64,000 nt of DNA from Crocinitomicaceae bacterium (GTDB lineage Bacteria > Bacteroidota > Bacteroidia > Flavobacteriales_D > Crocinitomicaceae), in assembly GCA_021325675.1 (NCBI GenBank), contig JAJTCM010000006.1, forward strand, positions 124,001-188,000. Direction: 5' to 3'. Both the position numbers and the translations under genes were made by a program. Below are positions 1 to 64,000 of the stretch, piece after piece. The notes under the pieces are model-generated. The model was not told the origin of the DNA. It saw only the letters and a program-made list of their open reading frames with translations, and did not search any database. How positions within the stretch are numbered: the first letter of the stretch is position 1; every line of letters starts with the position of its first letter.

Positions 1-194
1 AAAATAACTTCATCCGGGAAATCCGTGCGCGGCTTTTGCAGGCTCAGCAAAGTGTCTACCTGGATATAATCCCAGTATTTCACCGTATCCTGGTATAAAA
101 GGCAGTCGAGGTAAGCGTTAAAATCCTGACCCATCGCCTCGTATTTCTGCTGAATCTTTTCCAGTTTCTCTTTCAATTCAGGTGTAAGCTCCAT
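1..194 (-). CDS. kynA: Tryptophan 2,3-dioxygenase, N-terminal part (runs off the window)
   Basis: Only the first 64 codons or so are inside the window; the gene continues past base 1. The visible protein is a charged helix followed by YWDYIQVDTLLSLQ and PRTDFPDEV, which I recognise as the N-terminal signature of Bacteroidota tryptophan 2,3-dioxygenase. That heme enzyme opens the indole ring of tryptophan to N-formylkynurenine, the first step of the kynurenine route. The ATG at 192-194 is used because the in-frame sequence further upstream has no ATG. The gene is divergent from the glycosyltransferase at 321, so the 126 bp between them must hold both promoters. The heme-binding residues are outside the window and could not be checked. 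Confidence 0.82.
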   Translation of the reverse strand, partial: MELTPELKEKLEKIQQKYEAMGQDFNAYLDCLLYQDTVKYWDYIQVDTLLSLQKPRTDFPDEVI

Positions 195-320
195 GTTGTA
201 ATTTTCAGCAAATGTAAACCCAAAGTTTGGCTTCTCAAAACCTAAGTCGTTAAATTTTGAACAAGCATACGTTGGCAAAACGCCTGAATTCCAAATTAAT
301 TTCGTTATTTTGTCTTTGGT

Positions 321-1085
321 ATGGAACGAAAGCTATCAGCAGTAATCATTACTTTCAACGAAGAACGCAACATTGCGCGCTGCATCGAATCCGTTTTGCC
401 GGTGGCCGATGATATCGTTGTGCTCGATTCTTTCTCCACAGACAAAACAGAAGAAATTTGTGCAAAATATAACGTGCATTTCGAACACCGTCCCTGGGCA
501 GGTTATTCCGCTTCAAAGAATTACGCAAATTCGCTGGCAAAATACGATCTTATCCTTTCGATTGATGCTGACGAAGCCCTAAGCGAAGAGCTTCGAAACT
601 CCATCCAGGCCTTTAAAAGCGCTGGTCCCGGCATAGCTGGAAAATTCAACCGCCTGACAAATTACTGCGGACATTGGATAAAATACGGTGGCTGGTATCC
701 CGATGCCAAAATCCGGGTGTTTGACCGCAGCGTGACGCATTGGACAGGAGAAATTCATGAAGAGCTCAGCTTTACGCAGGATACCGAGATTCAACAGCTA
801 AAAGGGGATTGCCTGCATTACAGCTATTATTCGCAGGAACAGCATTTCCGCCAGCGGGACAAATTCACAACGATTGCCGCGCAGGATTTATTTGAGCATG
901 GGAAAAAAGCGCCCTGGCATAAACTTATTTTCAGCCCTGTTGTGAAATTCATCCGGGATTATTTCCTGAAATTCGGCTTCCTGGACGGAAAAACGGGTTT
1001 TATTATTGCACGTATTTCAGCCGGGGCAACCTATATGAAATACAAAAAGCTGCGCGACCTGAATAAGGGAAGGTTGACCACATAG
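321..1085 (+). CDS. Family 2 glycosyltransferase (LPS core WaaE/KdtX-like)
   Basis: A 254-residue GT-A fold glycosyltransferase. Residues 5-25 give the opening strand and helix (AVIITFNEERNIARCIESV), the metal-binding DADE lies at 82-85, and WYPDAKIRVF (125-134) with GEIHEEL (143-149) are typical of the WaaE/KdtX-like branch that adds a sugar to lipopolysaccharide core. It is expected to act at the cytoplasmic face of the inner membrane with a nucleotide sugar; donor and acceptor cannot be read from sequence. The gene stands alone between a divergent dioxygenase gene and a convergent PDZ gene, so there is no operon clue. The start is the first ATG, 8 bp after a TTATTTTG that resembles a -7 box. 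Confidence 0.88.
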   Translation: MERKLSAVIITFNEERNIARCIESVLPVADDIVVLDSFSTDKTEEICAKYNVHFEHRPWAGYSASKNYANSLAKYDLILSIDADEALSEELRNSIQAFKSAGPGIAGKFNRLTNYCGHWIKYGGWYPDAKIRVFDRSVTHWTGEIHEELSFTQDTEIQQLKGDCLHYSYYSQEQHFRQRDKFTTIAAQDLFEHGKKAPWHKLIFSPVVKFIRDYFLKFGFLDGKTGFIIARISAGATYMKYKKLRDLNKGRLTT

Positions 1086-1119
1086 ACACATCGGGCAATT
1101 AGATGTATTTTTCTATGTG
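1079..1119. terminator. Nested inverted repeat, probable bidirectional terminator
   Basis: CACATAG at 1079-1085 (including the stop codon of the glycosyltransferase) pairs with CTATGTG at 1113-1119, and inside it ACATC (1088-1092) pairs with GATGT (1102-1106), followed by ATTTTT. It sits between two convergent genes. The CACATAG/CTATGTG words recur in the terminator at 4261. Confidence 0.5.
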
Positions 1120-1145
1120 TACCTACTACACTTACAGTCAATATC

Positions 1146-2471
1146 TTATAAAGCCGTTTCGTAAAATACCAGCGAAAGCGAATAATTTCCGCCTTCAGAC
1201 GGCGTAACCATCAGCACGGCGATCGGAAGCTTTTCGTATCCGCGCTCTTTCCGTTTGGCAAAAATTACGAATTTACCTACATTGTCCGGGATCACCTGCA
1301 TCAATTCTGCAGGGCGGTTAAACGTGAAAACAAACTGATCCCCGAAAGCATCCCGCACAACGTCCGCCATGGTAGCAAAAGCTTCGTTCGCCTTTTCCTC
1401 ATCCGGGCCATTGTAAAACAAGCTGATGAAACGCTGCGGGCTTGAAATCATGGCCGACCCCCCGTAAATATACGACCGGCCTGCTCCCGGAACTTCCATG
1501 TTCGAATCGTACCAGTAAGCCGGATTGAAAAAATCGCCTTCTTCGTGCTCCGTGCCTTTCAGGTTCGTGAATTTATTGGGAACATCGTTGTAAATTTTAT
1601 GCACCGCGTTCGAAAAATCCGTATCCGGCTTAGGTGTTTTAATTTTATAAAAAGCGCCCGGCGTTCCGTTTTCTATACGCATATCCAGCTGGTAAACCCG
1701 GGCTGTCTTGTCAAAATAGGAATAAAGCTCCATCATTGCGCCCGTATACCCGCTTTCGCTCTGGTTCCCGATCTGAACCTTGTTGCTTTCCTCGCCAATT
1801 ACCGGTAAAAAATAAAATTTAGGAAAACATTGCTGGAGCTCCGCGACGAATTTTTCACCGGTTTTGTTCACTTCGTCCATCGTTGCATAGCTTCCGATCC
1901 GGATCCGGCAGCTCGTCCCGAAGCTTTTCTCCATTTTAACGTATTTTACACCCGGAACCTGCACTTTGCTCGGGTAAAGGTCGCGGGTAAAACCGGTTCC
2001 TTCCGTTTCGAAGGTGCTGGAGTCGATTGTATTTTTAAATTCATAGGGTGCATCATTGATCAGCTTCGCAATGCTGTTGCCAAAATCCGAATTTACTGCT
2101 GACGAAAAATACACGTTGGAAGCCTGCATGGACTTGCGCTGCATGCTGAAGAGCTTGTTTTCCGCGCCGCGTTTCACTTCGATTTTAACCGTTGTTCCTT
2201 CCGGGCCTTTAATGAGCGCAACAACTTCGTCAACAGTCAGTTTAACAGCGCTCTTACCGTCTACTTTCATCACAAAATCGCCGGTTTTTAAGCCGGATTT
2301 CTCTGCCGGTCCGCCCGGGATAAACGAAATTACCTTCGCTGCTTTGTAGCCCAGGGTGGTGGAATCAACCTGGAGCCTTACCCCAATCCCGACCAGGGTT
2401 GTGAGCTGGCCGAAGAGCGCCGTTCCGAAAAAACAGAAAAGGAATAAAACGAGCTGTTTACGCATAACCAT
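1146..2471 (-). CDS. Secreted PDZ-domain protein of unknown role
   Basis: A 441-residue protein with a signal peptide (residues 1 to about 22, ending ALFGQ) and one PDZ domain at about 24-105, seen as GYKAAKVISFIPGGPAEKSG and LKTGDFVMKVDGKS. The remaining roughly 330 residues contain two similar alpha/beta stretches (around FGNSIAKLINDAPYEFKN and FSNAVHKIYNDVPNKFTN), which suggests an internal duplication; I do not recognise the family. No protease catalytic triad is visible, so it is not an HtrA or Ctp protease. It is probably periplasmic and may bind C-terminal peptides. Residue 3 is a second possible ATG start. It is convergent with the glycosyltransferase and forms a single-gene unit. Confidence 0.75.
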   Translation of the reverse strand: MVMRKQLVLFLFCFFGTALFGQLTTLVGIGVRLQVDSTTLGYKAAKVISFIPGGPAEKSGLKTGDFVMKVDGKSAVKLTVDEVVALIKGPEGTTVKIEVKRGAENKLFSMQRKSMQASNVYFSSAVNSDFGNSIAKLINDAPYEFKNTIDSSTFETEGTGFTRDLYPSKVQVPGVKYVKMEKSFGTSCRIRIGSYATMDEVNKTGEKFVAELQQCFPKFYFLPVIGEESNKVQIGNQSESGYTGAMMELYSYFDKTARVYQLDMRIENGTPGAFYKIKTPKPDTDFSNAVHKIYNDVPNKFTNLKGTEHEEGDFFNPAYWYDSNMEVPGAGRSYIYGGSAMISSPQRFISLFYNGPDEEKANEAFATMADVVRDAFGDQFVFTFNRPAELMQVIPDNVGKFVIFAKRKERGYEKLPIAVLMVTPSEGGNYSLSLVFYETAL

Positions 2472-2602
2472 CGTGTTAACTTTTGTACAAAATAAGTAAA
2501 TTTACGGGAGTTGCGCCATACGTGCTTTGCCCTATTTCCCGGAACAAAAATGAATCCGCTTATAACAGCCCGGATTGCGATGCGTTTTTCGACTGAGATT
2601 TA

Positions 2603-2634
2603 TTTGCTAAACCGATAATTTCTTCTTACTTTTG
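2603..2634 (+). promoter_or_regulatory. Bacteroidota sigma-A type promoter of prs
   Basis: TTTG at 2603-2606, a 20 bp spacer and TACTTTTG at 2627-2634 match the known -33/-7 consensus TTTG-N19-21-TAnnTTTG. The predicted transcript start is near 2639, giving a leader of about 12 nt before the prs ATG at 2651. Confidence 0.75.
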
Positions 2635-2650
2635 CACCCCAAAACAAATC

Positions 2651-3586
2651 ATGGCACAAGGAATCAAACTTTTTGCAGGACGTGCGTCCAAAGATATTGC
2701 AGCGAGAGTTGCGAAATCTTACGGCATCAGCCTGGGCAACGTAACTGTTTTGGAATTCAGTGACGGCGAATTTCAGCCTTCATTTGAAGAAACCGTTCGC
2801 GGACAGGATGTGTTTATTGTTCAATCGACGATGGCGCCTTCCGATAACCTTTTCGAGCTGCTTTTGATGGTAGACGCCGCCAAGCGCGCTTCAGCCCGCA
2901 AAATTATTGCTGTGATCCCTTACTTCGGTTTTGCCCGCCAGGACCGGAAGGATAAGCCAAGAGTTGCAATCGGCGCCAAGCTTGTTGCTAATATGCTGAT
3001 GGCTGCCGGTGTGGACCGCATCATTACAATGGACCTCCACGCTGACCAGATCCAGGGCTTCTTCGAAGTTCCGGTTGACCACCTGTACGCTTCTACGATC
3101 TTTTTCCCGGAAATCGAAAAACTGAATACCGGCAACCTGATCATGGCTGCCCCGGACGCAGGAGGAACAAAAAGAGCGAACTCCTACGCTAAAAAACTGA
3201 ATACAGGTCTTGCCATCTGTCACAAACACCGCAAAATAGCGAACGAAGTGGCCGAAATGACCGTGATCGGTGAAGTTGAAGGCAAGGATGTGATCCTGAT
3301 CGATGATATGTGCGATACAGCAGGAACACTGACCACAGCTGCCAACCTCTTTATGGAAAAAGGCGCGAAAAGCGTACGTGCATTCTGTACCCATGCCGTT
3401 TTATCCGGCCCGGCGTATGAGCGCATTGAAAATTCAAAATTAACCGAGCTGATTGTGACCGACACAATCCCGCTGAAAAAAAACAGCTCCAAAATCCGCG
3501 TACTTGCTACGCACGAGCTTTTTGCGGACGTGATCCACAGTTTGATGGAAAACAAATCGATCAGCTCACACTTTATAGTTTCGTAA
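2651..3586 (+). CDS. prs: Ribose-phosphate pyrophosphokinase
   Basis: A 311-residue cytoplasmic enzyme that makes PRPP from ribose 5-phosphate and ATP for purine, pyrimidine, histidine, tryptophan and NAD synthesis. Visible signatures are the flexible loop RQDRKDKPRVAIGAKLVANM, the ATP/PPi region MDLHADQIQGFFEVPVDHLY, and the PRPP-binding loop VILIDDMCDTAGTLTTA. Length is normal for class I PRPP synthases. It has a textbook promoter just upstream and is followed after 20 bp by rplY, so the two are probably co-transcribed up to the hairpin at 4261. The prs-ctc/rplY pairing is common in bacteria. Confidence 0.97.
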   Translation: MAQGIKLFAGRASKDIAARVAKSYGISLGNVTVLEFSDGEFQPSFEETVRGQDVFIVQSTMAPSDNLFELLLMVDAAKRASARKIIAVIPYFGFARQDRKDKPRVAIGAKLVANMLMAAGVDRIITMDLHADQIQGFFEVPVDHLYASTIFFPEIEKLNTGNLIMAAPDAGGTKRANSYAKKLNTGLAICHKHRKIANEVAEMTVIGEVEGKDVILIDDMCDTAGTLTTAANLFMEKGAKSVRAFCTHAVLSGPAYERIENSKLTELIVTDTIPLKKNSSKIRVLATHELFADVIHSLMENKSISSHFIVS

Positions 3587-3606
3587 ATTAATAAAAACAA
3601 ATAACA

Positions 3607-4194
3607 ATGAAAGTAGCACAATTGAGCGGTTCGTTAAGAACGAGCGTAGGGAAAAAAGATGCTAGAGCGTTGAGATTAGAAGACCGCGTACCTTGCGTAC
3701 TTTACGGTCAGGGTTCCCAAACCCATTTCTCCGTGAAAAAAATCGACATGGAAAGACTGGTGTTCACACCGGATGTTTTCCAGGTTGAATTAGACATCGA
3801 TGGAAAAAAAGCAAGCGCGATTATCCAGGATTTGCAGCAAGACCCGGTGAAAGACACGATCAGACACGTAGACTTCTACGAGCTGGACGAGAAAAAACCG
3901 GTTAAAGTTGGTTTACCTGTACGTGTTACAGGAAGCTCACGCGGTGTAATGGCGGGTGGTAAGCTGGCACAGGTTTACCGTAGATTAACAGTAGTTGGTT
4001 TACCGAAAGATTTGCCGGAAGAAGTATCCATCGATATCACGAAGCTGCGTATCGGTCAGTCTATCCGTGTATCGCAAATCGAAGCGAACGGTTTGACTTT
4101 CCTCGAGCCGGCTAACGCGGTTGTTGTAGCTGTAAGAATGGCACGTGGTGCTGCTAAAGGCTCCGACGCTGGTGACGACGACGATGAAGAATAA
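3607..4194 (+). CDS. rplY: 50S ribosomal protein L25 / general stress protein Ctc
   Basis: A 195-residue long-form L25 (TL5/Ctc type): an N-terminal 5S rRNA-binding L25 domain (about 1-90, with ARALRLEDRVPCVLYGQG) followed by the beta-rich C-terminal TL5 domain (about 95-180). The tail is strongly acidic (DAGDDDDEE). It binds 5S rRNA in the central protuberance of the large subunit. It starts 20 bp after prs and is probably its operon partner. The peptidyl-tRNA hydrolase gene often found next in this order is absent here; a terminator follows instead. Confidence 0.95.
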   Translation: MKVAQLSGSLRTSVGKKDARALRLEDRVPCVLYGQGSQTHFSVKKIDMERLVFTPDVFQVELDIDGKKASAIIQDLQQDPVKDTIRHVDFYELDEKKPVKVGLPVRVTGSSRGVMAGGKLAQVYRRLTVVGLPKDLPEEVSIDITKLRIGQSIRVSQIEANGLTFLEPANAVVVAVRMARGAAKGSDAGDDDDEE

Positions 4195-4260
4195 GAAAAA
4201 ACGAAGTTTTTGATGGATGAAGCGTTAGCGCACATCTAACATTCTTTTTAAACCACATAG

Positions 4261-4292
4261 GGCACATAGTTTACACAGCTATGTGCCTTTTT
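4261..4292 (+). terminator. Rho-independent terminator of prs-rplY
   Basis: GGCACATAG (4261-4269) and CTATGTGCC (4279-4287) form a perfect 9 bp stem with a 9-base loop, followed directly by TTTTT. It lies 66 bp after the rplY stop codon. Confidence 0.85.
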
Positions 4293-4387
4293 GTTTATAC
4301 AACGAGCTAAGGGCCCGAGTGTGTATCCTTCCTTGGGGGTAAAGGTTTTTTATATTGTCTTAAGAGTAAACCTCTAAATAATATAGT

Positions 4388-5266
4388 ATGAAAAAATTAG
4401 CTTTTACCTTCATTTGTTTCCTTTTTTTATCTTTCAAATCCTTTGGTCAACCGGTTTTGGATCACATTTTTGGCGACCTGGATTATCACACTAACGATTT
4501 CGGTGATAATTACCACACTATTATGCCCTACTATTTAAGCTCAGGACTTAAATATTTTAAGATATACTCGGCTTCTAACACCGTTGAAGTATATAACGCA
4601 GATTACTCTTTTCATAGTTATTTAATGCTCCCCGACACAGCAGGCAATGTACAAAACTCTGAGTCTTTTTTCTTCTCAGACAAATTATTTGATCTCGATG
4701 ACGATATTGAGTATACCTACGCGGGATATAATCCTCAAACCTTCCGGATTTACAACCAGGATGGAAGCATATTATTCCAGCAAAACTTTTGCAGGCCGAA
4801 TTCTACCACATACAACAATGTATATACAACCGGAAATCAAAATTTTGTCTACTTTTCCGAAGCGGATAGTACATTCAAAATGTCCCTGTATTACCACACG
4901 TCTCTTGCTTCTACGGTTCGCGTATATACGTTGCCGGGAACTTTAGCGGGATATAATTTAAATTGTTGCTGTCCAGGGGGAATGGCCGGGATCCAACCCG
5001 TAAATGACCCCTTTTTCTCAGGAATGCAGGTCTATCCGAATCCTTCGCAGGGAGTGAATATTGTTCAAATACCGGAAGGCGTCAGCCAAGGCAAAATTCT
5101 CTTGTACAACATGCAGGGTGAGGAATTGAAATCGGTTGATATCCCGGTAAATTCAAAGCAGGTTGAAATCAATAATTCCCTGCTTCCTTCAGGAACTTAT
5201 CTTTATAAGCTTGTAAGCACTGATCTAAAACAGGAACTCTCGAAAAAGGTACTTATCATTAAATAA
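4388..5266 (+). CDS. T9SS type A cargo protein of unknown function
   Basis: A 292-residue secreted protein. A Sec signal peptide spans about residues 1-21 (ending SFGQ). The C-terminal 80 residues (about 214-292) are a classic T9SS type A sorting domain: VYPNPSQG, ILLYNMQGEEL, LPSGTYLYKLVS and a basic tail. The cargo region (22-205) is rich in Tyr, Asn and Asp and reads as beta strands; I do not recognise it. Residues 193-195 are three consecutive cysteines just before the sorting domain. The body is visibly more AT-rich than the flanking housekeeping genes. It should cross the outer membrane through the PorU/SprA machinery and end on the cell surface or in the medium. It is a single-gene unit with its own terminator. 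Confidence 0.88.
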   Translation: MKKLAFTFICFLFLSFKSFGQPVLDHIFGDLDYHTNDFGDNYHTIMPYYLSSGLKYFKIYSASNTVEVYNADYSFHSYLMLPDTAGNVQNSESFFFSDKLFDLDDDIEYTYAGYNPQTFRIYNQDGSILFQQNFCRPNSTTYNNVYTTGNQNFVYFSEADSTFKMSLYYHTSLASTVRVYTLPGTLAGYNLNCCCPGGMAGIQPVNDPFFSGMQVYPNPSQGVNIVQIPEGVSQGKILLYNMQGEELKSVDIPVNSKQVEINNSLLPSGTYLYKLVSTDLKQELSKKVLIIK

Positions 5267-5285
5267 ACAGCTAAAATGTATATAG

Positions 5286-5316
5286 TCCCGGTTTACATTT
5301 GCAGGCCGGGATTTTT
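5286..5316 (+). terminator. Terminator of the T9SS cargo gene
   Basis: TCCCGG (5286-5291) pairs with CCGGGA (5306-5311), followed by TTTTT, 20 bp after the stop codon. Confidence 0.8.
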
Positions 5317-5334
5317 GTTTTTGCATTTAATATG

Positions 5335-5470
5335 CCCGCAGCTGACATATTATTGCGCAGATTAACGCAGGACAAGATTCGTATTATTCCACGTGCATTA
5401 GAGATAATTATCAATTTGAATAAAGTGATACTAAGATAAATCCGCGCGAAAATTCTGCGCTGCCTGCGGG
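5335..5470. repeat. 136 bp imperfect palindromic intergenic element
   Basis: CCCGCAG (5335-5341) is inverted at 5464-5470 and GCGCAGA (5355-5361) is inverted at 5454-5460, with an AT-rich centre. The left arm contains GCGCAGATTAACGCAG, whose core returns at 31551 as ACGCAGATTAGCGCAG. It fills the gap between convergent genes and looks like a small dispersed palindromic element or its remnant. Confidence 0.6.
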
Positions 5471-5477
5471 AGAAATA

Positions 5478-6203
5478 TCACACCTCCCTCAACAGCCACA
5501 AATAGCGCTGGATGGTGTTTTCTAATCCGAGGTAAAGAGCGTCTGAAATGATCGCATGGCCGATACTGACTTCCGCCAGGTGGGGGATTTGTTCTTTGAA
5601 GAAACGCAGGTTTTCCAGGCTCAGGTCGTGGCCGGCGTTAATGCCCAAACCAAGCCCGTGGGCCATAACAGCAGCTTTCACGTAAGCATCCACAGCCGCT
5701 TCAGGGTTTTGGGAATAGTTTTCTGCGAAAGGGCCCGTGTATAACTCAATGCGGTCGACGCCGGTTTTGGCAGCGTATTCGATGTTGTACAGATCAGTGT
5801 CTACAAAAATGGAGGTGCGGATTCCCTGTGCCTTCAGTCCTGAAATTGTTTCCTGCAAAAAATCCAGGTGCTTTTTAGTGTCCCAGCCGGCATCGGAAGT
5901 TAAAACATTTGGCGGATCGGGAACGAGGGTTGCCTGCGCCGGTCGGATTTCTGAAACGAGGTCCAGGTAACGCTGGTCGGGAAAACCTTCGATGTTAAAT
6001 TCAGTGGTGACAACAGCTTTTAAATCGTAAACATCCTGTTTGGTAATGTGGCGCTCGTCCGGCCGGGGATGAACAGTAATTCCTTGTGCCCCGAAACGCT
6101 CGCAGTCGATGGCAACTTGCACAACGTTAGGAACATTTCCCCCGCGGGAATTCCGTAAGGTCGCAATTTTGTTGATGTTAACGCTTAATTTTGTCTCCGT
6201 CAT
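5478..6203 (-). CDS. pdxJ: Pyridoxine 5'-phosphate synthase
   Basis: A 241-residue TIM-barrel enzyme that condenses 1-deoxyxylulose 5-phosphate with 3-amino-2-oxopropyl phosphate to give pyridoxine 5'-phosphate, the last ring-forming step of the DXP-dependent vitamin B6 pathway. Recognised from [19 protein letters not shown] at the N terminus, [13 protein letters not shown], and the C-terminal [13 protein letters not shown]. The ATG at 6203 is chosen because it places the conserved N-terminal strand directly after the start; a TTG seven codons upstream is also in frame. A TAATTTTG box lies 18 bp before the ATG. The next gene upstream, folD, is on the same strand 62 bp away. Confidence 0.95.
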
Positions 6204-6221
6204 TCTTCCAATTCTACACTG

Positions 6222-6229
6222 CAAAATTA
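6222..6229 (-). promoter_or_regulatory. -7 box upstream of pdxJ
   Basis: TAATTTTG on the minus strand fits TAnnTTTG and lies 18 nt before the pdxJ ATG. I see no matching -33 TTTG, so this is a half-site call. Confidence 0.4.
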
Positions 6230-6265
6230 AGCTTTTTTTTCAGAGACGCTCTTTTTTCGCGTGAA

Positions 6266-7144
6266 CTATTTCCCTTTCAGCTCCATTGCCTTGAGCGTGT
6301 TGATCATGAGGGAAGCGACGGTCATCGGTCCAACTCCGCCCGGAACCGGTGAAATATAAGCGCACTTTGGCGCCACTTCGTCAAACTTCACATCGCCCGC
6401 CAGTCTCCAGCCTGCAGTTTTGGAGGAATCTTCCACCCGGGTGGTACCAACATCAACTACAATAGCGCCTTCTTTGACCATGTCTGCGGTAACGAAGCCT
6501 GGCTGTCCAACTGCTGCGATGAGGATATCGGCTGTTCGGGTAACTTCTGCCAGGTTCTGTGTCTGGCTGTGTGCCAGGGTCACGGTACAGTTGCCCGGGT
6601 CGGCATTCTGGGAAAGCAAAATACTGAGCGGCATCCCTACGATGTTGGAACGGCCGATGATGACACAGTTTTTCCCGGCAGTTTCGATTTTGTTGCGTTT
6701 CAGCAGCTCAATAATACCGGAAGGCGTAGCAGAAATAAAGCACGGCAGGTTGAGCGCCATCTTCCCGAGGTTCATCGGGTGGAAACCGTCAACGTCTTTC
6801 ATCGGGTCGATTGCCAGGGTCACTTTCATTTCGTCAATATGCGGAGGCAAAGGCAGCTGTACGATAAAACCGTCGATGCTTTTGTCTTCGTTCAGGGTCT
6901 GGATCTTGTTCAGCAGCACTTCTTCGGTAACGGAATCATCGTAACGCATCAGCGTACTTTCGAAACCGCATTCTTCGCAGGATTTAAGCTTGTTGTTGAT
7001 GTAGGTCATTGATCCGCCGTCCATACCGACCAGGATGGCCGCGAGGTGAGGGATTTTTTTACCTTCAGCTTTCCGCTTTTTCACCGCCTGCGCGATTTCT
7101 TCCTTGATGGATTTGGCTGTTTCCTTACCGTTGAGAATTTCCAT
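6266..7144 (-). CDS. folD: Bifunctional methylene-THF dehydrogenase / methenyl-THF cyclohydrolase
   Basis: A 292-residue cytoplasmic enzyme that interconverts 5,10-methylene-, 5,10-methenyl- and 10-formyl-tetrahydrofolate for purine synthesis and initiator formylation. Family motifs are clear: [16 protein letters not shown] holding the catalytic Tyr and Lys, [14 protein letters not shown], the dinucleotide-binding [16 protein letters not shown], and the closing [16 protein letters not shown]. Length is normal. The start is the ATG at 7144. A -7 box about 64 bp upstream suggests its own promoter, and pdxJ follows in the same direction. Confidence 0.97.
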
Positions 7145-7207
7145 ATTTATAGACTATTAGACTCAGGACCAAAGACTAAAGAGAACTTTCAGGCCTAAAT
7201 ATGGCGG

Positions 7208-7215
7208 CAAAGTTA
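7208..7215 (-). promoter_or_regulatory. -7 box upstream of folD
   Basis: TAACTTTG on the minus strand fits TAnnTTTG; no clear -33 partner. The implied leader of roughly 58 nt contains the low-complexity stretch at 7151-7181 (AGACTATTAGACTCAGGACC and on), a type of repeat seen in many Bacteroidota intergenic regions. Confidence 0.35.
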
Positions 7216-7289
7216 CGTTTAAAAAATCAATTTAGTGGACCTGGAACGGGATTTCTTTCCAAAAAGAAGGCCATTCGGTGAAATTCGAT

Positions 7290-7297
7290 TAATTTTG
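7290..7297 (+). promoter_or_regulatory. -7 box placed for a leaderless mRNA
   Basis: TAATTTTG at 7290-7297 ends 4 nt before the ATG at 7302. In Bacteroidota the -7 box is centred about 7 nt before the transcript start, which puts the start at or next to the A of ATG. Confidence 0.5.
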
Positions 7298-7301
7298 CAA
7301 T

Positions 7302-7655
7302 ATGGATTATGCAGTTGAGTTACGCTTTCAAAAACTGGTCAAACAACTCGAAGTTGAATTCGGGGAAGGCCTGGATACACAGGCGATTTTGTTTTTGATC
7401 GGTGTGGAAGAATTGGGCCTGGGCTACAAAAAATTCAAGAAGCACGAAAAAACCGACCTGATGCACGTTGCGATTTGTACTTTGCTCGAACCGCACGGAC
7501 ATTATAAATTCATTGGCCGCGACAAGGAAAACTGGCCGCATTTTGAGCTGGTAGCCGATTTGCCCCCGCTTGATGAGCGCGAACAGCAGCATTTGATCAA
7601 AGAAGCCATTCTGGATTACTTCAAAAGCCAGGGAATTTTCGAGGAAGAAAATTAA
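7302..7655 (+). CDS. Conserved hypothetical protein, 117 residues
   Basis: A small, probably cytoplasmic protein of mixed helix and strand with no signal peptide or membrane segment. It begins MDYAVELRFQKLVKQLEVEF, has a central FLIGVEELGLGYKKFKKHEK, and ends acidic (GIFEEEN). The look is that of a Bacteroidota-restricted conserved hypothetical, but I cannot assign a function. It is followed after 62 bp by a small membrane protein. Codon use is like its neighbours and a promoter box sits at the expected place, so the gene is real. The -7 box only 4 nt before the ATG suggests it is translated without a leader. Confidence 0.8.
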   Translation: MDYAVELRFQKLVKQLEVEFGEGLDTQAILFLIGVEELGLGYKKFKKHEKTDLMHVAICTLLEPHGHYKFIGRDKENWPHFELVADLPPLDEREQQHLIKEAILDYFKSQGIFEEEN

Positions 7656-7717
7656 ATATTTCATTCCGAGCTGAAATTTCCGTAACTTACAGCTTGAAAC
7701 TCCTTAAACAAAAACCT

Positions 7718-8116
7718 ATGAACTGGAAGCTTATTTTCAGCCTTTCCCTCTTTGGCCTTGCCATGGCCTTTGCCACAGTATATTTCATCCCCTCACATAC
7801 TGAGCCTTTTTTCTGGCTGGTAATTTTTATCATTAGTGCTTATTGCATCGCAAAATACGCCCCATCGAAATATTTCTGGCACGGTTTATTGGTTAGTCTT
7901 GTCAACTCCCTGTGGATTACGGCCGTCCATATTATCTTATTCAACGATTATATCGCCAGCCACAAGCAGGAAGCGGAAATGATGGCTAAAATAGCGATGT
8001 CTTTCCACCCCAAACTGATGATGCTGGTAACGGGTCCGGTTGTCGGGGCCCTTTCAGGGTTTTTGCTGGGATTCTTTTCTTTTCTCGCCTCGAGGGTAGT
8101 CCGGAAACCTGCTTAA
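7718..8116 (+). CDS. Small integral membrane protein, hypothetical
   Basis: A 132-residue protein, mostly hydrophobic, with about four predicted membrane segments: near residues 3-20, 28-45, 50-75 (HGLLVSLVNSLWITAVHIIL) and 100-125 (VTGPVVGALSGFLLGFFSFL). The ATG at 7718 (MNWKLIFSLS) is preferred over an in-frame TTG at 7694, because the first hydrophobic segment begins directly after it. The fold resembles small DUF-type membrane proteins common in Bacteroidota; no function is assigned. Its stop codon overlaps the stop codon of the convergent gene at 8113, leaving no room for a terminator between them. Confidence 0.72.
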   Translation: MNWKLIFSLSLFGLAMAFATVYFIPSHTEPFFWLVIFIISAYCIAKYAPSKYFWHGLLVSLVNSLWITAVHIILFNDYIASHKQEAEMMAKIAMSFHPKLMMLVTGPVVGALSGFLLGFFSFLASRVVRKPA

Positions 8117-8823
8117 TTCCCGGGCTCAGCGTACTGCGCTTGTGAAGCTTTTATTTTTTCCTCTATTTCCTGGCATTTACTTTTATTTCTCAGCTGCTCA
8201 CAGATTTTTTTGGCCGAACTGATCCGCTGTTTGAATTCCTTTTCGCATCCGGCTAAAAATTCGGCGCTGGCCCAAAGTAAATATGTATCAATCATCACGG
8301 CAAGGTGCTGGTCGTTTTTCTTCAGCTCAATCGCCAGCGCCCGGTTGAAAGCTTCTCGCCCGTCTTCTTCCCGGTTTTGCCCGAAGAGAAAGAAAGCATA
8401 ATCGCGTGTATGGATATGGCGCAGCTCGTCGGTTTTCGATCTTGCTATTGCTTCCTGCCAGTAATGACCGGTTTTTTTGAAATCTTTTAATTCATTGAAA
8501 GTAAAAGCTACCAGGGAACAATCAATTGCGGTCAGAAGCTCGGGTTTTTCATAAATCAGGAATTCTGCTTCCGTCATCAGGGTGCTGCGCTGAAAATCAA
8601 GGTTACGTCGCACATCGATTTCATGTGGACTGACACCCGCATTTTCCTGCTTTAAATTAGCAATCTCTATGTTGATCTTTGCCACATTGTTCAGCGCATT
8701 GCTCAGGGTTTGCCTGATATTCCTTCTGCGTTCGCGCCGGTTGAAAGTAATGTTGAACAGCAAAGCCGAGCCCGACAGGAGAAAGGCGCAGGAGCTTAAG
8801 GCTAAATTGACATAGGCTTCCAT
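8113..8823 (-). CDS. Membrane-anchored protein with TPR-like helical body
   Basis: A 236-residue protein with one N-terminal membrane segment (about residues 5-25, LALSSCAFLLSGSALLFNI), a basic patch (NRRERRRNIRQ) that should stay in the cytoplasm, then an all-helical body whose spacing (YWQEAIARSKTDEL, AFNRALAIELKKND) suggests tetratricopeptide-like repeats. No enzymatic motif is visible. A complete promoter (TTG-N20-TATTTTTG) precedes it, with about 23 nt to the ATG. It overlaps its convergent neighbour by 4 bp at the stop codons. Function unknown. Confidence 0.75.
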   Translation of the reverse strand: MEAYVNLALSSCAFLLSGSALLFNITFNRRERRRNIRQTLSNALNNVAKINIEIANLKQENAGVSPHEIDVRRNLDFQRSTLMTEAEFLIYEKPELLTAIDCSLVAFTFNELKDFKKTGHYWQEAIARSKTDELRHIHTRDYAFFLFGQNREEDGREAFNRALAIELKKNDQHLAVMIDTYLLWASAEFLAGCEKEFKQRISSAKKICEQLRNKSKCQEIEEKIKASQAQYAEPGN

Positions 8824-8846
8824 AGGATAGTTTAGTTGATGTTAAA

Positions 8847-8877
8847 CAAAAATACGAAATCCGTTCAGAATTCACAA
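8847..8877 (-). promoter_or_regulatory. Promoter of the TPR-like membrane protein gene
   Basis: On the minus strand TTG (8875-8877), a 20 bp spacer and TATTTTTG (8847-8854) match the Bacteroidota consensus. Confidence 0.6.
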
Positions 8878-8952
8878 GGCCCCTCCCCTGCCCGGATTGT
8901 TATTTATCCTTAAAATAAAACCCGAAAACCACCCGATATTGGTGCAAAACTT

Positions 8953-8960
8953 TATCTTTG
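8953..8960 (+). promoter_or_regulatory. -7 box upstream of rseP
   Basis: TATCTTTG fits TAnnTTTG, 28 nt before the rseP ATG; no clear -33 TTTG at the right distance. Confidence 0.4.
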
Positions 8961-8988
8961 TTCCCTTAATTGAATCAATCACAAGGAA

Positions 8989-10329
8989 ATGGATTTTTGG
9001 ATCAAAGCCGCACAACTTATTTTATCGCTCTCTATACTGGTTATCTTGCACGAATTCGGTCATTATATCCCGGCAAAGCTATTTAAAACACGCGTTGAGA
9101 AATTTTACCTCTTCTTTGATCCGTGGTTTTCGCTTTTCAAGAAAAAGATCGGTGATACGGAATGGGGAATCGGCTGGCTGCCACTGGGCGGTTATGTAAA
9201 AATTTCCGGAATGGTCGATGAATCCATGGATAAGGAACAATTAGCGCAACCTGCCCAGCCGTGGGAATTCCGTTCAAAACCGGCCTGGCAGCGTTTGATC
9301 ATCATGATCGGCGGGGTGACGGTAAACCTGGTCCTGGGAATTTTGATCTATATCTGTGTAGCTTTTGCTTACGGCGAAGACCAGCTCAGCCCAAATGACG
9401 TTAAGGCCGGCGTTGCAGTTCATCCTTACCTGAAGAAATACGGTTTTGAATCCGGCGATAATGTGATCCGGATCAATGGTGAAAAACTGGAAGATGTGAT
9501 GGATGCGAATGTGATCGTTTTACTTCGCAACGGGCGTAAAATCACCGTTAAAAAAGCGGATGGGTCCCTTAAAACTATTCAGCTTCCGGAAAATGTCGAT
9601 TATGAGCTTTTTAACAAAGGGGCCGCACAAGCCTTTTCACCCCGCAGTTTGGGTGTAGAGGTTTCCGAAGTTGAAAAAGGCTCTCCAGCCGATAAGATCC
9701 AGTTGAAACCGGGTGATAAGTTCGTTTCGGTGAACGGCAAAAAAATTGTTTATTACGATGAATTCCAAAATGAAACCTTCTATTCCAAAGGGAAGGAAAT
9801 TACGTTTGAAATCGACCGCAAAGGAGAAATCATCACCAAAACGATGACTATTCCGAAAACGGGCAAATATGAAGGGCGTATCGGTTTCCTGAACACTCCT
9901 AACATCGTGGATGAAAAGGCCATCAGGCACATTGATTACTCTTTTGGCGAAAGCTTTGGCCGCGGACTGGACAAAGGAATGAACACTTTGGGTGATTACG
10001 CTGCACAGCTAAAATTCCTCTTTACCGAAAAAGGCGCTTCTTCGATCGGCGGGTTCGGCTCTATCGGCAAAATGTTCCCTTCTACCTGGAACTGGGAAAT
10101 TTTCTGGCTCAACACGGCGTTTATTTCCATTGTGCTTGCCTTTATGAATATCCTTCCGATCCCGGCTTTGGACGGCGGACACGTAGTTTTCCTGCTTTAC
10201 GAGATGATTACCGGCAAGGAAGCTCCACAGAAAGTCCTGGAATATGCTCAATATGTCGGGTTTATTCTTTTGCTGGGCTTGTTGCTTTACGCAAACGGGA
10301 ATGATATTTACGGGTATTTCTTTAAATAA
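8989..10329 (+). CDS. rseP: Site-2 (RIP) zinc metalloprotease
   Basis: A 446-residue intramembrane protease. The zinc-binding HEFGH is at residues 21-25 in the first membrane segment; two PDZ domains follow (about 125-200 and 210-290, seen as GFESGDNVIRINGEKL and IQLKPGDKFVSVNGKK); the second metal-site motif LPIPALDGGHVV lies near residue 390, followed by a last membrane segment. RseP-type enzymes cut anti-sigma factors and remnant signal peptides in the inner membrane. The usual Bacteroidota neighbour dxr is not adjacent. It is a single-gene unit with a shared hairpin between it and queG. Confidence 0.95.
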   Translation: MDFWIKAAQLILSLSILVILHEFGHYIPAKLFKTRVEKFYLFFDPWFSLFKKKIGDTEWGIGWLPLGGYVKISGMVDESMDKEQLAQPAQPWEFRSKPAWQRLIIMIGGVTVNLVLGILIYICVAFAYGEDQLSPNDVKAGVAVHPYLKKYGFESGDNVIRINGEKLEDVMDANVIVLLRNGRKITVKKADGSLKTIQLPENVDYELFNKGAAQAFSPRSLGVEVSEVEKGSPADKIQLKPGDKFVSVNGKKIVYYDEFQNETFYSKGKEITFEIDRKGEIITKTMTIPKTGKYEGRIGFLNTPNIVDEKAIRHIDYSFGESFGRGLDKGMNTLGDYAAQLKFLFTEKGASSIGGFGSIGKMFPSTWNWEIFWLNTAFISIVLAFMNILPIPALDGGHVVFLLYEMITGKEAPQKVLEYAQYVGFILLLGLLLYANGNDIYGYFFK

Positions 10330-10480
10330 AGAACTGTTCCTGGCAACTTTTGCTTGATCACCTCGCAGAAGCCACGAAGTGAAAGTTGAGCAAAATCAAG
10401 GCTTGTATTCAAATTTAAGTGATTTACTTCGAATGCCAGCTCCGTGTTACCAGGTTTTCACAAAGGAAAACAGAAAGTTG

Positions 10481-10516
10481 TTTTGGCACGGTTTTTACCA
10501 AAAACACGCGCCAAAA
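10481..10516. terminator. Inverted repeat between convergent rseP and queG
   Basis: TTTTGGC (10481-10487) pairs with GCCAAAA (10510-10516) and TTTTT (10492-10496) with AAAAA (10500-10504) around an ACC loop, with small internal mismatches. It can form on both strands. Its left arm, TTGGCACG with TTACC 4 bp later, also resembles a sigma-54 -24/-12 element with one mismatch. Confidence 0.5.
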
Positions 10517-10525
10517 CGGCGTGAA

Positions 10526-11458
10526 TCATTCGGGTTTCGAGGAGAACAAAACATTGCGTTTCATTCCCTTTAATTTTGTGCGCTTGATGGGGCTGTTTTT
10601 TGCCAAAACAGAAAATTGATCTTCTTCCAGGTCCTGCCAGTCGTTGGCGGTGAGACTCAGCAAAAGCTCATTGGGTTGGAACGCCGTTTCGCGGGTAGGC
10701 CGGGAAAAGCGGTTCCAGGGGCAAACATCCTGGCAGATATCGCAGCCAAAAGCCCAGTTATTCATCTTTCCGGCAAATTCCTGCGGGATCAGCTCGTCTT
10801 TCAATTCTATCGTCAGGTAAGAAATGCATTTTGATCCATCCACGATATAAGGTGTGTTAAGCGCATCGGTCGGGCAGGCGTCTACGCAGCGGGTGCAGGT
10901 TCCGCAATAATCTTTGATCGGTCCGTCGGGCTCAAGCTCAAGGTCGATGATCAATTCGGCGATGAAGAAGAAAGATCCGTTTTTCGGGTGAATGAGATTC
11001 CCGTTTTTTCCCGTCCACCCCAGGCCGCTTTTCCGCGCCCAGCTTTTATCCATCACAGGTGCGGAATCCACGAAAACCCGCCCGCCGACATCACCGATCT
11101 GTTCCCGGATTTTTTCCAGGAAAAGTTTGAGCTTATCCTTGATCACTTCGTGGTAATCATTTCCGTAAGCATACTTCGAAACCTGCGGAACGTCCGGCTT
11201 TTGGATACTTTCGGGGTAATAATTCAATACAAGGGAAACAACGCTTTTTGAGCCTTCCACGAGCAAACGCGGATCTAATCGCTTGTCGAAATAGTTTTCC
11301 ATGTAAGACATCTTGCCATGAAATCCGTTATGAAGCCATTTTTCGAGCCGTGGGGCATCTTCCTCCAAAAAAGCAGCCTTGGATATGCCGCAATACAAAA
11401 ACCCCAGCTCAGCGGCTATTTTTTTAACGATTGCTGTATGTTTTCCGATTACTGACAA
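10526..11458 (-). CDS. queG: Epoxyqueuosine reductase
   Basis: A 310-residue cobalamin- and iron-sulfur-dependent enzyme that reduces epoxyqueuosine to queuosine at tRNA position 34. Two [4Fe-4S] motifs of the ferredoxin type are present: [16 protein letters not shown] and [12 protein letters not shown], after the catalytic region [20 protein letters not shown]. The length is typical. No ATG is available before the conserved N terminus ([19 protein letters not shown]); the reading frame closes upstream, so a TTG at 11456-11458 is the likely start. It is convergent with rseP and reads the same way as ruvB. Some bacteria use QueH instead, so its presence marks the QueG route. Confidence 0.93.
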
Positions 11459-11525
11459 AGATTCCCGTCTTTGACCCCCTTCCTGCGCCTGTGTTGAAGC
11501 CTCAGCTCAAGCATAAAAGGGGAAA

Positions 11526-12593
11526 TTAAAATAATCCCGCCTGGTAGAAACCGAGGTCTTTACCCAAATGGCGGTATGCTTTTTCGGTGACTTTGCGGCC
11601 GCGCTGTGTTCTGACCATGAATCCTTCCTGGATCAGGAAAGGCTCATAGACTTCTTCCAGTGTACCGGCATTTTCACCAATAGCAGTTGCTATCGTTGTT
11701 AAGCCGACCGGGCCACCGTTAAACTTATCGATAATTGTCGTCAGGATGCGGTTATCCATTTCATCCAGGCCGTAGATATCAACATTCAGCGCTTCCAGGG
11801 CAATATTCGTTATTTCTTTGTTGATCGTCCCGTCGCCTTTGATCTGGGCAAAATCACGCACGCGGCGCAGGAGCGCATTCGCAATACGCGGTGTTCCCCG
11901 GCTGCGGCTCGCGATCTGGTAGGCCGCTTCTTCACTGATCGGGATATCGAGCAATTCGGAAGAGCGTTCCACGATCATCGTCAGCGTTTTTGCATCATAA
12001 TATTGCAAGCGGGAATTGATCCCAAAACGTGCCCGCAAGGGTGAAGTGAGCAAGCCGGAGCGTGTTGTAGCGCCGATCAGTGTAAAAGGATTGAGCGTAA
12101 TCTGGATCGCCCGTGCATTCGGGCCGCTGTCAATGAGGATATCGATCACGTAATCCTCCATGGCCGAATAGAGATATTCTTCTATGACCGGGCTCAGGCG
12201 GTGGATCTCATCGATGAAAAGCACGTCGCCTTTGTCGAGGTTTGTGAGCAATCCTGCTAAATCCCCGGGTTTATCGAGTACCGGGCCGCTGGTAATTTTA
12301 ATTCCAACGCCAAGCTCATTGGCAATGATATTCGCAAGGGTTGTTTTTCCCAAGCCCGGAGGCCCGTGAAGCAAAACGTGATCCAAGGGCTCACCGCGCT
12401 GGGCAGCTGCCTGAACAAAAATTTCGAGGTTTTCAACGACCTTTTCCTGACCGGCAAAATCCGTCAGCTTTTTAGGACGCAGGACCTTGTCGTAATCTTT
12501 GTCGGCGCCTTGCTCCTCCAATTCTTTCCTGTAGTCAAATGATTCTTCTTCCAAGCTGAAACGTTTTGTCAAAAATACGAAAAAGCCTTTCAT
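11526..12593 (-). CDS. ruvB: Holliday junction branch-migration helicase subunit RuvB
   Basis: AAA+ ATPase motor that drives RuvA-bound Holliday junctions. Walker [10 protein letters not shown] is at residues 77-85 of this frame, Walker B LFIDEIH follows, the sensor region [18 protein letters not shown] is intact, and the C-terminal winged helix ([19 protein letters not shown]) is complete. The only ATG (12591-12593) lies inside the terminator hairpin of the upstream oxidase operon. A TATTTTTG promoter box sits downstream of that ATG at 12570-12577, and a TTG at 12552-12554 would give a 342-residue protein, the usual family length. The true start is therefore probably 12554. Coordinates here use the ATG because it is the conventional choice. 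Confidence 0.93.
12570..12577 (-). promoter_or_regulatory. -7 box downstream of the conventional ruvB start codon
   Basis: TATTTTTG on the minus strand fits TAnnTTTG. It lies just after the oxidase-operon terminator and 15 nt before the in-frame TTG at 12554. A TTTTG about 23 bp further up may act as a distant -33 element. Confidence 0.4.
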
Positions 12594-12612
12594 CCGGGGA
12601 CAAAAGGCTTTT
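12578..12612 (-). terminator. Terminator of the act-cox respiratory operon
   Basis: AAAAGCCTTT (12581-12590) and AAAGGCTTTT (12603-12612) form a perfect 10 bp stem with a 12-base loop, and on the minus strand the stem ends in TTTTT. It lies 20 bp after the ctaD stop codon. Confidence 0.85.
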
Positions 12613-12632
12613 AAAAATTATTTAAAGCGAGC

Positions 12633-14453
12633 TTAATGCGTTTCTTCTTCTTCGCCTTCCTTCAAAGGAACGTCCTGAGGTACGAAATCTTCTTCGTAAC
12701 CCGGCTTGGAATAGTCATACGGCCAGCGATGAACTTCCGGAATAGCTCCCGGCCAGTTTCCGTGCATGTGCTCTACCGGTGTAGTCCACTCGAGTGTGTT
12801 GGACTTCCAAGGGTTTTGTACCGCTTTCGGGCCTCTGAAAATACTGTAGAAGAAGTTGAACAGGAAGAATCCCTGACCGATAGCCGCAATGATTGCGAAT
12901 ACGGTAACGATTACATTCAGGTCCATAATCATTTCATAAGAATTGGTATCGAATTCCCCGTAAACAGAGTAATCGTAGTAACGGCGCGGTGCCCCGGCAA
13001 GACCTACGAAGTGCATCGGGAAGAATACCCCGTAAGCGCCAACGATTGTGATCCAGAAGTGAGCGTAACCCAAACGTGTGTTGAGCATACGTCCGTACAT
13101 TTTCGGGAACCAGTGGTAAACCCCGGCGAACATACCGAATACTGCTGACATACCCATTACAATGTGGAAGTGGGCAACTACGAAGTAAGTATCGTGGATT
13201 GCAATATCCAGGGCGGAGTCAGCAAGGATGATCCCGGTAACACCACCTGTGATGAAGGTAGAAACAAGACCGATCGCAAACAACATGGCCGGCGTCAGCA
13301 CGAGGCTACCTCTCCAGAGCGTTGTCAGGTAGTTGAACACTTTCACCGCGGACGGGATGGCAATCAACAAGGTTGTAAATACGAAGACGCTTCCCAGGAA
13401 TGGGTTCATACCGGTGATAAACATGTGGTGGCCCCATACAATGAAGGAGAGGAAACCGATCGCCAGGATGGAACCGATCATCGCGCGGTAACCAAAGATC
13501 GGCTTGCGGGAGTTGGTTGCGATAATTTCAGAAGACAGACCGAGGGCCGGCAATAATACGATGTATACCTCAGGGTGGCCCAGGAACCAGAATAAATGCT
13601 GGTACAATAACGGGGAACCACCGTGGTTATCGAGCATCTCACCTCCTACGATGATATCAGACAAGTAGAAGCTTGTTCCTGCGGAACGGTCCATCAGCAA
13701 CAGAAGCGCTGCGGAAAGAAGAACCGGGAAAGAAAGTACACCTAACACAGCTGTTACGAAGAACGCCCAAACTGTTAATGGCAGGCGTGTCATTTTCATA
13801 CCGGCAGTACGCAGGTTGAGGATCGTAACGATGTAGTTCAATGAACCCAAAAGGGAAGAAGCGATGAAGATAGCCATGGAAACGAGCCACATGGTCATAC
13901 CTAAGCCTGAACCTTCGATTGCCTGCGGAAGCGCGGATAAAGGAGGATAAATCGTCCAACCCGCCATTGCAGGACCTGTTTCGATGAACAGGGAGCAAAG
14001 CATGATCATGGAAGACAGGAAGAACATCCAGTAAGAAAGCATGTTCAGGAAGCCTGAAGCCATATCACGTGCACCAATCTGCAACGGAATAAGGATGTTG
14101 GAGAAAGTTCCGGACAAACCACCTGTTAAGAGGAAGAATACCATGATTGTACCGTGGATGGTAACGAGACCTAAGTACATATTTTCTTTCAATACACCTC
14201 CCGGAGCCCAGGTTTCACCCAGGAACATGGAAAGGAAATCCGAGCTTTCACCCGGCCAGGCCAATTGAATTCTAAATAAAATAGACAAAAGCATTGCCAC
14301 AACACCCATGAAAACAGCAGTCAATAAGTACTGTTTACCAATCATTTTGTGGTCCATACTGAAAATGTACTTCGATACGAAGCCTTCTTCATGATGTTCG
14401 TGGTGATCATGTGCTCCGTGATGTCCGTGTGCTTCGTGTGCTAAAGCTCCCAT
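12633..14453 (-). CDS. ctaD: Cytochrome c oxidase subunit I
   Basis: A 606-residue, 12-helix heme-copper oxidase catalytic subunit that reduces oxygen at the heme a3-CuB site and pumps protons. GHPEVYI carries the CuB His, the cross-linked Tyr and the D-channel Glu expected of type A1 oxidases; VWGHHMFITGM gives the other two CuB histidines; HDTYFVVAHFHIVMG gives the heme ligands. The N terminus is His-rich (HEAHGHHGAHDHHEHHEE), a possible metal-binding tail. It is the last gene of the minus-strand operon act-ctaC-ctaD and is followed by a strong terminator. Subunits III and IV and the heme synthases are not in the window. Confidence 0.97.
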   Translation of the reverse strand: MGALAHEAHGHHGAHDHHEHHEEGFVSKYIFSMDHKMIGKQYLLTAVFMGVVAMLLSILFRIQLAWPGESSDFLSMFLGETWAPGGVLKENMYLGLVTIHGTIMVFFLLTGGLSGTFSNILIPLQIGARDMASGFLNMLSYWMFFLSSMIMLCSLFIETGPAMAGWTIYPPLSALPQAIEGSGLGMTMWLVSMAIFIASSLLGSLNYIVTILNLRTAGMKMTRLPLTVWAFFVTAVLGVLSFPVLLSAALLLLMDRSAGTSFYLSDIIVGGEMLDNHGGSPLLYQHLFWFLGHPEVYIVLLPALGLSSEIIATNSRKPIFGYRAMIGSILAIGFLSFIVWGHHMFITGMNPFLGSVFVFTTLLIAIPSAVKVFNYLTTLWRGSLVLTPAMLFAIGLVSTFITGGVTGIILADSALDIAIHDTYFVVAHFHIVMGMSAVFGMFAGVYHWFPKMYGRMLNTRLGYAHFWITIVGAYGVFFPMHFVGLAGAPRRYYDYSVYGEFDTNSYEMIMDLNVIVTVFAIIAAIGQGFFLFNFFYSIFRGPKAVQNPWKSNTLEWTTPVEHMHGNWPGAIPEVHRWPYDYSKPGYEEDFVPQDVPLKEGEEEETH

Positions 14454-14480
14454 TTATATTTGATTATTTAAGATTAATAT

Positions 14481-15743
14481 TTATTTAATGATTTTGGCTG
14501 TATCCGCCGGCGTAACTGTACCTTCGAGCGGTGTTGCAGCTGCTGCTTCAACCGGCTTTGCCAAAAACACATCTTTGAACGTTTGCTTGGATTTCAACCA
14601 CGCTTTGTATTCTGACGGAGAATCTACAACAACGATCATTTTCATTTTGTAGTGAGCGCTACCGCAGATTTTGTTACACATCAAAACATAGTTGAACTTC
14701 GGATTTTTCATCTTTCCGCGCATTTGTTTTGTCGTGTATTTCGGGGTCATTTTCAAGCGTGTTGTCAGACCCGGAACAGTGTTCATCTGGGCACGGAAAT
14801 GCGGGAAGTAAGCGGAGTGGATCACGTCTTTCGCACGGAAAGTCATTTCATACTCTTTATTAACGCATAAGTGCAGGGTATCTTTCTGAATGATGTCATC
14901 GTAAGCTTCAGCATCCCATTTCTTGTTGTGACGGGCGCGCATCTGAACGAGCAAACGGAGCAAACGTGTTTTACGGTCAAGGTCGTTTTCCATTTTCTCC
15001 AGGTCTTCCGGGATGAAAATGTTTTTCGGGTTGTTCAGCTTTTCCTCGAGCAGCTGGATCCCCATAACGGTACCATCCGCTTTTCCGAATTCCATTTGAC
15101 GGATGGCAGAATCAAGGGATTCAGTCGTCATCAAAGCTAATTCGTTTTCCTGTGTAGTCAATTTGTAATCGAAATGACCCAGGATGTTGTCTTCACCGGC
15201 GTAACGTGCCGTCCAGTCAAACTGCTTGGAGAACAACTCAACGCGGATAGCTTCTTTGCTTGCATCGGAAGTTGCGCTGTTCCATACTTTCAAACCGAGA
15301 ATGATGATCACCGCGAGTACAACCGCAGGAACTACCGTCCATAAGAGCTCAAGCTTGTTGTTGTGCGGGTAGTAGTATGCTTTTACCCCCGGCTTGCGGA
15401 TGTATTTGTAACCGAAATAGAACAGCAGGGTATTCGTAATGAAAAATACAATGATGATGATCACGAAGTTCAGGTTGAGCAGCCAGTCGGTTTCTTCACC
15501 GCCAACAGAAGCAGCATCACCACGGCCTGTCCATCCGTATTTCAGCATCAGCCAGATAAAGCCGATGTAGAAAAAGAACGTAAAGCCCATCAACAAATTA
15601 GCATTCAAACGGTTATCCCTATTCGTAATGTCTTCTTCCCTTCTGTTTCTCAATTTAGAAGAAAGCTCGTATACTCTTATCAGCTGTGCCAAAGCAACAA
15701 CTCCTAATACGATTACGATCAATGTGATTAATTTAAAACTCAT
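14481..15743 (-). CDS. ctaC: Cytochrome c oxidase subunit II with an inserted helical segment
   Basis: A 420-residue CuA-bearing subunit that takes electrons from cytochrome c. Three hydrophobic segments lie near residues 3-25, 50-70 and 90-115, with another near 130-150. The cupredoxin CuA ligands are intact: VIHSAYFPHFR and, downstream, CNKICGSAHYKM (C-x3-C-x3-H-x2-M). Between the first cupredoxin strand (FSKQFDWTARYAG) and VIHSAYF there is an insert of about 90 charged, helical residues (such as LEEKLNNPKN and KMENDLDRKTRLLRLLVQ), absent from classical subunit II. It lies 27 bp upstream of ctaD. The C terminus is Ala/Thr-rich. Confidence 0.95.
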   Translation of the reverse strand: MSFKLITLIVIVLGVVALAQLIRVYELSSKLRNRREEDITNRDNRLNANLLMGFTFFFYIGFIWLMLKYGWTGRGDAASVGGEETDWLLNLNFVIIIIVFFITNTLLFYFGYKYIRKPGVKAYYYPHNNKLELLWTVVPAVVLAVIIILGLKVWNSATSDASKEAIRVELFSKQFDWTARYAGEDNILGHFDYKLTTQENELALMTTESLDSAIRQMEFGKADGTVMGIQLLEEKLNNPKNIFIPEDLEKMENDLDRKTRLLRLLVQMRARHNKKWDAEAYDDIIQKDTLHLCVNKEYEMTFRAKDVIHSAYFPHFRAQMNTVPGLTTRLKMTPKYTTKQMRGKMKNPKFNYVLMCNKICGSAHYKMKMIVVVDSPSEYKAWLKSKQTFKDVFLAKPVEAAAATPLEGTVTPADTAKIIK

Positions 15744-15775
15744 TTTAATTTATATAAGAATGAATAATTTGTTTA

Positions 15776-16987
15776 TTAAATATCGTGGTGAATACTTTCG
15801 TCCAGGAACGGGTGATTTTTAACTGTCAGCGGAGCTTTAGTCAGGTTGATGAGGATCATTCTGACAAAGAAGCCGAGCGCCAGCAACATCATACCGATTT
15901 CCATGAAACCGATGAAAGCGTTTGGTCCCATTGATCCTGCCATAATCATCAGGTAAACATCTACCCAGTGACCGAACAATACAACCAGACCTACGAAAGT
16001 CAGGATTCCTGCATGTCTTTTGGCGTCGCGTGACATCAAAAGGACCATCGGGAAAGCAAAGTTAATGATGAACATACCGAAGTAAAGGAACTTGAAGTTT
16101 TCGATACGCATTAAGTGGTAAGTTGTTTCTTCCGGGATGTTGGCATACCAGATCAGCATGAACTGGGAGAACCACAGGTAAGACCAGAGGAAAGAAGTAG
16201 CAAATGTCCATTTACCGATATCGTGGATATGGCTTTCGTTTACATTTGGCAAGTATCCTTGTTTTTTGAGGTACAGAGTCAGGGAAACCAATACGATCAT
16301 GGTAGAGCACCACATTCCTGCGAAAATATACCATCCGAAGAGCGTGGAGAACCAGTGAACATCAATTGACATGATCCAGTCCCAGGCAGAAGTTGAGCTG
16401 AAAACAGCAAAGAACACGAGGAATGTAGCACCTTTACGGTAGTTCGTGAAGTGGATATCCGTTCCGCCAACTTCATCTTCCAGCTGTGACCTTTTCTTGA
16501 AGCCTCTCCAGAAGAGCAGGTAAGTTCCGAGGTAAACGATTGTTCTGATCCAGAAGAAAACTTTGTTCAGGTACATGGATTTTCCATCGATAATCTGGTC
16601 GTAATGATGAGAAGCCGGGTCAGTGTAAGCTGAGTCCATCCAGATGTAAATGTGCGCACCGTCCATCAGGGTAATGATGAGTAAAGTAAGGGCGAGCAGC
16701 ATTACGCCGTAAGGCAGGTAACCTGTCAGGGCTTCGATCACACGCTTGATGGATGCATACCATCCTGTTTCCGTAGCATACTGTAACGCCAGGAAGAACA
16801 AAGCGCCCAAACCGATGGCAAAAAAGAAGAAACTGTTGATCAACATATTTCCTAAAACACGCTGCCCTAAATGGTGACCATGATCATGACCCATTTCACA
16901 AGCAACACCGATTCCGGTAAAGAGCAAACCTATCACCATAATGGCGATTGTCCAGAGATTTGCTTTTTTTGTAATTTTAAATTCCAT
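15776..16987 (-). CDS. actF: Alternative complex III subunit ActF (quinol:cytochrome c oxidoreductase membrane subunit)
   Basis: A 403-residue polytopic protein with about ten hydrophobic segments, of the NrfD-related ActF family. Recognised from its place directly after the monoheme cytochrome actE and before ctaC, and from conserved stretches such as GWYIFAGMWCSTMIVLVSL and FLWSYLWFSQFMLIWYANIP. With ActC it forms the membrane core of alternative complex III, which oxidises menaquinol and passes electrons to cytochrome c or directly to the oxidase. In known structures ActF is thought to have lost a quinol site that ActC keeps; this cannot be judged here. Confidence 0.93.
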   Translation of the reverse strand: MEFKITKKANLWTIAIMVIGLLFTGIGVACEMGHDHGHHLGQRVLGNMLINSFFFFAIGLGALFFLALQYATETGWYASIKRVIEALTGYLPYGVMLLALTLLIITLMDGAHIYIWMDSAYTDPASHHYDQIIDGKSMYLNKVFFWIRTIVYLGTYLLFWRGFKKRSQLEDEVGGTDIHFTNYRKGATFLVFFAVFSSTSAWDWIMSIDVHWFSTLFGWYIFAGMWCSTMIVLVSLTLYLKKQGYLPNVNESHIHDIGKWTFATSFLWSYLWFSQFMLIWYANIPEETTYHLMRIENFKFLYFGMFIINFAFPMVLLMSRDAKRHAGILTFVGLVVLFGHWVDVYLMIMAGSMGPNAFIGFMEIGMMLLALGFFVRMILINLTKAPLTVKNHPFLDESIHHDI

Positions 16988-17007
16988 TGTTCTAAACGTT
17001 TCTTGAT

Positions 17008-17790
17008 TTATTTTTTAACTGGCTTTGGCATTACAGGAGTTGTCGCCGTTTTTGTCGTATCGGCAGCAGCTGGCTTACCAGCCATTGTACCGTCAGCGTT
17101 GAACGTTCCGTAATCTGCGCTTTGCAATTTGCGGATGTGGTGAACGAGCGTCCAGATTTCTTTTTTGTTAACGATAGAGTTGTGCGCTCCCATCATCCCT
17201 TTACCGTAGTAAATGGAGTAGAACATTTGTCCGTCAGCAATGGCAAGGCCTGTAAGAACTGCAGCTCCTGTGTAAGCGCCGCTTTGAACCATTGGTCCGT
17301 TTCCGTCACCTTTTTCACCGTGGCAATGCATACAGTTGGCAGCATAAAGCTCTTTCCCGTTTTTGAAAGTCGCTTCTGCATTCTCAGCCGTCAACTTGAG
17401 CGGGTTAACATCCATTGCAGCTTGATTGTATTCATAGTCTGCTTCGGTGTTTTTTGTATATTCCCAACCGAACAGTCCGTGTGTAGAAGCTGTTGAAGGT
17501 GCAGGAAGCCTGTGGTAAGGCAGCATCATCATGACGTCCTCCTTGTTAGTTCCATAATAAGGAATTGTGCTGTTTGGAGGTGTCAGCGCGGATTGTCTTT
17601 GAGAAACATCCGGGTTCAACCTTCCTCTTAACTCACCGTAATCTACATACGGCTCGATAGCCGGGGAACGGTACATATCCGGCATATATTCCAAACCGCT
17701 GCTATCCGGATCAGCAGTACAAGCCCCGATCACGAAACCGGCTGCTACTGCCATGGATGCTTTTCCTATTATTTTAACTATTTTATTCAT
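17008..17790 (-). CDS. actE: Alternative complex III subunit ActE, monoheme cytochrome c lipoprotein
   Basis: A 260-residue periplasmic electron carrier. The N terminus is a lipoprotein signal (GFVIGAC, Cys about residue 24). The heme c site is CMHCH near residue 154, in the standard context NGKELYAANCMHCHGEKGDG; a plausible axial Met lies in GKGMMGAHNSIV. The C-terminal 30 residues are Ala, Thr, Lys and Pro rich and likely disordered. It belongs to the act operon, 38 bp after actD and 20 bp before actF, and should relay electrons from the multiheme subunit toward the CuA site. Confidence 0.94.
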   Translation of the reverse strand: MNKIVKIIGKASMAVAAGFVIGACTADPDSSGLEYMPDMYRSPAIEPYVDYGELRGRLNPDVSQRQSALTPPNSTIPYYGTNKEDVMMMLPYHRLPAPSTASTHGLFGWEYTKNTEADYEYNQAAMDVNPLKLTAENAEATFKNGKELYAANCMHCHGEKGDGNGPMVQSGAYTGAAVLTGLAIADGQMFYSIYYGKGMMGAHNSIVNKKEIWTLVHHIRKLQSADYGTFNADGTMAGKPAAADTTKTATTPVMPKPVKK

Positions 17791-17827
17791 CTTTCAGATA
17801 AAATTATCGTTCGCGTCCGAAGACGTA

Positions 17828-18364
17828 TTATTTAACTTCTTTTTGATCTATTTCAATTACACCGGTTGATCTGAGCAAATCCTGGATTTCTTCCGCTGTG
17901 AAGCCGGAGTTTTCAGACATACGCAATTCCATTACAAATTTGTCGTCTGTTGTTCTCGGATCCGGGTTGGAAGCAGGCATACCCGGCAAAGTTTTGTTTT
18001 TCAACAGGTACGTAATCGCCATTCCGTGTGCAGCACACAATACAGTAAACTCGAAAGTAACCGGGATGAACGCGAGGATGTTATCCAGGTAAGTGAAATT
18101 CGGCTTACCACCAATGTTCATCGGCCAGTCACCAATCATGAAATAACGCATTCCAAGGGTAGCTATAGTTGTACCGGTAATACCGTACAAGAAGGCCATG
18201 ATCCCCAGACGGGTATTCTGAACCCCAATGATCGGATCAATTCCGTGGATCGGGAACGGCGAAAATACGTCCGCTACTTTAATTCCTTTTGCAACCAATT
18301 TCTTTGCGCCGTCTTTCAGCACATCGTCATCGTCGTACATTGCATATATAACCTTTTCTGACAT
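17828..18364 (-). CDS. actD: Alternative complex III subunit ActD (DUF3341)
   Basis: A 178-residue protein with two membrane segments in the middle (about residues 55-75 and 100-120) and the DUF3341 opening YAMYDDDDVLKDGAKKLVAKG, followed by VADVFSPFPIHGID. ActD is a small structural subunit of alternative complex III with a cytoplasmic alpha/beta domain. It lies 8 bp after actC and 37 bp before actE. No cofactor motif is present, as expected. Confidence 0.94.
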   Translation of the reverse strand: MSEKVIYAMYDDDDVLKDGAKKLVAKGIKVADVFSPFPIHGIDPIIGVQNTRLGIMAFLYGITGTTIATLGMRYFMIGDWPMNIGGKPNFTYLDNILAFIPVTFEFTVLCAAHGMAITYLLKNKTLPGMPASNPDPRTTDDKFVMELRMSENSGFTAEEIQDLLRSTGVIEIDQKEVK

Positions 18365-18372
18365 GATCCTAA

Positions 18373-19827
18373 TTAATGATTGTTAGTATTTTCTGTTCCC
18401 AGCTGGCTTTGATCGTGACCGTGAGCTGTATTGTCGTGGTCGTGATGGCCGTGTGTGTCCGGAGCGTTTTTGTAAGACTCACCGGAAGATTTCAAGATAG
18501 TTTTCAACTCGGCGATTGGCAATACCGGGAAGAAACGTGCAAACAAGAGGAAGAATACGAAGAAGATCCCGATCGTTCCGAGGTAGATCCCGATATCAAT
18601 GTGGCTCGGGTAGTGCATACTCCAGGAAGAAGGAAGGTAATCGCGGTGGATGGAAGATACGATAATTACGTAACGCTCGAACCACATACCGATGTTTACA
18701 ACGATAGAGATAAAGAATGTGAAGTACAGGCTTCTTCTCAAAGGACGGATCCACATCAGCTGCGGGGAGATTACGTTGCATGTCATCATCGACCAGTAAG
18801 CCCACCAGTAAGGACCGGTTGCACGGTTAATGAAAGCGTATGCTTCGTATTCAACACCGGAGTACCAGGAAACGAAGAGCTCCGTCAGGTAGGCAACACC
18901 TACGATGGAACCTGTTACCATGATTACAATGTTCATGTATTCAACGTGTCTCGTGTGAATGTAGTTTTCAAGCCTCATTCCCTTACGCATAACAAGCAAG
19001 AGTGTTTGTACCATCGCGAAACCGGAGAATACCGCACCCGCAACGAAGTAAGGAGGGAAGATGGTGGTGTGCCATCCCGGGATCACCGATGTGGCAAAGT
19101 CGAAGGATACAATGGAGTGAACCGAGAATACGAGTGGCGTAGCCAAACCTGCAAGAACCAGGGAAACAAGCTCGAAACGGTTCCAGTTTTTAGCGCGTCC
19201 TGACCAGCCGAAAGAGAGAATGGAGTACATTTTCTTCGGGATCGGGCGTTTTACGCGGTCTCTCAGCGTTGCAAAGTCAGGGATCAGACCGATGTACCAG
19301 AAAACGAGGGACACGGAAAGGTAAGTAGAGATTGCGAACACGTCCCAGAGGAGCGGCGAGTTGAAGTTTACCCAGAGGGAACCGAACTGGTTTGGTAAAG
19401 GGAATACCCAGTATCCTAACCACAAACGACCCATGTGGATCAGCGGGAACGTTCCGGCCATGAATACCGCGAAGATCGTCATCGCTTCAGCCGAACGGTT
19501 AATCGCCATTCTCCATTTTTGTCTGAAGAGGAGCAATACCGCTGAGATCAGGGTCCCGGCGTGACCGATACCTACCCACCATACGAAGTTGGTGATATCC
19601 CATGCCCAACCGATTGTTTTGTTTAGTCCCCAAACACCGATACCCGTACCAAGCAGGTAGAAAATACATCCTACCCCGTATACTGCAATAATCAATGCGA
19701 TTGCAAACAATACATACCAAGCTCTTGGCGCTTTGTCCTCGATAGGCTTACAAACGTCCTCGGTAATTTCGTGGTACGTCTTGTGACCTAATATCAGAGG
19801 TTCTCTAATTGCTGATTCCTTATGCAT
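18373..19827 (-). CDS. actC: Alternative complex III subunit ActC (NrfD/PsrC-type quinol-binding membrane subunit)
   Basis: A 484-residue polytopic membrane protein with about ten hydrophobic helices. The N-terminal REPLILGHKTYHEITEDV and the helix motif WDITNFVWWVGIGHAGTLIS, as well as FPLIHMGRLWLGYW, are typical of the NrfD/PsrC family of quinol-oxidising subunits. It should hold the menaquinol site of alternative complex III. The C terminus is His- and Asp-rich (HGHHDHDNTAHGHDQ) and may bind metal or be disordered. It lies 21 bp after actB. Confidence 0.96.
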   Translation of the reverse strand: MHKESAIREPLILGHKTYHEITEDVCKPIEDKAPRAWYVLFAIALIIAVYGVGCIFYLLGTGIGVWGLNKTIGWAWDITNFVWWVGIGHAGTLISAVLLLFRQKWRMAINRSAEAMTIFAVFMAGTFPLIHMGRLWLGYWVFPLPNQFGSLWVNFNSPLLWDVFAISTYLSVSLVFWYIGLIPDFATLRDRVKRPIPKKMYSILSFGWSGRAKNWNRFELVSLVLAGLATPLVFSVHSIVSFDFATSVIPGWHTTIFPPYFVAGAVFSGFAMVQTLLLVMRKGMRLENYIHTRHVEYMNIVIMVTGSIVGVAYLTELFVSWYSGVEYEAYAFINRATGPYWWAYWSMMTCNVISPQLMWIRPLRRSLYFTFFISIVVNIGMWFERYVIIVSSIHRDYLPSSWSMHYPSHIDIGIYLGTIGIFFVFFLLFARFFPVLPIAELKTILKSSGESYKNAPDTHGHHDHDNTAHGHDQSQLGTENTNNH

Positions 19828-19848
19828 TTCAACCTTTTTTTATAACAA

Positions 19849-22800
19849 TTAATGATGAGCTTTTTTACTTTCTTTCTTGTCGTGGTGTACCACGTGGTGA
19901 CCCTTTTTCGACACGTGGATTTTCTCCAGCAAGTCGTTATTTTCGTTACGGATCTTCATTTTGTACCAGATGTTTGGTTTCACACCAACTTCCTCGAGGG
20001 CCTGGTAAGCACGCTTGTCGTTAGCGCTCTTCCTTATTTCAGACTTAAGATCGTTGTAGTCACCGAATGTGATAGCGCCTGTAGGACAAGCTTCAGCACA
20101 AGCTGTTGTTACGTCTCCGTCAACAACCGGTCTTGCTTCTTTCTTGGCAGTCAATTTACCAGCCTGTACTTTTTGTACGCAGAAAGAACATTTTTCCATC
20201 ACACCTCGTGTTCTTACCGTTACATCAGGGTTCAGTACCATACGGCCTAAATCATCCTGTGCAGGGTTCACCTGGGCGAATTTTTTATAAGACGGGTAGT
20301 TGAACCAGTTGAAGCGGCGCACTTTGTACGGACAGTTGTTCGCACAGTAACGTGTACCGATACATCTGTTGTAAGCCATCTGGTTCAAACCTTCGTTGCT
20401 ATGAGTTGTTGCAGCTACCGGGCAAACTGTTTCACACGGAGCGTGGTTACAGTGGTGGCAGAGCATCGGCATGTGGATCACTTTCGGGTTTTCTGCAGCG
20501 ATCTCAGCTTTACCGAAGTCGAACGTTTCACGGTCTTTACGCATACCAACTGTTGCTTCCTCGTCGGATGCAAAGTAACGGTCGATACGCAGCCAGTGCA
20601 TTTCACGTCCTCTTCTTACTTCGTCTTTACCAACAACAGGAACGTTGTTTTCAGACTGGCAGGCAATCATACAGCTTCCGCAGCCGTAGCATTGGTTGAG
20701 GTCGATAGTCATACCCCAGCGGTGACCAACTTTGTCAACCGGGTGTGCATCCCACAAGTCAAATTCTTCGATCGGCCTTTCAACGTGGTTACCGTCAGCA
20801 TCCAGTTTCTGGAGCGTGTAAGCCGGGTTGTAAGCTTCCTTATCGTTGTTTTTGTAAATGTCAAGCGTTGTTTCGCGAACTATGGAACGGCGGGCCATTA
20901 CCGTGTGGTGGATCTGTGTAGCAGCGATCGGGTAGATTTCACCTTCCACTTTGCTAACAGAACCTTCCGTACAGAAGGACATTGTACCGTTTTCCATGCG
21001 TACCAAACGGAAAGCGTTCTGCCCGATTGGTTTGCGGTTTCCTTTATCGTCAGTTGTGTGGCCTCCGTATTCTTTTGTCTGGAATGCCGCGTTTCCGATA
21101 TTTTCGTTGTTTGCACCACGACCGTAACCGAGGGCGATACCTACCGTGCCGATTGCTTGTCCCGGTGAAGGGTAAACAGGTAACGTAAGGCTAACACCGT
21201 TCACTTTCACTGTGGCAACGTTCAATCCGTTTTCCTGGTCGAAAGTAGTGGCGTATTTGCCATCCATCTCAGCCGGGTTCATGGTAATGTAGTTATCCCA
21301 TGTTACTTTTGAAATCGGGTCAGGAAGCTCTTGCAGCCAAGGGTTGTTGGCCTGGTCACCCGTACCGATACCAGCTTTTTGGTACAATACGATTTCCGTG
21401 CCTTTACCGCCTGTTTTAACCTGGGAAGAAATCCCGGACATGGAAGCTTCGTTAAAGCCCGGGTTAGTTGCAGCTACTGCAGGAACATCGGAACAGCTGT
21501 CGTGTACCATCATTCCCCAGTAAGTATCTGCATCTGTATATTCAGTTTGCATCGGGAACCCGTAAGTTACCCAGTTGCTTTTGATCAGGTCATAGTATAC
21601 TTTGGAATCCTTACCTCCGCGGGAAGCCTTACCTGACCAAACCATAAAGCTTTCCTGAGCGGCAGCTGTATTGTGGATCGGACGGATAGTTGGCTGGGCC
21701 AGGGCGTAATGGTTCATTTTTGCGTTGTAATCATTCCAGGACTCCAATGCATGGTGGTCAGGAGCGATATACTTACATAAGCTTGCCGTTTCATCAGCGT
21801 AAGCTGCGAGGGAAACCGTCAGGCCTACATTTTTCAGGGCCTTACCGAATTTCTCACCTTCTGCAAGGGAGTAAACCGGGTTAACACCGTAGAAAATCAC
21901 AGCGTCAGGGCCATTACCACCGATCACGTCGGAAACAAAGCGGTTCATCTTAGCATCTTGTGACGCGAAGAGAGAAACAGGGTTGTTAACGTTGATCGTT
22001 TTGGTATATGCGCCTAAAACGGAGTTTAATTTATTAGCAAGGATTTGCACGGCCTTGTTGTTAGAGCCTGCAACCACTAAGGATTCGCTTTTTGATTTTT
22101 TCAATTCGGCAACTGCCAGGTCAGCGATTTTAGCCGCATCCGTAGACAATTTCGTGCTAACGCCTGAATTTACACCGAATTTGCTTAAGATGTAAGATAA
22201 TACGTTTGCTTCTTCGGAAGGCTTAACCATTCCGCGGTAGTCTGCATTGGAACCAGTGATAGACATAGTTGCCTCGAACTGGAAATGCTTTGACATCCAT
22301 TCTCCGTCAGGATTTCTTCTGACACCGTATTGTGCCTGGTATTCAGTTGCAAGTAACCAGGTGCACAGGAAATCAGCGCCAACGGAAACGATTGTTTTTG
22401 CTTTAGAGAAATCGTAGTCAGGAATAATCCCGTCGTTCTCCGGCATATTCATTACGGTTAAACCGAATGTTTCTTTGTTTGCAGCACGCATTCCGGCGTA
22501 GGACACAGCGTCATACTGGATGTGCTCGAAAGATGTTCCTGCCGCATCGCCGCCGTTTACATGCGCCTTCAGCATATCAATAGCTGTTTGCGTAGACGGG
22601 GAAATGATTGTAGAGGAAACTAAAGTTACCTTTCCTTTTTTCGCAACGATATCGTTCAGCCTGGATTTGATATCGCCGTCAAGGTCGTTCCAGGATTTCG
22701 TTTTCCCGCCCATCATCGGGGCTTTCAAACGTGCTGAATCGTATAATGGCAAAACGGATGCGATGATCTGCGCGTTTGTAACACCTTTAGAAATACCGAA

Positions 22801-23172
22801 ATCTTTGTTCCCTTTGATGTAGATCGGACGACCTTCACGGGTCTTAACCAAAATGCTGGCATAAGAAACACCATCATAATAGGTGGAAGCATACCATGTC
22901 GGCATACCCGGGGTTACGTTCTCCGGTTTGTTTACATAAGGGATCGCCTTTGTAACCGGCGCTTCACAAGCCGCCAATGTAGCAGCTGCAACGCTAAACC
23001 CTAAGAACTTTAAGAAATCCCTTCTTCCTGTGGAACTTTCTTTGAGATTTTCATCTGCAAGAAATTCATCAACAGACATGGATTGAGGAAATTCCTGGTC
23101 TCTTTGCTGTAAGAACGCAGGGGTTTCTTTCAATTCCTCAAGACCTTTCCAATATTTTTTTGTCATTTCCAT
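19849..23172 (-). CDS. actB: Alternative complex III subunit ActB (molybdopterin-like domain fused to iron-sulfur ferredoxin domain)
   Basis: A 1107-residue fusion. It opens with a Tat signal (TGRRDFLKFLGF, about residues 47-58) that ends in a lipobox-like LAAC, so it is probably a Tat-exported lipoprotein. Residues about 75-740 form a molybdopterin oxidoreductase-like domain, which in this family lacks the cofactor. The C-terminal ferredoxin part has four Cys clusters: CYGCGSCMIAC, CHHCNHAPCETVCP, CIGTRYCANNCPY, and CSFC with CAEACPTGAI. These carry electrons from the quinol site to the multiheme subunit. The tail is basic and His-rich. It lies 40 bp after actA in the operon. Confidence 0.96.
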   Translation of the reverse strand: MEMTKKYWKGLEELKETPAFLQQRDQEFPQSMSVDEFLADENLKESSTGRRDFLKFLGFSVAAATLAACEAPVTKAIPYVNKPENVTPGMPTWYASTYYDGVSYASILVKTREGRPIYIKGNKDFGISKGVTNAQIIASVLPLYDSARLKAPMMGGKTKSWNDLDGDIKSRLNDIVAKKGKVTLVSSTIISPSTQTAIDMLKAHVNGGDAAGTSFEHIQYDAVSYAGMRAANKETFGLTVMNMPENDGIIPDYDFSKAKTIVSVGADFLCTWLLATEYQAQYGVRRNPDGEWMSKHFQFEATMSITGSNADYRGMVKPSEEANVLSYILSKFGVNSGVSTKLSTDAAKIADLAVAELKKSKSESLVVAGSNNKAVQILANKLNSVLGAYTKTINVNNPVSLFASQDAKMNRFVSDVIGGNGPDAVIFYGVNPVYSLAEGEKFGKALKNVGLTVSLAAYADETASLCKYIAPDHHALESWNDYNAKMNHYALAQPTIRPIHNTAAAQESFMVWSGKASRGGKDSKVYYDLIKSNWVTYGFPMQTEYTDADTYWGMMVHDSCSDVPAVAATNPGFNEASMSGISSQVKTGGKGTEIVLYQKAGIGTGDQANNPWLQELPDPISKVTWDNYITMNPAEMDGKYATTFDQENGLNVATVKVNGVSLTLPVYPSPGQAIGTVGIALGYGRGANNENIGNAAFQTKEYGGHTTDDKGNRKPIGQNAFRLVRMENGTMSFCTEGSVSKVEGEIYPIAATQIHHTVMARRSIVRETTLDIYKNNDKEAYNPAYTLQKLDADGNHVERPIEEFDLWDAHPVDKVGHRWGMTIDLNQCYGCGSCMIACQSENNVPVVGKDEVRRGREMHWLRIDRYFASDEEATVGMRKDRETFDFGKAEIAAENPKVIHMPMLCHHCNHAPCETVCPVAATTHSNEGLNQMAYNRCIGTRYCANNCPYKVRRFNWFNYPSYKKFAQVNPAQDDLGRMVLNPDVTVRTRGVMEKCSFCVQKVQAGKLTAKKEARPVVDGDVTTACAEACPTGAITFGDYNDLKSEIRKSANDKRAYQALEEVGVKPNIWYKMKIRNENNDLLEKIHVSKKGHHVVHHDKKESKKAHH

Positions 23173-23212
23173 ATGCTTTTAAGCCTTCTCTTGTAATTAA
23201 TTATTCGGGATA

Positions 23213-24565
23213 TTAGTAATGGCACTTAGCACATTCCCAACCACCTAATTCTTTTACTGTCACTTTTCCGTCTTCCAGGTACTTGCTGTACAATTTCTTG
23301 TCGTTGTTCAGCAAACGCTTGTGGATTTCATTATAGTAACCGTCATTTTTTGTATCAAGCGGACCGGCAGTGATTTCTTTTTCTGCGTGACACTCAATAC
23401 ACCATCCCATTGTGAGGGTTGGTTTTGTCAACGGAACGTTTCCTTCGATTTTGTTCAGCTCGGAAACCGGCACTACACGGGCAGTCTCTTTTTGCTTGGT
23501 CATATCACCGTGGCACTGCTTACAGTCGAGACCCCCAACTACTACGTGCTGGGAGTGGTTGAAGTAAACGTGATCAGGTAAAACGTGAACCTTGTTCCAG
23601 GTGATCGGCTTGGATTTGCCGGTGTAAGAACCTGCGCCTTCAGTTGACCAGCCTGCTGCTGCATAAATTGCTTTGATTTTTTCCTGCTGCTCCGGCGTGC
23701 GTCCGTTGATCTGCTTGTGGCAGTTCATACATACGTTCACTGTAGGGATACCTGCAGTTTTTGATTTCGTTACGGAATTGTGGCAGTATTTACAATCGAT
23801 GCCGTTAACACCCGTGTGGATGTCGTGCGGGAATTCGATTGGCTGGGAAGGCTGGTATGATTCGAGGATCCCAATGTTACCCAGTCCCTGGAAGCCTGCA
23901 ACGATCAGGGTAATTACCAGGATCAATGTTCCAACTCCAACGTATTTTTTGTTTTTCCAGGCCCATTGCCCGAATTCTTCAGCGTAGCTTTTTGTGTCAG
24001 GTCTGTCGTCAGCACCTTCAACGGCTGTTTTCAACTGGCGGCGAACACCGGAAACAGCAGCAATGATGATAGCGAACAGCAAGCCGAGCGCGATCCAGAT
24101 CCAGCTGAAACCGCCTTCTTCGTCTTCGCCTTCAGTACCTCCGGCAGCGGCATCACCACCACCTTCTTCAACCGCAGTTGCAGGATCAGCCTGTGCGTCT
24201 ACCCAGTCAAAAATGGCTGTGATTTCTTCTTTTTTCAATTCCGGGAATACCTGCATCGCAGTAGGCGCCCATGTTGAAACGGTTTGCGCATACGGATCTG
24301 AAGCCGCTGCAGCCTGCCAGTTGTTCACCCATTGGTAAATGGATTCCTCTGATTTGGCTCCGCCTTCCGCCCACTTCTTGCGAACTTCGAACAGTTTTGG
24401 CCCCGTACCGTTTTTGTGAGGTTGGTGACAAGTGGCACATTTTGCTTTAAAGAGTGCCTCACCTTGCGCATTCGCGTTGAAAGTTCCAGTTAAAAACAAC
24501 ATAGCAGTTGCACTGAAACACCAGGTTTTTATACTTCTAAACATCTGATTTTTAGATATTTTCAT
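23213..24565 (-). CDS. actA: Alternative complex III subunit ActA, six-heme cytochrome c
   Basis: A 450-residue multiheme cytochrome and first gene of the operon. I count six CxxCH sites: CATCH in an N-terminal class I cytochrome c domain (about 35-130), then CKYCH, CMNCH, CKQCH, CIECH and CAKCH in the C-terminal pentaheme domain (about 245-450). A cleaved signal peptide ends near NANAQ, and one membrane helix (about 150-170, FSWIWIALGLLFAIIIAA) plus a second (about 210-230) separate the two parts, joined by an acidic Glu/Gly/Ala linker. The pentaheme part matches ActA; the extra cytochrome domain may act as a built-in electron outlet or inlet. Confidence 0.94.
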   Translation of the reverse strand: MKISKNQMFRSIKTWCFSATAMLFLTGTFNANAQGEALFKAKCATCHQPHKNGTGPKLFEVRKKWAEGGAKSEESIYQWVNNWQAAAASDPYAQTVSTWAPTAMQVFPELKKEEITAIFDWVDAQADPATAVEEGGGDAAAGGTEGEDEEGGFSWIWIALGLLFAIIIAAVSGVRRQLKTAVEGADDRPDTKSYAEEFGQWAWKNKKYVGVGTLILVITLIVAGFQGLGNIGILESYQPSQPIEFPHDIHTGVNGIDCKYCHNSVTKSKTAGIPTVNVCMNCHKQINGRTPEQQEKIKAIYAAAGWSTEGAGSYTGKSKPITWNKVHVLPDHVYFNHSQHVVVGGLDCKQCHGDMTKQKETARVVPVSELNKIEGNVPLTKPTLTMGWCIECHAEKEITAGPLDTKNDGYYNEIHKRLLNNDKKLYSKYLEDGKVTVKELGGWECAKCHY

Positions 24566-24988
24566 TTAAAATCTTTTTTGTCTTATGCCGTAAAAACACT
24601 TTATGACGTGGGCAAATTTAATATATGAAATAATTTAAATGACATTTTTATGACAATTTTCTACAAAAGTCAGGTAATTTAGAATTGTTCTAAATAAATG
24701 TTAAAATTCATTAAAATCAAATACTTCCGGCCATTTCAAATAAGGAATTCATTTACAATATTTTAATCCGGAATTACATAATTCCTACTTTTCCGCTTTC
24801 CTGTTGATAACCTTAGCGAAACGAAAATGAAACTTATCCAATAACCAAAGCAAGGGCGGCTTAAACCCATTTCGACTTATTAACATTATAATATCGTTCC
24901 GCTGGTAAATTTTATTTAATTTTTTAAATTATTACCTCCCTAAATATCAGCGATTTAAAAAATAATACCTAATTTTCTTATGTATAAA
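24566..24988. other. AT-rich spacer between the act operon and padR
   Basis: About 420 bp without any credible reading frame, lying between divergent units. It should hold the regulatory region of the respiratory operon. Apart from the -7 box at 24613 and the padR promoter at its right edge I see no strong palindrome or riboswitch-like structure. Confidence 0.6.
24613..24620 (-). promoter_or_regulatory. -7 box of the act-cox operon
   Basis: TAAATTTG on the minus strand fits TAnnTTTG, about 47 nt upstream of the actA ATG; the -33 region is AT-rich without a clear TTTG. Confidence 0.4.
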
Positions 24989-25022
24989 TTTGCAATACTT
25001 AAGTTTCTTATGTATGTTTGCA
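24974..25022 (+). repeat. Tandem direct repeat over the padR promoter
   Basis: TTTCTTATGTAT at 24974-24985 returns at 25004-25015, exactly 30 bp later, and each copy is followed by TTTGCA after 3 and 1 bases. The TTTG of copy one serves as the -33 element and that of copy two as part of the -7 box. Confidence 0.7.
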
Positions 25023-25034
25023 GCATGTATACAT
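24989..25034 (+). promoter_or_regulatory. padR promoter with palindrome over the start codon
   Basis: TTTG (24989-24992), 20 bp, TATGTTTG (25013-25020) is a full consensus promoter. It ends 4 nt before the ATG, and the palindrome ATGTATACAT (25025-25034) covers the start codon. PadR-family repressors often bind sites with ATGT and ACAT half-sites, so autoregulation is likely. Confidence 0.65.
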
Positions 25035-25369
25035 CAGAATTGATTAAAGGAACCCTCAAAACCATCGTGTTAACGCTGCTTAAAGAAAACGGCCGGATGT
25101 ATGGTTACGAGATCACTCAACGGGTGAAAGATTTAACGGATGGCAAAATCCAGATTACGGAAGGCGCCTTGTACCCAACCCTGCACACGCTGGAGAAAAA
25201 CGGCGAAGTGGGTATCGAGGAAGAGTACATGGGTAAGCGCGTACGCAAGTATTATACGCTTACCGAGCAAGGACAGGTAACAGCCCGCGAAAAAATCAAC
25301 GAATTTGCCGATTTCATCAGTACAATGAAATTTTTGTTGGATTTGCAACCGAAACCAGGCCATGCATAA
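25025..25369 (+). CDS. PadR family transcriptional regulator
   Basis: A 114-residue winged-helix repressor: LIKGTLKTIVLTLLKENGRM, the recognition region YGYEITQRVKDLTDG with EGALYPTLHTLEKNG, and the wing MGKRVRKYYTLTEQGQ are the standard PadR N-terminal domain. The short C-terminal helix (about 85-110) would be the dimerisation arm. The ATG at 25025 is preferred to an upstream in-frame ATG at 24980 because the promoter boxes occupy that stretch. It overlaps the next gene by 8 bp, so the two are translated together, the usual arrangement for PadR and its membrane-protein partner. Confidence 0.93.
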   Translation: MYTSELIKGTLKTIVLTLLKENGRMYGYEITQRVKDLTDGKIQITEGALYPTLHTLEKNGEVGIEEEYMGKRVRKYYTLTEQGQVTAREKINEFADFISTMKFLLDLQPKPGHA

Positions 25370-26543
25370 CATAACAGATGAGCAAGTAGATTTCATACTC
25401 GAAGATATTAAAGCAAATGGGGTTATTCTTGAAGATCTGCAAAATAACCTGCTGGATCACATTTGCTGTATCATAGAGCATGAAATGCCTGAGGGAGAAG
25501 ATTTTTACCGGTTCTACCGCAAAATCCTGCCGCGCTTTTTCAAAAATTCATTGAAGGAGATCCAGGAAGAGACTGAGATTTTATTAACTTTTAAAAATTA
25601 TTACGCCATGAAAAGAACCTTGAAAATATCCGGGCTTGCGAGCGCATTGCTTACAATTACCGGCGCCACGCTTAAAACCCTTCATTTACCGGGAGCCGGT
25701 GTCACCATTGTCCTCGGGGGACTGCTTTTCAGCCTTGTGTTTATGCCGCTGATGATAGCCCTGAAATTCAAAGATGAGGAAAAGCAAGTCGACAAATGGG
25801 TTTTTACCCTCGGTTTCCTGCTTGCTATCGGGGCTTCAGTCGGAATTGTGTTTAAGCTGATGCACTGGCCTTTCGCCAACATCCTGATGCGCTCCAGCAT
25901 TACCGCTTTTATTTTTGTTTATGTGCCGGTTTACTACCTGACGCGCGTTCGGCGGGCTGAGCTACGTTTTAACACAACAGTCAACGCCGTGCTGATGATG
26001 GCCTGCGGGGGAATGCTGTATGCTTTGATGAACCTGGGCTACAGCTTGAAGCTTGAGGAAAGCCTGTATTCCGCCAATAATTTTACGGAAGCAAGCAAAA
26101 AGGATTTGAACAGCGCCAGTACCGAGCTTTTTTCTGAAGAAGCTGCCAGTGACACCTTGAAAGCGATGCGGGAACTGAGCCGTAACATGCAGGAAAAAAT
26201 CGACGCGATCAAAAACGACCTGATTGCTTTTTCTGAAGGGATTCCAAGCAAAAAAGCAGCGGGGTTCAACGTGAGCCAGCTGAGTGACCCGAACAATACG
26301 GACGTGATTAACAAGCATTTTGCTGTTTCCACCGGCGAGCTATCCCGCCAGGCGCTGGAAGAATCGGTTTCGGCCTACAACAAAGAGCTGAAAGCTTATT
26401 TCCCTGAAAAGGAAGAATTGCAAATCAAGCTGGAGAAGCTTCAGCTGGAGAAAACAAACCTGATTGTGGTGCTGAACGCGCTTTCACAGGTACAATTGCA
26501 GCTCGCCAACAATGAGTATTCACTTTTGCTTGCAGCGAGATAG
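25362..26543 (+). CDS. PadR-coupled membrane protein with two GldL-like transmembrane modules
   Basis: A 393-residue protein in three parts. Residues 1-80 are soluble and helical (ILEDIKANGVILEDLQNNLL, DHICCIIEHEM). Residues about 86-215 hold several membrane helices and two related modules 60 residues apart: LKTLHLPGAG (about 104-113) and FKLMHWPFAN (about 164-173). These recall, from memory, the HWPGAG motif in the membrane part of the gliding motor protein GldL. Residues about 235-393 are a charged coiled coil (MQEKIDAIKNDLIAF, LQIKLEKLQLEKTNL). The first module has Leu in place of Trp, the second Phe-Ala-Asn after Pro. It overlaps padR by 8 bp and has a terminator after it. Function unknown. 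Confidence 0.78.
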   Translation: MHNITDEQVDFILEDIKANGVILEDLQNNLLDHICCIIEHEMPEGEDFYRFYRKILPRFFKNSLKEIQEETEILLTFKNYYAMKRTLKISGLASALLTITGATLKTLHLPGAGVTIVLGGLLFSLVFMPLMIALKFKDEEKQVDKWVFTLGFLLAIGASVGIVFKLMHWPFANILMRSSITAFIFVYVPVYYLTRVRRAELRFNTTVNAVLMMACGGMLYALMNLGYSLKLEESLYSANNFTEASKKDLNSASTELFSEEAASDTLKAMRELSRNMQEKIDAIKNDLIAFSEGIPSKKAAGFNVSQLSDPNNTDVINKHFAVSTGELSRQALEESVSAYNKELKAYFPEKEELQIKLEKLQLEKTNLIVVLNALSQVQLQLANNEYSLLLAAR

Positions 26544-26602
26544 GAAACGATGAATGTTGAGTGATGAATTTCTTTGAAGCTCACTTATAGTTTAAACCAC
26601 AG

Positions 26603-26632
26603 AAGACGGGCAATTTTTTGCTCCGTCTTTTT
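26603..26632 (+). terminator. Terminator after the padR operon
   Basis: AAGACGG (26603-26609) pairs with CCGTCTT (26623-26629), continuing inward as GCAA/TTGC around a TTTT loop with one bulged T, followed by TTT. It lies between convergent genes. Confidence 0.8.
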
Positions 26633-26685
26633 GGTATTTACACCTTTTTCTTGATAAAAAGTTGCGCCCTTAGATCCAAAAAACA

Positions 26686-29490
26686 TTAATGCGCATCCAG
26701 CCAGTTCACGGCGGTTTTCGCTTCAACCTGCATTGGAACAGCCAGTTCAACGGCGTTTTCCATCGCTTCGGTTACGAGCTTTTTCATGAGGTCGATCTCC
26801 GATTTATGGACATCAAACACCAATTCATCATGCACCTGAAGGAGCAGCTTTGATTTCACATTCGCTTCCTTCATCGCTTTATCCACGCCGATCATCGCGA
26901 GCTTGATAATATCGGCGGCTGAACCCTGGATCGGGGCGTTAATAGCATTTCGTTCGGCGTAACCGCGCACGATCGCATTGGCGGAATTGATATCTGCCAG
27001 GTAACGGCGGCGCTTTTTGATCGTTTCGACATAGCCGTGCTCTCGCGCATCGTTAATTACCTTGTCCATGTAGGATTTGATACTCGTAAACTGGGCAAAA
27101 TAAGCGTCAATAATCCCCTTCGCTTCCGTACGGGAAATTCCGAGGTTCTGGGCCAGGCCAAAAGCCGACTGACCGTAAATTATCCCGAAGTTTACCGCTT
27201 TGGCCGCGCTACGCTGTTCACGTGTCACCTCATCGATGGGAACTTTAAACACATTGGCCGCCGTAGCAGCATGAATGTCCATTCCGTCACGGAAAGCCTG
27301 GATCATATTGACATCTTCGGCCATCGCAGCGATAATCCGCAATTCGATCTGGGAATAATCCGCCGCCATCAGCACAAAATCCTCATTTCTTGCAATAAAA
27401 GCTTTGCGGATTTCCTTTCCTTTTTCGGTACGGATCGGGATATTTTGTAAATTCGGGTTATTAGAGCTCAAACGCCCGGTAGCAGTTATCGTTTGCATGT
27501 AGCTCGTATGTACGCGGCCATCGAATTTCAGGATCAGGTTTGGGAGCGGGTCTACGTAAGTACTTTTCAGCTTTCGGCACTGACGGTATTCCAGGATCTG
27601 TGAAATAATCGGGTGATCGTTCCGGTATTGCTCAAGCGCGTCTTCGGAAGTCTGGTATTGGCCCGTTTTCGTCTTTTTCGCCTTGGAGGAAATCTTCATG
27701 TATTCGAAGAGCACTTCGCCCAGCTGTTTCGGTGAATCCAGGTTGAAATCCGTGCCGGCCATCTGCTTGATTTCGGTTTCGAGCCTTTTCGCTTCTTCTT
27801 CCAGTTTGGCAGAAAGCTGGTTCAGGTGGGGTACGTCGATCGCAATTCCTTCCCGCTCCATTTTCGATAAAATCGGGAGCAGGGGCATTTCCATTTCGTA
27901 GAACAAATCTTTCAAATGGTCTTTCTGAATTTGCGGATGGAAAATCTGGTACAGCTGGAAAGTAATATCCGCATCTTCGCTGGCGTAATCGACAATTTCT
28001 TCGGGTTTCAGGTCACGCATATTTCCCTGGTTTTTGCCTTTTTTCCCAAGCAGCGTTTCAATCGAAATCGGTTTGTATCCCAGGTAGTATTCGCTCAGGT
28101 AATCCATCCCCTGCTTGGATTCAGGCTGGATCAGGTAATGCGCGATCATCGTATCAAACAGTGGCCCTGAAATATCAACGTTGTAATTTTCAAGTACCTG
28201 TAAATCGTATTTGAGGTTGTGGCCGATTTTTTCAATCGTTTTGCTTTCAAAAAACGGGCGAAACTGGTCAACAATCACCTGCGCTTCAGCCTTGTCCTGC
28301 GGAACAGCGACGTAAAAGCCTTCTTTGGCCTGGTAGGAGAAAGACATACCAACCATATTTGCCTCCAGGGATTCAATGTTGTCTGTTTCCGTATCGAAGC
28401 ACACTACTTTTTGCTTCAGGAGCAGATCGAGCAAATGGATGCGTTCTTCCTGGGTGGTAACAAGGTGATATTTCGGTTTTTCGGTGACAATCGTTTTAAA
28501 ATCCGCTGTCGGGATCGGTTTTTGGTCTTCAATCAGGCTTTGGCTGCCGAACAGGTCAAGCTGTCCCTCACTCCCGTTGTTTTGGGCGGAAACGATGATT
28601 TCTTCCCCGAGAATGCGTTTTGCCAGGGTTTTGAATTCAAGTTCCGTAAAAATCTCGCGGATTTTTTCCGGGTCCGGTTCGCACATCACGAGCTTGTCCG
28701 GATCGAATTCAACGTCTACATCCAGGATAATCGTCGCGAGCATTTTCGAAATCCGTCCCTGATCGGCAAAAGCGATCACATTTTCCTGCTGCTTGCCTTT
28801 CAGCTCATGGGCATGGTCGAGCAAATTCTCCAAAGAACCGTATTGCTGGATCAGCTTTTTGGCGGTCTTCTCCCCGATCCCCGGAATTCCCGGGATATTA
28901 TCGGCTGCATCTCCCCAAAGCCCCAGGATATCAATTACTTTCAAGGGATCATCCACCTCAAATTTTTCGCACACTTCCGGAACGCCGAGCACCGTTGCGG
29001 GATCTCCACCACGTCCGGGCTTGTACATGAAAATCTTATCGGAAACCAACTGGCCGAAATCCTTGTCCGGTGTCATCATGTAGGTGTAATAGCCTTCTTT
29101 TTCAGCAATTTTCGCCAGAGTACCGATCACGTCATCGGCCTCAAAGCCTTCTTTTAACAAAATCGGTATACAAAAAGCATCAACAATCCGTTTAATGGGC
29201 TCGATCATCGAACGGATATCTTCCGGCATTTCCTGGCGGTGCGCTTTATAGGCTTCAAAATCTGCCTGGCGGTTGGTAGCGCCGCCCGGAGCATCGAACA
29301 CAACGGCAACGTGGGTCGGTTTTTCTTTTTTAATAACGTCGATCAGCGCGTTCGTAAAACCGAAAGCTGCGGAGGTATTTTGTCCTTTGGAATTGACACG
29401 CGGGTTTTTCGCAAAAGCAAAGTAGGCGCGGTAAATCAATGCAAAGGCATCGAGCAGGAATAATTTTTTTTCGTGCTGGGGAGTAATCAT
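26686..29490 (-). CDS. polA: DNA polymerase I
   Basis: A 934-residue polymerase with all three domains. Residues about 8-300 are the 5' nuclease (LFLLDAFALIYRAYFAF, EADDVIGTLAKIAEKEG, the helix-hairpin-helix GIPGIGEKTAKKLI). Residues about 340-530 are the 3'-5' exonuclease, and its catalytic DTE (CFDTETDNIESL) is present, so proofreading is probably active, unlike in many other PolA proteins. Residues about 560-934 are the polymerase with motif A ADYSQIELRIIAAM, the O-helix KAVNFGIIYGQSAFGL and motif C VHDELVFDV. It functions in lagging-strand maturation and repair. It is divergent from plsC and convergent with the padR operon. Confidence 0.97.
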   Translation of the reverse strand: MITPQHEKKLFLLDAFALIYRAYFAFAKNPRVNSKGQNTSAAFGFTNALIDVIKKEKPTHVAVVFDAPGGATNRQADFEAYKAHRQEMPEDIRSMIEPIKRIVDAFCIPILLKEGFEADDVIGTLAKIAEKEGYYTYMMTPDKDFGQLVSDKIFMYKPGRGGDPATVLGVPEVCEKFEVDDPLKVIDILGLWGDAADNIPGIPGIGEKTAKKLIQQYGSLENLLDHAHELKGKQQENVIAFADQGRISKMLATIILDVDVEFDPDKLVMCEPDPEKIREIFTELEFKTLAKRILGEEIIVSAQNNGSEGQLDLFGSQSLIEDQKPIPTADFKTIVTEKPKYHLVTTQEERIHLLDLLLKQKVVCFDTETDNIESLEANMVGMSFSYQAKEGFYVAVPQDKAEAQVIVDQFRPFFESKTIEKIGHNLKYDLQVLENYNVDISGPLFDTMIAHYLIQPESKQGMDYLSEYYLGYKPISIETLLGKKGKNQGNMRDLKPEEIVDYASEDADITFQLYQIFHPQIQKDHLKDLFYEMEMPLLPILSKMEREGIAIDVPHLNQLSAKLEEEAKRLETEIKQMAGTDFNLDSPKQLGEVLFEYMKISSKAKKTKTGQYQTSEDALEQYRNDHPIISQILEYRQCRKLKSTYVDPLPNLILKFDGRVHTSYMQTITATGRLSSNNPNLQNIPIRTEKGKEIRKAFIARNEDFVLMAADYSQIELRIIAAMAEDVNMIQAFRDGMDIHAATAANVFKVPIDEVTREQRSAAKAVNFGIIYGQSAFGLAQNLGISRTEAKGIIDAYFAQFTSIKSYMDKVINDAREHGYVETIKKRRRYLADINSANAIVRGYAERNAINAPIQGSAADIIKLAMIGVDKAMKEANVKSKLLLQVHDELVFDVHKSEIDLMKKLVTEAMENAVELAVPMQVEAKTAVNWLDAH

Positions 29491-29543
29491 GTTCGCGAAG
29501 ATATAACTTGAGTTTTCAAAGGTATAAAATTAATGCAAATTTT

Positions 29544-29614
29544 AGAATGGAGGATTCGAAAATAGAGAATGAGCTTTTGGAACAACATCGCAGTTAATTT
29601 TAATTCTCCATTCT
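29544..29614. repeat. Inverted low-complexity repeat in the polA-plsC gap
   Basis: AGAATGGAG (29544-29552) is inverted as CTCCATTCT (29606-29614), and the right arm continues as TTCATTTTCCATTTTCC. Such strings recur in many Bacteroidota intergenic regions and also at 43911 and 63947 in this window. Confidence 0.5.
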
Positions 29615-29644
29615 TCATTTTCCATTTTCCATTGAATTATTTCC

Positions 29645-29652
29645 TACTTTTG
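29645..29652 (+). promoter_or_regulatory. -7 box of plsC, placed for a leaderless mRNA
   Basis: TACTTTTG fits TAnnTTTG and ends 4 nt before the plsC ATG at 29657. Confidence 0.5.
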
Positions 29653-29656
29653 GGGT

Positions 29657-30403
29657 ATGAACTATCTGCGGGGAATACTGGGCTTTGTATATAAAATTTA
29701 CATTGCGGTGCTTTTTTGCAGTTTCCTGCTCTTATATTACCTGCCGATTGTACTTTCCAAACGCTCCCCGAAAACTAAAAAGCTGACTTTTGTTTTTTTC
29801 ACAGCCTGGAGCTGGTCCATGCGTATTTTCGGGCTGATCTTTGTACGCTACGAACGGAGGGTAGCTTTACCGGAAGGACCTTACATCATCATTTCTAATC
29901 ATGCTTCTTATTTCGATATTTTCCTGATGTATTCGCTTTTCCCGAAGCATGAGTTCCTGTTTTTGGGTAAGGCGGAAATCCTCAATTATCCATTGGTGAA
30001 AAGCTTTTTCAAGGACCTGAACATTCCCGTTTTCCGGAAAGACAGGCTCAAAGCCGCCAAATCTTTTATTATTGCGAAACAAGCGATTAAGGACGGCTGG
30101 TCACTGGTTGTTTTCCCGGAGGGGGGAATTCCTGACGACAACCTGCCGCAGATGAAACCGTTCAAGGATGGGGCTTTTAAACTGGCTAAATCAGCCAAAG
30201 TGCCGCTTGTACCGGTGACTTTTCTAAATAATTATAAGCTCTTCTCAGACCCGGACAGCTTCCTGGGACCGGCAAGTCCGGGCATTTGCAAAGTTTACCA
30301 GCACGACATCATCACCGTCGACCTCATCAAAGAAATGAGTGAACAGGAACTGAAGAATTACTGCTATGGGATCATCGATTCGCCGCTGAAAAAATATGCC
30401 TAA
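29657..30403 (+). CDS. plsC: 1-acyl-sn-glycerol-3-phosphate acyltransferase (PlsC family)
   Basis: A 248-residue membrane-bound acyltransferase. Hydrophobic N-terminal segment at about 10-33; the catalytic NHASYFD (HX4D) is at 81-87 and the substrate-binding FPEGG near 153-157. Family members add the second acyl chain to lysophosphatidic acid at the inner membrane; some Bacteroidota members act on other lipids such as glycine lipids or ornithine lipids, which the sequence does not exclude. It overlaps the following SGNH hydrolase gene by 8 bp, so the two are coupled. The promoter box 4 nt before the ATG suggests leaderless translation. Confidence 0.92.
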   Translation: MNYLRGILGFVYKIYIAVLFCSFLLLYYLPIVLSKRSPKTKKLTFVFFTAWSWSMRIFGLIFVRYERRVALPEGPYIIISNHASYFDIFLMYSLFPKHEFLFLGKAEILNYPLVKSFFKDLNIPVFRKDRLKAAKSFIIAKQAIKDGWSLVVFPEGGIPDDNLPQMKPFKDGAFKLAKSAKVPLVPVTFLNNYKLFSDPDSFLGPASPGICKVYQHDIITVDLIKEMSEQELKNYCYGIIDSPLKKYA

Positions 30404-31538
30404 GCTTGTCTATATCCTGCCGGTTTTAGTACTGCTGGTGGCCTTTGGCATCCCAGACAACGACCTCATTTCTGAACAGGAAAGCCGTATCTATAACCGC
30501 AGTGCTGCGCTCGACAGTTTGGTCTACAAATTGAAACACAAGCAGGAGCTTACCATTCTGCATATCGGCGATTCGCACATCGAAATGCGGGCCTTCCCTG
30601 AAGGTATCCGGGAATCGTTTCAAAATGAGGGGATCTCTACGGATAAAGGCTGGTTCCTGCCCGCAGGGATTTTCCATGAGCTGTATGACGCCGGTTTTGA
30701 AGTGACCCGTCAAAGTGAGCCTTTCCGGACAGAAAACGCACGCACCATAAACCCTGAAATCAGCCTGGGGCTCACCGGCCGCACGTTTGCCCTTGAAAAT
30801 GACGAAAACCGCATTTGCATTTCTTCCAAAACCGCGCTTACTGAGCTGGAAATCCTGCACGACACGCGCGACGATCTCCAAATCAAAGTAAGCGGGAGAA
30901 AAGGTAAAAGAGCCACTGTTGAATTACAGGAAATCAGCCCGGGATATACGGTTACAAAAATTATTCTTCCCGCCTCATGCAGCAAATTTGAATTGCGTTT
31001 CAGCAAAAAGAAAGCGGACAGGGTACAATTTTATGGTTTCCGCGTAAAAACTGCCATCGTACATTATTCCAATTTCGGCTTGTCCGGCGGAAAATTCGAG
31101 CATTTGTGCCTGGCACGGGATTTACAAAAGCAGGCGGCGGCGCTCCGGCCTGATTTGGTGATTGTGACTTTGGGCACGAACGACAGCTACCAAACAAGCC
31201 TGGATACAACGGCTTTCAAAGCGAAGCTCCAATTCCTCGTACGGGAAATCCGCCTTGCTTCAGCGAATGCCGAATTCGTTTTTATGACGGCGCCTGATAC
31301 GAAATACAAGGGAAACAAGCCGGTGCACCAGCCTTTCGTCAACCGGAGCATCAAAGCATTTTGTGACGAATTTCATTTCGCTTACTGGGACTGGAATGCC
31401 GTCATGGGTGGTGAAAACTCGATCCAAAAATGGGAAAATTCCCCGCTGAGATATGGAGATTACCTGCATTTTTCACCGGAAGCATACCGGATGTTCGGAC
31501 TCGCCTTTGGGGAGGCATTGCTGGAAACACAAAGGTAA
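30396..31538 (+). CDS. SGNH/GDSL-type hydrolase-like exported protein
   Basis: A 380-residue protein with an N-terminal hydrophobic segment (about 3-19) that acts as signal or anchor. The SGNH signatures are complete: GDSHIEM at 58-64 (nucleophile Ser60), VTLGTNDSYQT (block III Asn), and DYLHFSPEAYRMFG near the C terminus (Asp-x-x-His). These enzymes remove or transfer acyl groups, often acetyl, on polysaccharides or lipids. It overlaps plsC by 8 bp, so an acyl-related role together with PlsC is possible but unproven. Two related proteins lie at 54181 and 55524. Confidence 0.82.
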   Translation: MPKLVYILPVLVLLVAFGIPDNDLISEQESRIYNRSAALDSLVYKLKHKQELTILHIGDSHIEMRAFPEGIRESFQNEGISTDKGWFLPAGIFHELYDAGFEVTRQSEPFRTENARTINPEISLGLTGRTFALENDENRICISSKTALTELEILHDTRDDLQIKVSGRKGKRATVELQEISPGYTVTKIILPASCSKFELRFSKKKADRVQFYGFRVKTAIVHYSNFGLSGGKFEHLCLARDLQKQAAALRPDLVIVTLGTNDSYQTSLDTTAFKAKLQFLVREIRLASANAEFVFMTAPDTKYKGNKPVHQPFVNRSIKAFCDEFHFAYWDWNAVMGGENSIQKWENSPLRYGDYLHFSPEAYRMFGLAFGEALLETQR

Positions 31539-31550
31539 ATTCCCGTTGAA

Positions 31551-31575
31551 AACGCAGATTAGCGCAGAAATTTTT
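31551..31575. repeat. Remnant of the CGCAGATTA palindromic element
   Basis: ACGCAGATTAGCGCAG followed by AAATTTTT; the core matches the left arm of the element at 5335. It lies just after the SGNH gene and before the convergent recJ. Confidence 0.45.
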
Positions 31576-31641
31576 GGAACTGGAGAAAAACTGTGTAAAC
31601 TCAGCAGCGGGACTCTCAGCGGTCTGTCTTTGCGATCCCCG

Positions 31642-33369
31642 TCAGATCGTGCTCCGGATATCCTTGATATTCAGCTGTAAGCTTTCTTTATTATTCCAGG
31701 CGTTCGTTTCGAGCGTATAGAGAATATCGACCGGATTTTTAGAAGTCAGCAGATCGAGCTTGTGGGCCATATTGAACGCAATTCCCTGCATTTCCAGGCC
31801 TGTATCCGGCTGGGATAAAACCAGCTTCAGGTGTACATCTTTCAAAACGCGCACATCTTCTGCAAATACGTTCCTGCTGACGAAAACCGGTTTCATGTTG
31901 CCCGGGCCATGCGGTTCGAGCTGGTTCAGAATCCGTTTAAACTTCGGGATTTCGTAGACATTTTCGCCCGTGGTATAAATTTCCGAAAAGCTCAGGTGAT
32001 AATCAACCTGCTGTTCCGGAACAAGCTCAGAATCAGGCAGCGAGCTTTGAACCACTTCTTCAAAACGCGCACAGAAGGCCTCCAGCTGGTGCTTTTCGAG
32101 CGTCATTCCCGCCGCATACGCATGTCCGCCGAACTGCTCCAGGTGAATGCGGCATTTTTCCAATGCATCGTGGATATTCAAGCCTGTGATACTGCGCGCC
32201 GAACCGGTAATTTTGCCATTCGATTCCGTCAGGACGATTGTTGGCTTATAATGATTTTCAATCAGGCGTGAAGCTACGATCCCGATTACGCCTTTGTGCC
32301 AGTTTTCATTGAAGACAACAGTCGTTTTACGTCCCGCAAAAGCGCTGTCCCCTTCGATTTGCTGCAGGGCTTCATTGGTAATTTGCTCATCCAGTGCCCG
32401 GCGCTCGAAATTATCCTGTTCAATACTTGCCGCCAGGGAGTTGAGCTCTTTCTGATCTTCTGAGATCAGCAGCTGCACCGCTTTTTTGCCTTCATGGATC
32501 CGTCCGGCAGCATTGATTCGCGGGGCTAACACAAAAACTACGTTGGTCAGCGTAAGCGGCAGCTCTTTTTTCGCTTGTTTCAGCAATGCCAGAACACCTT
32601 TGCGCGGGCGCTTGTTGATCAGCTCCAGGCCAAAATAGCTCAGGATACGGTTTTCACCTGTCACAGGGACAATATCGGCAGCAATGCTCAGCGTCAGCAA
32701 ATCCAGGTTTTGATATAAAGGCGTTTTATCCAGTCCGCGTTTTTCAAAAAAAGCCTGCATCAGCTTAAAACCGACGCCGCAGCCCGAAAGCTCTTTGTAC
32801 GGATAAAGGCAATCACTTTGTTTTTGGTCAAGTACAATAGCATCCGGGATTGTATCGCCGGGCTCATGGTGGTCACAAATTATAAAATCAATTCCCGCTG
32901 CTTTCGCATAATCCACTTTCTCGTGCGCCTTGATCCCACAATCCAGTGCAATAACCAGCCTTTGTCCATTTGCTTTGGCATGGTCAATCCCCTTGAAACT
33001 AATGCCATAGCCTTCTGCATAACGGTCAGGAATATAAAAATCAAGCTCCGGAAGATAAGGTTTAAGCAAATTATAGAGCAAAGCTACGGCTGTTGTTCCG
33101 TCTACGTCATAATCCCCGAAAAGCAATACTTTTTCCTGTTGCTGAATCGCATGTTCGAGACGGTCGAGCGCCCGGTCCATGTTTTTCATTAAAAACGGAT
33201 CATGCAGCATTTCCAATTGCGGGCGGAAGAAATGGCGCGCTTCGTCAAAAGATTCGATGCCCCGCTGTACCAGCAAAGTTGCCAGAACGGGTTCGATGTT
33301 CAATTTTCCGGCAAGCTGCCCGAGTTTTTCGTCAGTCGGTTTTTCTTTGACGAGCCAGCGTTTTTCCAT
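31642..33369 (-). CDS. recJ: Single-stranded-DNA-specific exonuclease RecJ
   Basis: A 575-residue DHH-family 5'-3' exonuclease used in recombination and mismatch repair. Metal-binding motifs: FGDYDVDGTTAVALLYN, ALDCGIKAHEKV, CDHHEPGD, then the DHHA1 motif region with QFGGHAYAAGMTLE and the C-terminal OB fold. The ATG at 33369 (MEKRWLVKEKP) gives the usual family length; an in-frame extension up to 33465 crosses the low-complexity repeat TAGATGAATAGATAGTTAGA and the promoter box TATCTTTG (33423-33430), so it is not coding. Confidence 0.95.
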   Translation of the reverse strand: MEKRWLVKEKPTDEKLGQLAGKLNIEPVLATLLVQRGIESFDEARHFFRPQLEMLHDPFLMKNMDRALDRLEHAIQQQEKVLLFGDYDVDGTTAVALLYNLLKPYLPELDFYIPDRYAEGYGISFKGIDHAKANGQRLVIALDCGIKAHEKVDYAKAAGIDFIICDHHEPGDTIPDAIVLDQKQSDCLYPYKELSGCGVGFKLMQAFFEKRGLDKTPLYQNLDLLTLSIAADIVPVTGENRILSYFGLELINKRPRKGVLALLKQAKKELPLTLTNVVFVLAPRINAAGRIHEGKKAVQLLISEDQKELNSLAASIEQDNFERRALDEQITNEALQQIEGDSAFAGRKTTVVFNENWHKGVIGIVASRLIENHYKPTIVLTESNGKITGSARSITGLNIHDALEKCRIHLEQFGGHAYAAGMTLEKHQLEAFCARFEEVVQSSLPDSELVPEQQVDYHLSFSEIYTTGENVYEIPKFKRILNQLEPHGPGNMKPVFVSRNVFAEDVRVLKDVHLKLVLSQPDTGLEMQGIAFNMAHKLDLLTSKNPVDILYTLETNAWNNKESLQLNIKDIRSTI

Positions 33370-33422
33370 GGGGATGTTGATTTTAGATGAATAGATAGTT
33401 AGATCTTTGGATAAACAGATTG

Positions 33423-33430
33423 CAAAGATA
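33423..33430 (-). promoter_or_regulatory. -7 box upstream of recJ
   Basis: TATCTTTG on the minus strand, with a TTTG only 16 bp upstream; about 53 nt before the chosen ATG at 33369. Confidence 0.35.
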
Positions 33431-33446
33431 TACACTAAATTAAACA

Positions 33447-33498
33447 CAAAAAACGGACGGTGCAAATTTTAATCGCTTAAAACCTGCACCCGTCCGTT
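33447..33498 (-). terminator. Long terminator after the SPMK-repeat protein gene
   Basis: On the minus strand AACGGACGG (33490-33498) pairs with CCGTCCGTT (33452-33460); the stem continues inward with TGCA/TGCA and TTTTAA/TTAAAA around GCGA, and ends in a run of T. One G is bulged. Confidence 0.85.
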
Positions 33499-33499
33499 C

Positions 33500-33522
33500 T
33501 TAAAAGAATTGTATTCTTTTAA
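33500..33522. repeat. Perfect 10 bp inverted repeat, AT-rich
   Basis: TTAAAAGAAT and ATTCTTTTAA flank a TGT loop, directly beside the terminator at 33447 and 28 bp from the stop codon of the upstream gene. It may be a second hairpin protecting the mRNA end or an operator. Confidence 0.55.
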
Positions 33523-33549
33523 ATTTATGTCGGTATAGTTGTCTGTTAT

Positions 33550-34419
33550 CTAACCTCCCTTGGAATTTTTCAAAGGAGAGCCTCCACCTTTAGACGGCTG
33601 ACTTGGAGCCTGCTTTTTCATCGGCGAGCTCTTTTGTGGTGAGCTTTTTTGTGGTGAGCTTTGCGGGGCCTGGTTCTTCATCGGTGACGATTTTTGCGGC
33701 TGACTAGGCTGCTGCGGCGCCTGATTTTTCATTGGCGAGCTCTTTTGTGGCTGGTTCGGCTGTTGAGCAGGTGCCTGTTTCTTCATCGGTGAGCCATTTT
33801 GAGGCTGTGATTTGGATGGCGCCTGATTTTTCATCGGCGATGATGATCCTTTCTGGGGTTGTGTTGATTTACCCGGTGCCTGGTTTTTCATCGGTGAGGA
33901 TGATCCTTTTTTGGGCTGTGTTGCCTTGCCTGGCGCCTGGTTTTTCATTGGTGAACCTTTTTGCGGGTTCGATTTTTGCTGCGGAGCTTGTTTCTTCAGG
34001 TTAGAATCCCATCCTCCTTTTGCAGGACGGCCGCCTTTTACGTCGCGGATCACATTCTGCTGACCGTGGTGATTCTTATACTTTTTATATTTAACACGGT
34101 GAACCTGGTTGTACCTGTATGGATTTGGCTCATTGATCACTACTTTGTACCCGGAATAGAAATTATAGTAGCTATAGCGTGCAGGTAAAGCGCTCACCCA
34201 CAACCAGCGTCCGCCATCCCAGTAGATATATTTGTTATAGGGAACGTTGTAATAAACACCAATATCGGGCAGGTAATAATACTCAACATAGTCGTATCCC
34301 ACTGGTCCCCAGGCTGGCTGCGCATTGATGTTAATGTTAACGCTTACCTGGGCGTTCAACTGCGGGGAAAACAACAATGTTGTTGTTATCAATCCCCATA
34401 TGATCATTAGTTTCTTCAT
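33550..34419 (-). CDS. Secreted protein with tandem SPMKNQAP repeats
   Basis: A 289-residue exported protein. Signal peptide at about 1-24 (ending LNAQ), then a Tyr/Trp-rich domain at 25-115 (YYYLPDIGVYYNVPYNKYIY, WDGGRWLWVSALPARYS) that is a known but uncharacterised Bacteroidota domain. From about residue 156 to the end there are seven SPMK(N/K)QAP units and a last degraded SPLKN, joined by Gln/Pro/Ser/Lys linkers. The tail is strongly basic and surely disordered; it could bind acidic surface polysaccharide, nucleic acid or peptidoglycan. No T9SS sorting domain is present. Single-gene unit with a strong terminator. Confidence 0.82.
   Translation of the reverse strand: MKKLMIIWGLITTTLLFSPQLNAQVSVNININAQPAWGPVGYDYVEYYYLPDIGVYYNVPYNKYIYWDGGRWLWVSALPARYSYYNFYSGYKVVINEPNPYRYNQVHRVKYKKYKNHHGQQNVIRDVKGGRPAKGGWDSNLKKQAPQQKSNPQKGSPMKNQAPGKATQPKKGSSSPMKNQAPGKSTQPQKGSSSPMKNQAPSKSQPQNGSPMKKQAPAQQPNQPQKSSPMKNQAPQQPSQPQKSSPMKNQAPQSSPQKSSPQKSSPMKKQAPSQPSKGGGSPLKNSKGG
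33553..33954 (-). repeat. Coding tandem repeats of the SPMKNQAP protein
   Basis: Seven full units and one degraded unit of 15-20 codons, with unequal linkers. DNA similarity between units is high (for example the string for SPMKNQAP), suggesting expansion by slippage or unequal exchange. Confidence 0.75.
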
Positions 34420-34595
34420 AATTCTCGTCGTTGTATTTATTTCTAAATATACGTCAAAGATTGATCCAAGAATTCAAAAAAACAGCAAAAGTTAGTGATT
34501 TACAACTAATTGAAATAAATGTGTAAGTTTTGAAAAAGACATAAAACTTTCATCCTGGAAAGGATTTTTTCAAAATGGAAATTTTAACCTGAAAA

Positions 34596-35480
34596 TCAAT
34601 TCCTTTTATCCACGCCCCACGACATTTTATTGCGGATCGTATCCAGGAAGCTGGCGTCTTCGAACTTCACGACGTTGATGAGGAATTCGGCTTTGGTGAC
34701 GATCACTTCTTCGTCCTGGTCGATGTTTTTGGAAATGGAATCGAGGCTGAGCAGGTATTTGCGCTCGCGGCCTTCCACGGAAAGCTTGATCGGGAAATGG
34801 TCGGGAACCACCAGTGGGCGCAGGCTCAGGTTGTGCGGCGCGATCGGGTTGAGAATGTGCACCTGGCAGCCCGGGGTAACAATCGGTCCGCCGCAGCTCA
34901 GGTTGTAGGCCGTTGAACCGGTCGGTGTAGCGACGATTAGTCCGTCAGCCCAATAGGAATTGAGGTAAAGGTCACCTAAAGTAGCATGCACCGTGATCAT
35001 CGACGAAGTGTCCTTTTTGTGAAGCGTCACTTCGTTCAGGGCAATGTTATTATCATCGAAGATATTATCGGAAGTATGCACCCGCAGCAGGGAACGCTTC
35101 TGGTAGTCAAACTGGCCGTTTTTAATCTTATCAAAGGTTTTCTCCAGGTCTTCCGAATTAACGTTCGCCAGGAACCCAAGACGGCCCATGTTGACGCCAG
35201 TTACCGGAACCCCGCTGTCACGGATATATTTTACAGTCTGGATAAACGTTCCGTCACCGCCCACGCTAATCGCCAGGTCGATTCCTGATTTCAGGTCGCT
35301 ATGCGTTTTAAACGTTTTGCATTTATCGCCAATCCCGGCTTTTTTCACCAGCTGCGCCTTGAGCTCATATTCCAGGACGGCGTTCCACCCCATGCTATCG
35401 AGCAAATTCAGGACAGCTTCAAAGTAGCCGATATTCTGCTTGGTGATTTTTCTTCCGTATATGGCGATGTTTTTAGACAT
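34596..35480 (-). CDS. nadK: NAD kinase
   Basis: A 294-residue cytoplasmic enzyme that phosphorylates NAD to NADP with ATP or polyphosphate. The GGDGT motif is at residues 74-78 (ISVGGDGTFIQTV), followed by GVNMGRLGFLANV and the NAD-binding TPTGSTAYNLSCGGPIV. Length is typical. It starts 1 bp after the stop of the upstream CBS-domain gene, so both are on one mRNA; this CBS-nadK order is frequent in Bacteroidota. Confidence 0.97.
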   Translation of the reverse strand: MSKNIAIYGRKITKQNIGYFEAVLNLLDSMGWNAVLEYELKAQLVKKAGIGDKCKTFKTHSDLKSGIDLAISVGGDGTFIQTVKYIRDSGVPVTGVNMGRLGFLANVNSEDLEKTFDKIKNGQFDYQKRSLLRVHTSDNIFDDNNIALNEVTLHKKDTSSMITVHATLGDLYLNSYWADGLIVATPTGSTAYNLSCGGPIVTPGCQVHILNPIAPHNLSLRPLVVPDHFPIKLSVEGRERKYLLSLDSISKNIDQDEEVIVTKAEFLINVVKFEDASFLDTIRNKMSWGVDKRN

Positions 35481-35481
35481 A

Positions 35482-36144
35482 TCAGAATTTCAGGAAATTT
35501 AATAAAGCGTCGTAGCGGTTCTGCAGATCGTCATCGAAAGAGCTTTTCTGGTAGGAAGCCGCAATGGTGTAATCATAACGCTCAAAGGTCTGGATAATGC
35601 GCCCAAGCTCAATCTGGTTGATCTTCAGGGTCACTTCAAGCTTCGTCGAATCCGAAGAGGACATAATATATGAGCTCAGGATTTTGGCGTTGTTGCTCTC
35701 AACGATCTGTGCCATCTGCGCCAGCGAATAATCATTCTGGTTTACCTCAAGCACAAGGATACCGCCACGCTCGCGGATACTGCCCGTATTGGCGATCAGT
35801 GTAATCAACTGGTGAATGCTCGTGCAGCCGAGATACGTTTCATCTTCAGCTAAAATCGGGATGACTGAAATTTTGTGCTCTGCCACGCGAAAAAGCACTT
35901 CGTATATATGCGCGGCATCTTTAACATAAGGGCGCGGCAAATGATCGAAAAGCTTATCGAGGGTTTCCTCAAGGTCTTGTTTGTCGAGAATATCGGATTC
36001 TGAGATCAGGCCGACATAATTGTCGTTTTTAAGCACCGGCAAATGCGATACTTTAAATTCATCCATCCATCTCAGGGCTGTGTCACCGGTGTCAGTATGC
36101 TTTAAAGGAGGAATCTCGTCCGTTATTAAGTCTTTTGCTATCAT
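35482..36144 (-). CDS. Tandem CBS-domain protein
   Basis: A 220-residue cytoplasmic protein with two CBS motifs (about 1-58, IAKDLITDEIPPLKHTDTG and VGLISESDILD; about 70-128, ISVIPILAEDETYLGCTSIH) forming a Bateman module that senses adenine nucleotides. The C-terminal part (about 135-215, GILVLEVNQNDYSLAQMAQI) looks like an ACT-type regulatory domain, as in AcuB-like proteins. It directly precedes nadK and probably regulates or senses NAD or ATP status; no catalytic motif is seen. Start is the ATG at 36144. Confidence 0.88.
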   Translation of the reverse strand: MIAKDLITDEIPPLKHTDTGDTALRWMDEFKVSHLPVLKNDNYVGLISESDILDKQDLEETLDKLFDHLPRPYVKDAAHIYEVLFRVAEHKISVIPILAEDETYLGCTSIHQLITLIANTGSIRERGGILVLEVNQNDYSLAQMAQIVESNNAKILSSYIMSSSDSTKLEVTLKINQIELGRIIQTFERYDYTIAASYQKSSFDDDLQNRYDALLNFLKF

Positions 36145-36351
36145 GAAAGTGCCAAAGTAATAAATTCTTATAATTAAAACGCTCGCGAAAGTAAAAATAT
36201 TTCCTTTTTGAAAAATTTAGTACCAAAATGGTAAAGTCTATTTTAGCATCCTTTAACAAGATATTTAAATAAATGTTAAATGTTGCGCATAATAATACGT
36301 AATCCCGATTCTTAGCGTAATTTTGTAATGAGAGTAAGGATTAAACGTGTT

Positions 36352-36368
36352 TTGGCACGCTATTTGAA
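36352..36368 (+). promoter_or_regulatory. Sigma-54-like -24/-12 promoter
   Basis: TTGGCACG (36352-36359), four bases, then TTTGAA; the GG and the second element are separated by exactly 10 bp as in sigma-54 promoters. The -12 GC is GA here. No gene lies downstream on this strand; a terminator does, 60 bp later. Confidence 0.5.
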
Positions 36369-36377
36369 TCCTCATAA

Positions 36378-36451
36378 TCAAAGTTAGTTTTCATAAGTAG
36401 TAGTTTAAGTTAGGTTAAAAAAGAGTGAGACGCCCGTTTCACTCTTTTTTT
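36378..36451 (+). ncRNA. Candidate small RNA of about 75 nt
   Basis: Predicted between the sigma-54-like element (start near 36379) and the terminator at 36417-36451. It contains no reading frame of note: the body is AT-rich with TAGTTTTCATAAGTAGTAG, free to pair. Similar short promoter-terminator cassettes are a hallmark of bacterial small RNA genes. Inference from structure only. Confidence 0.4.
36417..36451 (+). terminator. Strong orphan terminator
   Basis: AAAAAAGAGTGAGAC (36417-36431) pairs with GTTTCACTCTTTTTT (36436-36450) around a GCCC loop with one G-T pair, ending in seven T. It belongs to no protein gene on this strand: the CBS gene upstream reads away from it and the sulfatase gene downstream is on the other strand. 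Confidence 0.85.
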
Positions 36452-36654
36452 GTTTTATATGCCTGACCTTCTTATGTGTGCATAAAGTTTGTTTCCCGCA
36501 GAAGACGTTGATTTTTACCCGGACTGACTTCCTTCGGGTGCTACATCGCGGAACGCTAACGTTTGTTTGAATTGTCGAGCTAAAGACGGATTACATTTCC
36601 CATCAGAGATTATATTCTGCGGACATCCACGCCCAAATTTACCAGCGAATCAGG

Positions 36655-38535
36655 CTAAAGCTCCTTGTAATATTGATAGACCTGCGTGATGAACGCGTTG
36701 CAGCGCTGGTGCTCGAAGGATTTTTTGCCGTTCGTAAACGCATCATCGAGGTACTGCTTCGTTTGCATCTGGTAAGTCAGGTTGCCGTTTTGCGTGACCC
36801 AGCCATAACCGCGGATCACCGTATGAAAAGCAAACGGAGTGATTTTCGGGTTCATCAAATCCTTGCTCCACTGGTATTCTTTGTTATCCACGCCCATCTG
36901 GTAGAGCAAAGTTGCCGGTAAATCCGCCTGCGAACCGATAATGTCTATGGTTTTCCCTTTGTATTCATTCTTCAGCGCAGGGCCCCAGAACAGGAGCGGG
37001 ATTCGATAAAAACTGCTCGTCATCGGCGATTGAACCTTTGGAGAGGCCCGGCTGTGATCGGCTACAAAAACGAAAAGCGTGTTTTTATACCATTTCTGCT
37101 TCCTGGCTTTTTGAATGAATTTGGCAATACACTGATCGGCATACACCATTGAATTCATGAAATCTGCTTCTTCGCCCGTCCAGTTTTGGCCCTTGGTTTT
37201 CGGGATATCGAACGGTGAATGCGTGCTTCCGGTAAAGGCGCATTGCATAAACGGTTCCTTCGCCTGGTTGATTTCCGTGATGAACTGCTTGTAGAGGTCT
37301 TCGTCAAAATAATTCAGCTTACCGCGTTCCAGGTTGCCGGGGAAATCGTTTTCGTCCTTCACCACGTCAAAATTGTGATCCATGAAATAGCCGCCGATGT
37401 TGCCGTATTTTAAATCGCCGCTAAAGAGGTAAGCGCTCGAATATCCATAAGGCTTTAAACTCTGGTTGATGGCTTTCAGCTTGCGGCTTTTTTCGGGCTG
37501 CATGGAAATCGACACTTCAGGAATTGCCGGGAAACCACTGAAAATACTTGCGTTCCCGATTTCGGACGTGTGGCTTGTGGCGTAAATGTTCGAGAAAAGC
37601 AAGCCTTCCGAAGCGAGCCTGTCAAAATTGGGTGTTGCGCCTTTGGTTTCACTCATGCAGCCAACTACTTCTGCCGCCCAGCTTTCGAGCACGACAAACA
37701 CAATATTCGGACGTTTGTTTTCCAGAAAATAATTGCCGTGTTCCCGCGGGTAAGAATATAAGTCTTTAACAATTTTTTCAGCTACCTGCGGATCGATCTT
37801 CGGCATAAATTCATCGATTTCGCTGCGGTTGTAGAGGAGGAAGCTTTTTGCGAAAAAGTACACGGAATTCATGGATAAATCGTTCGAAACCGGGTTGTTG
37901 GTATAAATCGCTGCGTTGATATTGATTGGGATTTGCTGGAAACCGCCCCGCAGTAATACCATCGAAATACCGCTGCCAATAACGATCAGCAAAAGATAAA
38001 CCGGGAAGATCAGCCAGCCGCGGACACGTGAAGCTGTAACTTGCGACCACAGCTCTTTTTTGAAAAGCCAGCGCAGCATTTTCCAGGAAAAAGCGACTTC
38101 CAGGACCAGGAAAACGAAAAACCAGACCGTCATGGAATAATCCGCTGACCGCACCACCTCATCCGGGTTGCTCAGGTGCATAAACACCCGCGAGGTCAGT
38201 TTATGGTTCCACTCGCCGTAAGCATTGATTTCGCCGCAATGGACCATGCCAACCAACACAAATTCAATGACAATTACCGTCAAAAAGAGATAACGAATGG
38301 CTTTTTTCGGAATAAAAAAGTAGAGGAAAAGCAAGAGCATCGGCAGGAAATTCAAGCCGGCAGCCGTAGCCATGTCCAGTTTAAAGGAGTAGAAAAACGA
38401 CAGCAGGATTTCACCGAAGCCAATGTCACGGAATTTATTCCAGTTGTGGATCAGGAAAAGTACGCGCTGAAAGTCGAAAATCAGGATCCAAAGCAGGAAG
38501 AGCTTGAGGAAAGCAAAGAATAAGCGTTTGATCAT
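36655..38535 (-). CDS. LtaS-like membrane sulfatase-fold enzyme (phosphoglycerol or phosphoethanolamine transferase type)
   Basis: A 626-residue protein with about five membrane helices in the first 200 residues and a periplasmic sulfatase/alkaline phosphatase-fold domain at about 275-575. Metal and nucleophile motifs are visible: NIVFVVLESWAAEVVG, ATSHTSEIGNASIFSGFP (candidate nucleophile Thr or Ser), FMQCAFTGSTHSPFD and FVFVADHSRASP. Proteins of this build transfer phosphoglycerol, phosphoethanolamine or similar head groups to envelope polymers. Lipoteichoic acid is absent in Bacteroidota, so the acceptor is probably a lipid A, lipid or glycan; unknown. It has a complete promoter and stands alone. 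Confidence 0.88.
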   Translation of the reverse strand: MIKRLFFAFLKLFLLWILIFDFQRVLFLIHNWNKFRDIGFGEILLSFFYSFKLDMATAAGLNFLPMLLLFLYFFIPKKAIRYLFLTVIVIEFVLVGMVHCGEINAYGEWNHKLTSRVFMHLSNPDEVVRSADYSMTVWFFVFLVLEVAFSWKMLRWLFKKELWSQVTASRVRGWLIFPVYLLLIVIGSGISMVLLRGGFQQIPININAAIYTNNPVSNDLSMNSVYFFAKSFLLYNRSEIDEFMPKIDPQVAEKIVKDLYSYPREHGNYFLENKRPNIVFVVLESWAAEVVGCMSETKGATPNFDRLASEGLLFSNIYATSHTSEIGNASIFSGFPAIPEVSISMQPEKSRKLKAINQSLKPYGYSSAYLFSGDLKYGNIGGYFMDHNFDVVKDENDFPGNLERGKLNYFDEDLYKQFITEINQAKEPFMQCAFTGSTHSPFDIPKTKGQNWTGEEADFMNSMVYADQCIAKFIQKARKQKWYKNTLFVFVADHSRASPKVQSPMTSSFYRIPLLFWGPALKNEYKGKTIDIIGSQADLPATLLYQMGVDNKEYQWSKDLMNPKITPFAFHTVIRGYGWVTQNGNLTYQMQTKQYLDDAFTNGKKSFEHQRCNAFITQVYQYYKEL

Positions 38536-38556
38536 GATTTAAAGCGGTGTGAGGAA

Positions 38557-38589
38557 CAAAACTAACTAAAAAAAGACATGTTGTACAAA
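38557..38589 (-). promoter_or_regulatory. Promoter of the LtaS-like gene
   Basis: On the minus strand TTTG (38586-38589), a 21 bp spacer and TAGTTTTG (38557-38564), a full match to the Bacteroidota consensus; about 17 nt leader to the ATG. Confidence 0.65.
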
Positions 38590-38765
38590 TAGCCGGTGAT
38601 ATTTTTAAGCAAATGACAGATAGCTTTTGAACGCAAAGGGCGGGAAGGTCAGCGCAGAGAATGCAAAATTAAAGTTGGGCAAAGGAAGCAAAAAATCTTT
38701 GAAACCATAACTTTCTTAAAACTTAGCGGGCTTTACGTATAATTTGTCAACCTGGCGTTCCAATT

Positions 38766-38993
38766 TCAATCTTCACCCAGTTCCCGCAGGATTTCGTTGA
38801 CATCTTCCTCCGTTGAGGTGAGCTTGCGCTTGCACAATTGGATCAGTTCTGCAGCCCGCTTGACCTTCACGGACAATTCATCAACGGAGATTTCGCCGTT
38901 TTCAATATCCTGCACCAGCTGCTGCAATTCTTCAAAAGCTGCCTGGTAGTTCAGTTCTTCGCCTTCGGGCTGTTTCGCTTTTTCTTTAGCCAT
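38766..38993 (-). CDS. xseB: Exodeoxyribonuclease VII small subunit
   Basis: A 75-residue helical protein with the XseB core YQAAFEELQQLVQDIENGEI, SVDELSVKVKRAAELIQLCK, which binds the large subunit in the ExoVII complex that degrades single-stranded DNA from both ends. It overlaps the end of xseA by 8 bp, giving translational coupling and balanced subunits. The N terminus has an added Lys/Glu stretch (AKEKAKQPEGEELN). Confidence 0.93.
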   Translation of the reverse strand: MAKEKAKQPEGEELNYQAAFEELQQLVQDIENGEISVDELSVKVKRAAELIQLCKRKLTSTEEDVNEILRELGED

Positions 38994-40437
38994 GTGATTT
39001 TTTAATTTGGGTAATCTTCCCTTCGATTACGGAATCAAAGTTAATAATTTCCAGCGCATCCCCGACAGCCGGCTGATTTTGGGACAACAAACGCTTGTCG
39101 CTGTTGAGCACGATCGAATAGCCGCGCTTCAGGACGTTTTGCGGGTCAACAAGATCAAGGTTCCGGCGGATGTATTTCAGCTCGTCTTCCTGCCTGGCGA
39201 TGTATTTCGGGACTTCCTGCAATAAATAAAACTTGCTGTCTTCCACCAGCTGATAGGAATCCTGCATATGCGCCCGCACAGATTTCCGGAGATTGTCACG
39301 CAAATACGCGATGCGCTGCAGTTGTGCCCGGGAAGCAAATTTGGTCTGGCTTTGCAAGCGCTGCCGGATTTGACCAAGCTCATTGTTTGCCTGCTGGAAC
39401 AGCCATTTGCTCTCCTGTAAAAGGGAGATCCGCAAGCTTTTCAGCTCGTGCTGGTTTTGCTGCAATAAAGCTTCCGAAACGAACTTGAAGCTCCGGCTTT
39501 CCTGTTTCAGGGCTGTTTTTTGTTCCTGGAGTTGCTGCACGCTCGAATTACGCAATTCACGCGCTAAATCCTGGATTGAAACGTCAAAATCGCGGAAGAC
39601 GCGCAAAAGCAAGTCCGCCAGGTCAGACGGTGTAATCGCGTTCCGGTAAGCCACCATTTCTGAAACGGTCACGTTCGTCGAGTGGCCGATCCCTGTAAGC
39701 ACCGGCAGCGGAAATGTCGCAATCGCTTTGGAAAGCTCGTAATTATTGTAGCACGAAAGCCCGATTTCACCGCCACCGCCGCGCACGATCAACACGACAT
39801 CGAAATGCTGTCTAAGCTTCTCAATTTCTTTTAACTGCCCGATGATCGACGGAATCGCCGCATCGCCGTTGAGCTGCGAAGGAAAAAGCCTGTATACAAA
39901 TTTGTAGCCTTGCTGGTTGTGGCTGATAAGCGTTCTGAAATCCTGGAAACCCTTGCTCGACTCCATGGAAATAATTGCCAGGCGTTTGGGCAGCAGCGGA
40001 AAATCCAGTAATTGATTGTTGTTGATAATGCCTTCGGCTTTGAGCTTTTTCAGGGTTTCTTCGCGTTCTTTCTGCAGCTCGCCCAGGGAATAAGTCGGAT
40101 CAATATCGATAATTTCCAGGCTCAGGCCATACACCGGGTGAAAGGTGATCCGCACCAACATCAGCAGGTTCATGCCGTCCCGAAGCGGTTCTTTCACCAC
40201 TTCCGCAAAGGATTTTGAAATCCGCTGGAAAGCTGCGTTCCAGATCGTTCCGCGCATTTCCGTCAGTACCTTTCCTTCTTCTTTGTGAACCAGCTCCGGA
40301 AAACAGTGTCCTTTCGCCGTATAATTCAGCTTGAACATCTCAGCCTGCACCCAATAGCTCTGCTGGTAGCGCTCGCTGATAACGCGCTGGATCGACTGGG
40401 CGACTTGCCTGAGGGTGAAGACTTGTTTTTCGGACAT
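38986..40437 (-). CDS. xseA: Exodeoxyribonuclease VII large subunit
   Basis: A 483-residue catalytic subunit. The N-terminal OB fold (about 1-110, FTLRQVAQSIQRVISERY, YWVQAEMFKLN) binds ssDNA; the catalytic domain carries DFRTLISHNQQGYKFVYRLFPSQL... in shortened form and the conserved VLIVRGGGGEIGLSCYNNYE and TGIGHSTNVTVSEMVAY; a long coiled coil (about 290-420) carries the small subunits, and the C-terminal LKRGYSIVLNSDKR closes the protein. A -7 box lies only 4 nt before the ATG, so it is one of the candidate leaderless mRNAs. xseB follows with an 8 bp overlap. Confidence 0.96.
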   Translation of the reverse strand: MSEKQVFTLRQVAQSIQRVISERYQQSYWVQAEMFKLNYTAKGHCFPELVHKEEGKVLTEMRGTIWNAAFQRISKSFAEVVKEPLRDGMNLLMLVRITFHPVYGLSLEIIDIDPTYSLGELQKEREETLKKLKAEGIINNNQLLDFPLLPKRLAIISMESSKGFQDFRTLISHNQQGYKFVYRLFPSQLNGDAAIPSIIGQLKEIEKLRQHFDVVLIVRGGGGEIGLSCYNNYELSKAIATFPLPVLTGIGHSTNVTVSEMVAYRNAITPSDLADLLLRVFRDFDVSIQDLARELRNSSVQQLQEQKTALKQESRSFKFVSEALLQQNQHELKSLRISLLQESKWLFQQANNELGQIRQRLQSQTKFASRAQLQRIAYLRDNLRKSVRAHMQDSYQLVEDSKFYLLQEVPKYIARQEDELKYIRRNLDLVDPQNVLKRGYSIVLNSDKRLLSQNQPAVGDALEIINFDSVIEGKITQIKKSHG

Positions 40438-40441
40438 GATA

Positions 40442-40449
40442 CAAATTTA
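40442..40449 (-). promoter_or_regulatory. -7 box of xseA, placed for a leaderless mRNA
   Basis: TAAATTTG on the minus strand fits TAnnTTTG and ends 4 nt before the xseA ATG; no clear -33 TTTG. Confidence 0.45.
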
Positions 40450-40576
40450 AGAATCTTTATTGAACCATATTAAGGAATATAAGAACAGGTAAGTTGCATT
40501 CCCCAGGCAAGAGCATATAAGTTCCCAATTAAGAGGATTTATATCTTATATATACCTTATGTGGTTCCTAAAAACT

Positions 40577-40602
40577 CCGCGGCCATCAGCCCTGATCCGC
40601 GG
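40577..40602 (-). terminator. Orphan GC-rich hairpin, terminator-like on the minus strand
   Basis: CCGCGG (40577-40582) is repeated at 40597-40602 and, being self-complementary, forms a 6 bp stem; inside it ATCA/TGAT can pair around GCCC. On the minus strand it is followed by AG and TTTTT. No minus-strand gene ends here, so it may be an attenuator or the end of an unannotated RNA in front of xseA. Confidence 0.4.
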
Positions 40603-40691
40603 GAAAAACCCCTGCGTTAAATGCCGTATTTTCAGCGAAAATTTGACAAATTCCACGGGGAAAGCGTACATTAGCTGTGGAAATGTGTTTC

Positions 40692-40706
40692 TGGCACAAT
40701 TTTTCC
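40692..40706 (+). promoter_or_regulatory. Sigma-54-like element upstream of the DUF4197 gene
   Basis: TGGCACA, four bases, then TTCCT, with the GG and the -12 pair 10 bp apart; the -12 GC is CC here, so one mismatch. The predicted start near 40718 leaves a 17 nt leader. Confidence 0.35.
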
Positions 40707-40734
40707 TTGATTTAGAAACTAAAATTAGAATACC

Positions 40735-41454
40735 ATGAAAAAAAATCTGAATATCCTTATCGCTATGCTCGTTTTGGGCAGTTTTTCCGCTTTCGGGCAA
40801 TTACCGAATATCAAAAAAGCCGCTGGTAACGTAATCGGCACAAAAGGCACAGGCCTGAGTGAAGAAGAAGTGGGCCGCGGGCTCAAAGAAGCGCTCAACC
40901 AGGGAATTGAAAAAGGCGTTGATCGTCTTTCCAAACCTGACGGGTATTTCAAAGACGCTCAAATTAAGCTGATGATGCCCGAAGATGCCAAAAACATTGA
41001 AGACAAGCTGCGCCAGCTTGGTCAGGGCAAACTGGTGGACGACGCGATCGAATCCATGAACCGCGCTGCTGAAGATGCTGCCAACGGGGCAAAGGACCTT
41101 TTCGTGGAAGCGATTAAAAACCTCACGTTAAGAGATGCGATGAATATCCTGAAAGGTGCAGACGATGCCGCAACACAATACCTGAAAAGCAATACCCGCG
41201 CTCAATTGTATGAAAGGTTCAAGCCGGTGATCAAAGCTTCACTCGATAAAGTGGGCGCTACAAAACACTGGACAACAATCGTTACGACATATAACAACAT
41301 TCCGCTTGTGAAAAAAGTAAACCCGGATTTAGTTGATTACGCTACAAACAAAGCGATCGACGGCCTTTTCATCCAGGTTGCGAAAGAAGAGCTTGAAATC
41401 CGCAAAAACCCGGGAGCACGCGCTACGGATTTGCTGAAGAAAGTTTTCGCTTAA
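40735..41454 (+). CDS. DUF4197 exported protein
   Basis: A 239-residue all-helical protein with a signal peptide (about 1-21, ending AFGQ). The body matches the DUF4197 pattern: LSEEEVGRGLKEALNQGIEK, GYFKDAQIKLMMPEDAKNIE, FVEAIKNLTLRDAMNILKG and TIVTTYNNIPLVKKVNPDL. It should be periplasmic; no function is known for the family. It stands alone between two intergenic regions with unusual structure, a possible sigma-54 element before it and a long palindrome after it. Confidence 0.9.
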   Translation: MKKNLNILIAMLVLGSFSAFGQLPNIKKAAGNVIGTKGTGLSEEEVGRGLKEALNQGIEKGVDRLSKPDGYFKDAQIKLMMPEDAKNIEDKLRQLGQGKLVDDAIESMNRAAEDAANGAKDLFVEAIKNLTLRDAMNILKGADDAATQYLKSNTRAQLYERFKPVIKASLDKVGATKHWTTIVTTYNNIPLVKKVNPDLVDYATNKAIDGLFIQVAKEELEIRKNPGARATDLLKKVFA

Positions 41455-41470
41455 GCGCTCTTTGTTTTTC

Positions 41471-41537
41471 GCCACGAATTACACAAAAAGCACGAATTAT
41501 TTTTTTTGGATTTGTGTAAATTCGTGTAATCCGTGGC
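41471..41537. terminator. Long palindromic element after the DUF4197 gene
   Basis: GCCACGAATTACAC (41471-41484) pairs with GTGTAATCCGTGGC (41524-41537) with one mismatch; inside, CACGAATT can pair with AATTCGTG and a run of eight T lies in the loop. It can act as a terminator and belongs to a widespread Bacteroidota intergenic palindrome type. Confidence 0.65.
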
Positions 41538-41577
41538 TTAAGCTTTTATCACTCTCACTCTTTAATTGGGCATAAAC

Positions 41578-41608
41578 TTTGCAGTTTGGGCTTAAAAGTT
41601 TAATTTTG
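41578..41608 (+). promoter_or_regulatory. Promoter of the SPOR-ppx operon
   Basis: TTTG (41578-41581), 19 bp, TAATTTTG (41601-41608), a full consensus match 13 nt before the ATG at 41622. Confidence 0.7.
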
Positions 41609-41621
41609 CAAAAAAACCAAC

Positions 41622-42020
41622 ATGAAGCACATTCTTTTTGTCCTCGCTACTTTCGTTTCCCTGTGTTCTTTTGCACAAAAAGGTGACGTTGAAATAATTA
41701 AAGACCCGCGCATCGACGGTCTGATCAAGCAGGAAGGAGCGATTATTTCGCCGGCAACTGCCCCTCAAATGTCGGGTTACCGCATTCAATTGTTCTTCGA
41801 TTCTGAAAAAACCAGCGTAGATGAAGCCCGCTCCAGGTTCATCAATTTGTTCCCGAAGGTGGATACTTACGTGACTTACAACGCCCCGAATTATTTCCTG
41901 AAAGTAGGCGATTTCCGGACGCAGACGGATGCTGAAAAAGTTAAATCCGCCGTTGATTCGCAATTCCCGACGAGCTTTATTGTCAAAGAAAGGATCAATT
42001 TACCCCGGATTGACCAATAA
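41622..42020 (+). CDS. SPOR-domain exported protein
   Basis: A 132-residue protein: signal peptide at about 1-18 (ending CSFAQ), a short linker, and one SPOR domain at about 50-125 (GYRIQLFFDSEKTSVDEARS, YVTYNAPNYFLKVGDFRTQT, DAEKVKSAVDSQFPTSFIV). SPOR domains bind peptidoglycan stripped of stem peptides, so the protein likely sits in the periplasm near division or remodelling sites. The stop codon shares one base with the ATG of ppx (TAATG), so the two are translationally coupled. Confidence 0.9.
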   Translation: MKHILFVLATFVSLCSFAQKGDVEIIKDPRIDGLIKQEGAIISPATAPQMSGYRIQLFFDSEKTSVDEARSRFINLFPKVDTYVTYNAPNYFLKVGDFRTQTDAEKVKSAVDSQFPTSFIVKERINLPRIDQ

Positions 42021-42925
42021 TGAAATACGCCGCTATAGATATCGGTACGAACGCTGCCCGCATGCTGGTCGGCGAAGTCACACAGGAAGGCGATCATTCT
42101 TTTGTCAAGAAAATTTCCTACACGCGCATTCCGCTACGTTTGGGGGAAGACGTTTTTGATAAAGGCAAAATCACCCCGAAAAAGCTCGATAATTTCGTTA
42201 AAACCATTGAAGCTTTCAAGCTGATTTCCGAAATTTTTAAGGTAAAAAAATTACGTGCCTGCGCCACATCCGCCATGCGCGAAGCTTCCAACCGGGAAGA
42301 GGTGATTGAAGCTATCAAAGAGAAAACGGGCATTGAAATTGAGGTTATTTCCGGTGACGAGGAAGCCCGCCTGATTTTCGGGACTTTTTTCCTGCTGGAT
42401 TTTGATAAAACGAAGCCTTTCCTTGTAATTGATGTTGGCGGCGGAAGCACAGAAATCAGTGTTTTTGAGAACGGTGAAAAAGTGGCGGCCAAATCTTTCG
42501 AGCTGGGTACGCTCCGTTTGTTGAAGGAAAAAACGAACAAGGAAATCTGGCATGAGCTAGGCGACTGGATTGAAGAAAACGTCGACCTAGAAACACCGCA
42601 CATCGTTTACGCCACCGGTGGTAACATCAACAAAGTGCATAAAATGCTCGGCGCCCAGCAGGATCAAAGCATTACCCTCGGGCATATGAACGAGCTCCGG
42701 GACCAGCTCAACGAGCTCAGCCTGGAACAGCGCATTGATCAGTTCCAGTTAAAGCCAGACCGTGCCGACGTAATTATCCCGGCAATGGATATTTATTCTT
42801 TTGTGCTGGATAAAATTTCTACGAAAGAGTTTTTTGTACCTAAAATCGGTTTGTCTGATGGAATGATCTACGATCTGCACCTGAAAAACGAATCGAAAAG
42901 GAGAAAGCCGCCTGTTTTTGTTTAA
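42020..42925 (+). CDS. ppx: Exopolyphosphatase / Ppx-GppA family phosphatase
   Basis: A 301-residue ASKHA-fold protein. Phosphate-binding loops are present: AAIDIGTNAARMLVGEV at the N terminus and FLVIDVGGGSTEISVF near residue 135; catalytic Glu region ATSAMREASNREEVIEAIKE. The short form lacks the C-terminal HD domain of long Ppx, as usual in Bacteroidota. It either degrades polyphosphate or hydrolyses pppGpp to ppGpp. Coupled to the SPOR gene by a one-base overlap; why these two are linked is not obvious. Confidence 0.93.
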   Translation: MKYAAIDIGTNAARMLVGEVTQEGDHSFVKKISYTRIPLRLGEDVFDKGKITPKKLDNFVKTIEAFKLISEIFKVKKLRACATSAMREASNREEVIEAIKEKTGIEIEVISGDEEARLIFGTFFLLDFDKTKPFLVIDVGGGSTEISVFENGEKVAAKSFELGTLRLLKEKTNKEIWHELGDWIEENVDLETPHIVYATGGNINKVHKMLGAQQDQSITLGHMNELRDQLNELSLEQRIDQFQLKPDRADVIIPAMDIYSFVLDKISTKEFFVPKIGLSDGMIYDLHLKNESKRRKPPVFV

Positions 42926-43010
42926 AGAGCTTTTAGATCGCAAAGTGATACCAGGCTTTTCACAGAATACGCAAAAGTTAAGCAGGCAAAGATCGCAAAC
43001 CAATTAGCAT

Positions 43011-43048
43011 GTTCATTCAACATTCATCACTCATTTATTCATAATTCC
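43011..43048. repeat. Low-complexity ATTCA-type repeat at the 3' end of the DsbA-family gene
   Basis: Degenerate tandem words CATTCAACATTCATCACTCA and TTATTCATAATTCC. The repeat reaches into the last codons and supplies the stop codon (43039-43041) of the minus-strand gene. A related string lies at 26549-26572. Confidence 0.5.
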
Positions 43049-43683
43049 TTCCACACTGTCTCCAGCGTTTCGCGGAAAACCAGCGGGTCCTGCGCCCCGG
43101 AAACAGCATATTTGCGGTTAAATACAAAAAACGGAACGCCCTGCACACCTATTTGCTTCGCTTCGTGGATATCACGCTGAACCTCCGCTTCGAAAGTTCC
43201 GTTTGCGAGGGATTGCAGCAGCTCTTCCCTATCCAGGCCGACAGATGCCCCCAAATCCGCTAAAACGGCATGATCTGCAAGGTCTTTCCCATCCGTGAAA
43301 TACGAGCGGAAGAGCAGCTCTTCAAAGGCACTTCCCCGGCCTTTGCTTTTAGCAAAATGAGATGCCTGGTGAGCGTCAAAAGTCGGGGCAATAACGGCTT
43401 TATCAAAATTGTATTCCAAACCGACCTGCGCCGCTTGTTCCGTCACGTTTTGGTGCGTCCCGATTGACCATTCCCTATCACGTCCGTACCGTTCGGCCAG
43501 GTAATCATACACATCCATTCCCGGGTGGGAAAGCGTGTTGGGGTCCAGCTGAAAGCTTTTCCATTCAATTTCAACGGCATCTTTGTGCGCAAATTTTTCG
43601 AGCGCAAGCTCAAACCTGCGTTTACCGATATAACAAAACGGACAAACAACGTCCGACCAGATTTCTACATGGATCTTTTTCAT
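43039..43683 (-). CDS. DsbA-family (FrnE-like) oxidoreductase
   Basis: A 214-residue thioredoxin-fold protein with the helical insertion of the FrnE/2-hydroxychromene isomerase branch. Active site CPFC is at residues 14-17 (EIWSDVVCPFCYIGKRRFE), the cis-Pro loop is GVQGVPFFVFNRKYAVSGAQ. No signal peptide, so it is cytoplasmic, unlike classic DsbA. The ATG at 43683 is chosen: it opens the fold, and ATGA overlaps the stop of the upstream lipoprotein gene. Bacillus-type FrnE members aid growth under oxidative stress; substrate unknown. Confidence 0.92.
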   Translation of the reverse strand: MKKIHVEIWSDVVCPFCYIGKRRFELALEKFAHKDAVEIEWKSFQLDPNTLSHPGMDVYDYLAERYGRDREWSIGTHQNVTEQAAQVGLEYNFDKAVIAPTFDAHQASHFAKSKGRGSAFEELLFRSYFTDGKDLADHAVLADLGASVGLDREELLQSLANGTFEAEVQRDIHEAKQIGVQGVPFFVFNRKYAVSGAQDPLVFRETLETVWKEL

Positions 43684-43946
43684 TCTGCGCAGGTTGCTTT
43701 GCGTTTCAACATTTCTTCGCCGCTCATCATCTGGAAATCGGCGCATTTTAATTCTTTTTGTTTCTTCAGTCTGATCATTTTTTTCTGATCCGCTTCGGAT
43801 GGCGCTTTTTGGAGCATTTTAGCAGAAAAATCATTCAGCTTATCGCCTGCTTCGAGACAGTCACACATTTTCGGGTCGCGGGAGGAACAGCTTACAAGGA
43901 GGATAACAAATGAAGAATTGAGAATTAAGAATAGGATATGTTTCAT
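43680..43946 (-). CDS. Small lipoprotein coupled to the DsbA-family gene
   Basis: An 88-residue lipoprotein: the signal is MKHILFLILNSSFVILLVSC with the lipobox LVSC, followed by SSRDPKMCDCLEAGDKLNDF and a Lys-rich helix (DQKKMIRLKKQKELKCADF). Four further cysteines (CDC, C in KCADF, C in ATCAE) are candidate disulfide or metal ligands. The signal peptide is encoded by the low-complexity repeat at 43911-43933. Its TGA overlaps the ATG of the DsbA-family gene by ATGA, so the two are translated together. Function unknown, envelope location expected. Confidence 0.75.
   Translation of the reverse strand: MKHILFLILNSSFVILLVSCSSRDPKMCDCLEAGDKLNDFSAKMLQKAPSEADQKKMIRLKKQKELKCADFQMMSGEEMLKRKATCAE
43911..43933. 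repeat. AATTCTTAATTCTCAATTC-type repeat inside a coding region
   Basis: The plus-strand string TGAAGAATTGAGAATTAAGA, an intergenic low-complexity repeat type common in Bacteroidota, here encodes the hydrophobic core LILNSSF of a lipoprotein signal peptide. Confidence 0.6.
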
Positions 43947-44063
43947 GATCGGAACATTGGATTATTAGAATGATTCACTTCGTGTCTGCTTCGCGGTGAA
44001 TTTTAGATTTTGGAGTTCTAGCTATTTAGCATTCCAAAAAATCTAATCACCCTGTCATAAAAA

Positions 44064-44738
44064 TTAAAACTCTTTAAAGCTTTCGGAGAAGAACACCGAA
44101 TCGCGGTTGAGGTTTTTTTCAAGGGCTTCCCGGAAAGAAGCGTGCTCGTTTTCATGGATACAATCTACCGGGAAAGCTACCTGCAAGTCTTTGACGTAAT
44201 CGAAAAAGAGCGTTTGCTGCTGGCGGCTGACTTTGCGCAAACCGGTAAAATAAACGGCTTTCAGGTCGCGGTCGGCAACGAGTACTGCTTTGGAGGTGAT
44301 CCCAACGCGGAACAATTGCTTTGCACGGGCTATCCAGCCGAAAAACAGGTGGTCGAGCGCCAGTAAAACCAGTACGCCAACAAGCGGCAGCGCATAATCC
44401 GTGAGCATGATCAGCCCGAAAGCCACGGAAACGTGTACCAAGGCTTCGAGCGTGAGGTACAGCATACTTTGACGGTAACGCTGATCAGCCATCGGCTGGT
44501 TCCATTGGAAACGGGAAAGCTGGCTAACCATTCTCACCCCCATCCAGCGGCGCAGCGAACGGCGCAGGCCAATGATGAAAACTAAAGCTGCAAAAACAAA
44601 GAATGTTTCCAGCTTGTAAGGAATATTCGCACCGGAAACTTTCAGAAAGTCCAGGGGAACGTCGAAACCGATAATAATCGCCAGGCTGATCGCCGGGAAG
44701 ATGATTAACAGCAGTAAAATATTGATGAATTTATTCAT
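44064..44738 (-). CDS. Membrane protein of unknown function upstream partner of DUF349 gene
   Basis: A 224-residue protein with about four hydrophobic segments (5-25, 42-58, 96-113, 118-135) and a soluble C-terminal domain (about 140-224) that begins RVGITSKAVLVADRDLKAVY and ends FREALEKNLNRDSVFF. Charged stretch RRSLRRWMGVRMV between helices should be cytoplasmic. No family is recognised. It overlaps the DUF349 gene by 8 bp, so it is translated with it and is the last gene of a three-gene unit pfkB-DUF349-this gene. Confidence 0.75.
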   Translation of the reverse strand: MNKFINILLLLIIFPAISLAIIIGFDVPLDFLKVSGANIPYKLETFFVFAALVFIIGLRRSLRRWMGVRMVSQLSRFQWNQPMADQRYRQSMLYLTLEALVHVSVAFGLIMLTDYALPLVGVLVLLALDHLFFGWIARAKQLFRVGITSKAVLVADRDLKAVYFTGLRKVSRQQQTLFFDYVKDLQVAFPVDCIHENEHASFREALEKNLNRDSVFFSESFKEF

Positions 44739-46437
44739 TGCCGGCCAACAGTTTCATTTTGCGCTGGTAATCCTCAATTTTGCGCTTCGCGTGGGCAATT
44801 TTGTTTTCCACCTCTTTCTTCAGGGCATCAGCACCTTTGGAATTGGCGAAAAACCCGAGGTTATTTTCGTATTGGTTGATCTCGTGCTTCAAGGTCTGGA
44901 TCTGCTGGTACATATCGCGGCGCTCTCGGTCGATCAGCTTCTCGGCGTTCGGGTTGGCCTTGATGGAATCCATTTTTGCCTGGAAGAAAGCCTTATCTTT
45001 TTCTTCACCTTCCAGCTTCAGCTTGGAGTAATGCGCATCGATCGCATTTTTGTAAGCGTTGTAAACCTTATCTTTTTCCTTGATCGGAACTTTACCGACT
45101 GCATTGAACGCTGCTGAAAACTCACGCAGCTCATCGAGTGTTTTTTTCTTGTCTTCAGACGGAACGTAAGACTCGATTTTAGAAATGATATCCAGCTTCG
45201 CCTGCAAATTGACCTCGTTTTGCTTGTCTGCTTCCGCGAAATGCTGCTGCTTGGCGTTGAAGAATGAATCACAGGCGCCGCGGAACTCTTTCCAGAGGTG
45301 CTGCTCGGTTTTCTGACCGGCGTGGCCCAGGTTTTTCCAGTCCTGCTGCAATTTGAGGAACGCATTCGTTGTTTCCTTCCAGTCTGTTGATTCTTTCAGG
45401 CTTTGTGCTTTGGCTATCAGGGCTTTTTTGGCTTCTGCGATTTTTTTGTTGCCTTCTTTTAAGCTATCGAAAAATTCTTTTTTCTTGTCAAAAAACAGGT
45501 TGCACTGCTCGCGGAATTCGTGCCAAAGCTCTTCGTTTTCTTTTTTGGTACCGTACCCGATTTCTTTCCATTTATTCTGAAAAGCAAGAAGCTGCTGGGT
45601 TTGTTCTTCCCAGGCCTTGATCGTCGGCAAGCTTTCGAAACCGGCCAGGAAAGTTTTTACTTCCTCGAGCAGGGCGCGCTTTTTCTCAATATTTTCGTTG
45701 AGCTGGTGTCTTTTTCCTTCGTAAAAATCGTGGATTTTCGCATAAACAGCTTTCACGGAATCCCAGTAAGCGTGTTTGATTTCCTCCCACTCTTCGTTCA
45801 CCACCGGCCCGATTTCTTCAAATTCGTTTTGCAGGGCTTTGATACGGCTTTCGATTTCTTTGACGGATTCAAGCTCCGTCAAGTGCTTCACTTTGTCGAT
45901 CAGCTCACGCTTCAGCTGTGAATTACGCTTAAGATCGTGTTCTTTCAGTTCCCTGTAAATTTTCAGGTTCCGGAAAAAAGACTCGAGCAGCTTGGAATAT
46001 TCGTTCTGGATCTCCTGGCGCTTTTCGCGCGGGATATCACCGATATTTTTCCACTCTTCGTGGATTTCTTTGTAGGTTGCAACGGCCACCCCGATGTTTT
46101 CTTCTTCGGTGATGAGCGTTTGCAGGCGTTCGATCAGTTTTTTCTTGAGGCGCAGGTTCGTTTCCTGCTCAATTTTATGGGCGGAAGCAAGCGCTGTTTT
46201 TTTCTCCCGGAAAGCCGTGTACAGCTCAAAAAACTCCGTACGGGTGCTGTCTTCCTGCGGAAGCGCTTCTTCTTCCGGGTGTTCGCTTTCCATACGCTCC
46301 AGCTGGTGGCGGCGTTCTTCTTCCGTTAAAAAATCCTGGAATTTCGATTTCAGCTCGTTGATCTCACCGCTAACGGCAATCACATCCTCCTGGGCTGTCA
46401 ACTCCTTCAATCGCTCAAGAAACTCTGATTTTTCCAT
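44731..46437 (-). CDS. DUF349 coiled-coil protein
   Basis: A 568-residue, highly charged, almost entirely helical cytoplasmic protein made of repeated DUF349 units of about 70 residues, each with a W-K-x-I/L-G core (EIHEEWKNIGDIPREKRQEI, FQNKWKEIGYGTKKENEEL, LQQDWKNLGHAGQKTEQHLW). The family has been linked to RNA binding in alphaproteobacteria, but its role in Bacteroidota is not settled. It starts 2 bp after the PfkB kinase gene and overlaps the following membrane protein gene by 8 bp, a tight operon. Confidence 0.93.
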   Translation of the reverse strand: MEKSEFLERLKELTAQEDVIAVSGEINELKSKFQDFLTEEERRHQLERMESEHPEEEALPQEDSTRTEFFELYTAFREKKTALASAHKIEQETNLRLKKKLIERLQTLITEEENIGVAVATYKEIHEEWKNIGDIPREKRQEIQNEYSKLLESFFRNLKIYRELKEHDLKRNSQLKRELIDKVKHLTELESVKEIESRIKALQNEFEEIGPVVNEEWEEIKHAYWDSVKAVYAKIHDFYEGKRHQLNENIEKKRALLEEVKTFLAGFESLPTIKAWEEQTQQLLAFQNKWKEIGYGTKKENEELWHEFREQCNLFFDKKKEFFDSLKEGNKKIAEAKKALIAKAQSLKESTDWKETTNAFLKLQQDWKNLGHAGQKTEQHLWKEFRGACDSFFNAKQQHFAEADKQNEVNLQAKLDIISKIESYVPSEDKKKTLDELREFSAAFNAVGKVPIKEKDKVYNAYKNAIDAHYSKLKLEGEEKDKAFFQAKMDSIKANPNAEKLIDRERRDMYQQIQTLKHEINQYENNLGFFANSKGADALKKEVENKIAHAKRKIEDYQRKMKLLAGNE

Positions 46438-46439
46438 TT

Positions 46440-47369
46440 TTATCCTACTTGAATTGTCATTTCAAAATTGGCAAGGCTCACAAATTGCTGAATGCGGCCT
46501 TCCAAATCGTTTTGTGTAATTTCAGTCAGCTTTTCCGTACCGAATTTCTCAACACAGAAAGAAGCCAAAGCGGAACCTGCGATCACTGCGCGCTTCATGT
46601 TTCCAAAAGAAACGTCGCCTGTGCTTGACAGGTAACCCATGAAACCGCCTGCGAACGTATCGCCCGCACCTGTCGGGTCGAACACTTCTTCGAGCGGAAG
46701 TCCCGGTGCACAGAAAACATTGTCTCCGTGGAACAGTAAAGCACCGTGCTCCCCTTTTTTAATGATCAGGTATTTTGGCCCCATCTCACGGATGATTTTG
46801 GATGCTTTCGCCAAAGAGCTCACACCGGAAAGCTGGCGTGCTTCTTCGTCGTTGATGATCAGGAGGTCAACCACTTTCAGCGTTTGCTTCAAATCGTCGA
46901 GGGCAATATCCATCCAGAAGTTCATGGTATCCATCGCAACCAGCTTCGGACGTTCGTTCAAACGCTCAACTACTGTACGCTGTACCTGCGGCGTTAAATT
47001 TCCGAGCATTAAAAACTCAACCCCCTGGTATGATTCCGGGATGATCGGGTCGAAATGTTCCAGTACGTTCAGCTCAGTTACCAATGTATCGCGGGAATTC
47101 ATATCGTTGTGATATTTCCCGGACCAGAAGAACGATTTTTCACCTTGCTTGATTTGTAAACCTGTCAGGTCAACGTGACGGCTAGCCAGCAAATCCAGCA
47201 TGCTTTGCGGGAAATCATCCCCGACAACAGCGCAGATTTTTTGGTTTTTCTCAAAAAACGAGGCGGCGATTGCAATATACGTACCGGCCCCACCGATTAT
47301 TTTGTCTGTTTTTCCAAATGGCGTTTCGATCGCATCAAAAGCCACGCTACCAACAGTTAACAAGCTCAT
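46440..47369 (-). CDS. PfkB-family sugar or nucleoside kinase
   Basis: A 309-residue ribokinase-fold kinase. The catalytic signature DPTGAGDTFAGGFMGYL is near residues 229-245, and the N-terminal GGAGTYIAIAASFFEKNQ and VVGDDFPQSMLDLL are typical. It may phosphorylate ribose, fructose-type sugars, or adenosine; the substrate cannot be read. It begins a unit with the DUF349 gene 2 bp downstream. A -7 box (TATATTTG) sits 24 nt upstream of the ATG. Confidence 0.92.
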   Translation of the reverse strand: MSLLTVGSVAFDAIETPFGKTDKIIGGAGTYIAIAASFFEKNQKICAVVGDDFPQSMLDLLASRHVDLTGLQIKQGEKSFFWSGKYHNDMNSRDTLVTELNVLEHFDPIIPESYQGVEFLMLGNLTPQVQRTVVERLNERPKLVAMDTMNFWMDIALDDLKQTLKVVDLLIINDEEARQLSGVSSLAKASKIIREMGPKYLIIKKGEHGALLFHGDNVFCAPGLPLEEVFDPTGAGDTFAGGFMGYLSSTGDVSFGNMKRAVIAGSALASFCVEKFGTEKLTEITQNDLEGRIQQFVSLANFEMTIQVG

Positions 47370-47393
47370 ATTCTTCTTTTAAAATTTAAGCTG

Positions 47394-47401
47394 CAAATAT
47401 A
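47394..47401 (-). promoter_or_regulatory. -7 box of the pfkB-DUF349 operon
   Basis: TATATTTG on the minus strand fits TAnnTTTG; no clear -33 TTTG at 19-21 bp. Confidence 0.4.
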
Positions 47402-47557
47402 CGAGAAATTGGGATATTGCGCTAATCAGCCGGCAAAATTAACTTCGTCACAGGAAGCGGTGTTTTGAAGAAAGATGTGTCATGATAATTTGACCGTATA
47501 GCTCACATGGGGATGAGATGAATCTTACGGTGTGATTATTAATCATTTTCCGGCCGG

Positions 47558-47587
47558 TTGCATGTTTGAATTTATATTGTATTTTTG
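47558..47587 (+). promoter_or_regulatory. Promoter of the thioredoxin-domain (YyaL) gene
   Basis: TTG (47558-47560), 19 bp, TATTTTTG (47580-47587); about 24 nt before the ATG at 47612. Confidence 0.65.
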
Positions 47588-47611
47588 AATAGAATTCAAC
47601 ATCCGATACGA

Positions 47612-49627
47612 ATGAACCGTTTCACCAACGATCTGATCCATGAGAGCAGTCCGTATTTGCTCCAGCACGCCCACAACCCTGTCAACTGGGTTCCCTGGTC
47701 GGACGACGCTTTTGCCCGCGCCGAAAAGGAAAACAAGCTGGTGCTCGTCAGTATCGGTTATTCGGCCTGCCACTGGTGCCACGTGATGGAGCACGAATCT
47801 TTTGAAGATGAGGAAGTGGCTACCTGGATGAACCGCTATTTCGTATGCATCAAAGTGGACCGGGAAGAGAGACCGGATGTTGACCAGGTGTATATGAATG
47901 CCGTTCAGCTCATGACACAGCGGGGCGGATGGCCGTTGAATTGCTTCACGCTTCCCGACGGCAGGCCGGTTTACGGCGGGACTTATTTTCCGAAAGAACA
48001 TTGGGTACAGGCGCTGCAAAGCCTGGAATACGTTTACCGGCAAAAACCGGAAGAAGTGCTCGAATATGCACATCGCCTGCAACAAGGCGTTCAGCAAAGC
48101 GAGCTGATAGAAAAGCCGCAGCCCCTTACGGATTTTGAAGAAAGCAAACTGGAAGAGCTGGTTTTGCGCTGGTCTCATAATTTTGACCGGCGGGAAGGCG
48201 GCGGAAGCAGGGCGCCTAAATTTCCTCTCCCGAATAATTACGAATTCCTGCTGCATTATGCCGTAACACGTAAAGAGGCGAGCGAAAATATATTGCAGCA
48301 CGTTTACCTGACGCTGGATAAAATGGCTTTCGGCGGCATTTACGACCAGGTTGGCGGCGGTTTCTGCCGGTATTCCGTAGATGTGCTCTGGAAAGTTCCC
48401 CATTTCGAAAAAATGCTGTACGACAATGCCCAGCTCGTGAGCCTTTACGCTAAAGCTTACCAGCAAAGCAAAAACCCGACTTACCGGGAAATCGTTACTC
48501 AGACCCTGGACTGGACCGAGCGTGAAATGACAACCCCGGACGGCGCTTTTTACAGTGCACTGGACGCCGACAGCGAAGGCGAAGAAGGGAAATTCTACAT
48601 TTGGAAAGAACAGGAACTCCGTTCGCTTTTAGGAAATGATTTTAATTGGGTGAAAGATTTTTACAACGTCAATCAGCTGGGCTATTGGGAAGAAGGAAAT
48701 TACATCCTCATGCGTAGCGCCCACAATACGGATTTTGCCAGAAAGATGAACTGGACTGCGGAAGATTTAAAGCAAAAAATAGCCGGGATCAATCAAATTT
48801 TGCTGGATTACCGCAATAAACGGGTGCGGCCCGGACTGGATAATAAATGCCTGACCTCGTGGAACGCCATGCAGCTGAAAGCTTACGTAGATGCTTATTT
48901 TGCACTCGGAGATGAAACTTACCTGCTGGCTGCGCTTAAAAATGCCCGCTGGATCGAAAAAAACCAGCTGGATGACGAGCTGAACCTATTCCACAATTAC
49001 AACGGCGGCAGAAGTAGTATTCCGGGTTTTCTCGAGGATTACGCACACGTGATTTCGGCATTCATCCGTTTGTACCAGGCTACTTTTGACGAACACTGGC
49101 TCGAACAGGCGCGTCACTTGTGCGATAAAGCGATCTCTGATTTCCAGGACCCTGAAAGCCGGATGTTTTTCTTCACGGATAGCAGCAGTACGCTCATTGC
49201 CCGGAAAATGGACCTGAACGACAATGTGACACCAGCGACAAACAGCGTGATGTGCCACAATTTACTGGTGCTCGGGACATATTTCGACAATGCAAGCTAC
49301 CTGAAAGACGCCCGCCAGATGCTGATGAATGTTTACGAAGGCATGGAACAGTACGGCTCAGGATATTCCAACTGGGCGATTGCGCTGATGCATTTCCTTG
49401 ACAATCTGAAAGATATTTCCATAACGGGTAAAAACTGGAAGGAAAACCTGCGGGAAATTGCTTCGGCTTATCTGCCGGGAACGCTTTTATCGGGTGGGAC
49501 ACAGTCTTCTTTACCTCACCTGGCTGGCAAAGACCTTAGCCTGGATTGTTTTTACATCTGTGAAAATAATACCTGCTCTTTACCGGAAACAAAGCTCGAA
49601 AAATTCAGGGAGTCGATTTTTCCTTAA
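47612..49627 (+). CDS. Thioredoxin-domain protein of the YyaL / SPATA20 family (DUF255)
   Basis: A 671-residue cytoplasmic protein: an N-terminal thioredoxin-like domain (about 1-165) with a CHWC site at residues 53-56 ([20 protein letters not shown]) and [10 protein letters not shown], then a large alpha/alpha-barrel domain similar to N-acylglucosamine epimerases and glycosidases (about 190-640, [48 protein letters not shown]). The family is widespread and its reaction unknown. An in-frame TTG at 47585 lies inside the promoter box, so the ATG at 47612 is used. Confidence 0.94.
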
Positions 49628-49649
49628 CACTTTTTATCACTTACCCGGG

Positions 49650-49679
49650 TTGATAAAGTGAATTTTATTGTTATTTTTG
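49650..49679 (+). promoter_or_regulatory. Promoter of the 101-residue protein gene
   Basis: TTG (49650-49652), 19 bp, TATTTTTG (49672-49679), ending 6 nt before the ATG at 49686, so the mRNA has almost no leader. Confidence 0.65.
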
Positions 49680-49685
49680 TCCCCC

Positions 49686-49991
49686 ATGCAAAAGCGCTCA
49701 CATAAAGTAATTTTCTTTTTCCTGTTGTTCACTTTCGTGATCAGCTTACTGAGAACGAGCAATTTATCTTTATTGCAATGCAGCGAAGAAGAGGTTGAAA
49801 TGGCAGTCAAGATCGGGGATAAAGAATGTGACGATGATTTTGCTTACGCCTTTGAAGACCTTTTATCCCACGAAATAGAAAACATCACTTTTGAAGAGAA
49901 AAATGCTGCGGCAGTAAACCGGATCATTGCTTCTCATTATGCTGAGCCCAATCTCGAGAACCTCTCGTATCCTCCCGAATTAAAACTGTGA
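49686..49991 (+). CDS. Small acidic membrane-anchored protein, hypothetical
   Basis: A 101-residue protein with a basic start (MQKRSHK), one hydrophobic segment (about 8-23, VIFFFLLFTFVISLLR) that is a signal or anchor, and an acidic tail with two cysteines (LLQCSEEEVE, GDKECDDDFAYAFEDL). The segment has no clear cleavage site. It has its own promoter and hairpins after the stop, so it is an independent transcript. Not recognised; the Cys pair and strong acidity are the only handles. Confidence 0.65.
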   Translation: MQKRSHKVIFFFLLFTFVISLLRTSNLSLLQCSEEEVEMAVKIGDKECDDDFAYAFEDLLSHEIENITFEEKNAAAVNRIIASHYAEPNLENLSYPPELKL

Positions 49992-49996
49992 TTTAA

Positions 49997-50044
49997 TCCG
50001 CCTTCGCGGACAAATACGGGCTGCTTTTCAGTCCCGCCTTTTTG
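49997..50044 (+). terminator. Two tandem hairpins after the small acidic protein gene
   Basis: TCCGC (49997-50001) pairs with GCGGA (50006-50010) around CTTC, and CGGGCTG (50017-50023) pairs with CAGTCCCG (50029-50036) with one bulged T, followed by CC and TTTTT. Confidence 0.6.
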
Positions 50045-50071
50045 TAAAATCTAACAGTCTTAATTCAAACA

Positions 50072-51637
50072 ATGAAAAAATTTCTTCAAAACTGGAAGCA
50101 GGATATCCCTGCCGGTTTGGTCGTATTCCTTGTTGCCCTGCCTTTATGTTTAGGCATTGCACTTGCATCTACGGGCGAAAACCCTATTTTATTTTCCGGA
50201 ATTATTGCCGGGGCAGTCGGCGGAATCATCGTGGGCTCCTTCAGCGGCTCCCGTCTCGGTGTTGCCGGGCCGGCCGCAGGCCTTATCACAATAGTTATTG
50301 CCGCCATCACGACGCTCGGGAGCTTTGACGCTTTCCTTGTAGCTGTTGTACTGGCCGGCCTTATTCAATTTTGCAGTGGTTTCCTCGGAGCAGGTGTGAT
50401 CGGGAATTATTTCCCTTCATCCGTGATCAAAGGCATGCTGGCCGCAATCGGTCTGACGCTGATCCTGAAAGAGATCCCGCACGCTTTTGGTTACGACCAT
50501 GACTTCATCGGCGATGAATCCTTTTACCAGCCAGATGGCCAGAATACCTTTTCGGAAATCCTGATGGCACTAAGCAAAACCAGCCCCGGCGCTATTATTA
50601 TCACTGCCATTTCCCTGGCGATCCTGATTGTTATGGATAAGCCTTTTATCCGGAAAATCTCTCTTTTCAAACTGATACCGGGCGCGCTTATCGTGGTTGT
50701 CCTCGGTGTTTTGCTTAACCAGCTTTTTATCAGTATAAAGCCCGAATGGTACCTGAACGGCAAACACCTCGTCGAATTGCCCAAAGCCAACAACTGGAAC
50801 GAGTTTAAAAGCTTTTTTACCTTCCCGGACTTCAGTGTCCTGTGGACGAATTATAAAGTATACACCATCGCCGGAACAATCGCCCTCGTTGCCAGCCTTG
50901 AATCCATGCTCAGTGTGGAAGCAACGGATAAACTTGACCCGGAAAAACATCACACCCCAACCAACAGGGAGCTGAAAGCGCAAGGCATCGGGAACATGGC
51001 TTCCGGTTTGCTCGGCGGTTTGCCGGTAACCCAGGTGATTGTCCGCAGCTCTGCGAACATCAACGCAGGGGGGAAAAGCAAAATGTCAACCATATTTCAC
51101 GGGATCCTGCTTGTTGTGTCGGTAATTTTCCTGCCGCAGGTTATTAACCTCATCCCGCTTTCGGCGCTGGCTGCTATCCTGATTATGGTCGGTTACAAGT
51201 TAGCCAAGGTTAACTTATTCAAACAGATGTACCAGCTGGGTTTCGACCAGTTCCTTCCTTTTATTGCAACCATTATCGGCGTATTGTTTACCGACCTGCT
51301 CAAGGGGATCGGAATTGGTATCGCCTTTTCAATCTTTTTCATCCTCAAGCGGAATTATAAAAACAATTACAGCAAGATCATTGATGATTCAGAGGGTGAA
51401 AAAACCATCAAAATTATACTCTCTGAAGAGGTTACTTTCCTGAACAAGGGCAGTATTCGCGAAATCCTCAACGATTTACCCAACGAAAGCTCGGTAATTC
51501 TTGACGGGAGCAATTGCAAGGAGATCGATTACGATGTGCTCGAATCGATCCAGGATTTTAAAAACTACGTTGCCCGTGAAAAAAATATCCGTCTCCGGAC
51601 GATCAATATACCTGGGGTTCAGGTTATCGGACACTAA
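50072..51637 (+). CDS. SulP-family anion transporter, probable bicarbonate importer
   Basis: A 521-residue inner-membrane transporter with 12-14 hydrophobic segments over residues 10-425. Typical SulP pieces: AGLVVFLVALPLCLGIALAS, GSFSGSRLGVAGPAAGLITI, ESMLSVEATDKLD and a short C-terminal STAS domain (about 430-515, ESSVILDGSNCKEIDYDVL). Carried with a beta-carbonic anhydrase 28 bp downstream, it most likely imports bicarbonate, though SulP proteins also carry sulfate and other anions. The two genes end at a very strong terminator. Confidence 0.93.
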   Translation: MKKFLQNWKQDIPAGLVVFLVALPLCLGIALASTGENPILFSGIIAGAVGGIIVGSFSGSRLGVAGPAAGLITIVIAAITTLGSFDAFLVAVVLAGLIQFCSGFLGAGVIGNYFPSSVIKGMLAAIGLTLILKEIPHAFGYDHDFIGDESFYQPDGQNTFSEILMALSKTSPGAIIITAISLAILIVMDKPFIRKISLFKLIPGALIVVVLGVLLNQLFISIKPEWYLNGKHLVELPKANNWNEFKSFFTFPDFSVLWTNYKVYTIAGTIALVASLESMLSVEATDKLDPEKHHTPTNRELKAQGIGNMASGLLGGLPVTQVIVRSSANINAGGKSKMSTIFHGILLVVSVIFLPQVINLIPLSALAAILIMVGYKLAKVNLFKQMYQLGFDQFLPFIATIIGVLFTDLLKGIGIGIAFSIFFILKRNYKNNYSKIIDDSEGEKTIKIILSEEVTFLNKGSIREILNDLPNESSVILDGSNCKEIDYDVLESIQDFKNYVAREKNIRLRTINIPGVQVIGH

Positions 51638-51665
51638 ATAATAACGATTTTAAAACATACACAAA

Positions 51666-52307
51666 ATGGAAAAGTTTTATAAGCAATTACTGGATAATAA
51701 CAAAGAGTGGGTGGCCTCCAAACTGGAGAAAGACGCAAATTATTTCGAACGCATGGCAAACGGCCAGCAGCCCCCGCTTTTATGGATCGGTTGTGCGGAC
51801 AGCCGTGTACCGGCCAACGAAATTATCGGGGCTGAACCGGGAGAGGTTTTTGTACACCGCAACATCGCCAATATGGTGATCCACACGGACATGAGCATGT
51901 TAAGCGTGGTTGACTATGCAGTCAACGTGCTGAAAGTGAAACATATCATTGTTTGCGGCCACTATGGGTGCGGCGGCGTAAAAGCAGCTATGGGCAATCA
52001 ATCCTTCGGGATCATTGACAATTGGATCCGTCATATCAAGGATGTTTACCGTTTCCATCACAAAGAGCTGGATTTAATTCAAAACGAAGATGAGCGTTTC
52101 AACCGCTTTGTGGAGCTGAACGTCCAGGAACAGCTCTACGATCTTGCCAAGACCTCCATTGTACAGAATGCCTGGGAAAACAAGCAGGACCTGATGCTCC
52201 ACGGCTGGGTTTACGGTGTTCATAACGGTTTAGTGAAAGATCTTAACCTCACTATGCGAAACAACGACACCCTGTCCGACGTGTATCAACTGGACTTTTT
52301 AGATTAG
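51666..52307 (+). CDS. can: Beta-class carbonic anhydrase
   Basis: A 213-residue cytoplasmic zinc enzyme interconverting CO2 and bicarbonate. Zinc ligands Cys43, His99 and Cys102 are seen in IGCADSRVPANEI and VCGHYGCGGVKAAM; Asp45 and Arg47 form the catalytic dyad. The long alpha-carbonic type is excluded. It follows the SulP transporter by 28 bp and is probably on the same mRNA, supplying bicarbonate to carboxylases such as acetyl-CoA carboxylase. Confidence 0.95.
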   Translation: MEKFYKQLLDNNKEWVASKLEKDANYFERMANGQQPPLLWIGCADSRVPANEIIGAEPGEVFVHRNIANMVIHTDMSMLSVVDYAVNVLKVKHIIVCGHYGCGGVKAAMGNQSFGIIDNWIRHIKDVYRFHHKELDLIQNEDERFNRFVELNVQEQLYDLAKTSIVQNAWENKQDLMLHGWVYGVHNGLVKDLNLTMRNNDTLSDVYQLDFLD

Positions 52308-52331
52308 TGAGTTTTTTAGGGTAGTGATTTA

Positions 52332-52375
52332 AATCCCCTGTTTCCCGAAAGCTTTCGGGAAACGGGGGATTTTTG
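52332..52375 (+). terminator. Very strong terminator after the SulP-carbonic anhydrase pair
   Basis: AATCCCC (52332-52338) pairs with GGGGGATT, and inside it TTTCCCGAAA pairs perfectly with TTTCGGGAAA, followed by TTTT. Confidence 0.9.
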
Positions 52376-52407
52376 TGTCAAGGGGATTGCAAAGGACGCA
52401 ATGTTTG

Positions 52408-52486
52408 CGCTAAGTATACAAAGGTTTTCTTTGCGCTTTTTGCGACCGCTCAGCAGCAACGAAGTTAAAACTTTGCCAACTTAGCG
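52408..52486. repeat. Imperfect palindromic intergenic element
   Basis: CGCTAAGT (52408-52415) is inverted as ACTTAGCG (52479-52486); the interior holds CTTTGCGC and TTTGCG words. The same ACTTAGCGG word occurs at 38719, and CGCAAAG-like words at 38642 and 42936, all in gene gaps. Confidence 0.45.
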
Positions 52487-52509
52487 TTCCAGAAAAATTA
52501 TTGTAATAC

Positions 52510-54165
52510 TTAGAAATTATTGTACAAAAACGGTCGGGAAACCCCGGTCACGGATTGGTACAGAAGAATAACGACAAACACGATCACTGTCAGCTGCGTG
52601 GCAAGGTTCATGCGCATAAAGCTTTCTTCGCCTTTGCTTTTCCAGCTTTGCGGCAGCCAGTGCACAATCATTCCAACGATCAGTACGAGCATTTCGGGCA
52701 GGAAATAGTTGAAATAACGGCTGAACTCTTCCGTTGAAAAATTGAATTTTGTGAAAATGTGGTTCAAAAATTCACCCGGCGCCTTGTCTTCCTGCAAACG
52801 GAACCAGATACGGGTAAAGGTGATAAAATTGAACGTCAGGAAGATTTTCCAGGCGCGCGCTGCCCATACATCGGATTTTTCATACGGGGACACTTTTTTC
52901 CAGTAGTTGTAAACAACAAGCGCCAAACCGTTCATTGTTCCCCAAATTACGAAATTCTGGCTTGGTCCGTGCCACAAACCACCTACGATCATGGTAATGA
53001 GCAGGTTTAAATCGCGGTGAACGTAGTGTTTGAAATTCGGGATAAAATATACCAGGAAGAGGTATAAAACCGTCAGGCCGGCGTAAATGTAAAGTAACTC
53101 AAACCATTGCGTGATGAACACCAGGAAGAGCATAATCACCCCGATCATAATGTAAGACCCGGTTCCCCCGGTTTTGTTCCCTCCCAACGGAATGTAGAGG
53201 TATTCCCGGAAAAAAGCCCCCAGGGAACGGTGCCACCTGCGCCAGAAATCGGCCACGCTAAGCGCTTTGTAAGGTGAATCGAAGTTTTTTACGAGACGGA
53301 AACCCATCAGGCGGGCTACTCCCGTTGCCATATCGGTATATCCCGAGAAATCACCGTAGATGTAAAGCGAATAGGCCCACATGGCGATGACACCCAGGAA
53401 CCCGGGATAAGCTTCCGGCTCCGTCATAACTTTGTCCATGAAATGCGCCGCAATGAAATCCGCGAGAACAAGCTTCTTGGTCAAACCTTTAAGAATCTGG
53501 ATAATCGCATAAGAAAAATCAATCTTGTCGAGGTGATACGGCTTGTAAATCTGGGGGATAAAGTCTTTTGCCCGGGTGATCGGCCCAAGCACGACATGCG
53601 GGAAAAATGTGGCATAAAAGGTATAATCCGATACATTTTTAACCGGCTCGACATCCCGGCGATAAATATCAACCAGGTAGCTGATGCTCATAAAAGTGAT
53701 GAAGGAAACACCACCTGCCGCGAATAATTTGGTGTCAAAGCTCCCCGCCCCGAAAAAGCCGTTGCCCCAAACCGCAAACTGGTTCAGCAGCTTGAAATCG
53801 GTATGAAAAAGCTCGTTATAGGACTCTGTAAAGAAGAAGCCGTATTTGAAATAAACAAGAACTAAAATATTGAGGGACAAACCGATAACCAGGTTTCGCT
53901 TTCGCTTTTTGGGATCATCGCTTTTGGCAATGCTGTTCCCGATCCCAAAGTTCCAGAACATGCTGGCCGCCAGGAACAGCACAAATAATTTAGCTGTTTT
54001 GTAGTAGAAGAACAGGGAAACGAGCGTGATAAATGTGTTCCGAAGCAAACGTTTCTGGTGAAGCAAAGAGAAAACAAACATCACAAGGATGAAAAACAGC
54101 CAAAAATCCAGTTTATTGAAATCCAAAGGCTTAGCGCCAAAAAGCAATTGATTTAATCTCTCCAT
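52510..54165 (-). CDS. MBOAT-family O-acyltransferase
   Basis: A 551-residue polytopic membrane protein of the AlgI/DltB type. The family core is plain: WRRWHRSLGAFFREYLYIPL with GGNKTGG (near residue 305) and the catalytic His in GGLWHGPSQNFVIWG (near residue 393). Such enzymes move an acyl group, usually acetyl, across the membrane to an envelope polysaccharide. It lies 15 bp after an SGNH gene which itself overlaps another, the arrangement of AlgI with AlgJ/AlgX-like partners. Acceptor unknown. Confidence 0.94.
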   Translation of the reverse strand: MERLNQLLFGAKPLDFNKLDFWLFFILVMFVFSLLHQKRLLRNTFITLVSLFFYYKTAKLFVLFLAASMFWNFGIGNSIAKSDDPKKRKRNLVIGLSLNILVLVYFKYGFFFTESYNELFHTDFKLLNQFAVWGNGFFGAGSFDTKLFAAGGVSFITFMSISYLVDIYRRDVEPVKNVSDYTFYATFFPHVVLGPITRAKDFIPQIYKPYHLDKIDFSYAIIQILKGLTKKLVLADFIAAHFMDKVMTEPEAYPGFLGVIAMWAYSLYIYGDFSGYTDMATGVARLMGFRLVKNFDSPYKALSVADFWRRWHRSLGAFFREYLYIPLGGNKTGGTGSYIMIGVIMLFLVFITQWFELLYIYAGLTVLYLFLVYFIPNFKHYVHRDLNLLITMIVGGLWHGPSQNFVIWGTMNGLALVVYNYWKKVSPYEKSDVWAARAWKIFLTFNFITFTRIWFRLQEDKAPGEFLNHIFTKFNFSTEEFSRYFNYFLPEMLVLIVGMIVHWLPQSWKSKGEESFMRMNLATQLTVIVFVVILLYQSVTGVSRPFLYNNF

Positions 54166-54180
54166 TTATCTCACTCAGTG

Positions 54181-55527
54181 TTATTCGGGTTTTCGGAAAT
54201 TGGTCTGTTTTTGCCTGATGTCCATTTGTTCCAGCCATTTCAGAAAGGATTCAAAGAACATATCGCCTTTGAGACGGTAGCCGGCAGCACTGAAATGTAC
54301 GAGGTCTGCACGCATGAGCCCGTTCCGGCTCCAGGTTTTGGATGCGCCGAGCTCACCCATAATTCCGTAAAAATCCCAAACGGCCGCTTCGTATTTTTTG
54401 GCCAGCTGGATGATCATTTCCCGCTCACGCGCTACGTTTTTGTTCAAATAGCGCTTGTGGTAATAGGCATCGTTCGGAACAGTAAGCAAAATAGCGCAGT
54501 TGGGATTGGCTCGCAGCACAATCTGGATCAGGGAATCAAGGTTGGCACGGAAAATCTCCGGGCGGAAGCTCGCATAAGGCACATTCGCATCGTTTGTTCC
54601 GACCGAAAAAGCGAAAAAGTCCGGTGGAAACTGGCGCAGCTGCTCTTCGAAGTACACATTGTCCAAATACGTATACAAACCGGCGCCGTTGACACCAATC
54701 GTATTATAAGAAATTCCCGGTTCTTTGTTGGAAAGCTGGAAGCCATAAATCTGCATTTTGTACTGCATCGCCGTATCGCGTGACATAAACAGGTTGAAGC
54801 TTTCGAGCTCATCTGTAAAATACACATCCGTATAGCCGATCTGCGGGTTATTTTGTTTGCGGAGCACAAAAATCTCGTCTTCACCAAAGTTGATCTCATA
54901 CGGAAAATCGCCTTTATTGTGGTAAATCCGCAAACGGTCGAAGCCGGGCTTTACAATTGTTTTGTCGTATGAAAAGCTGATCTGTACCGCGGAATCCGGA
55001 CATTCAATTACAACCCCCATCAAGCCGTAATCCAGTGAATCCGAGCGGTCAGTCGTGCTGCGGTAGTTCTTCCATTCATTTTGTGAACGAAATTCATAGT
55101 TCCACGGATTATTTGTCTTTGCAAGATCAAAGGGGAAAACCAAACCCCGCTCCCCGGGAAGGTCGCGCCAGTAAGTCTGCAGGTAAGTCCGCATTTCGTG
55201 CGTATAGATATCCGCCTGCAAATGCGATCCGCCGATGTGGTAAAAATTCAGCTTGCGGTCTTTGTTCTGCACCATCTGTTTGAAGTTGTAGAACAATTTC
55301 TCGAAGTTGGTGCTGTTTTCGGTATAAAACTGGTAGTGGTTTTTCTCAAAATGGATGAAAGGGTATTTCTCGGTCAGCGTTGAATCCACGACACCGAAAA
55401 ACACACGGTTCTGGTAGCGGTTAAGCGAATCGCTGGAACGCATGCTGTTTTGTCCATGCGAGTTGCATGAAATCAAGCCGGCGATTAAAAGTAATATTCC
55501 AAGGATATGCATAACTCTCTTCCTCAT
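54181..55527 (-). CDS. SGNH-type lipoprotein, partner of the MBOAT acyltransferase
   Basis: A 448-residue protein with a lipoprotein signal ending LIAGLISC. Block I reads HIGGSHLQAD instead of the usual GDS, so the Asp is Gly while the Ser is kept; block III is FSVGTNDANV and the catalytic Asp-His pair is in RADLVHFSAAGYRLKG. The ATG at 55527 is used because it overlaps the upstream stop as ATGA; an upstream in-frame ATG at 55542 lies within the previous gene. Likely the periplasmic acetyl-transfer half of the MBOAT system. Confidence 0.85.
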   Translation of the reverse strand: MRKRVMHILGILLLIAGLISCNSHGQNSMRSSDSLNRYQNRVFFGVVDSTLTEKYPFIHFEKNHYQFYTENSTNFEKLFYNFKQMVQNKDRKLNFYHIGGSHLQADIYTHEMRTYLQTYWRDLPGERGLVFPFDLAKTNNPWNYEFRSQNEWKNYRSTTDRSDSLDYGLMGVVIECPDSAVQISFSYDKTIVKPGFDRLRIYHNKGDFPYEINFGEDEIFVLRKQNNPQIGYTDVYFTDELESFNLFMSRDTAMQYKMQIYGFQLSNKEPGISYNTIGVNGAGLYTYLDNVYFEEQLRQFPPDFFAFSVGTNDANVPYASFRPEIFRANLDSLIQIVLRANPNCAILLTVPNDAYYHKRYLNKNVAREREMIIQLAKKYEAAVWDFYGIMGELGASKTWSRNGLMRADLVHFSAAGYRLKGDMFFESFLKWLEQMDIRQKQTNFRKPE

Positions 55528-56996
55528 AGCGCTGTTTTCCATTTTGCATATTCAGCTGCAAAAGCTTCGTAAAACAGTTGGGAGGCGATGCTTGCGCCCC
55601 GGTTGGAAAAATGGATGTAATCGTTTCCTGCCAGTCCGCGCTCCACCCAGGAAGGCATGGAGTTCATCCCGCCCATAGCTTCGTAGAGGTCCCAGTATCC
55701 GGCGCCTACATCGTTCGCCGATTTTTTCATCGCACGGACCAAAGCAGGCAAATACGGATAAGTTTCGTAAGCCCCTTCATACAGGCGGGACATATCACTT
55801 GGCCCGATCACAATAATCATCGCTGACGGGCGCAGTTTTTTAATTGTTTGCAGCTGGCCTTTGAACTGGCGTGCATAATTCCGTGCGGCGGTGCTGTCTT
55901 TGAGATAAGGAACCGAATTTCCTCCAAACTGCATAATAACCAATTCGACGTTCAGGTCCTGGTACATTTTCGACATCAAACTCTGGTCGAGGTTTCCGAA
56001 GAAAGTGCCGCTGGAACCGCGCATAGCAATGTTATCTACCTGCACACCAATGTCACCTTCCAGTGAAAAGCCAAGAATAGTGGGGCTGACAGCGCTTGAG
56101 AAAACATACCTGAGCTTCCCGGCTGAATTGTCGAAGCTCAGCGGTAAGATGTGATATTTTCCATCCTGCTGCAAGCTGTCCTCGTGGATCAGGTTCCCGT
56201 TTTGGTAAACTTTCACCCCGCAAGGCTTGAAGCAGCTGGTATAATAGAGATTGACGTTGTTATAATTCCGTGCGCGGCTGTAAGCAGAACGTGACGGCTC
56301 GATTTCAATCCATCCTTCTTCGATATTGGTTTTCGCAGCCCGCTGGGCGGAATCAAGGTATTCAGCAGTAAATCGCCCGGCACTTCCCAACGCGCCATAA
56401 CGCCGTGACTTCAGCTTTGATCCCCCAAAAACGGTGTACCGCTGGAAATTAGGAGAATACGTTTGCTTAAAGCTATTGGTATTGTAAACGTTAACCGTCG
56501 GGATCAGCCCGGGGCCGTTTCCGCCAAATTGCTCCTGGATGCGCTGACGAACATAAGCTGTCATGCGGTCACCTTCAATCTGTGAATCGCCGTAATGTAA
56601 AATGCGGATTTTTTTGCCTTTTGCGGCATTATCGAGCTTTTCGAAAAATTCATGCAATTTGCCCAGGCCGGCATCCGAGAGGTAAATCTGCGTGGCGCTT
56701 TCCGTTACCAGCTTCCCTCCTTTTGGCTTGCCCATTGAGCCTTTTGAATTCTGGTGCTTCATCAGCGTATCCACGTTTGAATCGTCCACCATGGCGGTAT
56801 CTACCTGCGTGATGAAACGGCTGATATCTTTAGATTTTTTTGGTTTCGGGTCCAGGGCTTTGTTCCACGACAAAAAACGCAAATTCCATCCACCCAAATC
56901 CCAGCCTTCTTTGGGAACGGAAAATGAAACACCTGATAAAATAACGAAAACAACAAGTGTAAAGAGAAAAACGTGAAAGGGCTTGTAACTTTTCAT
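55524..56996 (-). CDS. SGNH-type exported hydrolase, first gene of the MBOAT operon
   Basis: A 490-residue protein with an N-terminal hydrophobic anchor (about 8-28, VFLFTLVVFVILSGVSFS) and an SGNH domain from about residue 125. Block I is HYGDSQIEGDRMTAYVRQRI, block III MQFGGNSVPYL, and the Asp-His pair is in NDYIHFSNRGASIASQ; in the middle there is a beta-rich insertion that is common in these acetyltransferase partners. The ATG at 56996 is used; the in-frame extension to 57026 starts at a TTG beside a promoter box. It overlaps the next gene by 4 bp. Confidence 0.86.
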   Translation of the reverse strand: MKSYKPFHVFLFTLVVFVILSGVSFSVPKEGWDLGGWNLRFLSWNKALDPKPKKSKDISRFITQVDTAMVDDSNVDTLMKHQNSKGSMGKPKGGKLVTESATQIYLSDAGLGKLHEFFEKLDNAAKGKKIRILHYGDSQIEGDRMTAYVRQRIQEQFGGNGPGLIPTVNVYNTNSFKQTYSPNFQRYTVFGGSKLKSRRYGALGSAGRFTAEYLDSAQRAAKTNIEEGWIEIEPSRSAYSRARNYNNVNLYYTSCFKPCGVKVYQNGNLIHEDSLQQDGKYHILPLSFDNSAGKLRYVFSSAVSPTILGFSLEGDIGVQVDNIAMRGSSGTFFGNLDQSLMSKMYQDLNVELVIMQFGGNSVPYLKDSTAARNYARQFKGQLQTIKKLRPSAMIIVIGPSDMSRLYEGAYETYPYLPALVRAMKKSANDVGAGYWDLYEAMGGMNSMPSWVERGLAGNDYIHFSNRGASIASQLFYEAFAAEYAKWKTAL

Positions 56997-57011
56997 TTTT
57001 AATTCAAGCCA

Positions 57012-57019
57012 CAAAAATA
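57012..57019 (-). promoter_or_regulatory. -7 box of the SGNH-SGNH-MBOAT operon
   Basis: TATTTTTG on the minus strand fits TAnnTTTG, 15 nt before the ATG at 56996; no -33 TTTG at the proper distance. Confidence 0.45.
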
Positions 57020-57132
57020 CGTTCAAATTTTGGCATTTAGCTTACAAATACAGATTTTTTTGAGCAAAAAGATGTTATTAAAGTTTCATGCATTCCATGC
57101 GCTGAGACTGGCTGGTCAAAGATTTGTGTTTT

Positions 57133-60100
57133 CTACTTCAGGAGGTTAATGTGCCCGGTGATGGTTTTAAACTCGCCGCTATTATCGCTGTAGGTAACTT
57201 TCCAGGTGTACGTTCCATCCTGGCAGAGCTTGCCTTTGTAGCGCCCATCCCAGTAATCATCCATCGAATCCATTGTATAAATAAGCTCGCCCCAGCGGTT
57301 AAAGATCAACATTTCAAAAGATTCAATTCCTTCACCGTACGCCTTGAAAACTTCATTGTGCCTGCTTCCGTCGGGTGTAAACGTATTCGGGATATACAGA
57401 AGCCCCTGGTAAAATATATTAACGAAATCTTTAGTCACACAGCCATTGGTATCCGTAAAGAAAACCGTGTATGAAAAGTTAAAATCAGGAGTAGCCTGCG
57501 GATCAGGGCAAGTCGTACAGGTGAGGTACAAAGCAGGCGACCAGAAAAACGATCCCGTCGTGTTGCTTACAGCATTTAACTGCACCACATCACCAAAGCT
57601 CGCAGAAACATTAGACCCGGCGTCAACAGGATGAGTAGGATAAAGCTCAACAAAAACTTCCGCTGTATCACGGCAGCCATTCTCGTCCACCCCAATTACG
57701 CGGTATTCAACATTGCCCTGAGGAACGGTGAACACTTCCGGTGAATTCGTTGAGCTGAGCCATTTGGACGGGCTCCAGGAATAATATTCCACTCCCGAAG
57801 CATTCAGGTAGGCCGTATCCCCCAAACAAATGATTGTGTCATTGGAAGCAATTACCCGGGCTGTAACAACGTTGATAAATATACTGTCGATTGCTGAACC
57901 ACAGGCGTTTATAAATTCTCCATAATACATCATATCTTCCGGCGGCGATACAACAACCGTACTTCCCGAAGTCGTATTTATATAGAGATCAGGCGTCCAT
58001 CTGTAATAAGAAGCCCCGCTGACAACCAATTCTACTGATGAGCCATTGCAGAGAAGGGCGGTATCCTCCAGGTTGGGCTCAGGCACATTCAGGAATACGT
58101 CCACGAACACACTGTCTTTTAACACGCAGTTATTCGCCGTTGTTGCAGTAACAACATAATAAGTATCTTCTTCCGGGCTCACAACCGGGTTCGCCAGCGT
58201 GTTGTTATTAATAAATTCATTGGGGGTCCAGAAACGGGAGACCGAACCTGTCACACCGATTTGCACATCATTCGTAATACAAATGGAAGTATCCGGCGTG
58301 ACCGAAATACTATCCTCAAAAACAGCCAGTGTTACTTCCAGCGTATCCACATTACAGCTATCAATTATAATAACTGTAAAATTAGTTGTTTCGTAAACTG
58401 TTGCAATTGGAGTGGCGCTTGCAGGATCATCCAGTACATTAGCCGGTGTCCACTTGAAAGTAACCCCGCCTGCAGCTTCTAGCTGGTATGGAACACCTCT
58501 GCAAATTACGGGTGGTGTAACAACTGTTCCCGGCTGGTAAGAGCCAACACTCACTTCAAAAGTCGTGGAATCCGGATCAAGGCAGCCCTGGGAATCAGAT
58601 ACGATAAGCTTAACCGTATATACCCCTACCTCCGTGTACAAATGGTTCGGGCTCATTTCATTTGAAAAAGTACCGTCCCCAAAATCCCAGAAATACGTAT
58701 CGCCGCCGGCTGAAGCGTTCAAAAACACCATAGCATCCGGGAGACAAACGAGAAAGGAAGGGTTCGCAATGGTTACATCAATAGTATTCAACCGGAACTT
58801 AAAAGCTGCCAGGTTACAATTGTCACTGTTATTGGTGGTAGAATAAGCGCCGGGAGTTGACACAAACCCATTATTCATACCCCCACAGGCAGAACAAACG
58901 GCATGATAGATATTCCCCCGTTTATCAAAGCGCGAAGTTCCCCCGTCCACGTGATCCGCAGCCGGCCCGCCCATAAACGTAGCATATTGGATAGAGGCGG
59001 CGTCCGGATTGAGCACGGCAATATAGAAAGCGTCACCATCGGATGAAGGCTGAAAAGCATCTGAAGTAGTAGGGAAACCCGAAATATCTGTTCCAAGACC
59101 CTGGCCTCCCCAGCCGGCAAAATAAATTTCATAACAATTTGAGACCAGGAAAGCTGTTGGTGAAATCCGCTCATCACTGCCGCCGATTTTGGTGTTCCAG
59201 GCCACGGAAGAAAGGTTTTGATTGAATTTCCGGATAAACTGCCTTGCGTCCGGGTTGCCCGTTACCCCGGGACTAATCGGCATGGTTCCGGCGCTTTGAC
59301 CGTAAACATAAACGAAATCAGACGGATCGACCTGTACAAAAAAGCTTTGGTCGGTTACTGACGTACCAATATAAGTTCCGGTCATCAACGCACCTGTCTG
59401 GGCATTGAAACGGGTAACGTAACCATCCGACTGGCCCCCTGCAAAAATACCGGCATGGCCGCCCGGAACCTGTAAATTGGAGGAGTTCGTCCCGCCCGCA
59501 ATGTAAACCTGGTTGGCAGAGTTCAGCGCCAGTGCGTTACCGCAATCCATCCCGCTGCCGCCATAATACGTTGACCACAAGAGTGTATTCAGCGTGGGGT
59601 TAAGCTTAAATAAAACAGCATCCTGGCTTCCCAGTAAAGCACCCTGGCTGGCGTTTAAGGTCGGAAAGTCACCGGACCGCGTGGAGCTGGCCACCAAAAC
59701 ATTTCCCTGGAGATCAAGAATAATTTCCCCCCGGTACGTATCGCCGTAATTGAAAACCAGGTCGTCCGGGAACTGGCTGTTGCCAAGGTTGATCCCGTCA
59801 TTATTTGACCCACCCATAAAAGTGGAATTTAATACGGCATTTCCTGAAGCGCTGATTTTGATGACAAAAATATCCGTGCCTGAAAAAGACTGGTTTGATT
59901 CCAGGGTAATTGTGGAGCCGCCATTGTGTTCGTTGCTGAAGCCGTTTCCGGTAGACGTAAAGTCCTCAGAGGAGGTTACTCCCATGATGTACAATTCACC
60001 CGCGGCATTGGTTACCATACTGTTAGGCGCTTCGTTCTTCGTTCCGCCGATATAGGTTGAATACATCAAAGCAGTCCCGTTGGAGTTAAATTTGCTAAGA

Positions 60101-61023
60101 CTGACATCAAAACCCTGCGTATCCTGGTTTGCAGGACTTTCCCCGCCATTAAACGCTCCTTCATAAGCGCCTGGAGTGACCGGGTATCCCGGGCTGAAAA
60201 CAGTTCCGCCCGCGTAAAGGTTCCCTGAATTGTCAGGTGTTGCGGTACAGCCCCAGTTATCTGCCAATGAGCCTGTATAGGTTGAAAACGTCAATTCGGG
60301 ATCGATGACCAATTCTTCTTCCGTATTGTAACCTTCCGGGAATTCGAAAGAAACGATATTTCCGTCCAGTTTGTAATTCGCCTTCACGGAAGTTTTGTTC
60401 CCGTTAGCGTCAACCGTCCAGGCAACAGGGCGGGATTCGGTAAAAGCCCCGAGACTGTGCCTGATTTCCAGGCTGCCGTTTTTGAGGATAGAAAGCTTGT
60501 CTGCTCCATCAACACGGTAACGGATCACACCCGCATCAGCGCCTGGCTGGAGGATAAACGAATATTTGAAAGAGTTTTCACCGGATTCGAACAGGAGGTC
60601 AATATCCTCATAAAAACCGGGATAGGAAAGCCGGGAGCAGGAATACACGTCGCTTTTCCATGTGCTTTGATCCCTGCCAAGAAAGTAATTGCGGTAGAAT
60701 TCAGAAAATTTGCCTTCCTTCACAGCGTGCTCCGGATTGCTTCTCAGGAAAACGCTTTTGATAACGTGCTGCCTGTATTTGTCAGGGACTTTTTCGGGAT
60801 GATTTTCTGAATGTTCCCCTGAATGACTGTGCATCAGGTCGCCGACATTATGAAACTGGAAGGTAAAAGCGTTTTGTTCGATGAAAAACTGTCCGTTTGT
60901 AAGCTCGACTTTATACCTGATATTTCCATGCCACTGGCCGCGGTTCGGGTGCATCCAAACCTGCTTGTCCTGGGCCTGCAGAAAATGACTGAGCAGCAGA
61001 AATAAAAAAGTTAATTTTTTCAT
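57133..61023 (-). CDS. Large T9SS type B surface protein with propeller-like repeats and PKD domain
   Basis: A 1296-residue secreted protein. Signal peptide at about 1-18 (ending LQAQ). Residues about 20-250 are the N-terminal domain that often precedes propeller repeats (WMHPNRGQWHGNIRYKVE). Residues about 255-720 hold many SBBP-type repeats (ALMYSTYIGGTKNEAPN, VLNSTFMGGSNNDGIN, LLWSTYYGGSGMDCGNAL). A PKD domain follows at about 755-840 (WDFGDGTFSNEMSPNHLYTE), then three or four Ig-like repeats rich in Cys (VCLPD, ICRGVPYQLEA). The last 86 residues (from FTPDGSRHNEVF) are the gliding motility-associated CHU_C type B signal. Adhesin-like; ligand unknown. Confidence 0.93.
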   Translation of the reverse strand: MKKLTFLFLLLSHFLQAQDKQVWMHPNRGQWHGNIRYKVELTNGQFFIEQNAFTFQFHNVGDLMHSHSGEHSENHPEKVPDKYRQHVIKSVFLRSNPEHAVKEGKFSEFYRNYFLGRDQSTWKSDVYSCSRLSYPGFYEDIDLLFESGENSFKYSFILQPGADAGVIRYRVDGADKLSILKNGSLEIRHSLGAFTESRPVAWTVDANGNKTSVKANYKLDGNIVSFEFPEGYNTEEELVIDPELTFSTYTGSLADNWGCTATPDNSGNLYAGGTVFSPGYPVTPGAYEGAFNGGESPANQDTQGFDVSLSKFNSNGTALMYSTYIGGTKNEAPNSMVTNAAGELYIMGVTSSEDFTSTGNGFSNEHNGGSTITLESNQSFSGTDIFVIKISASGNAVLNSTFMGGSNNDGINLGNSQFPDDLVFNYGDTYRGEIILDLQGNVLVASSTRSGDFPTLNASQGALLGSQDAVLFKLNPTLNTLLWSTYYGGSGMDCGNALALNSANQVYIAGGTNSSNLQVPGGHAGIFAGGQSDGYVTRFNAQTGALMTGTYIGTSVTDQSFFVQVDPSDFVYVYGQSAGTMPISPGVTGNPDARQFIRKFNQNLSSVAWNTKIGGSDERISPTAFLVSNCYEIYFAGWGGQGLGTDISGFPTTSDAFQPSSDGDAFYIAVLNPDAASIQYATFMGGPAADHVDGGTSRFDKRGNIYHAVCSACGGMNNGFVSTPGAYSTTNNSDNCNLAAFKFRLNTIDVTIANPSFLVCLPDAMVFLNASAGGDTYFWDFGDGTFSNEMSPNHLYTEVGVYTVKLIVSDSQGCLDPDSTTFEVSVGSYQPGTVVTPPVICRGVPYQLEAAGGVTFKWTPANVLDDPASATPIATVYETTNFTVIIIDSCNVDTLEVTLAVFEDSISVTPDTSICITNDVQIGVTGSVSRFWTPNEFINNNTLANPVVSPEEDTYYVVTATTANNCVLKDSVFVDVFLNVPEPNLEDTALLCNGSSVELVVSGASYYRWTPDLYINTTSGSTVVVSPPEDMMYYGEFINACGSAIDSIFINVVTARVIASNDTIICLGDTAYLNASGVEYYSWSPSKWLSSTNSPEVFTVPQGNVEYRVIGVDENGCRDTAEVFVELYPTHPVDAGSNVSASFGDVVQLNAVSNTTGSFFWSPALYLTCTTCPDPQATPDFNFSYTVFFTDTNGCVTKDFVNIFYQGLLYIPNTFTPDGSRHNEVFKAYGEGIESFEMLIFNRWGELIYTMDSMDDYWDGRYKGKLCQDGTYTWKVTYSDNSGEFKTITGHINLLK

Positions 61024-61044
61024 CGTGTATAATCCTAGTTATAA

Positions 61045-61060
61045 CGCAAAACCGTGCCAA
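61045..61060 (-). promoter_or_regulatory. Sigma-54-like element upstream of the T9SS type B gene
   Basis: TTGGCACG (61053-61060) followed by TTGC, 22 nt before the ATG on the minus strand, but with 9 rather than 10 bp between the GG and GC. Sigma-54 is strict about this spacing, so the call is weak. Confidence 0.3.
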
Positions 61061-61112
61061 AAGGTTGTTTTGACACCCATTAAAATTAAACTTTTTTAAG
61101 AACCCGGGAAGA

Positions 61113-61409
61113 TCAGGCTTTTTTATCGAGCACTTTCGGGATGCGGAAATAATCGGAATCCTTTTTCGGGGCGTTTTTCAGCGCTTCGGCAACAGTAATC
61201 GTTTCTTCAGCAATATCTTCCCTCAGAACATTGATTTCTTCCGACATAAAAACGAGCGGTTCTACGTTGGAAGTATCCAGTTCACTGAGCTTATCCATGA
61301 AATCAATCATATTGCTCAGGTCCTGCCGGATAGATTTCACTTCATCTCCTTCGAACTTCAAACGGGCCAGATGTGCAATGTGCTGAACGGTTTCTTCGTT
61401 GATTTTCAT
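61113..61409 (-). CDS. gatC: Asp-tRNA(Asn)/Glu-tRNA(Gln) amidotransferase subunit C
   Basis: A 98-residue protein that holds GatA and GatB together in the complex converting misacylated Glu-tRNA(Gln) and Asp-tRNA(Asn). Recognised from the N-terminal VQHIAHLARLKFEGDEVKS, DLSNMIDFMDKLSELDTSNV and the C-terminal DSDYFRIPKVLDKK. The ATG at 61409 is used; an in-frame start at 61442 lies in the promoter box. GatA and GatB are not nearby. Its promoter overlaps the end of the upstream reductase gene. Confidence 0.94.
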   Translation of the reverse strand: MKINEETVQHIAHLARLKFEGDEVKSIRQDLSNMIDFMDKLSELDTSNVEPLVFMSEEINVLREDIAEETITVAEALKNAPKKDSDYFRIPKVLDKKA

Positions 61410-61429
61410 GTTTTTACTGTATTGAAGTA

Positions 61430-61461
61430 CAAAATTAAGCAAAATTTGTGAATCCTACCAA
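61430..61461 (-). promoter_or_regulatory. Promoter of gatC inside the end of the reductase gene
   Basis: On the minus strand TTG (61459-61461), a 21 bp spacer and TAATTTTG (61430-61437); the -33 element overlaps the last codons of the upstream gene. Confidence 0.6.
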
Positions 61462-62468
61462 CTCACAGCGATCTTTCCCATGGATTTGCCCGATTCCAAA
61501 AGCGCATGTGCTTTCGCCATCTCCGCAGCAGGAAAAATCGTTCCGGGCTGAAGCTGCAGCTCGCCTTCGCGGCATAAGCGGAGCACCTCATCCAGGCAAT
61601 GTTTGAGCGTTTCAGGGTTATTATCAGCGATTTTCAGCATGTTGACACCGAGCAGGCTACGGGAACCCATCATCAATCCAACTGGGATCAGCAAACCCAT
61701 TTTTCGCAAAAAATTTAAAGTGGAAAAGATCCCAAAACGGCCGCTGAGCATTTCCGAGCCGCCATAAAGGAATAATTTACCCCCGTGAGCGAGCAAAGCC
61801 CTGTCTTTTTTAAAGGTTGAGCCGGCCACCGGGTTGAAAATAGCATCGAATTTTTTATGTTCCAGCTGTTTTGCATAATCACCTTTGGAATAATCGACAG
61901 CAAAATCCGCCCCGATTGAACGAACATAGCGGCATTTTTCTTCCGAGCTGACTTTGGCGTATACAACAGCGCCTTGTCTTTTTGCCAATTGAATGAGCGC
62001 CGTTCCTACCCCACCGGCGGCGGCATGGATCAATACTTTTTCGCCTTTGTGAATAGGGGCCAGGTAAGAAGCCATGTAGAAAGCCGTCACATATTGTGTC
62101 GCTATTGCCAGGGCCTTGTCTGCTTCCAGTTCACCGATCTCAGCAATTGCGGATTCAGAGGTGCACACATGTTTCGCATAACCGCCAAAGCGTGTGAAAG
62201 CAACAACACGTTTACCTATTAAATTAGTTTTTGATTCATCGCCTGCAGCTGCTACTTTACCTACAACTTCGTAGCCTAAAACACACGGAAGCGGCGGCGC
62301 TTCGCGGTACATTTTCCGGCGGGCCATCACATCGGCGTAATTGAGCCCAAAAGCTTCCACCTCGATCAAAACTTCCCCGGGTTTAGGCTGCGGAACGTCA
62401 AAACCTTTCAGGCTGAACGCTTTATCCGAATCTCCGTAGCTGCTGAGGAAAAATGCTTCACTTTTCAT
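61455..62468 (-). CDS. Medium-chain dehydrogenase/reductase, quinone oxidoreductase-like
   Basis: A 337-residue NAD(P)H-dependent enzyme. GroES-like half at about 1-120 (EVLIEVEAFGLNYADVMARR, PCVLGYEVVGKV); Rossmann half with the nucleotide loop HAAAGGVGTALIQLAKRQGA near residue 150. The cysteine ligands of zinc alcohol dehydrogenases are missing, so it belongs to the zinc-free quinone reductase/VAT-1 branch. Substrate unknown. It overlaps rsmI by 11 bp and precedes gatC in the same direction. Confidence 0.92.
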   Translation of the reverse strand: MKSEAFFLSSYGDSDKAFSLKGFDVPQPKPGEVLIEVEAFGLNYADVMARRKMYREAPPLPCVLGYEVVGKVAAAGDESKTNLIGKRVVAFTRFGGYAKHVCTSESAIAEIGELEADKALAIATQYVTAFYMASYLAPIHKGEKVLIHAAAGGVGTALIQLAKRQGAVVYAKVSSEEKCRYVRSIGADFAVDYSKGDYAKQLEHKKFDAIFNPVAGSTFKKDRALLAHGGKLFLYGGSEMLSGRFGIFSTLNFLRKMGLLIPVGLMMGSRSLLGVNMLKIADNNPETLKHCLDEVLRLCREGELQLQPGTIFPAAEMAKAHALLESGKSMGKIAVSW

Positions 62469-63135
62469 CTTTTCCTTCGATTATGATCACAATTTCCCCT
62501 TTCGGCGGATGATCTTCGTACCACTTTTTGACTTCAGTTACCGGTCCGCGCTTGTATTCCTCGTAAATCTTGGAAAGCTCACGAACAACGCACACCCTGC
62601 GTTCAGCGCCAAAAAATTCTTCAATCTGACCTAAGCATTTAGTTAATCTGTGCGGCGATTCATACAACACAACCGTACGCTCTTCCTGCGCCAGCTGGAT
62701 CAATTTTGTCTGCCTTCCTTTTTTATGCGGAAGAAAGCCTTCGAAGCAAAAACGGTCGCAGGGAAAACCACTCGCAACCAATGCCGGGATCAGCGCCGTT
62801 GGACCTGGTAAACAGGAAACTTTAATTCCTTCCTCAATGGCCGCCCTCACCAGCAAAAACCCAGGATCCGAAATGGCAGGCGTCCCGGCATCAGAAACTA
62901 ATACCGTAGTTTCATTGCTTTTGATTTTATCAACGACACTGCCCAGAACTTTGTGTTCATTGTGGGCATGGAAAGGCATAACCATTTTCTGTATCCCCAG
63001 ATGATTGAGCAGTTTTTTGGTAACGCGGGTATCTTCAGCGAAAATTAAATCGGCGCTTTGCAGCACTTTTATTGCTCTCAGGGTAATGTCATCAAGGTTG
63101 CCGATGGGAGTTGGCACTAAAATAAGCTCAGGCAT
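62458..63135 (-). CDS. rsmI: 16S rRNA (cytidine-1402 2'-O) methyltransferase
   Basis: A 225-residue SAM-dependent methyltransferase of the tetrapyrrole methylase fold, which modifies C1402 in the decoding centre. Motifs: VPTPIGNLDDITLRAIKVL, FAEDTRVTKKLLNHLG, LVSDAGTPAISDPGFLLV, GPTALIPALVASGFPCDRF and LYESPHRL. Bacteroidota forms are short like this one. It lies 3 bp after the RDD gene and overlaps the following reductase gene by 11 bp, so they are co-translated. Confidence 0.96.
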   Translation of the reverse strand: MPELILVPTPIGNLDDITLRAIKVLQSADLIFAEDTRVTKKLLNHLGIQKMVMPFHAHNEHKVLGSVVDKIKSNETTVLVSDAGTPAISDPGFLLVRAAIEEGIKVSCLPGPTALIPALVASGFPCDRFCFEGFLPHKKGRQTKLIQLAQEERTVVLYESPHRLTKCLGQIEEFFGAERRVCVVRELSKIYEEYKRGPVTEVKKWYEDHPPKGEIVIIIEGKDEK

Positions 63136-63138
63136 GGA

Positions 63139-63876
63139 TTAACGGGTTAAGACAACATAGTCCAGTAAAACCGTGCGCAGGAATTCCGCTTTGCGCTCCG
63201 GGGTTTCGGTCAGGCCGATCTGCCGCGCCGTTTCATGGGCCAGCTCAATGGCAAATTTGCGGGTTTCATCCGACGGCGAATGCTGCAAACGCTGCAGCGT
63301 GTTTTTGATCAGCATCATATCTTCGTCCGTAAAGCGGGTCACGTTCTGGTAAGTCGTTTTATGATTTTCAGTGCTCTTGATCGAAAGAATATTTTTGAGC
63401 GTATAGATCATGGAATTTTTCTTGCGGATCACGACCGTGTTTGCCATCGTATCCCCCAGGCGCTGTCCCCGTTCGGAAGTCCCGGCAAAAAGCATCGCCA
63501 GGAAACCGAAACCGAGCCAGATATCCACCACGCGGAAAATCCAGCGGGTAAAATATTCACGCAGCCCGGCGTTTTCACCGTTTACTTTCACCACCCGGAT
63601 CCCGAGGGTGAATTTCCCCAGGCTTTGCCCGCGGGTAAGGTATTCCATAATCGGACTGTAAAAAATCCAGGGAATGCGGAAAATCATCAGCTCAATGAAT
63701 TTGCCCGTTCCAATGCCCGTTTCGAACATGGATTGGTTGATGAGCAGGCCGACAATGAGAAAATAGAGGAAAAATGCAAAAACATCAATGATAGAAGCGG
63801 CCATACGCTGCCACGCCGACGAAATCTCGTAGTCAATCCCGACATGCTGTGCAGTGGTAAACTGGATAGTCCTCAT
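63139..63876 (-). CDS. RDD-family membrane protein
   Basis: A 245-residue protein with an N-terminal RDD region of about four membrane helices (YEISSAWQRMAASIIDVFAF, GQSLGKFTLGIRVVKVNGEN, FTRWIFRVVDIWLGFGFL) and a soluble C-terminal part (about 165-245, RFTDEDMMLIKNTLQRLQHS). The canonical R and D pair in the first helix reads R-x(6)-D here (QRMAASIIDVF). RDD proteins may be channels or transporters (some act as Na+/H+ exchangers); the role is open. It begins the unit RDD-rsmI-reductase. Confidence 0.88.
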   Translation of the reverse strand: MRTIQFTTAQHVGIDYEISSAWQRMAASIIDVFAFFLYFLIVGLLINQSMFETGIGTGKFIELMIFRIPWIFYSPIMEYLTRGQSLGKFTLGIRVVKVNGENAGLREYFTRWIFRVVDIWLGFGFLAMLFAGTSERGQRLGDTMANTVVIRKKNSMIYTLKNILSIKSTENHKTTYQNVTRFTDEDMMLIKNTLQRLQHSPSDETRKFAIELAHETARQIGLTETPERKAEFLRTVLLDYVVLTR

Positions 63877-63969
63877 AGCTGTTTTGCCTTTAAAACACGA
63901 TAAAAATATATAAAAAAATGGAGACCGCCAAAGGCAGCGACGAAGTCAATTGAGAATGTAGAATGGAAA

Positions 63970-64000
63970 TTACTTTACAGCTGCTTCACGGCGGGCAGAA
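63970..64000 (-). CDS. Possible 3' end of a gene running in from the right
   Basis: The last 31 bases read on the minus strand as an open frame ending REAAVK and TAA at 63970-63972; a second open frame ends VKQL and TAA at 63975-63977. The stretch is more GC-rich than the intergenic sequence before it. Only about 10 codons are visible, so neither frame nor product can be fixed. Confidence 0.25.
   Translation of the reverse strand, partial: SARREAAVK

Follow-up and report, generated by a model that had tools for sequence, protein, structure and literature searches.

The Qrr small RNAs (sRNAs) of Vibrio are sigma-54-dependent and exist in several copies that carry one seed, and CrcZ and CrcY of Pseudomonas sequester Hfq-Crc. 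In the latter genus, CrcZ, CrcY and CrcX are known to be RpoN-dependent (PMC8657755). The FopS RNAs of Bacteroides consist of a single-stranded 5' seed followed by a terminator; they pair beside the start codon of SusC mRNA and thereby halt translation, with the protein RbpB as an antagonist, and they have the R1 seed in common with a further Bacteroides RNA, GibS (RF04182) (PMC11697453). In Flavobacterium psychrophilum, the conserved sRNA Rfp18 is strongly structured and its third stem-loop is the pairing region (PMC9723704). Little is known about post-transcriptional control in Bacteroidota beyond Bacteroides. Sigma-54 regulons, those of Bacteroidota included, were surveyed in 2025 in a study whose main text never uses the term sRNA. 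Our literature search returned no paper that joins Fluviicola with sRNA or Crocinitomicaceae with small RNA, and none on paralogous start-codon sRNAs in Flavobacteriales.

Here we analyzed a stretch of 64,000 nucleotides from a Crocinitomicaceae bacterium (the window), in which a small RNA gene lies in the gap between two protein genes (Table 1). The conserved core of this RNA is not a chance occurrence, and it is near certain that it marks a real multicopy sRNA family of the Crocinitomicaceae, which are aquatic bacteria. We found no name for this sRNA family, either among Rfam entries or in the literature searched, and a preliminary description of the window had overlooked it, together with the different promoters of its other members and the likeness to FopS.

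Table 1. Features of the small RNA locus and its flanks (positions in the window).
Feature	Position	Strand	Remarks
CBS-domain protein gene	35482-36144	-	One flank of the gap
Gap	36145-36654		Between two minus-strand genes
Conserved element TTTAACAAGATATTTAAATAAATGTTAAAT	36252-36281	+	From -127 to -98 relative to the sigma-54 start as predicted
Distal sigma-A type -7 box TAATTTTG	36318-36325	+	Putative longer transcript of ~125 nt
-24/-12 sigma-54-like promoter TTGGCACGCTATTTGA	36352-36367	+	10-nt spacing between GG and GA; GA at -12
Small RNA	Start ~36379, 3' end ~36452-36456 after the T run	+	Start predicted from promoter geometry
Conserved single-stranded core AGTTAGTTTTCATAAGTAGTAGTTTAAGTTAGG	36382-36414	+	31 invariant columns in five same-genus copies; unpaired in the predicted fold
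Intrinsic terminator hairpin AAAAAAGAGTGAGACGCCCGTTTCACTCTTTTTT with T run	36417-36450	+	15 pairs, 4-nt loop
Sulfatase-domain protein gene	36655-38535	-	Other flank of the gap

The preliminary description had placed in this gap a -24/-12-like element with 10-nt spacing and GA for GC, a terminator with a 15-bp stem and two flanking genes on the opposite strand, all of which were found as described, and a sigma-A box at 36319, which is present with its first letter at 36318. Counting the start from the -12 position of the promoter gives an RNA of about 75 nt. In the predicted fold of a 79-nt RNA the terminator hairpin is the only structure and the 5' part is single-stranded (-17.8 kcal/mol, z -4.06; none of 200 shuffles equally good). 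The core contains UUUUCAU, the complement of AUGAAAA. Terminator-like sites are not enriched at 34-39 kb of the window (4 versus 5.9 +/- 2.4 in shuffles), and the argument for the hairpin therefore comes from its conservation rather than from its presence. Since the hairpin is symmetrical, it possibly stops minus-strand transcripts too. A 19-codon frame (ATG at 36328, stop at 36385-36387) lies inside the putative longer sigma-A transcript; its ATG is missing in the four aligned same-genus relatives, and it was therefore rejected as a conserved peptide. Neither an Rfam family at its gathering score nor a tRNA was found within the window.

With the gap as BLAST query, matches were obtained in 17 of 59 genomes, the source genome included, and mostly covered window positions 36380-36455. 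Five same-genus copies, counting that of the window, were found free of any search pattern, and the invariant columns of their core are consecutive. All but one of the four relatives share with the window copy the -24/-12 element, an equally spaced TAnnTTTG box, the 31-nt core and the hairpin; in the fourth relative, core and hairpin are kept and the -24/-12 element is absent. The stand-alone RNA of about 75 nt proposed in the preliminary description is thus backed by comparison (core and hairpin in 4/4 relatives), as are the sigma-54-like promoter (-24/-12 element in 3/4) and the second, sigma-A promoter (TAnnTTTG box in 3/4). In the three nearest relatives, TATCTTTG or TATATTTG is aligned with the TAATTTTG of the window, and TAnnTTTG lies 71-72 nt 5' of TTTCAT in L001-L004. 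Comparison between genomes is what supports the gene, its terminator and core, the family and the promoter element.

An exact-pattern scan of a named genome collection gave 91 stretches. Among the 80 stretches listed, at least 42 are named Fluviicola, Brumimicrobium, Lishizhenia or Crocinitomicaceae, at least 30 are unplaced Flavobacteriales, Flavobacteriia, Bacteroidetes or bacterium, and at least 8 bear other names. TTTCATAAGTAGTAG is present at 140 distinct places, 136 of them with a terminator-like hairpin, and the family set comprises the 133 distinct members among these 136 that have at least 60 nt upstream. They lie at 93 loci, 72 with a single copy, 7 with two, 9 with three and 5 with four, so that 21 of the 93 hold two to four copies, sometimes in tandem. 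By the terminator rule applied, the core is without a terminator in 4 of the 140 stretches (L007 at 1844, L093, L121 and L131), L093 being counted so as a stretch at the end of its DNA. L121, L131 and L132, named Flavobacteriaceae or Maribacter, apparently represent one unrelated context; L132 is a doubtful member that entered the 133 through acceptance of a distant hairpin, and it was dropped before alignment A1. Most members were found via an exact pattern containing TTTCATAAGTAGTAG, so the invariance of TTTCATAAGTAGTAG in alignment A1 is by construction and the same-genus alignment gives the unbiased view; nor are members from the same locus or from sister species independent of each other. 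Many Brumimicrobium copies have GGUUUCAU in place of UUUUCAU. Typical Crocinitomicaceae copies also occur under the names Glaciecola amylolytica (L129, CP034120.1) and Chitinophaga pinensis (L062, L092, L117), names that are probably wrong.

Covariation of the stem, which the preliminary description had proposed as a check, was assessed in 67 aligned sequences (65 picked as diverse, plus L031 and L005). All 14 pairs show compensatory changes, with changes on both sides in 14/14; 93.5% of the stem cells pair, versus 73.1% when shuffled and 50.6-61.8% when slid, and the covariation score is 0.767 versus 0.346 shuffled. A covariance model of the family matched the window at 36382-36456 with 83.7 bits, the window sequence being in the training set. 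Matches with E <= 0.1 were obtained in 177 of 200 family genomes and with E <= 1e-5 in 118, many of these genomes being no independent test of a model trained on family sequences. Among 295 genomes of the class, 61 had a match with E <= 0.01, and 6 of the 61 belong to the family. Of 27 loci inspected outside the family, about 10 have TTTCAT shortly 5' of a hairpin, most clearly L218, L229, L230, L233, L234 and L238, and the rest are without it. The core had no match in viral contigs.

Two further matches of the covariance model in the source genome are divergent copies with sigma-A boxes. The one at C1:316258-316334 (minus strand, L316) has the core GTTTAGTTGTAAAAGGTAGGTTAGG and a terminator, with a sigma-A box just upstream, and its alignment to the window core is equalled by only 2 of 2000 shuffles. 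The other, at C10:21165-21247 (minus strand, L314), is a third type with AGTAGTAGTAGGTTAGGTTGATTAGTGT and a well-conserved hairpin, equalled by 61 of 2000. Both are without UUUUCAU, and both keep GUAG and GGUUAGGUU. A weaker match at C5:84873-84929 is doubtful. The sister RNA type of L316 is also seen at L005, L317 and L320, and the third type in another same-genus genome (L318).

The sigma-54 consensus has been given as TGGCACN5-7TTGCT (PMC12316311). The window element agrees with its TGGCAC, N5 and TTG parts, and reads GA instead of the GC that characterizes sigma-54 promoters at -12. The pattern TGG[CT][AG][CT]N5TTG was found within 75 nt in 76 of the 133 members, versus 0.11% of shuffles (ungapped), and the implied start lies 7-22 nt 5' of UUUCAU, just before the core. 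While TGG, TTG and their spacing are fixed by this search pattern, the letters that it leaves wholly or partly open are strongly kept as well: after TGG, C in 65/76, A in 75/76 and C in 63/76, and before TTG, A in 61/76 and T in 68/76. The A at -12 is shared by 64 of the 76. In the source genome, TTGGCAYN4TTTGM occurs at exactly 6 places, 5 with GC and that of the window with GA; the other five lie in gaps just before genes (L155, L156), inside genes (L157, L160) or in a gene end ~55 nt before the next gene (L159). With one mismatch allowed there are 95 places versus 97 for a reversed control, and it is therefore by its conservation, not by genome count, that the element is special. The rpoN DNA-binding domain was found in 36/36 genomes searched. 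The source genome encodes three strong sigma-54 activator domains, and five weaker matches (two in one frame) are probably other ATPases. Judged from these sequence features, sigma-54 control of the small RNA is likely.

Further upstream, the TTAACA...TGTTAA element is present in four of the five same-genus copies, the window counted, as is the -24/-12 element. GTTAAA occurs at -145 to -95 in 53 of the 75 sigma-54-type members with enough upstream sequence, versus 3.5% in shuffles, and TTTAACAAGATATTTAAATAAATGTTAAAT could serve a sigma-54 activator as its enhancer or belong to the distal promoter. A distal TAnnTTTG also occurs in 12 of the 76 members that bear the -24/-12 element; among the 57 others, 12 have only a proximal TAnnTTTG, 2 only a distal one and 43 none. 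Six Brumimicrobium copies (L063, L082, L083, L098, L106, L123) have a sigma-A box immediately 5' of the core, together with an upstream palindrome, AATACC(AT or TA)GGTAA, that hints at control by a separate regulator. In the tandem arrays L085, L101, L113, L116, L137 and L138, CGTATTAC(A/G)T(A/G)TAACAATAC replaces the -24/-12 element upstream of the first copy.

The A rather than C at -12 and the 57 of 133 members without the element would fit a site for another factor that only resembles a sigma-54 promoter. This appears improbable to us, given the strong conservation of the unconstrained letters of the element, the position of the implied start right in front of the core and the finding of rpoN in all genomes searched. 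A different question is whether the transcript is a separate RNA at all. The genes adjoining family members vary between loci, which argues that the RNA unit stands alone. In 64 of the 133 members (e.g., L058, L074), the start of lepA (elongation factor 4, identified in one example by NCBIfam TIGR01393) lies on the same strand 65-1144 nt past the hairpin (median 176), as it would if the promoter served a downstream gene and the hairpin were a regulated terminator in its 5' leader. However, the gene that follows the window copy is on the opposite strand, each tandem copy has its own terminator, and no lepA motif was found up to 1.5 kb downstream for the other 69 members, the window copy among them; since these 69 have no lepA start, a separate RNA beside lepA is likelier, and we give the leader very little credence. 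The lepA start region is no better a target either, its pairing with the core ranging from -6.1 to -13.5 kcal/mol (14 of the 64). It is hardly conceivable that the hairpin merely terminates the minus-strand sulfatase gene and that the promoter is a chance match: the hairpin is symmetrical, lies ~200 nt past the sulfatase stop and is of a kind no commoner than in shuffles, but core and hairpin, with the promoter in 76/133, recur in unrelated neighbourhoods. As a full account this reading is refuted by conservation, while a shared role of the hairpin as minus-strand terminator is possible. In one Brumimicrobium stretch, a SAM riboswitch (L017 2218-2334, 80.7 bits) lies ~0.5 kb past a tandem sRNA array.

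From the conserved features we infer how this separate RNA might be expressed, depend on sigma-54, pair, choose its targets and engage a protein partner. The gap would encode a trans-acting regulatory RNA of ~75 nt, a member of the multicopy family, whose short form is probably made by RNA polymerase with sigma-54 and whose longer form would come from the upstream sigma-A promoter; with a sigma-54 promoter, we propose, the short form would be made only while an enhancer-binding protein is active. The RNA would consist of a single-stranded 5' core and then the terminator. Through UUUUCAU and neighbouring bases the core would pair with the AUGAAAA start-codon region of some mRNAs and block ribosome loading, and an RRM-type RNA-binding protein would help or oppose the pairing, as in the case of FopS and RbpB in Bacteroides. 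On balance, we lean towards a sigma-54-driven trans-acting sRNA that pairs with start codons via UUUUCAU and involves an RRM protein.

Pairing was assessed by predicting duplexes with start regions. In the source genome (1038 start regions, 1.26 Mb), duplexes of the core outnumber those of 30/30 dinucleotide shuffles at -14 to -20 kcal/mol; below -20 kcal/mol there are 15, versus a shuffle mean of 3.6 and versus 4 in within-gene control stretches. When UUUUCAU was fixed and the flanks were shuffled, 7/60 shuffles reached the real count at -20 and 20-54/60 at -12 to -18. The real core is thus no better than the flank shuffles, and the excess in the source genome is due to UUUUCAU alone. In 412 start regions of other family genomes the core hardly outdid full shuffles, of which 3/60, 14/60 and 41/60 reached it at -20, -18 and -12, respectively, and at both -12 and -14 it had fewer pairing sites than did flank-shuffled cores (60/60). 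The best predicted target site in the source genome precedes a family M1 peptidase gene, which has no close orthologue in the four same-genus relatives. Of 14 other loci inspected, one has a comparable site at its likely start (L336, -19.0 kcal/mol; 10/200 flank shuffles as good), and two further start choices, at L326 and at an ATG inside L329, likewise outperform the majority of flank shuffles. As there is no excess beyond UUUUCAU and the site is mostly unconserved, the argument for start-codon pairing comes from the seed and from analogy.

The conserved GUAGUAG and UUAGG parts of the core may serve a protein instead. The RNA as a whole could then act by protein binding: an RRM protein would dock at GUAGUAG and UUAGGUU, and the many copies would titrate it as a decoy, much like CrcZ and CrcY with Hfq-Crc in Pseudomonas. 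AAGUAGUAG and UUAGG match UUUUCAU in conservation among the same-genus copies and add nothing to the pairing with start sites, the seedless divergent copies of the source genome have retained GUAG and GGUUAGGUU, and this genome encodes two RRM proteins. These proteins score 92.5 and 96.6 against NCBIfam Rbp_regulator, just under the cut-off of 100, which weakens the case for the decoy, as does the retention of UUUCAU across the 133 members, though most of them were found by it. We regard a decoy as rather unlikely. In one way or the other, the RNA probably acts on mRNAs or on an RNA-binding protein.

With its tandem copies, several promoter types and common core, the family offers a way to study the role of sigma-54 in these bacteria and the possible partnership of RRM proteins with their sRNAs. 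It also allows us to ask whether FopS arose locally or belongs to a system that spans the phylum. A doubtful scenario is that of an old Bacteroidota system, spread over the class, in which multicopy RNAs act against start codons and FopS and this family would form two branches; in Crocinitomicaceae it would have been placed under sigma-54, the -12 box being a variant one, one seed would have come under several sigma factors, and RRM proteins would replace Hfq.

Among the described systems, CrcZ/CrcY/CrcX and Qrr resemble the window RNA, by their descriptions and if it is controlled as proposed, as small RNAs under sigma-54 and an activator, and differ in belonging to another phylum and in the GA at -12 of the window RNA. 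Rfp18, likewise compared by description, is a conserved sRNA from the same order as the source genome; it is described with several stem-loops, the third of which pairs, whereas the window RNA folds to one hairpin. The GibS model matches the L002 copy weakly (29.2 bits versus a cut-off of 115, E 1.9).

The FopS model (RF04319, model length 71) gave 26.5 bits on the window RNA over its whole length, versus a cut-off of 56 (E 0.027 for 201 bases, 0.114 for the genome), and membership in FopS was rejected by this score. No FopS match above the cut-off was obtained in 35 genomes, the source genome included, and in a permissive scan of seven loci only the window copy matched. The model scores higher elsewhere in the source genome, at C2:200023-200109 (L025, 30.0 bits); there and at L035 it matches what is apparently the antisense of gene starts (..AACCTTAAATGTAATACTATGAAAAAA..), that is, start regions complementary to the FopS consensus. 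The alignment of the core with the FopS consensus was equalled by 65 of 2000 shuffles for the window and by 89 to 281 for four other cores. Conversely, the family covariance model, run on eight viral contigs with the exact FopS core string, did not match the above-cut-off FopS. FopS is described as having canonical sigma-A promoters and repressing SusC mRNAs. In the family, 76/133 members have -24/-12 elements, the window has a conserved distal TAATTTTG but a -24/-12 element as proximal promoter, and the targets of the window RNA are predicted ones. What the two have in common are multicopy paralogues, a 5' UUUUCAU facing AUGAAAA, similar GUA.UAG and UUUAA stretches and, in the predicted fold of the window RNA, a single-stranded 5' seed followed by a Rho-independent terminator. 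We regard the window RNA as an analogue, and a possible homologue, of FopS rather than a member of that family.
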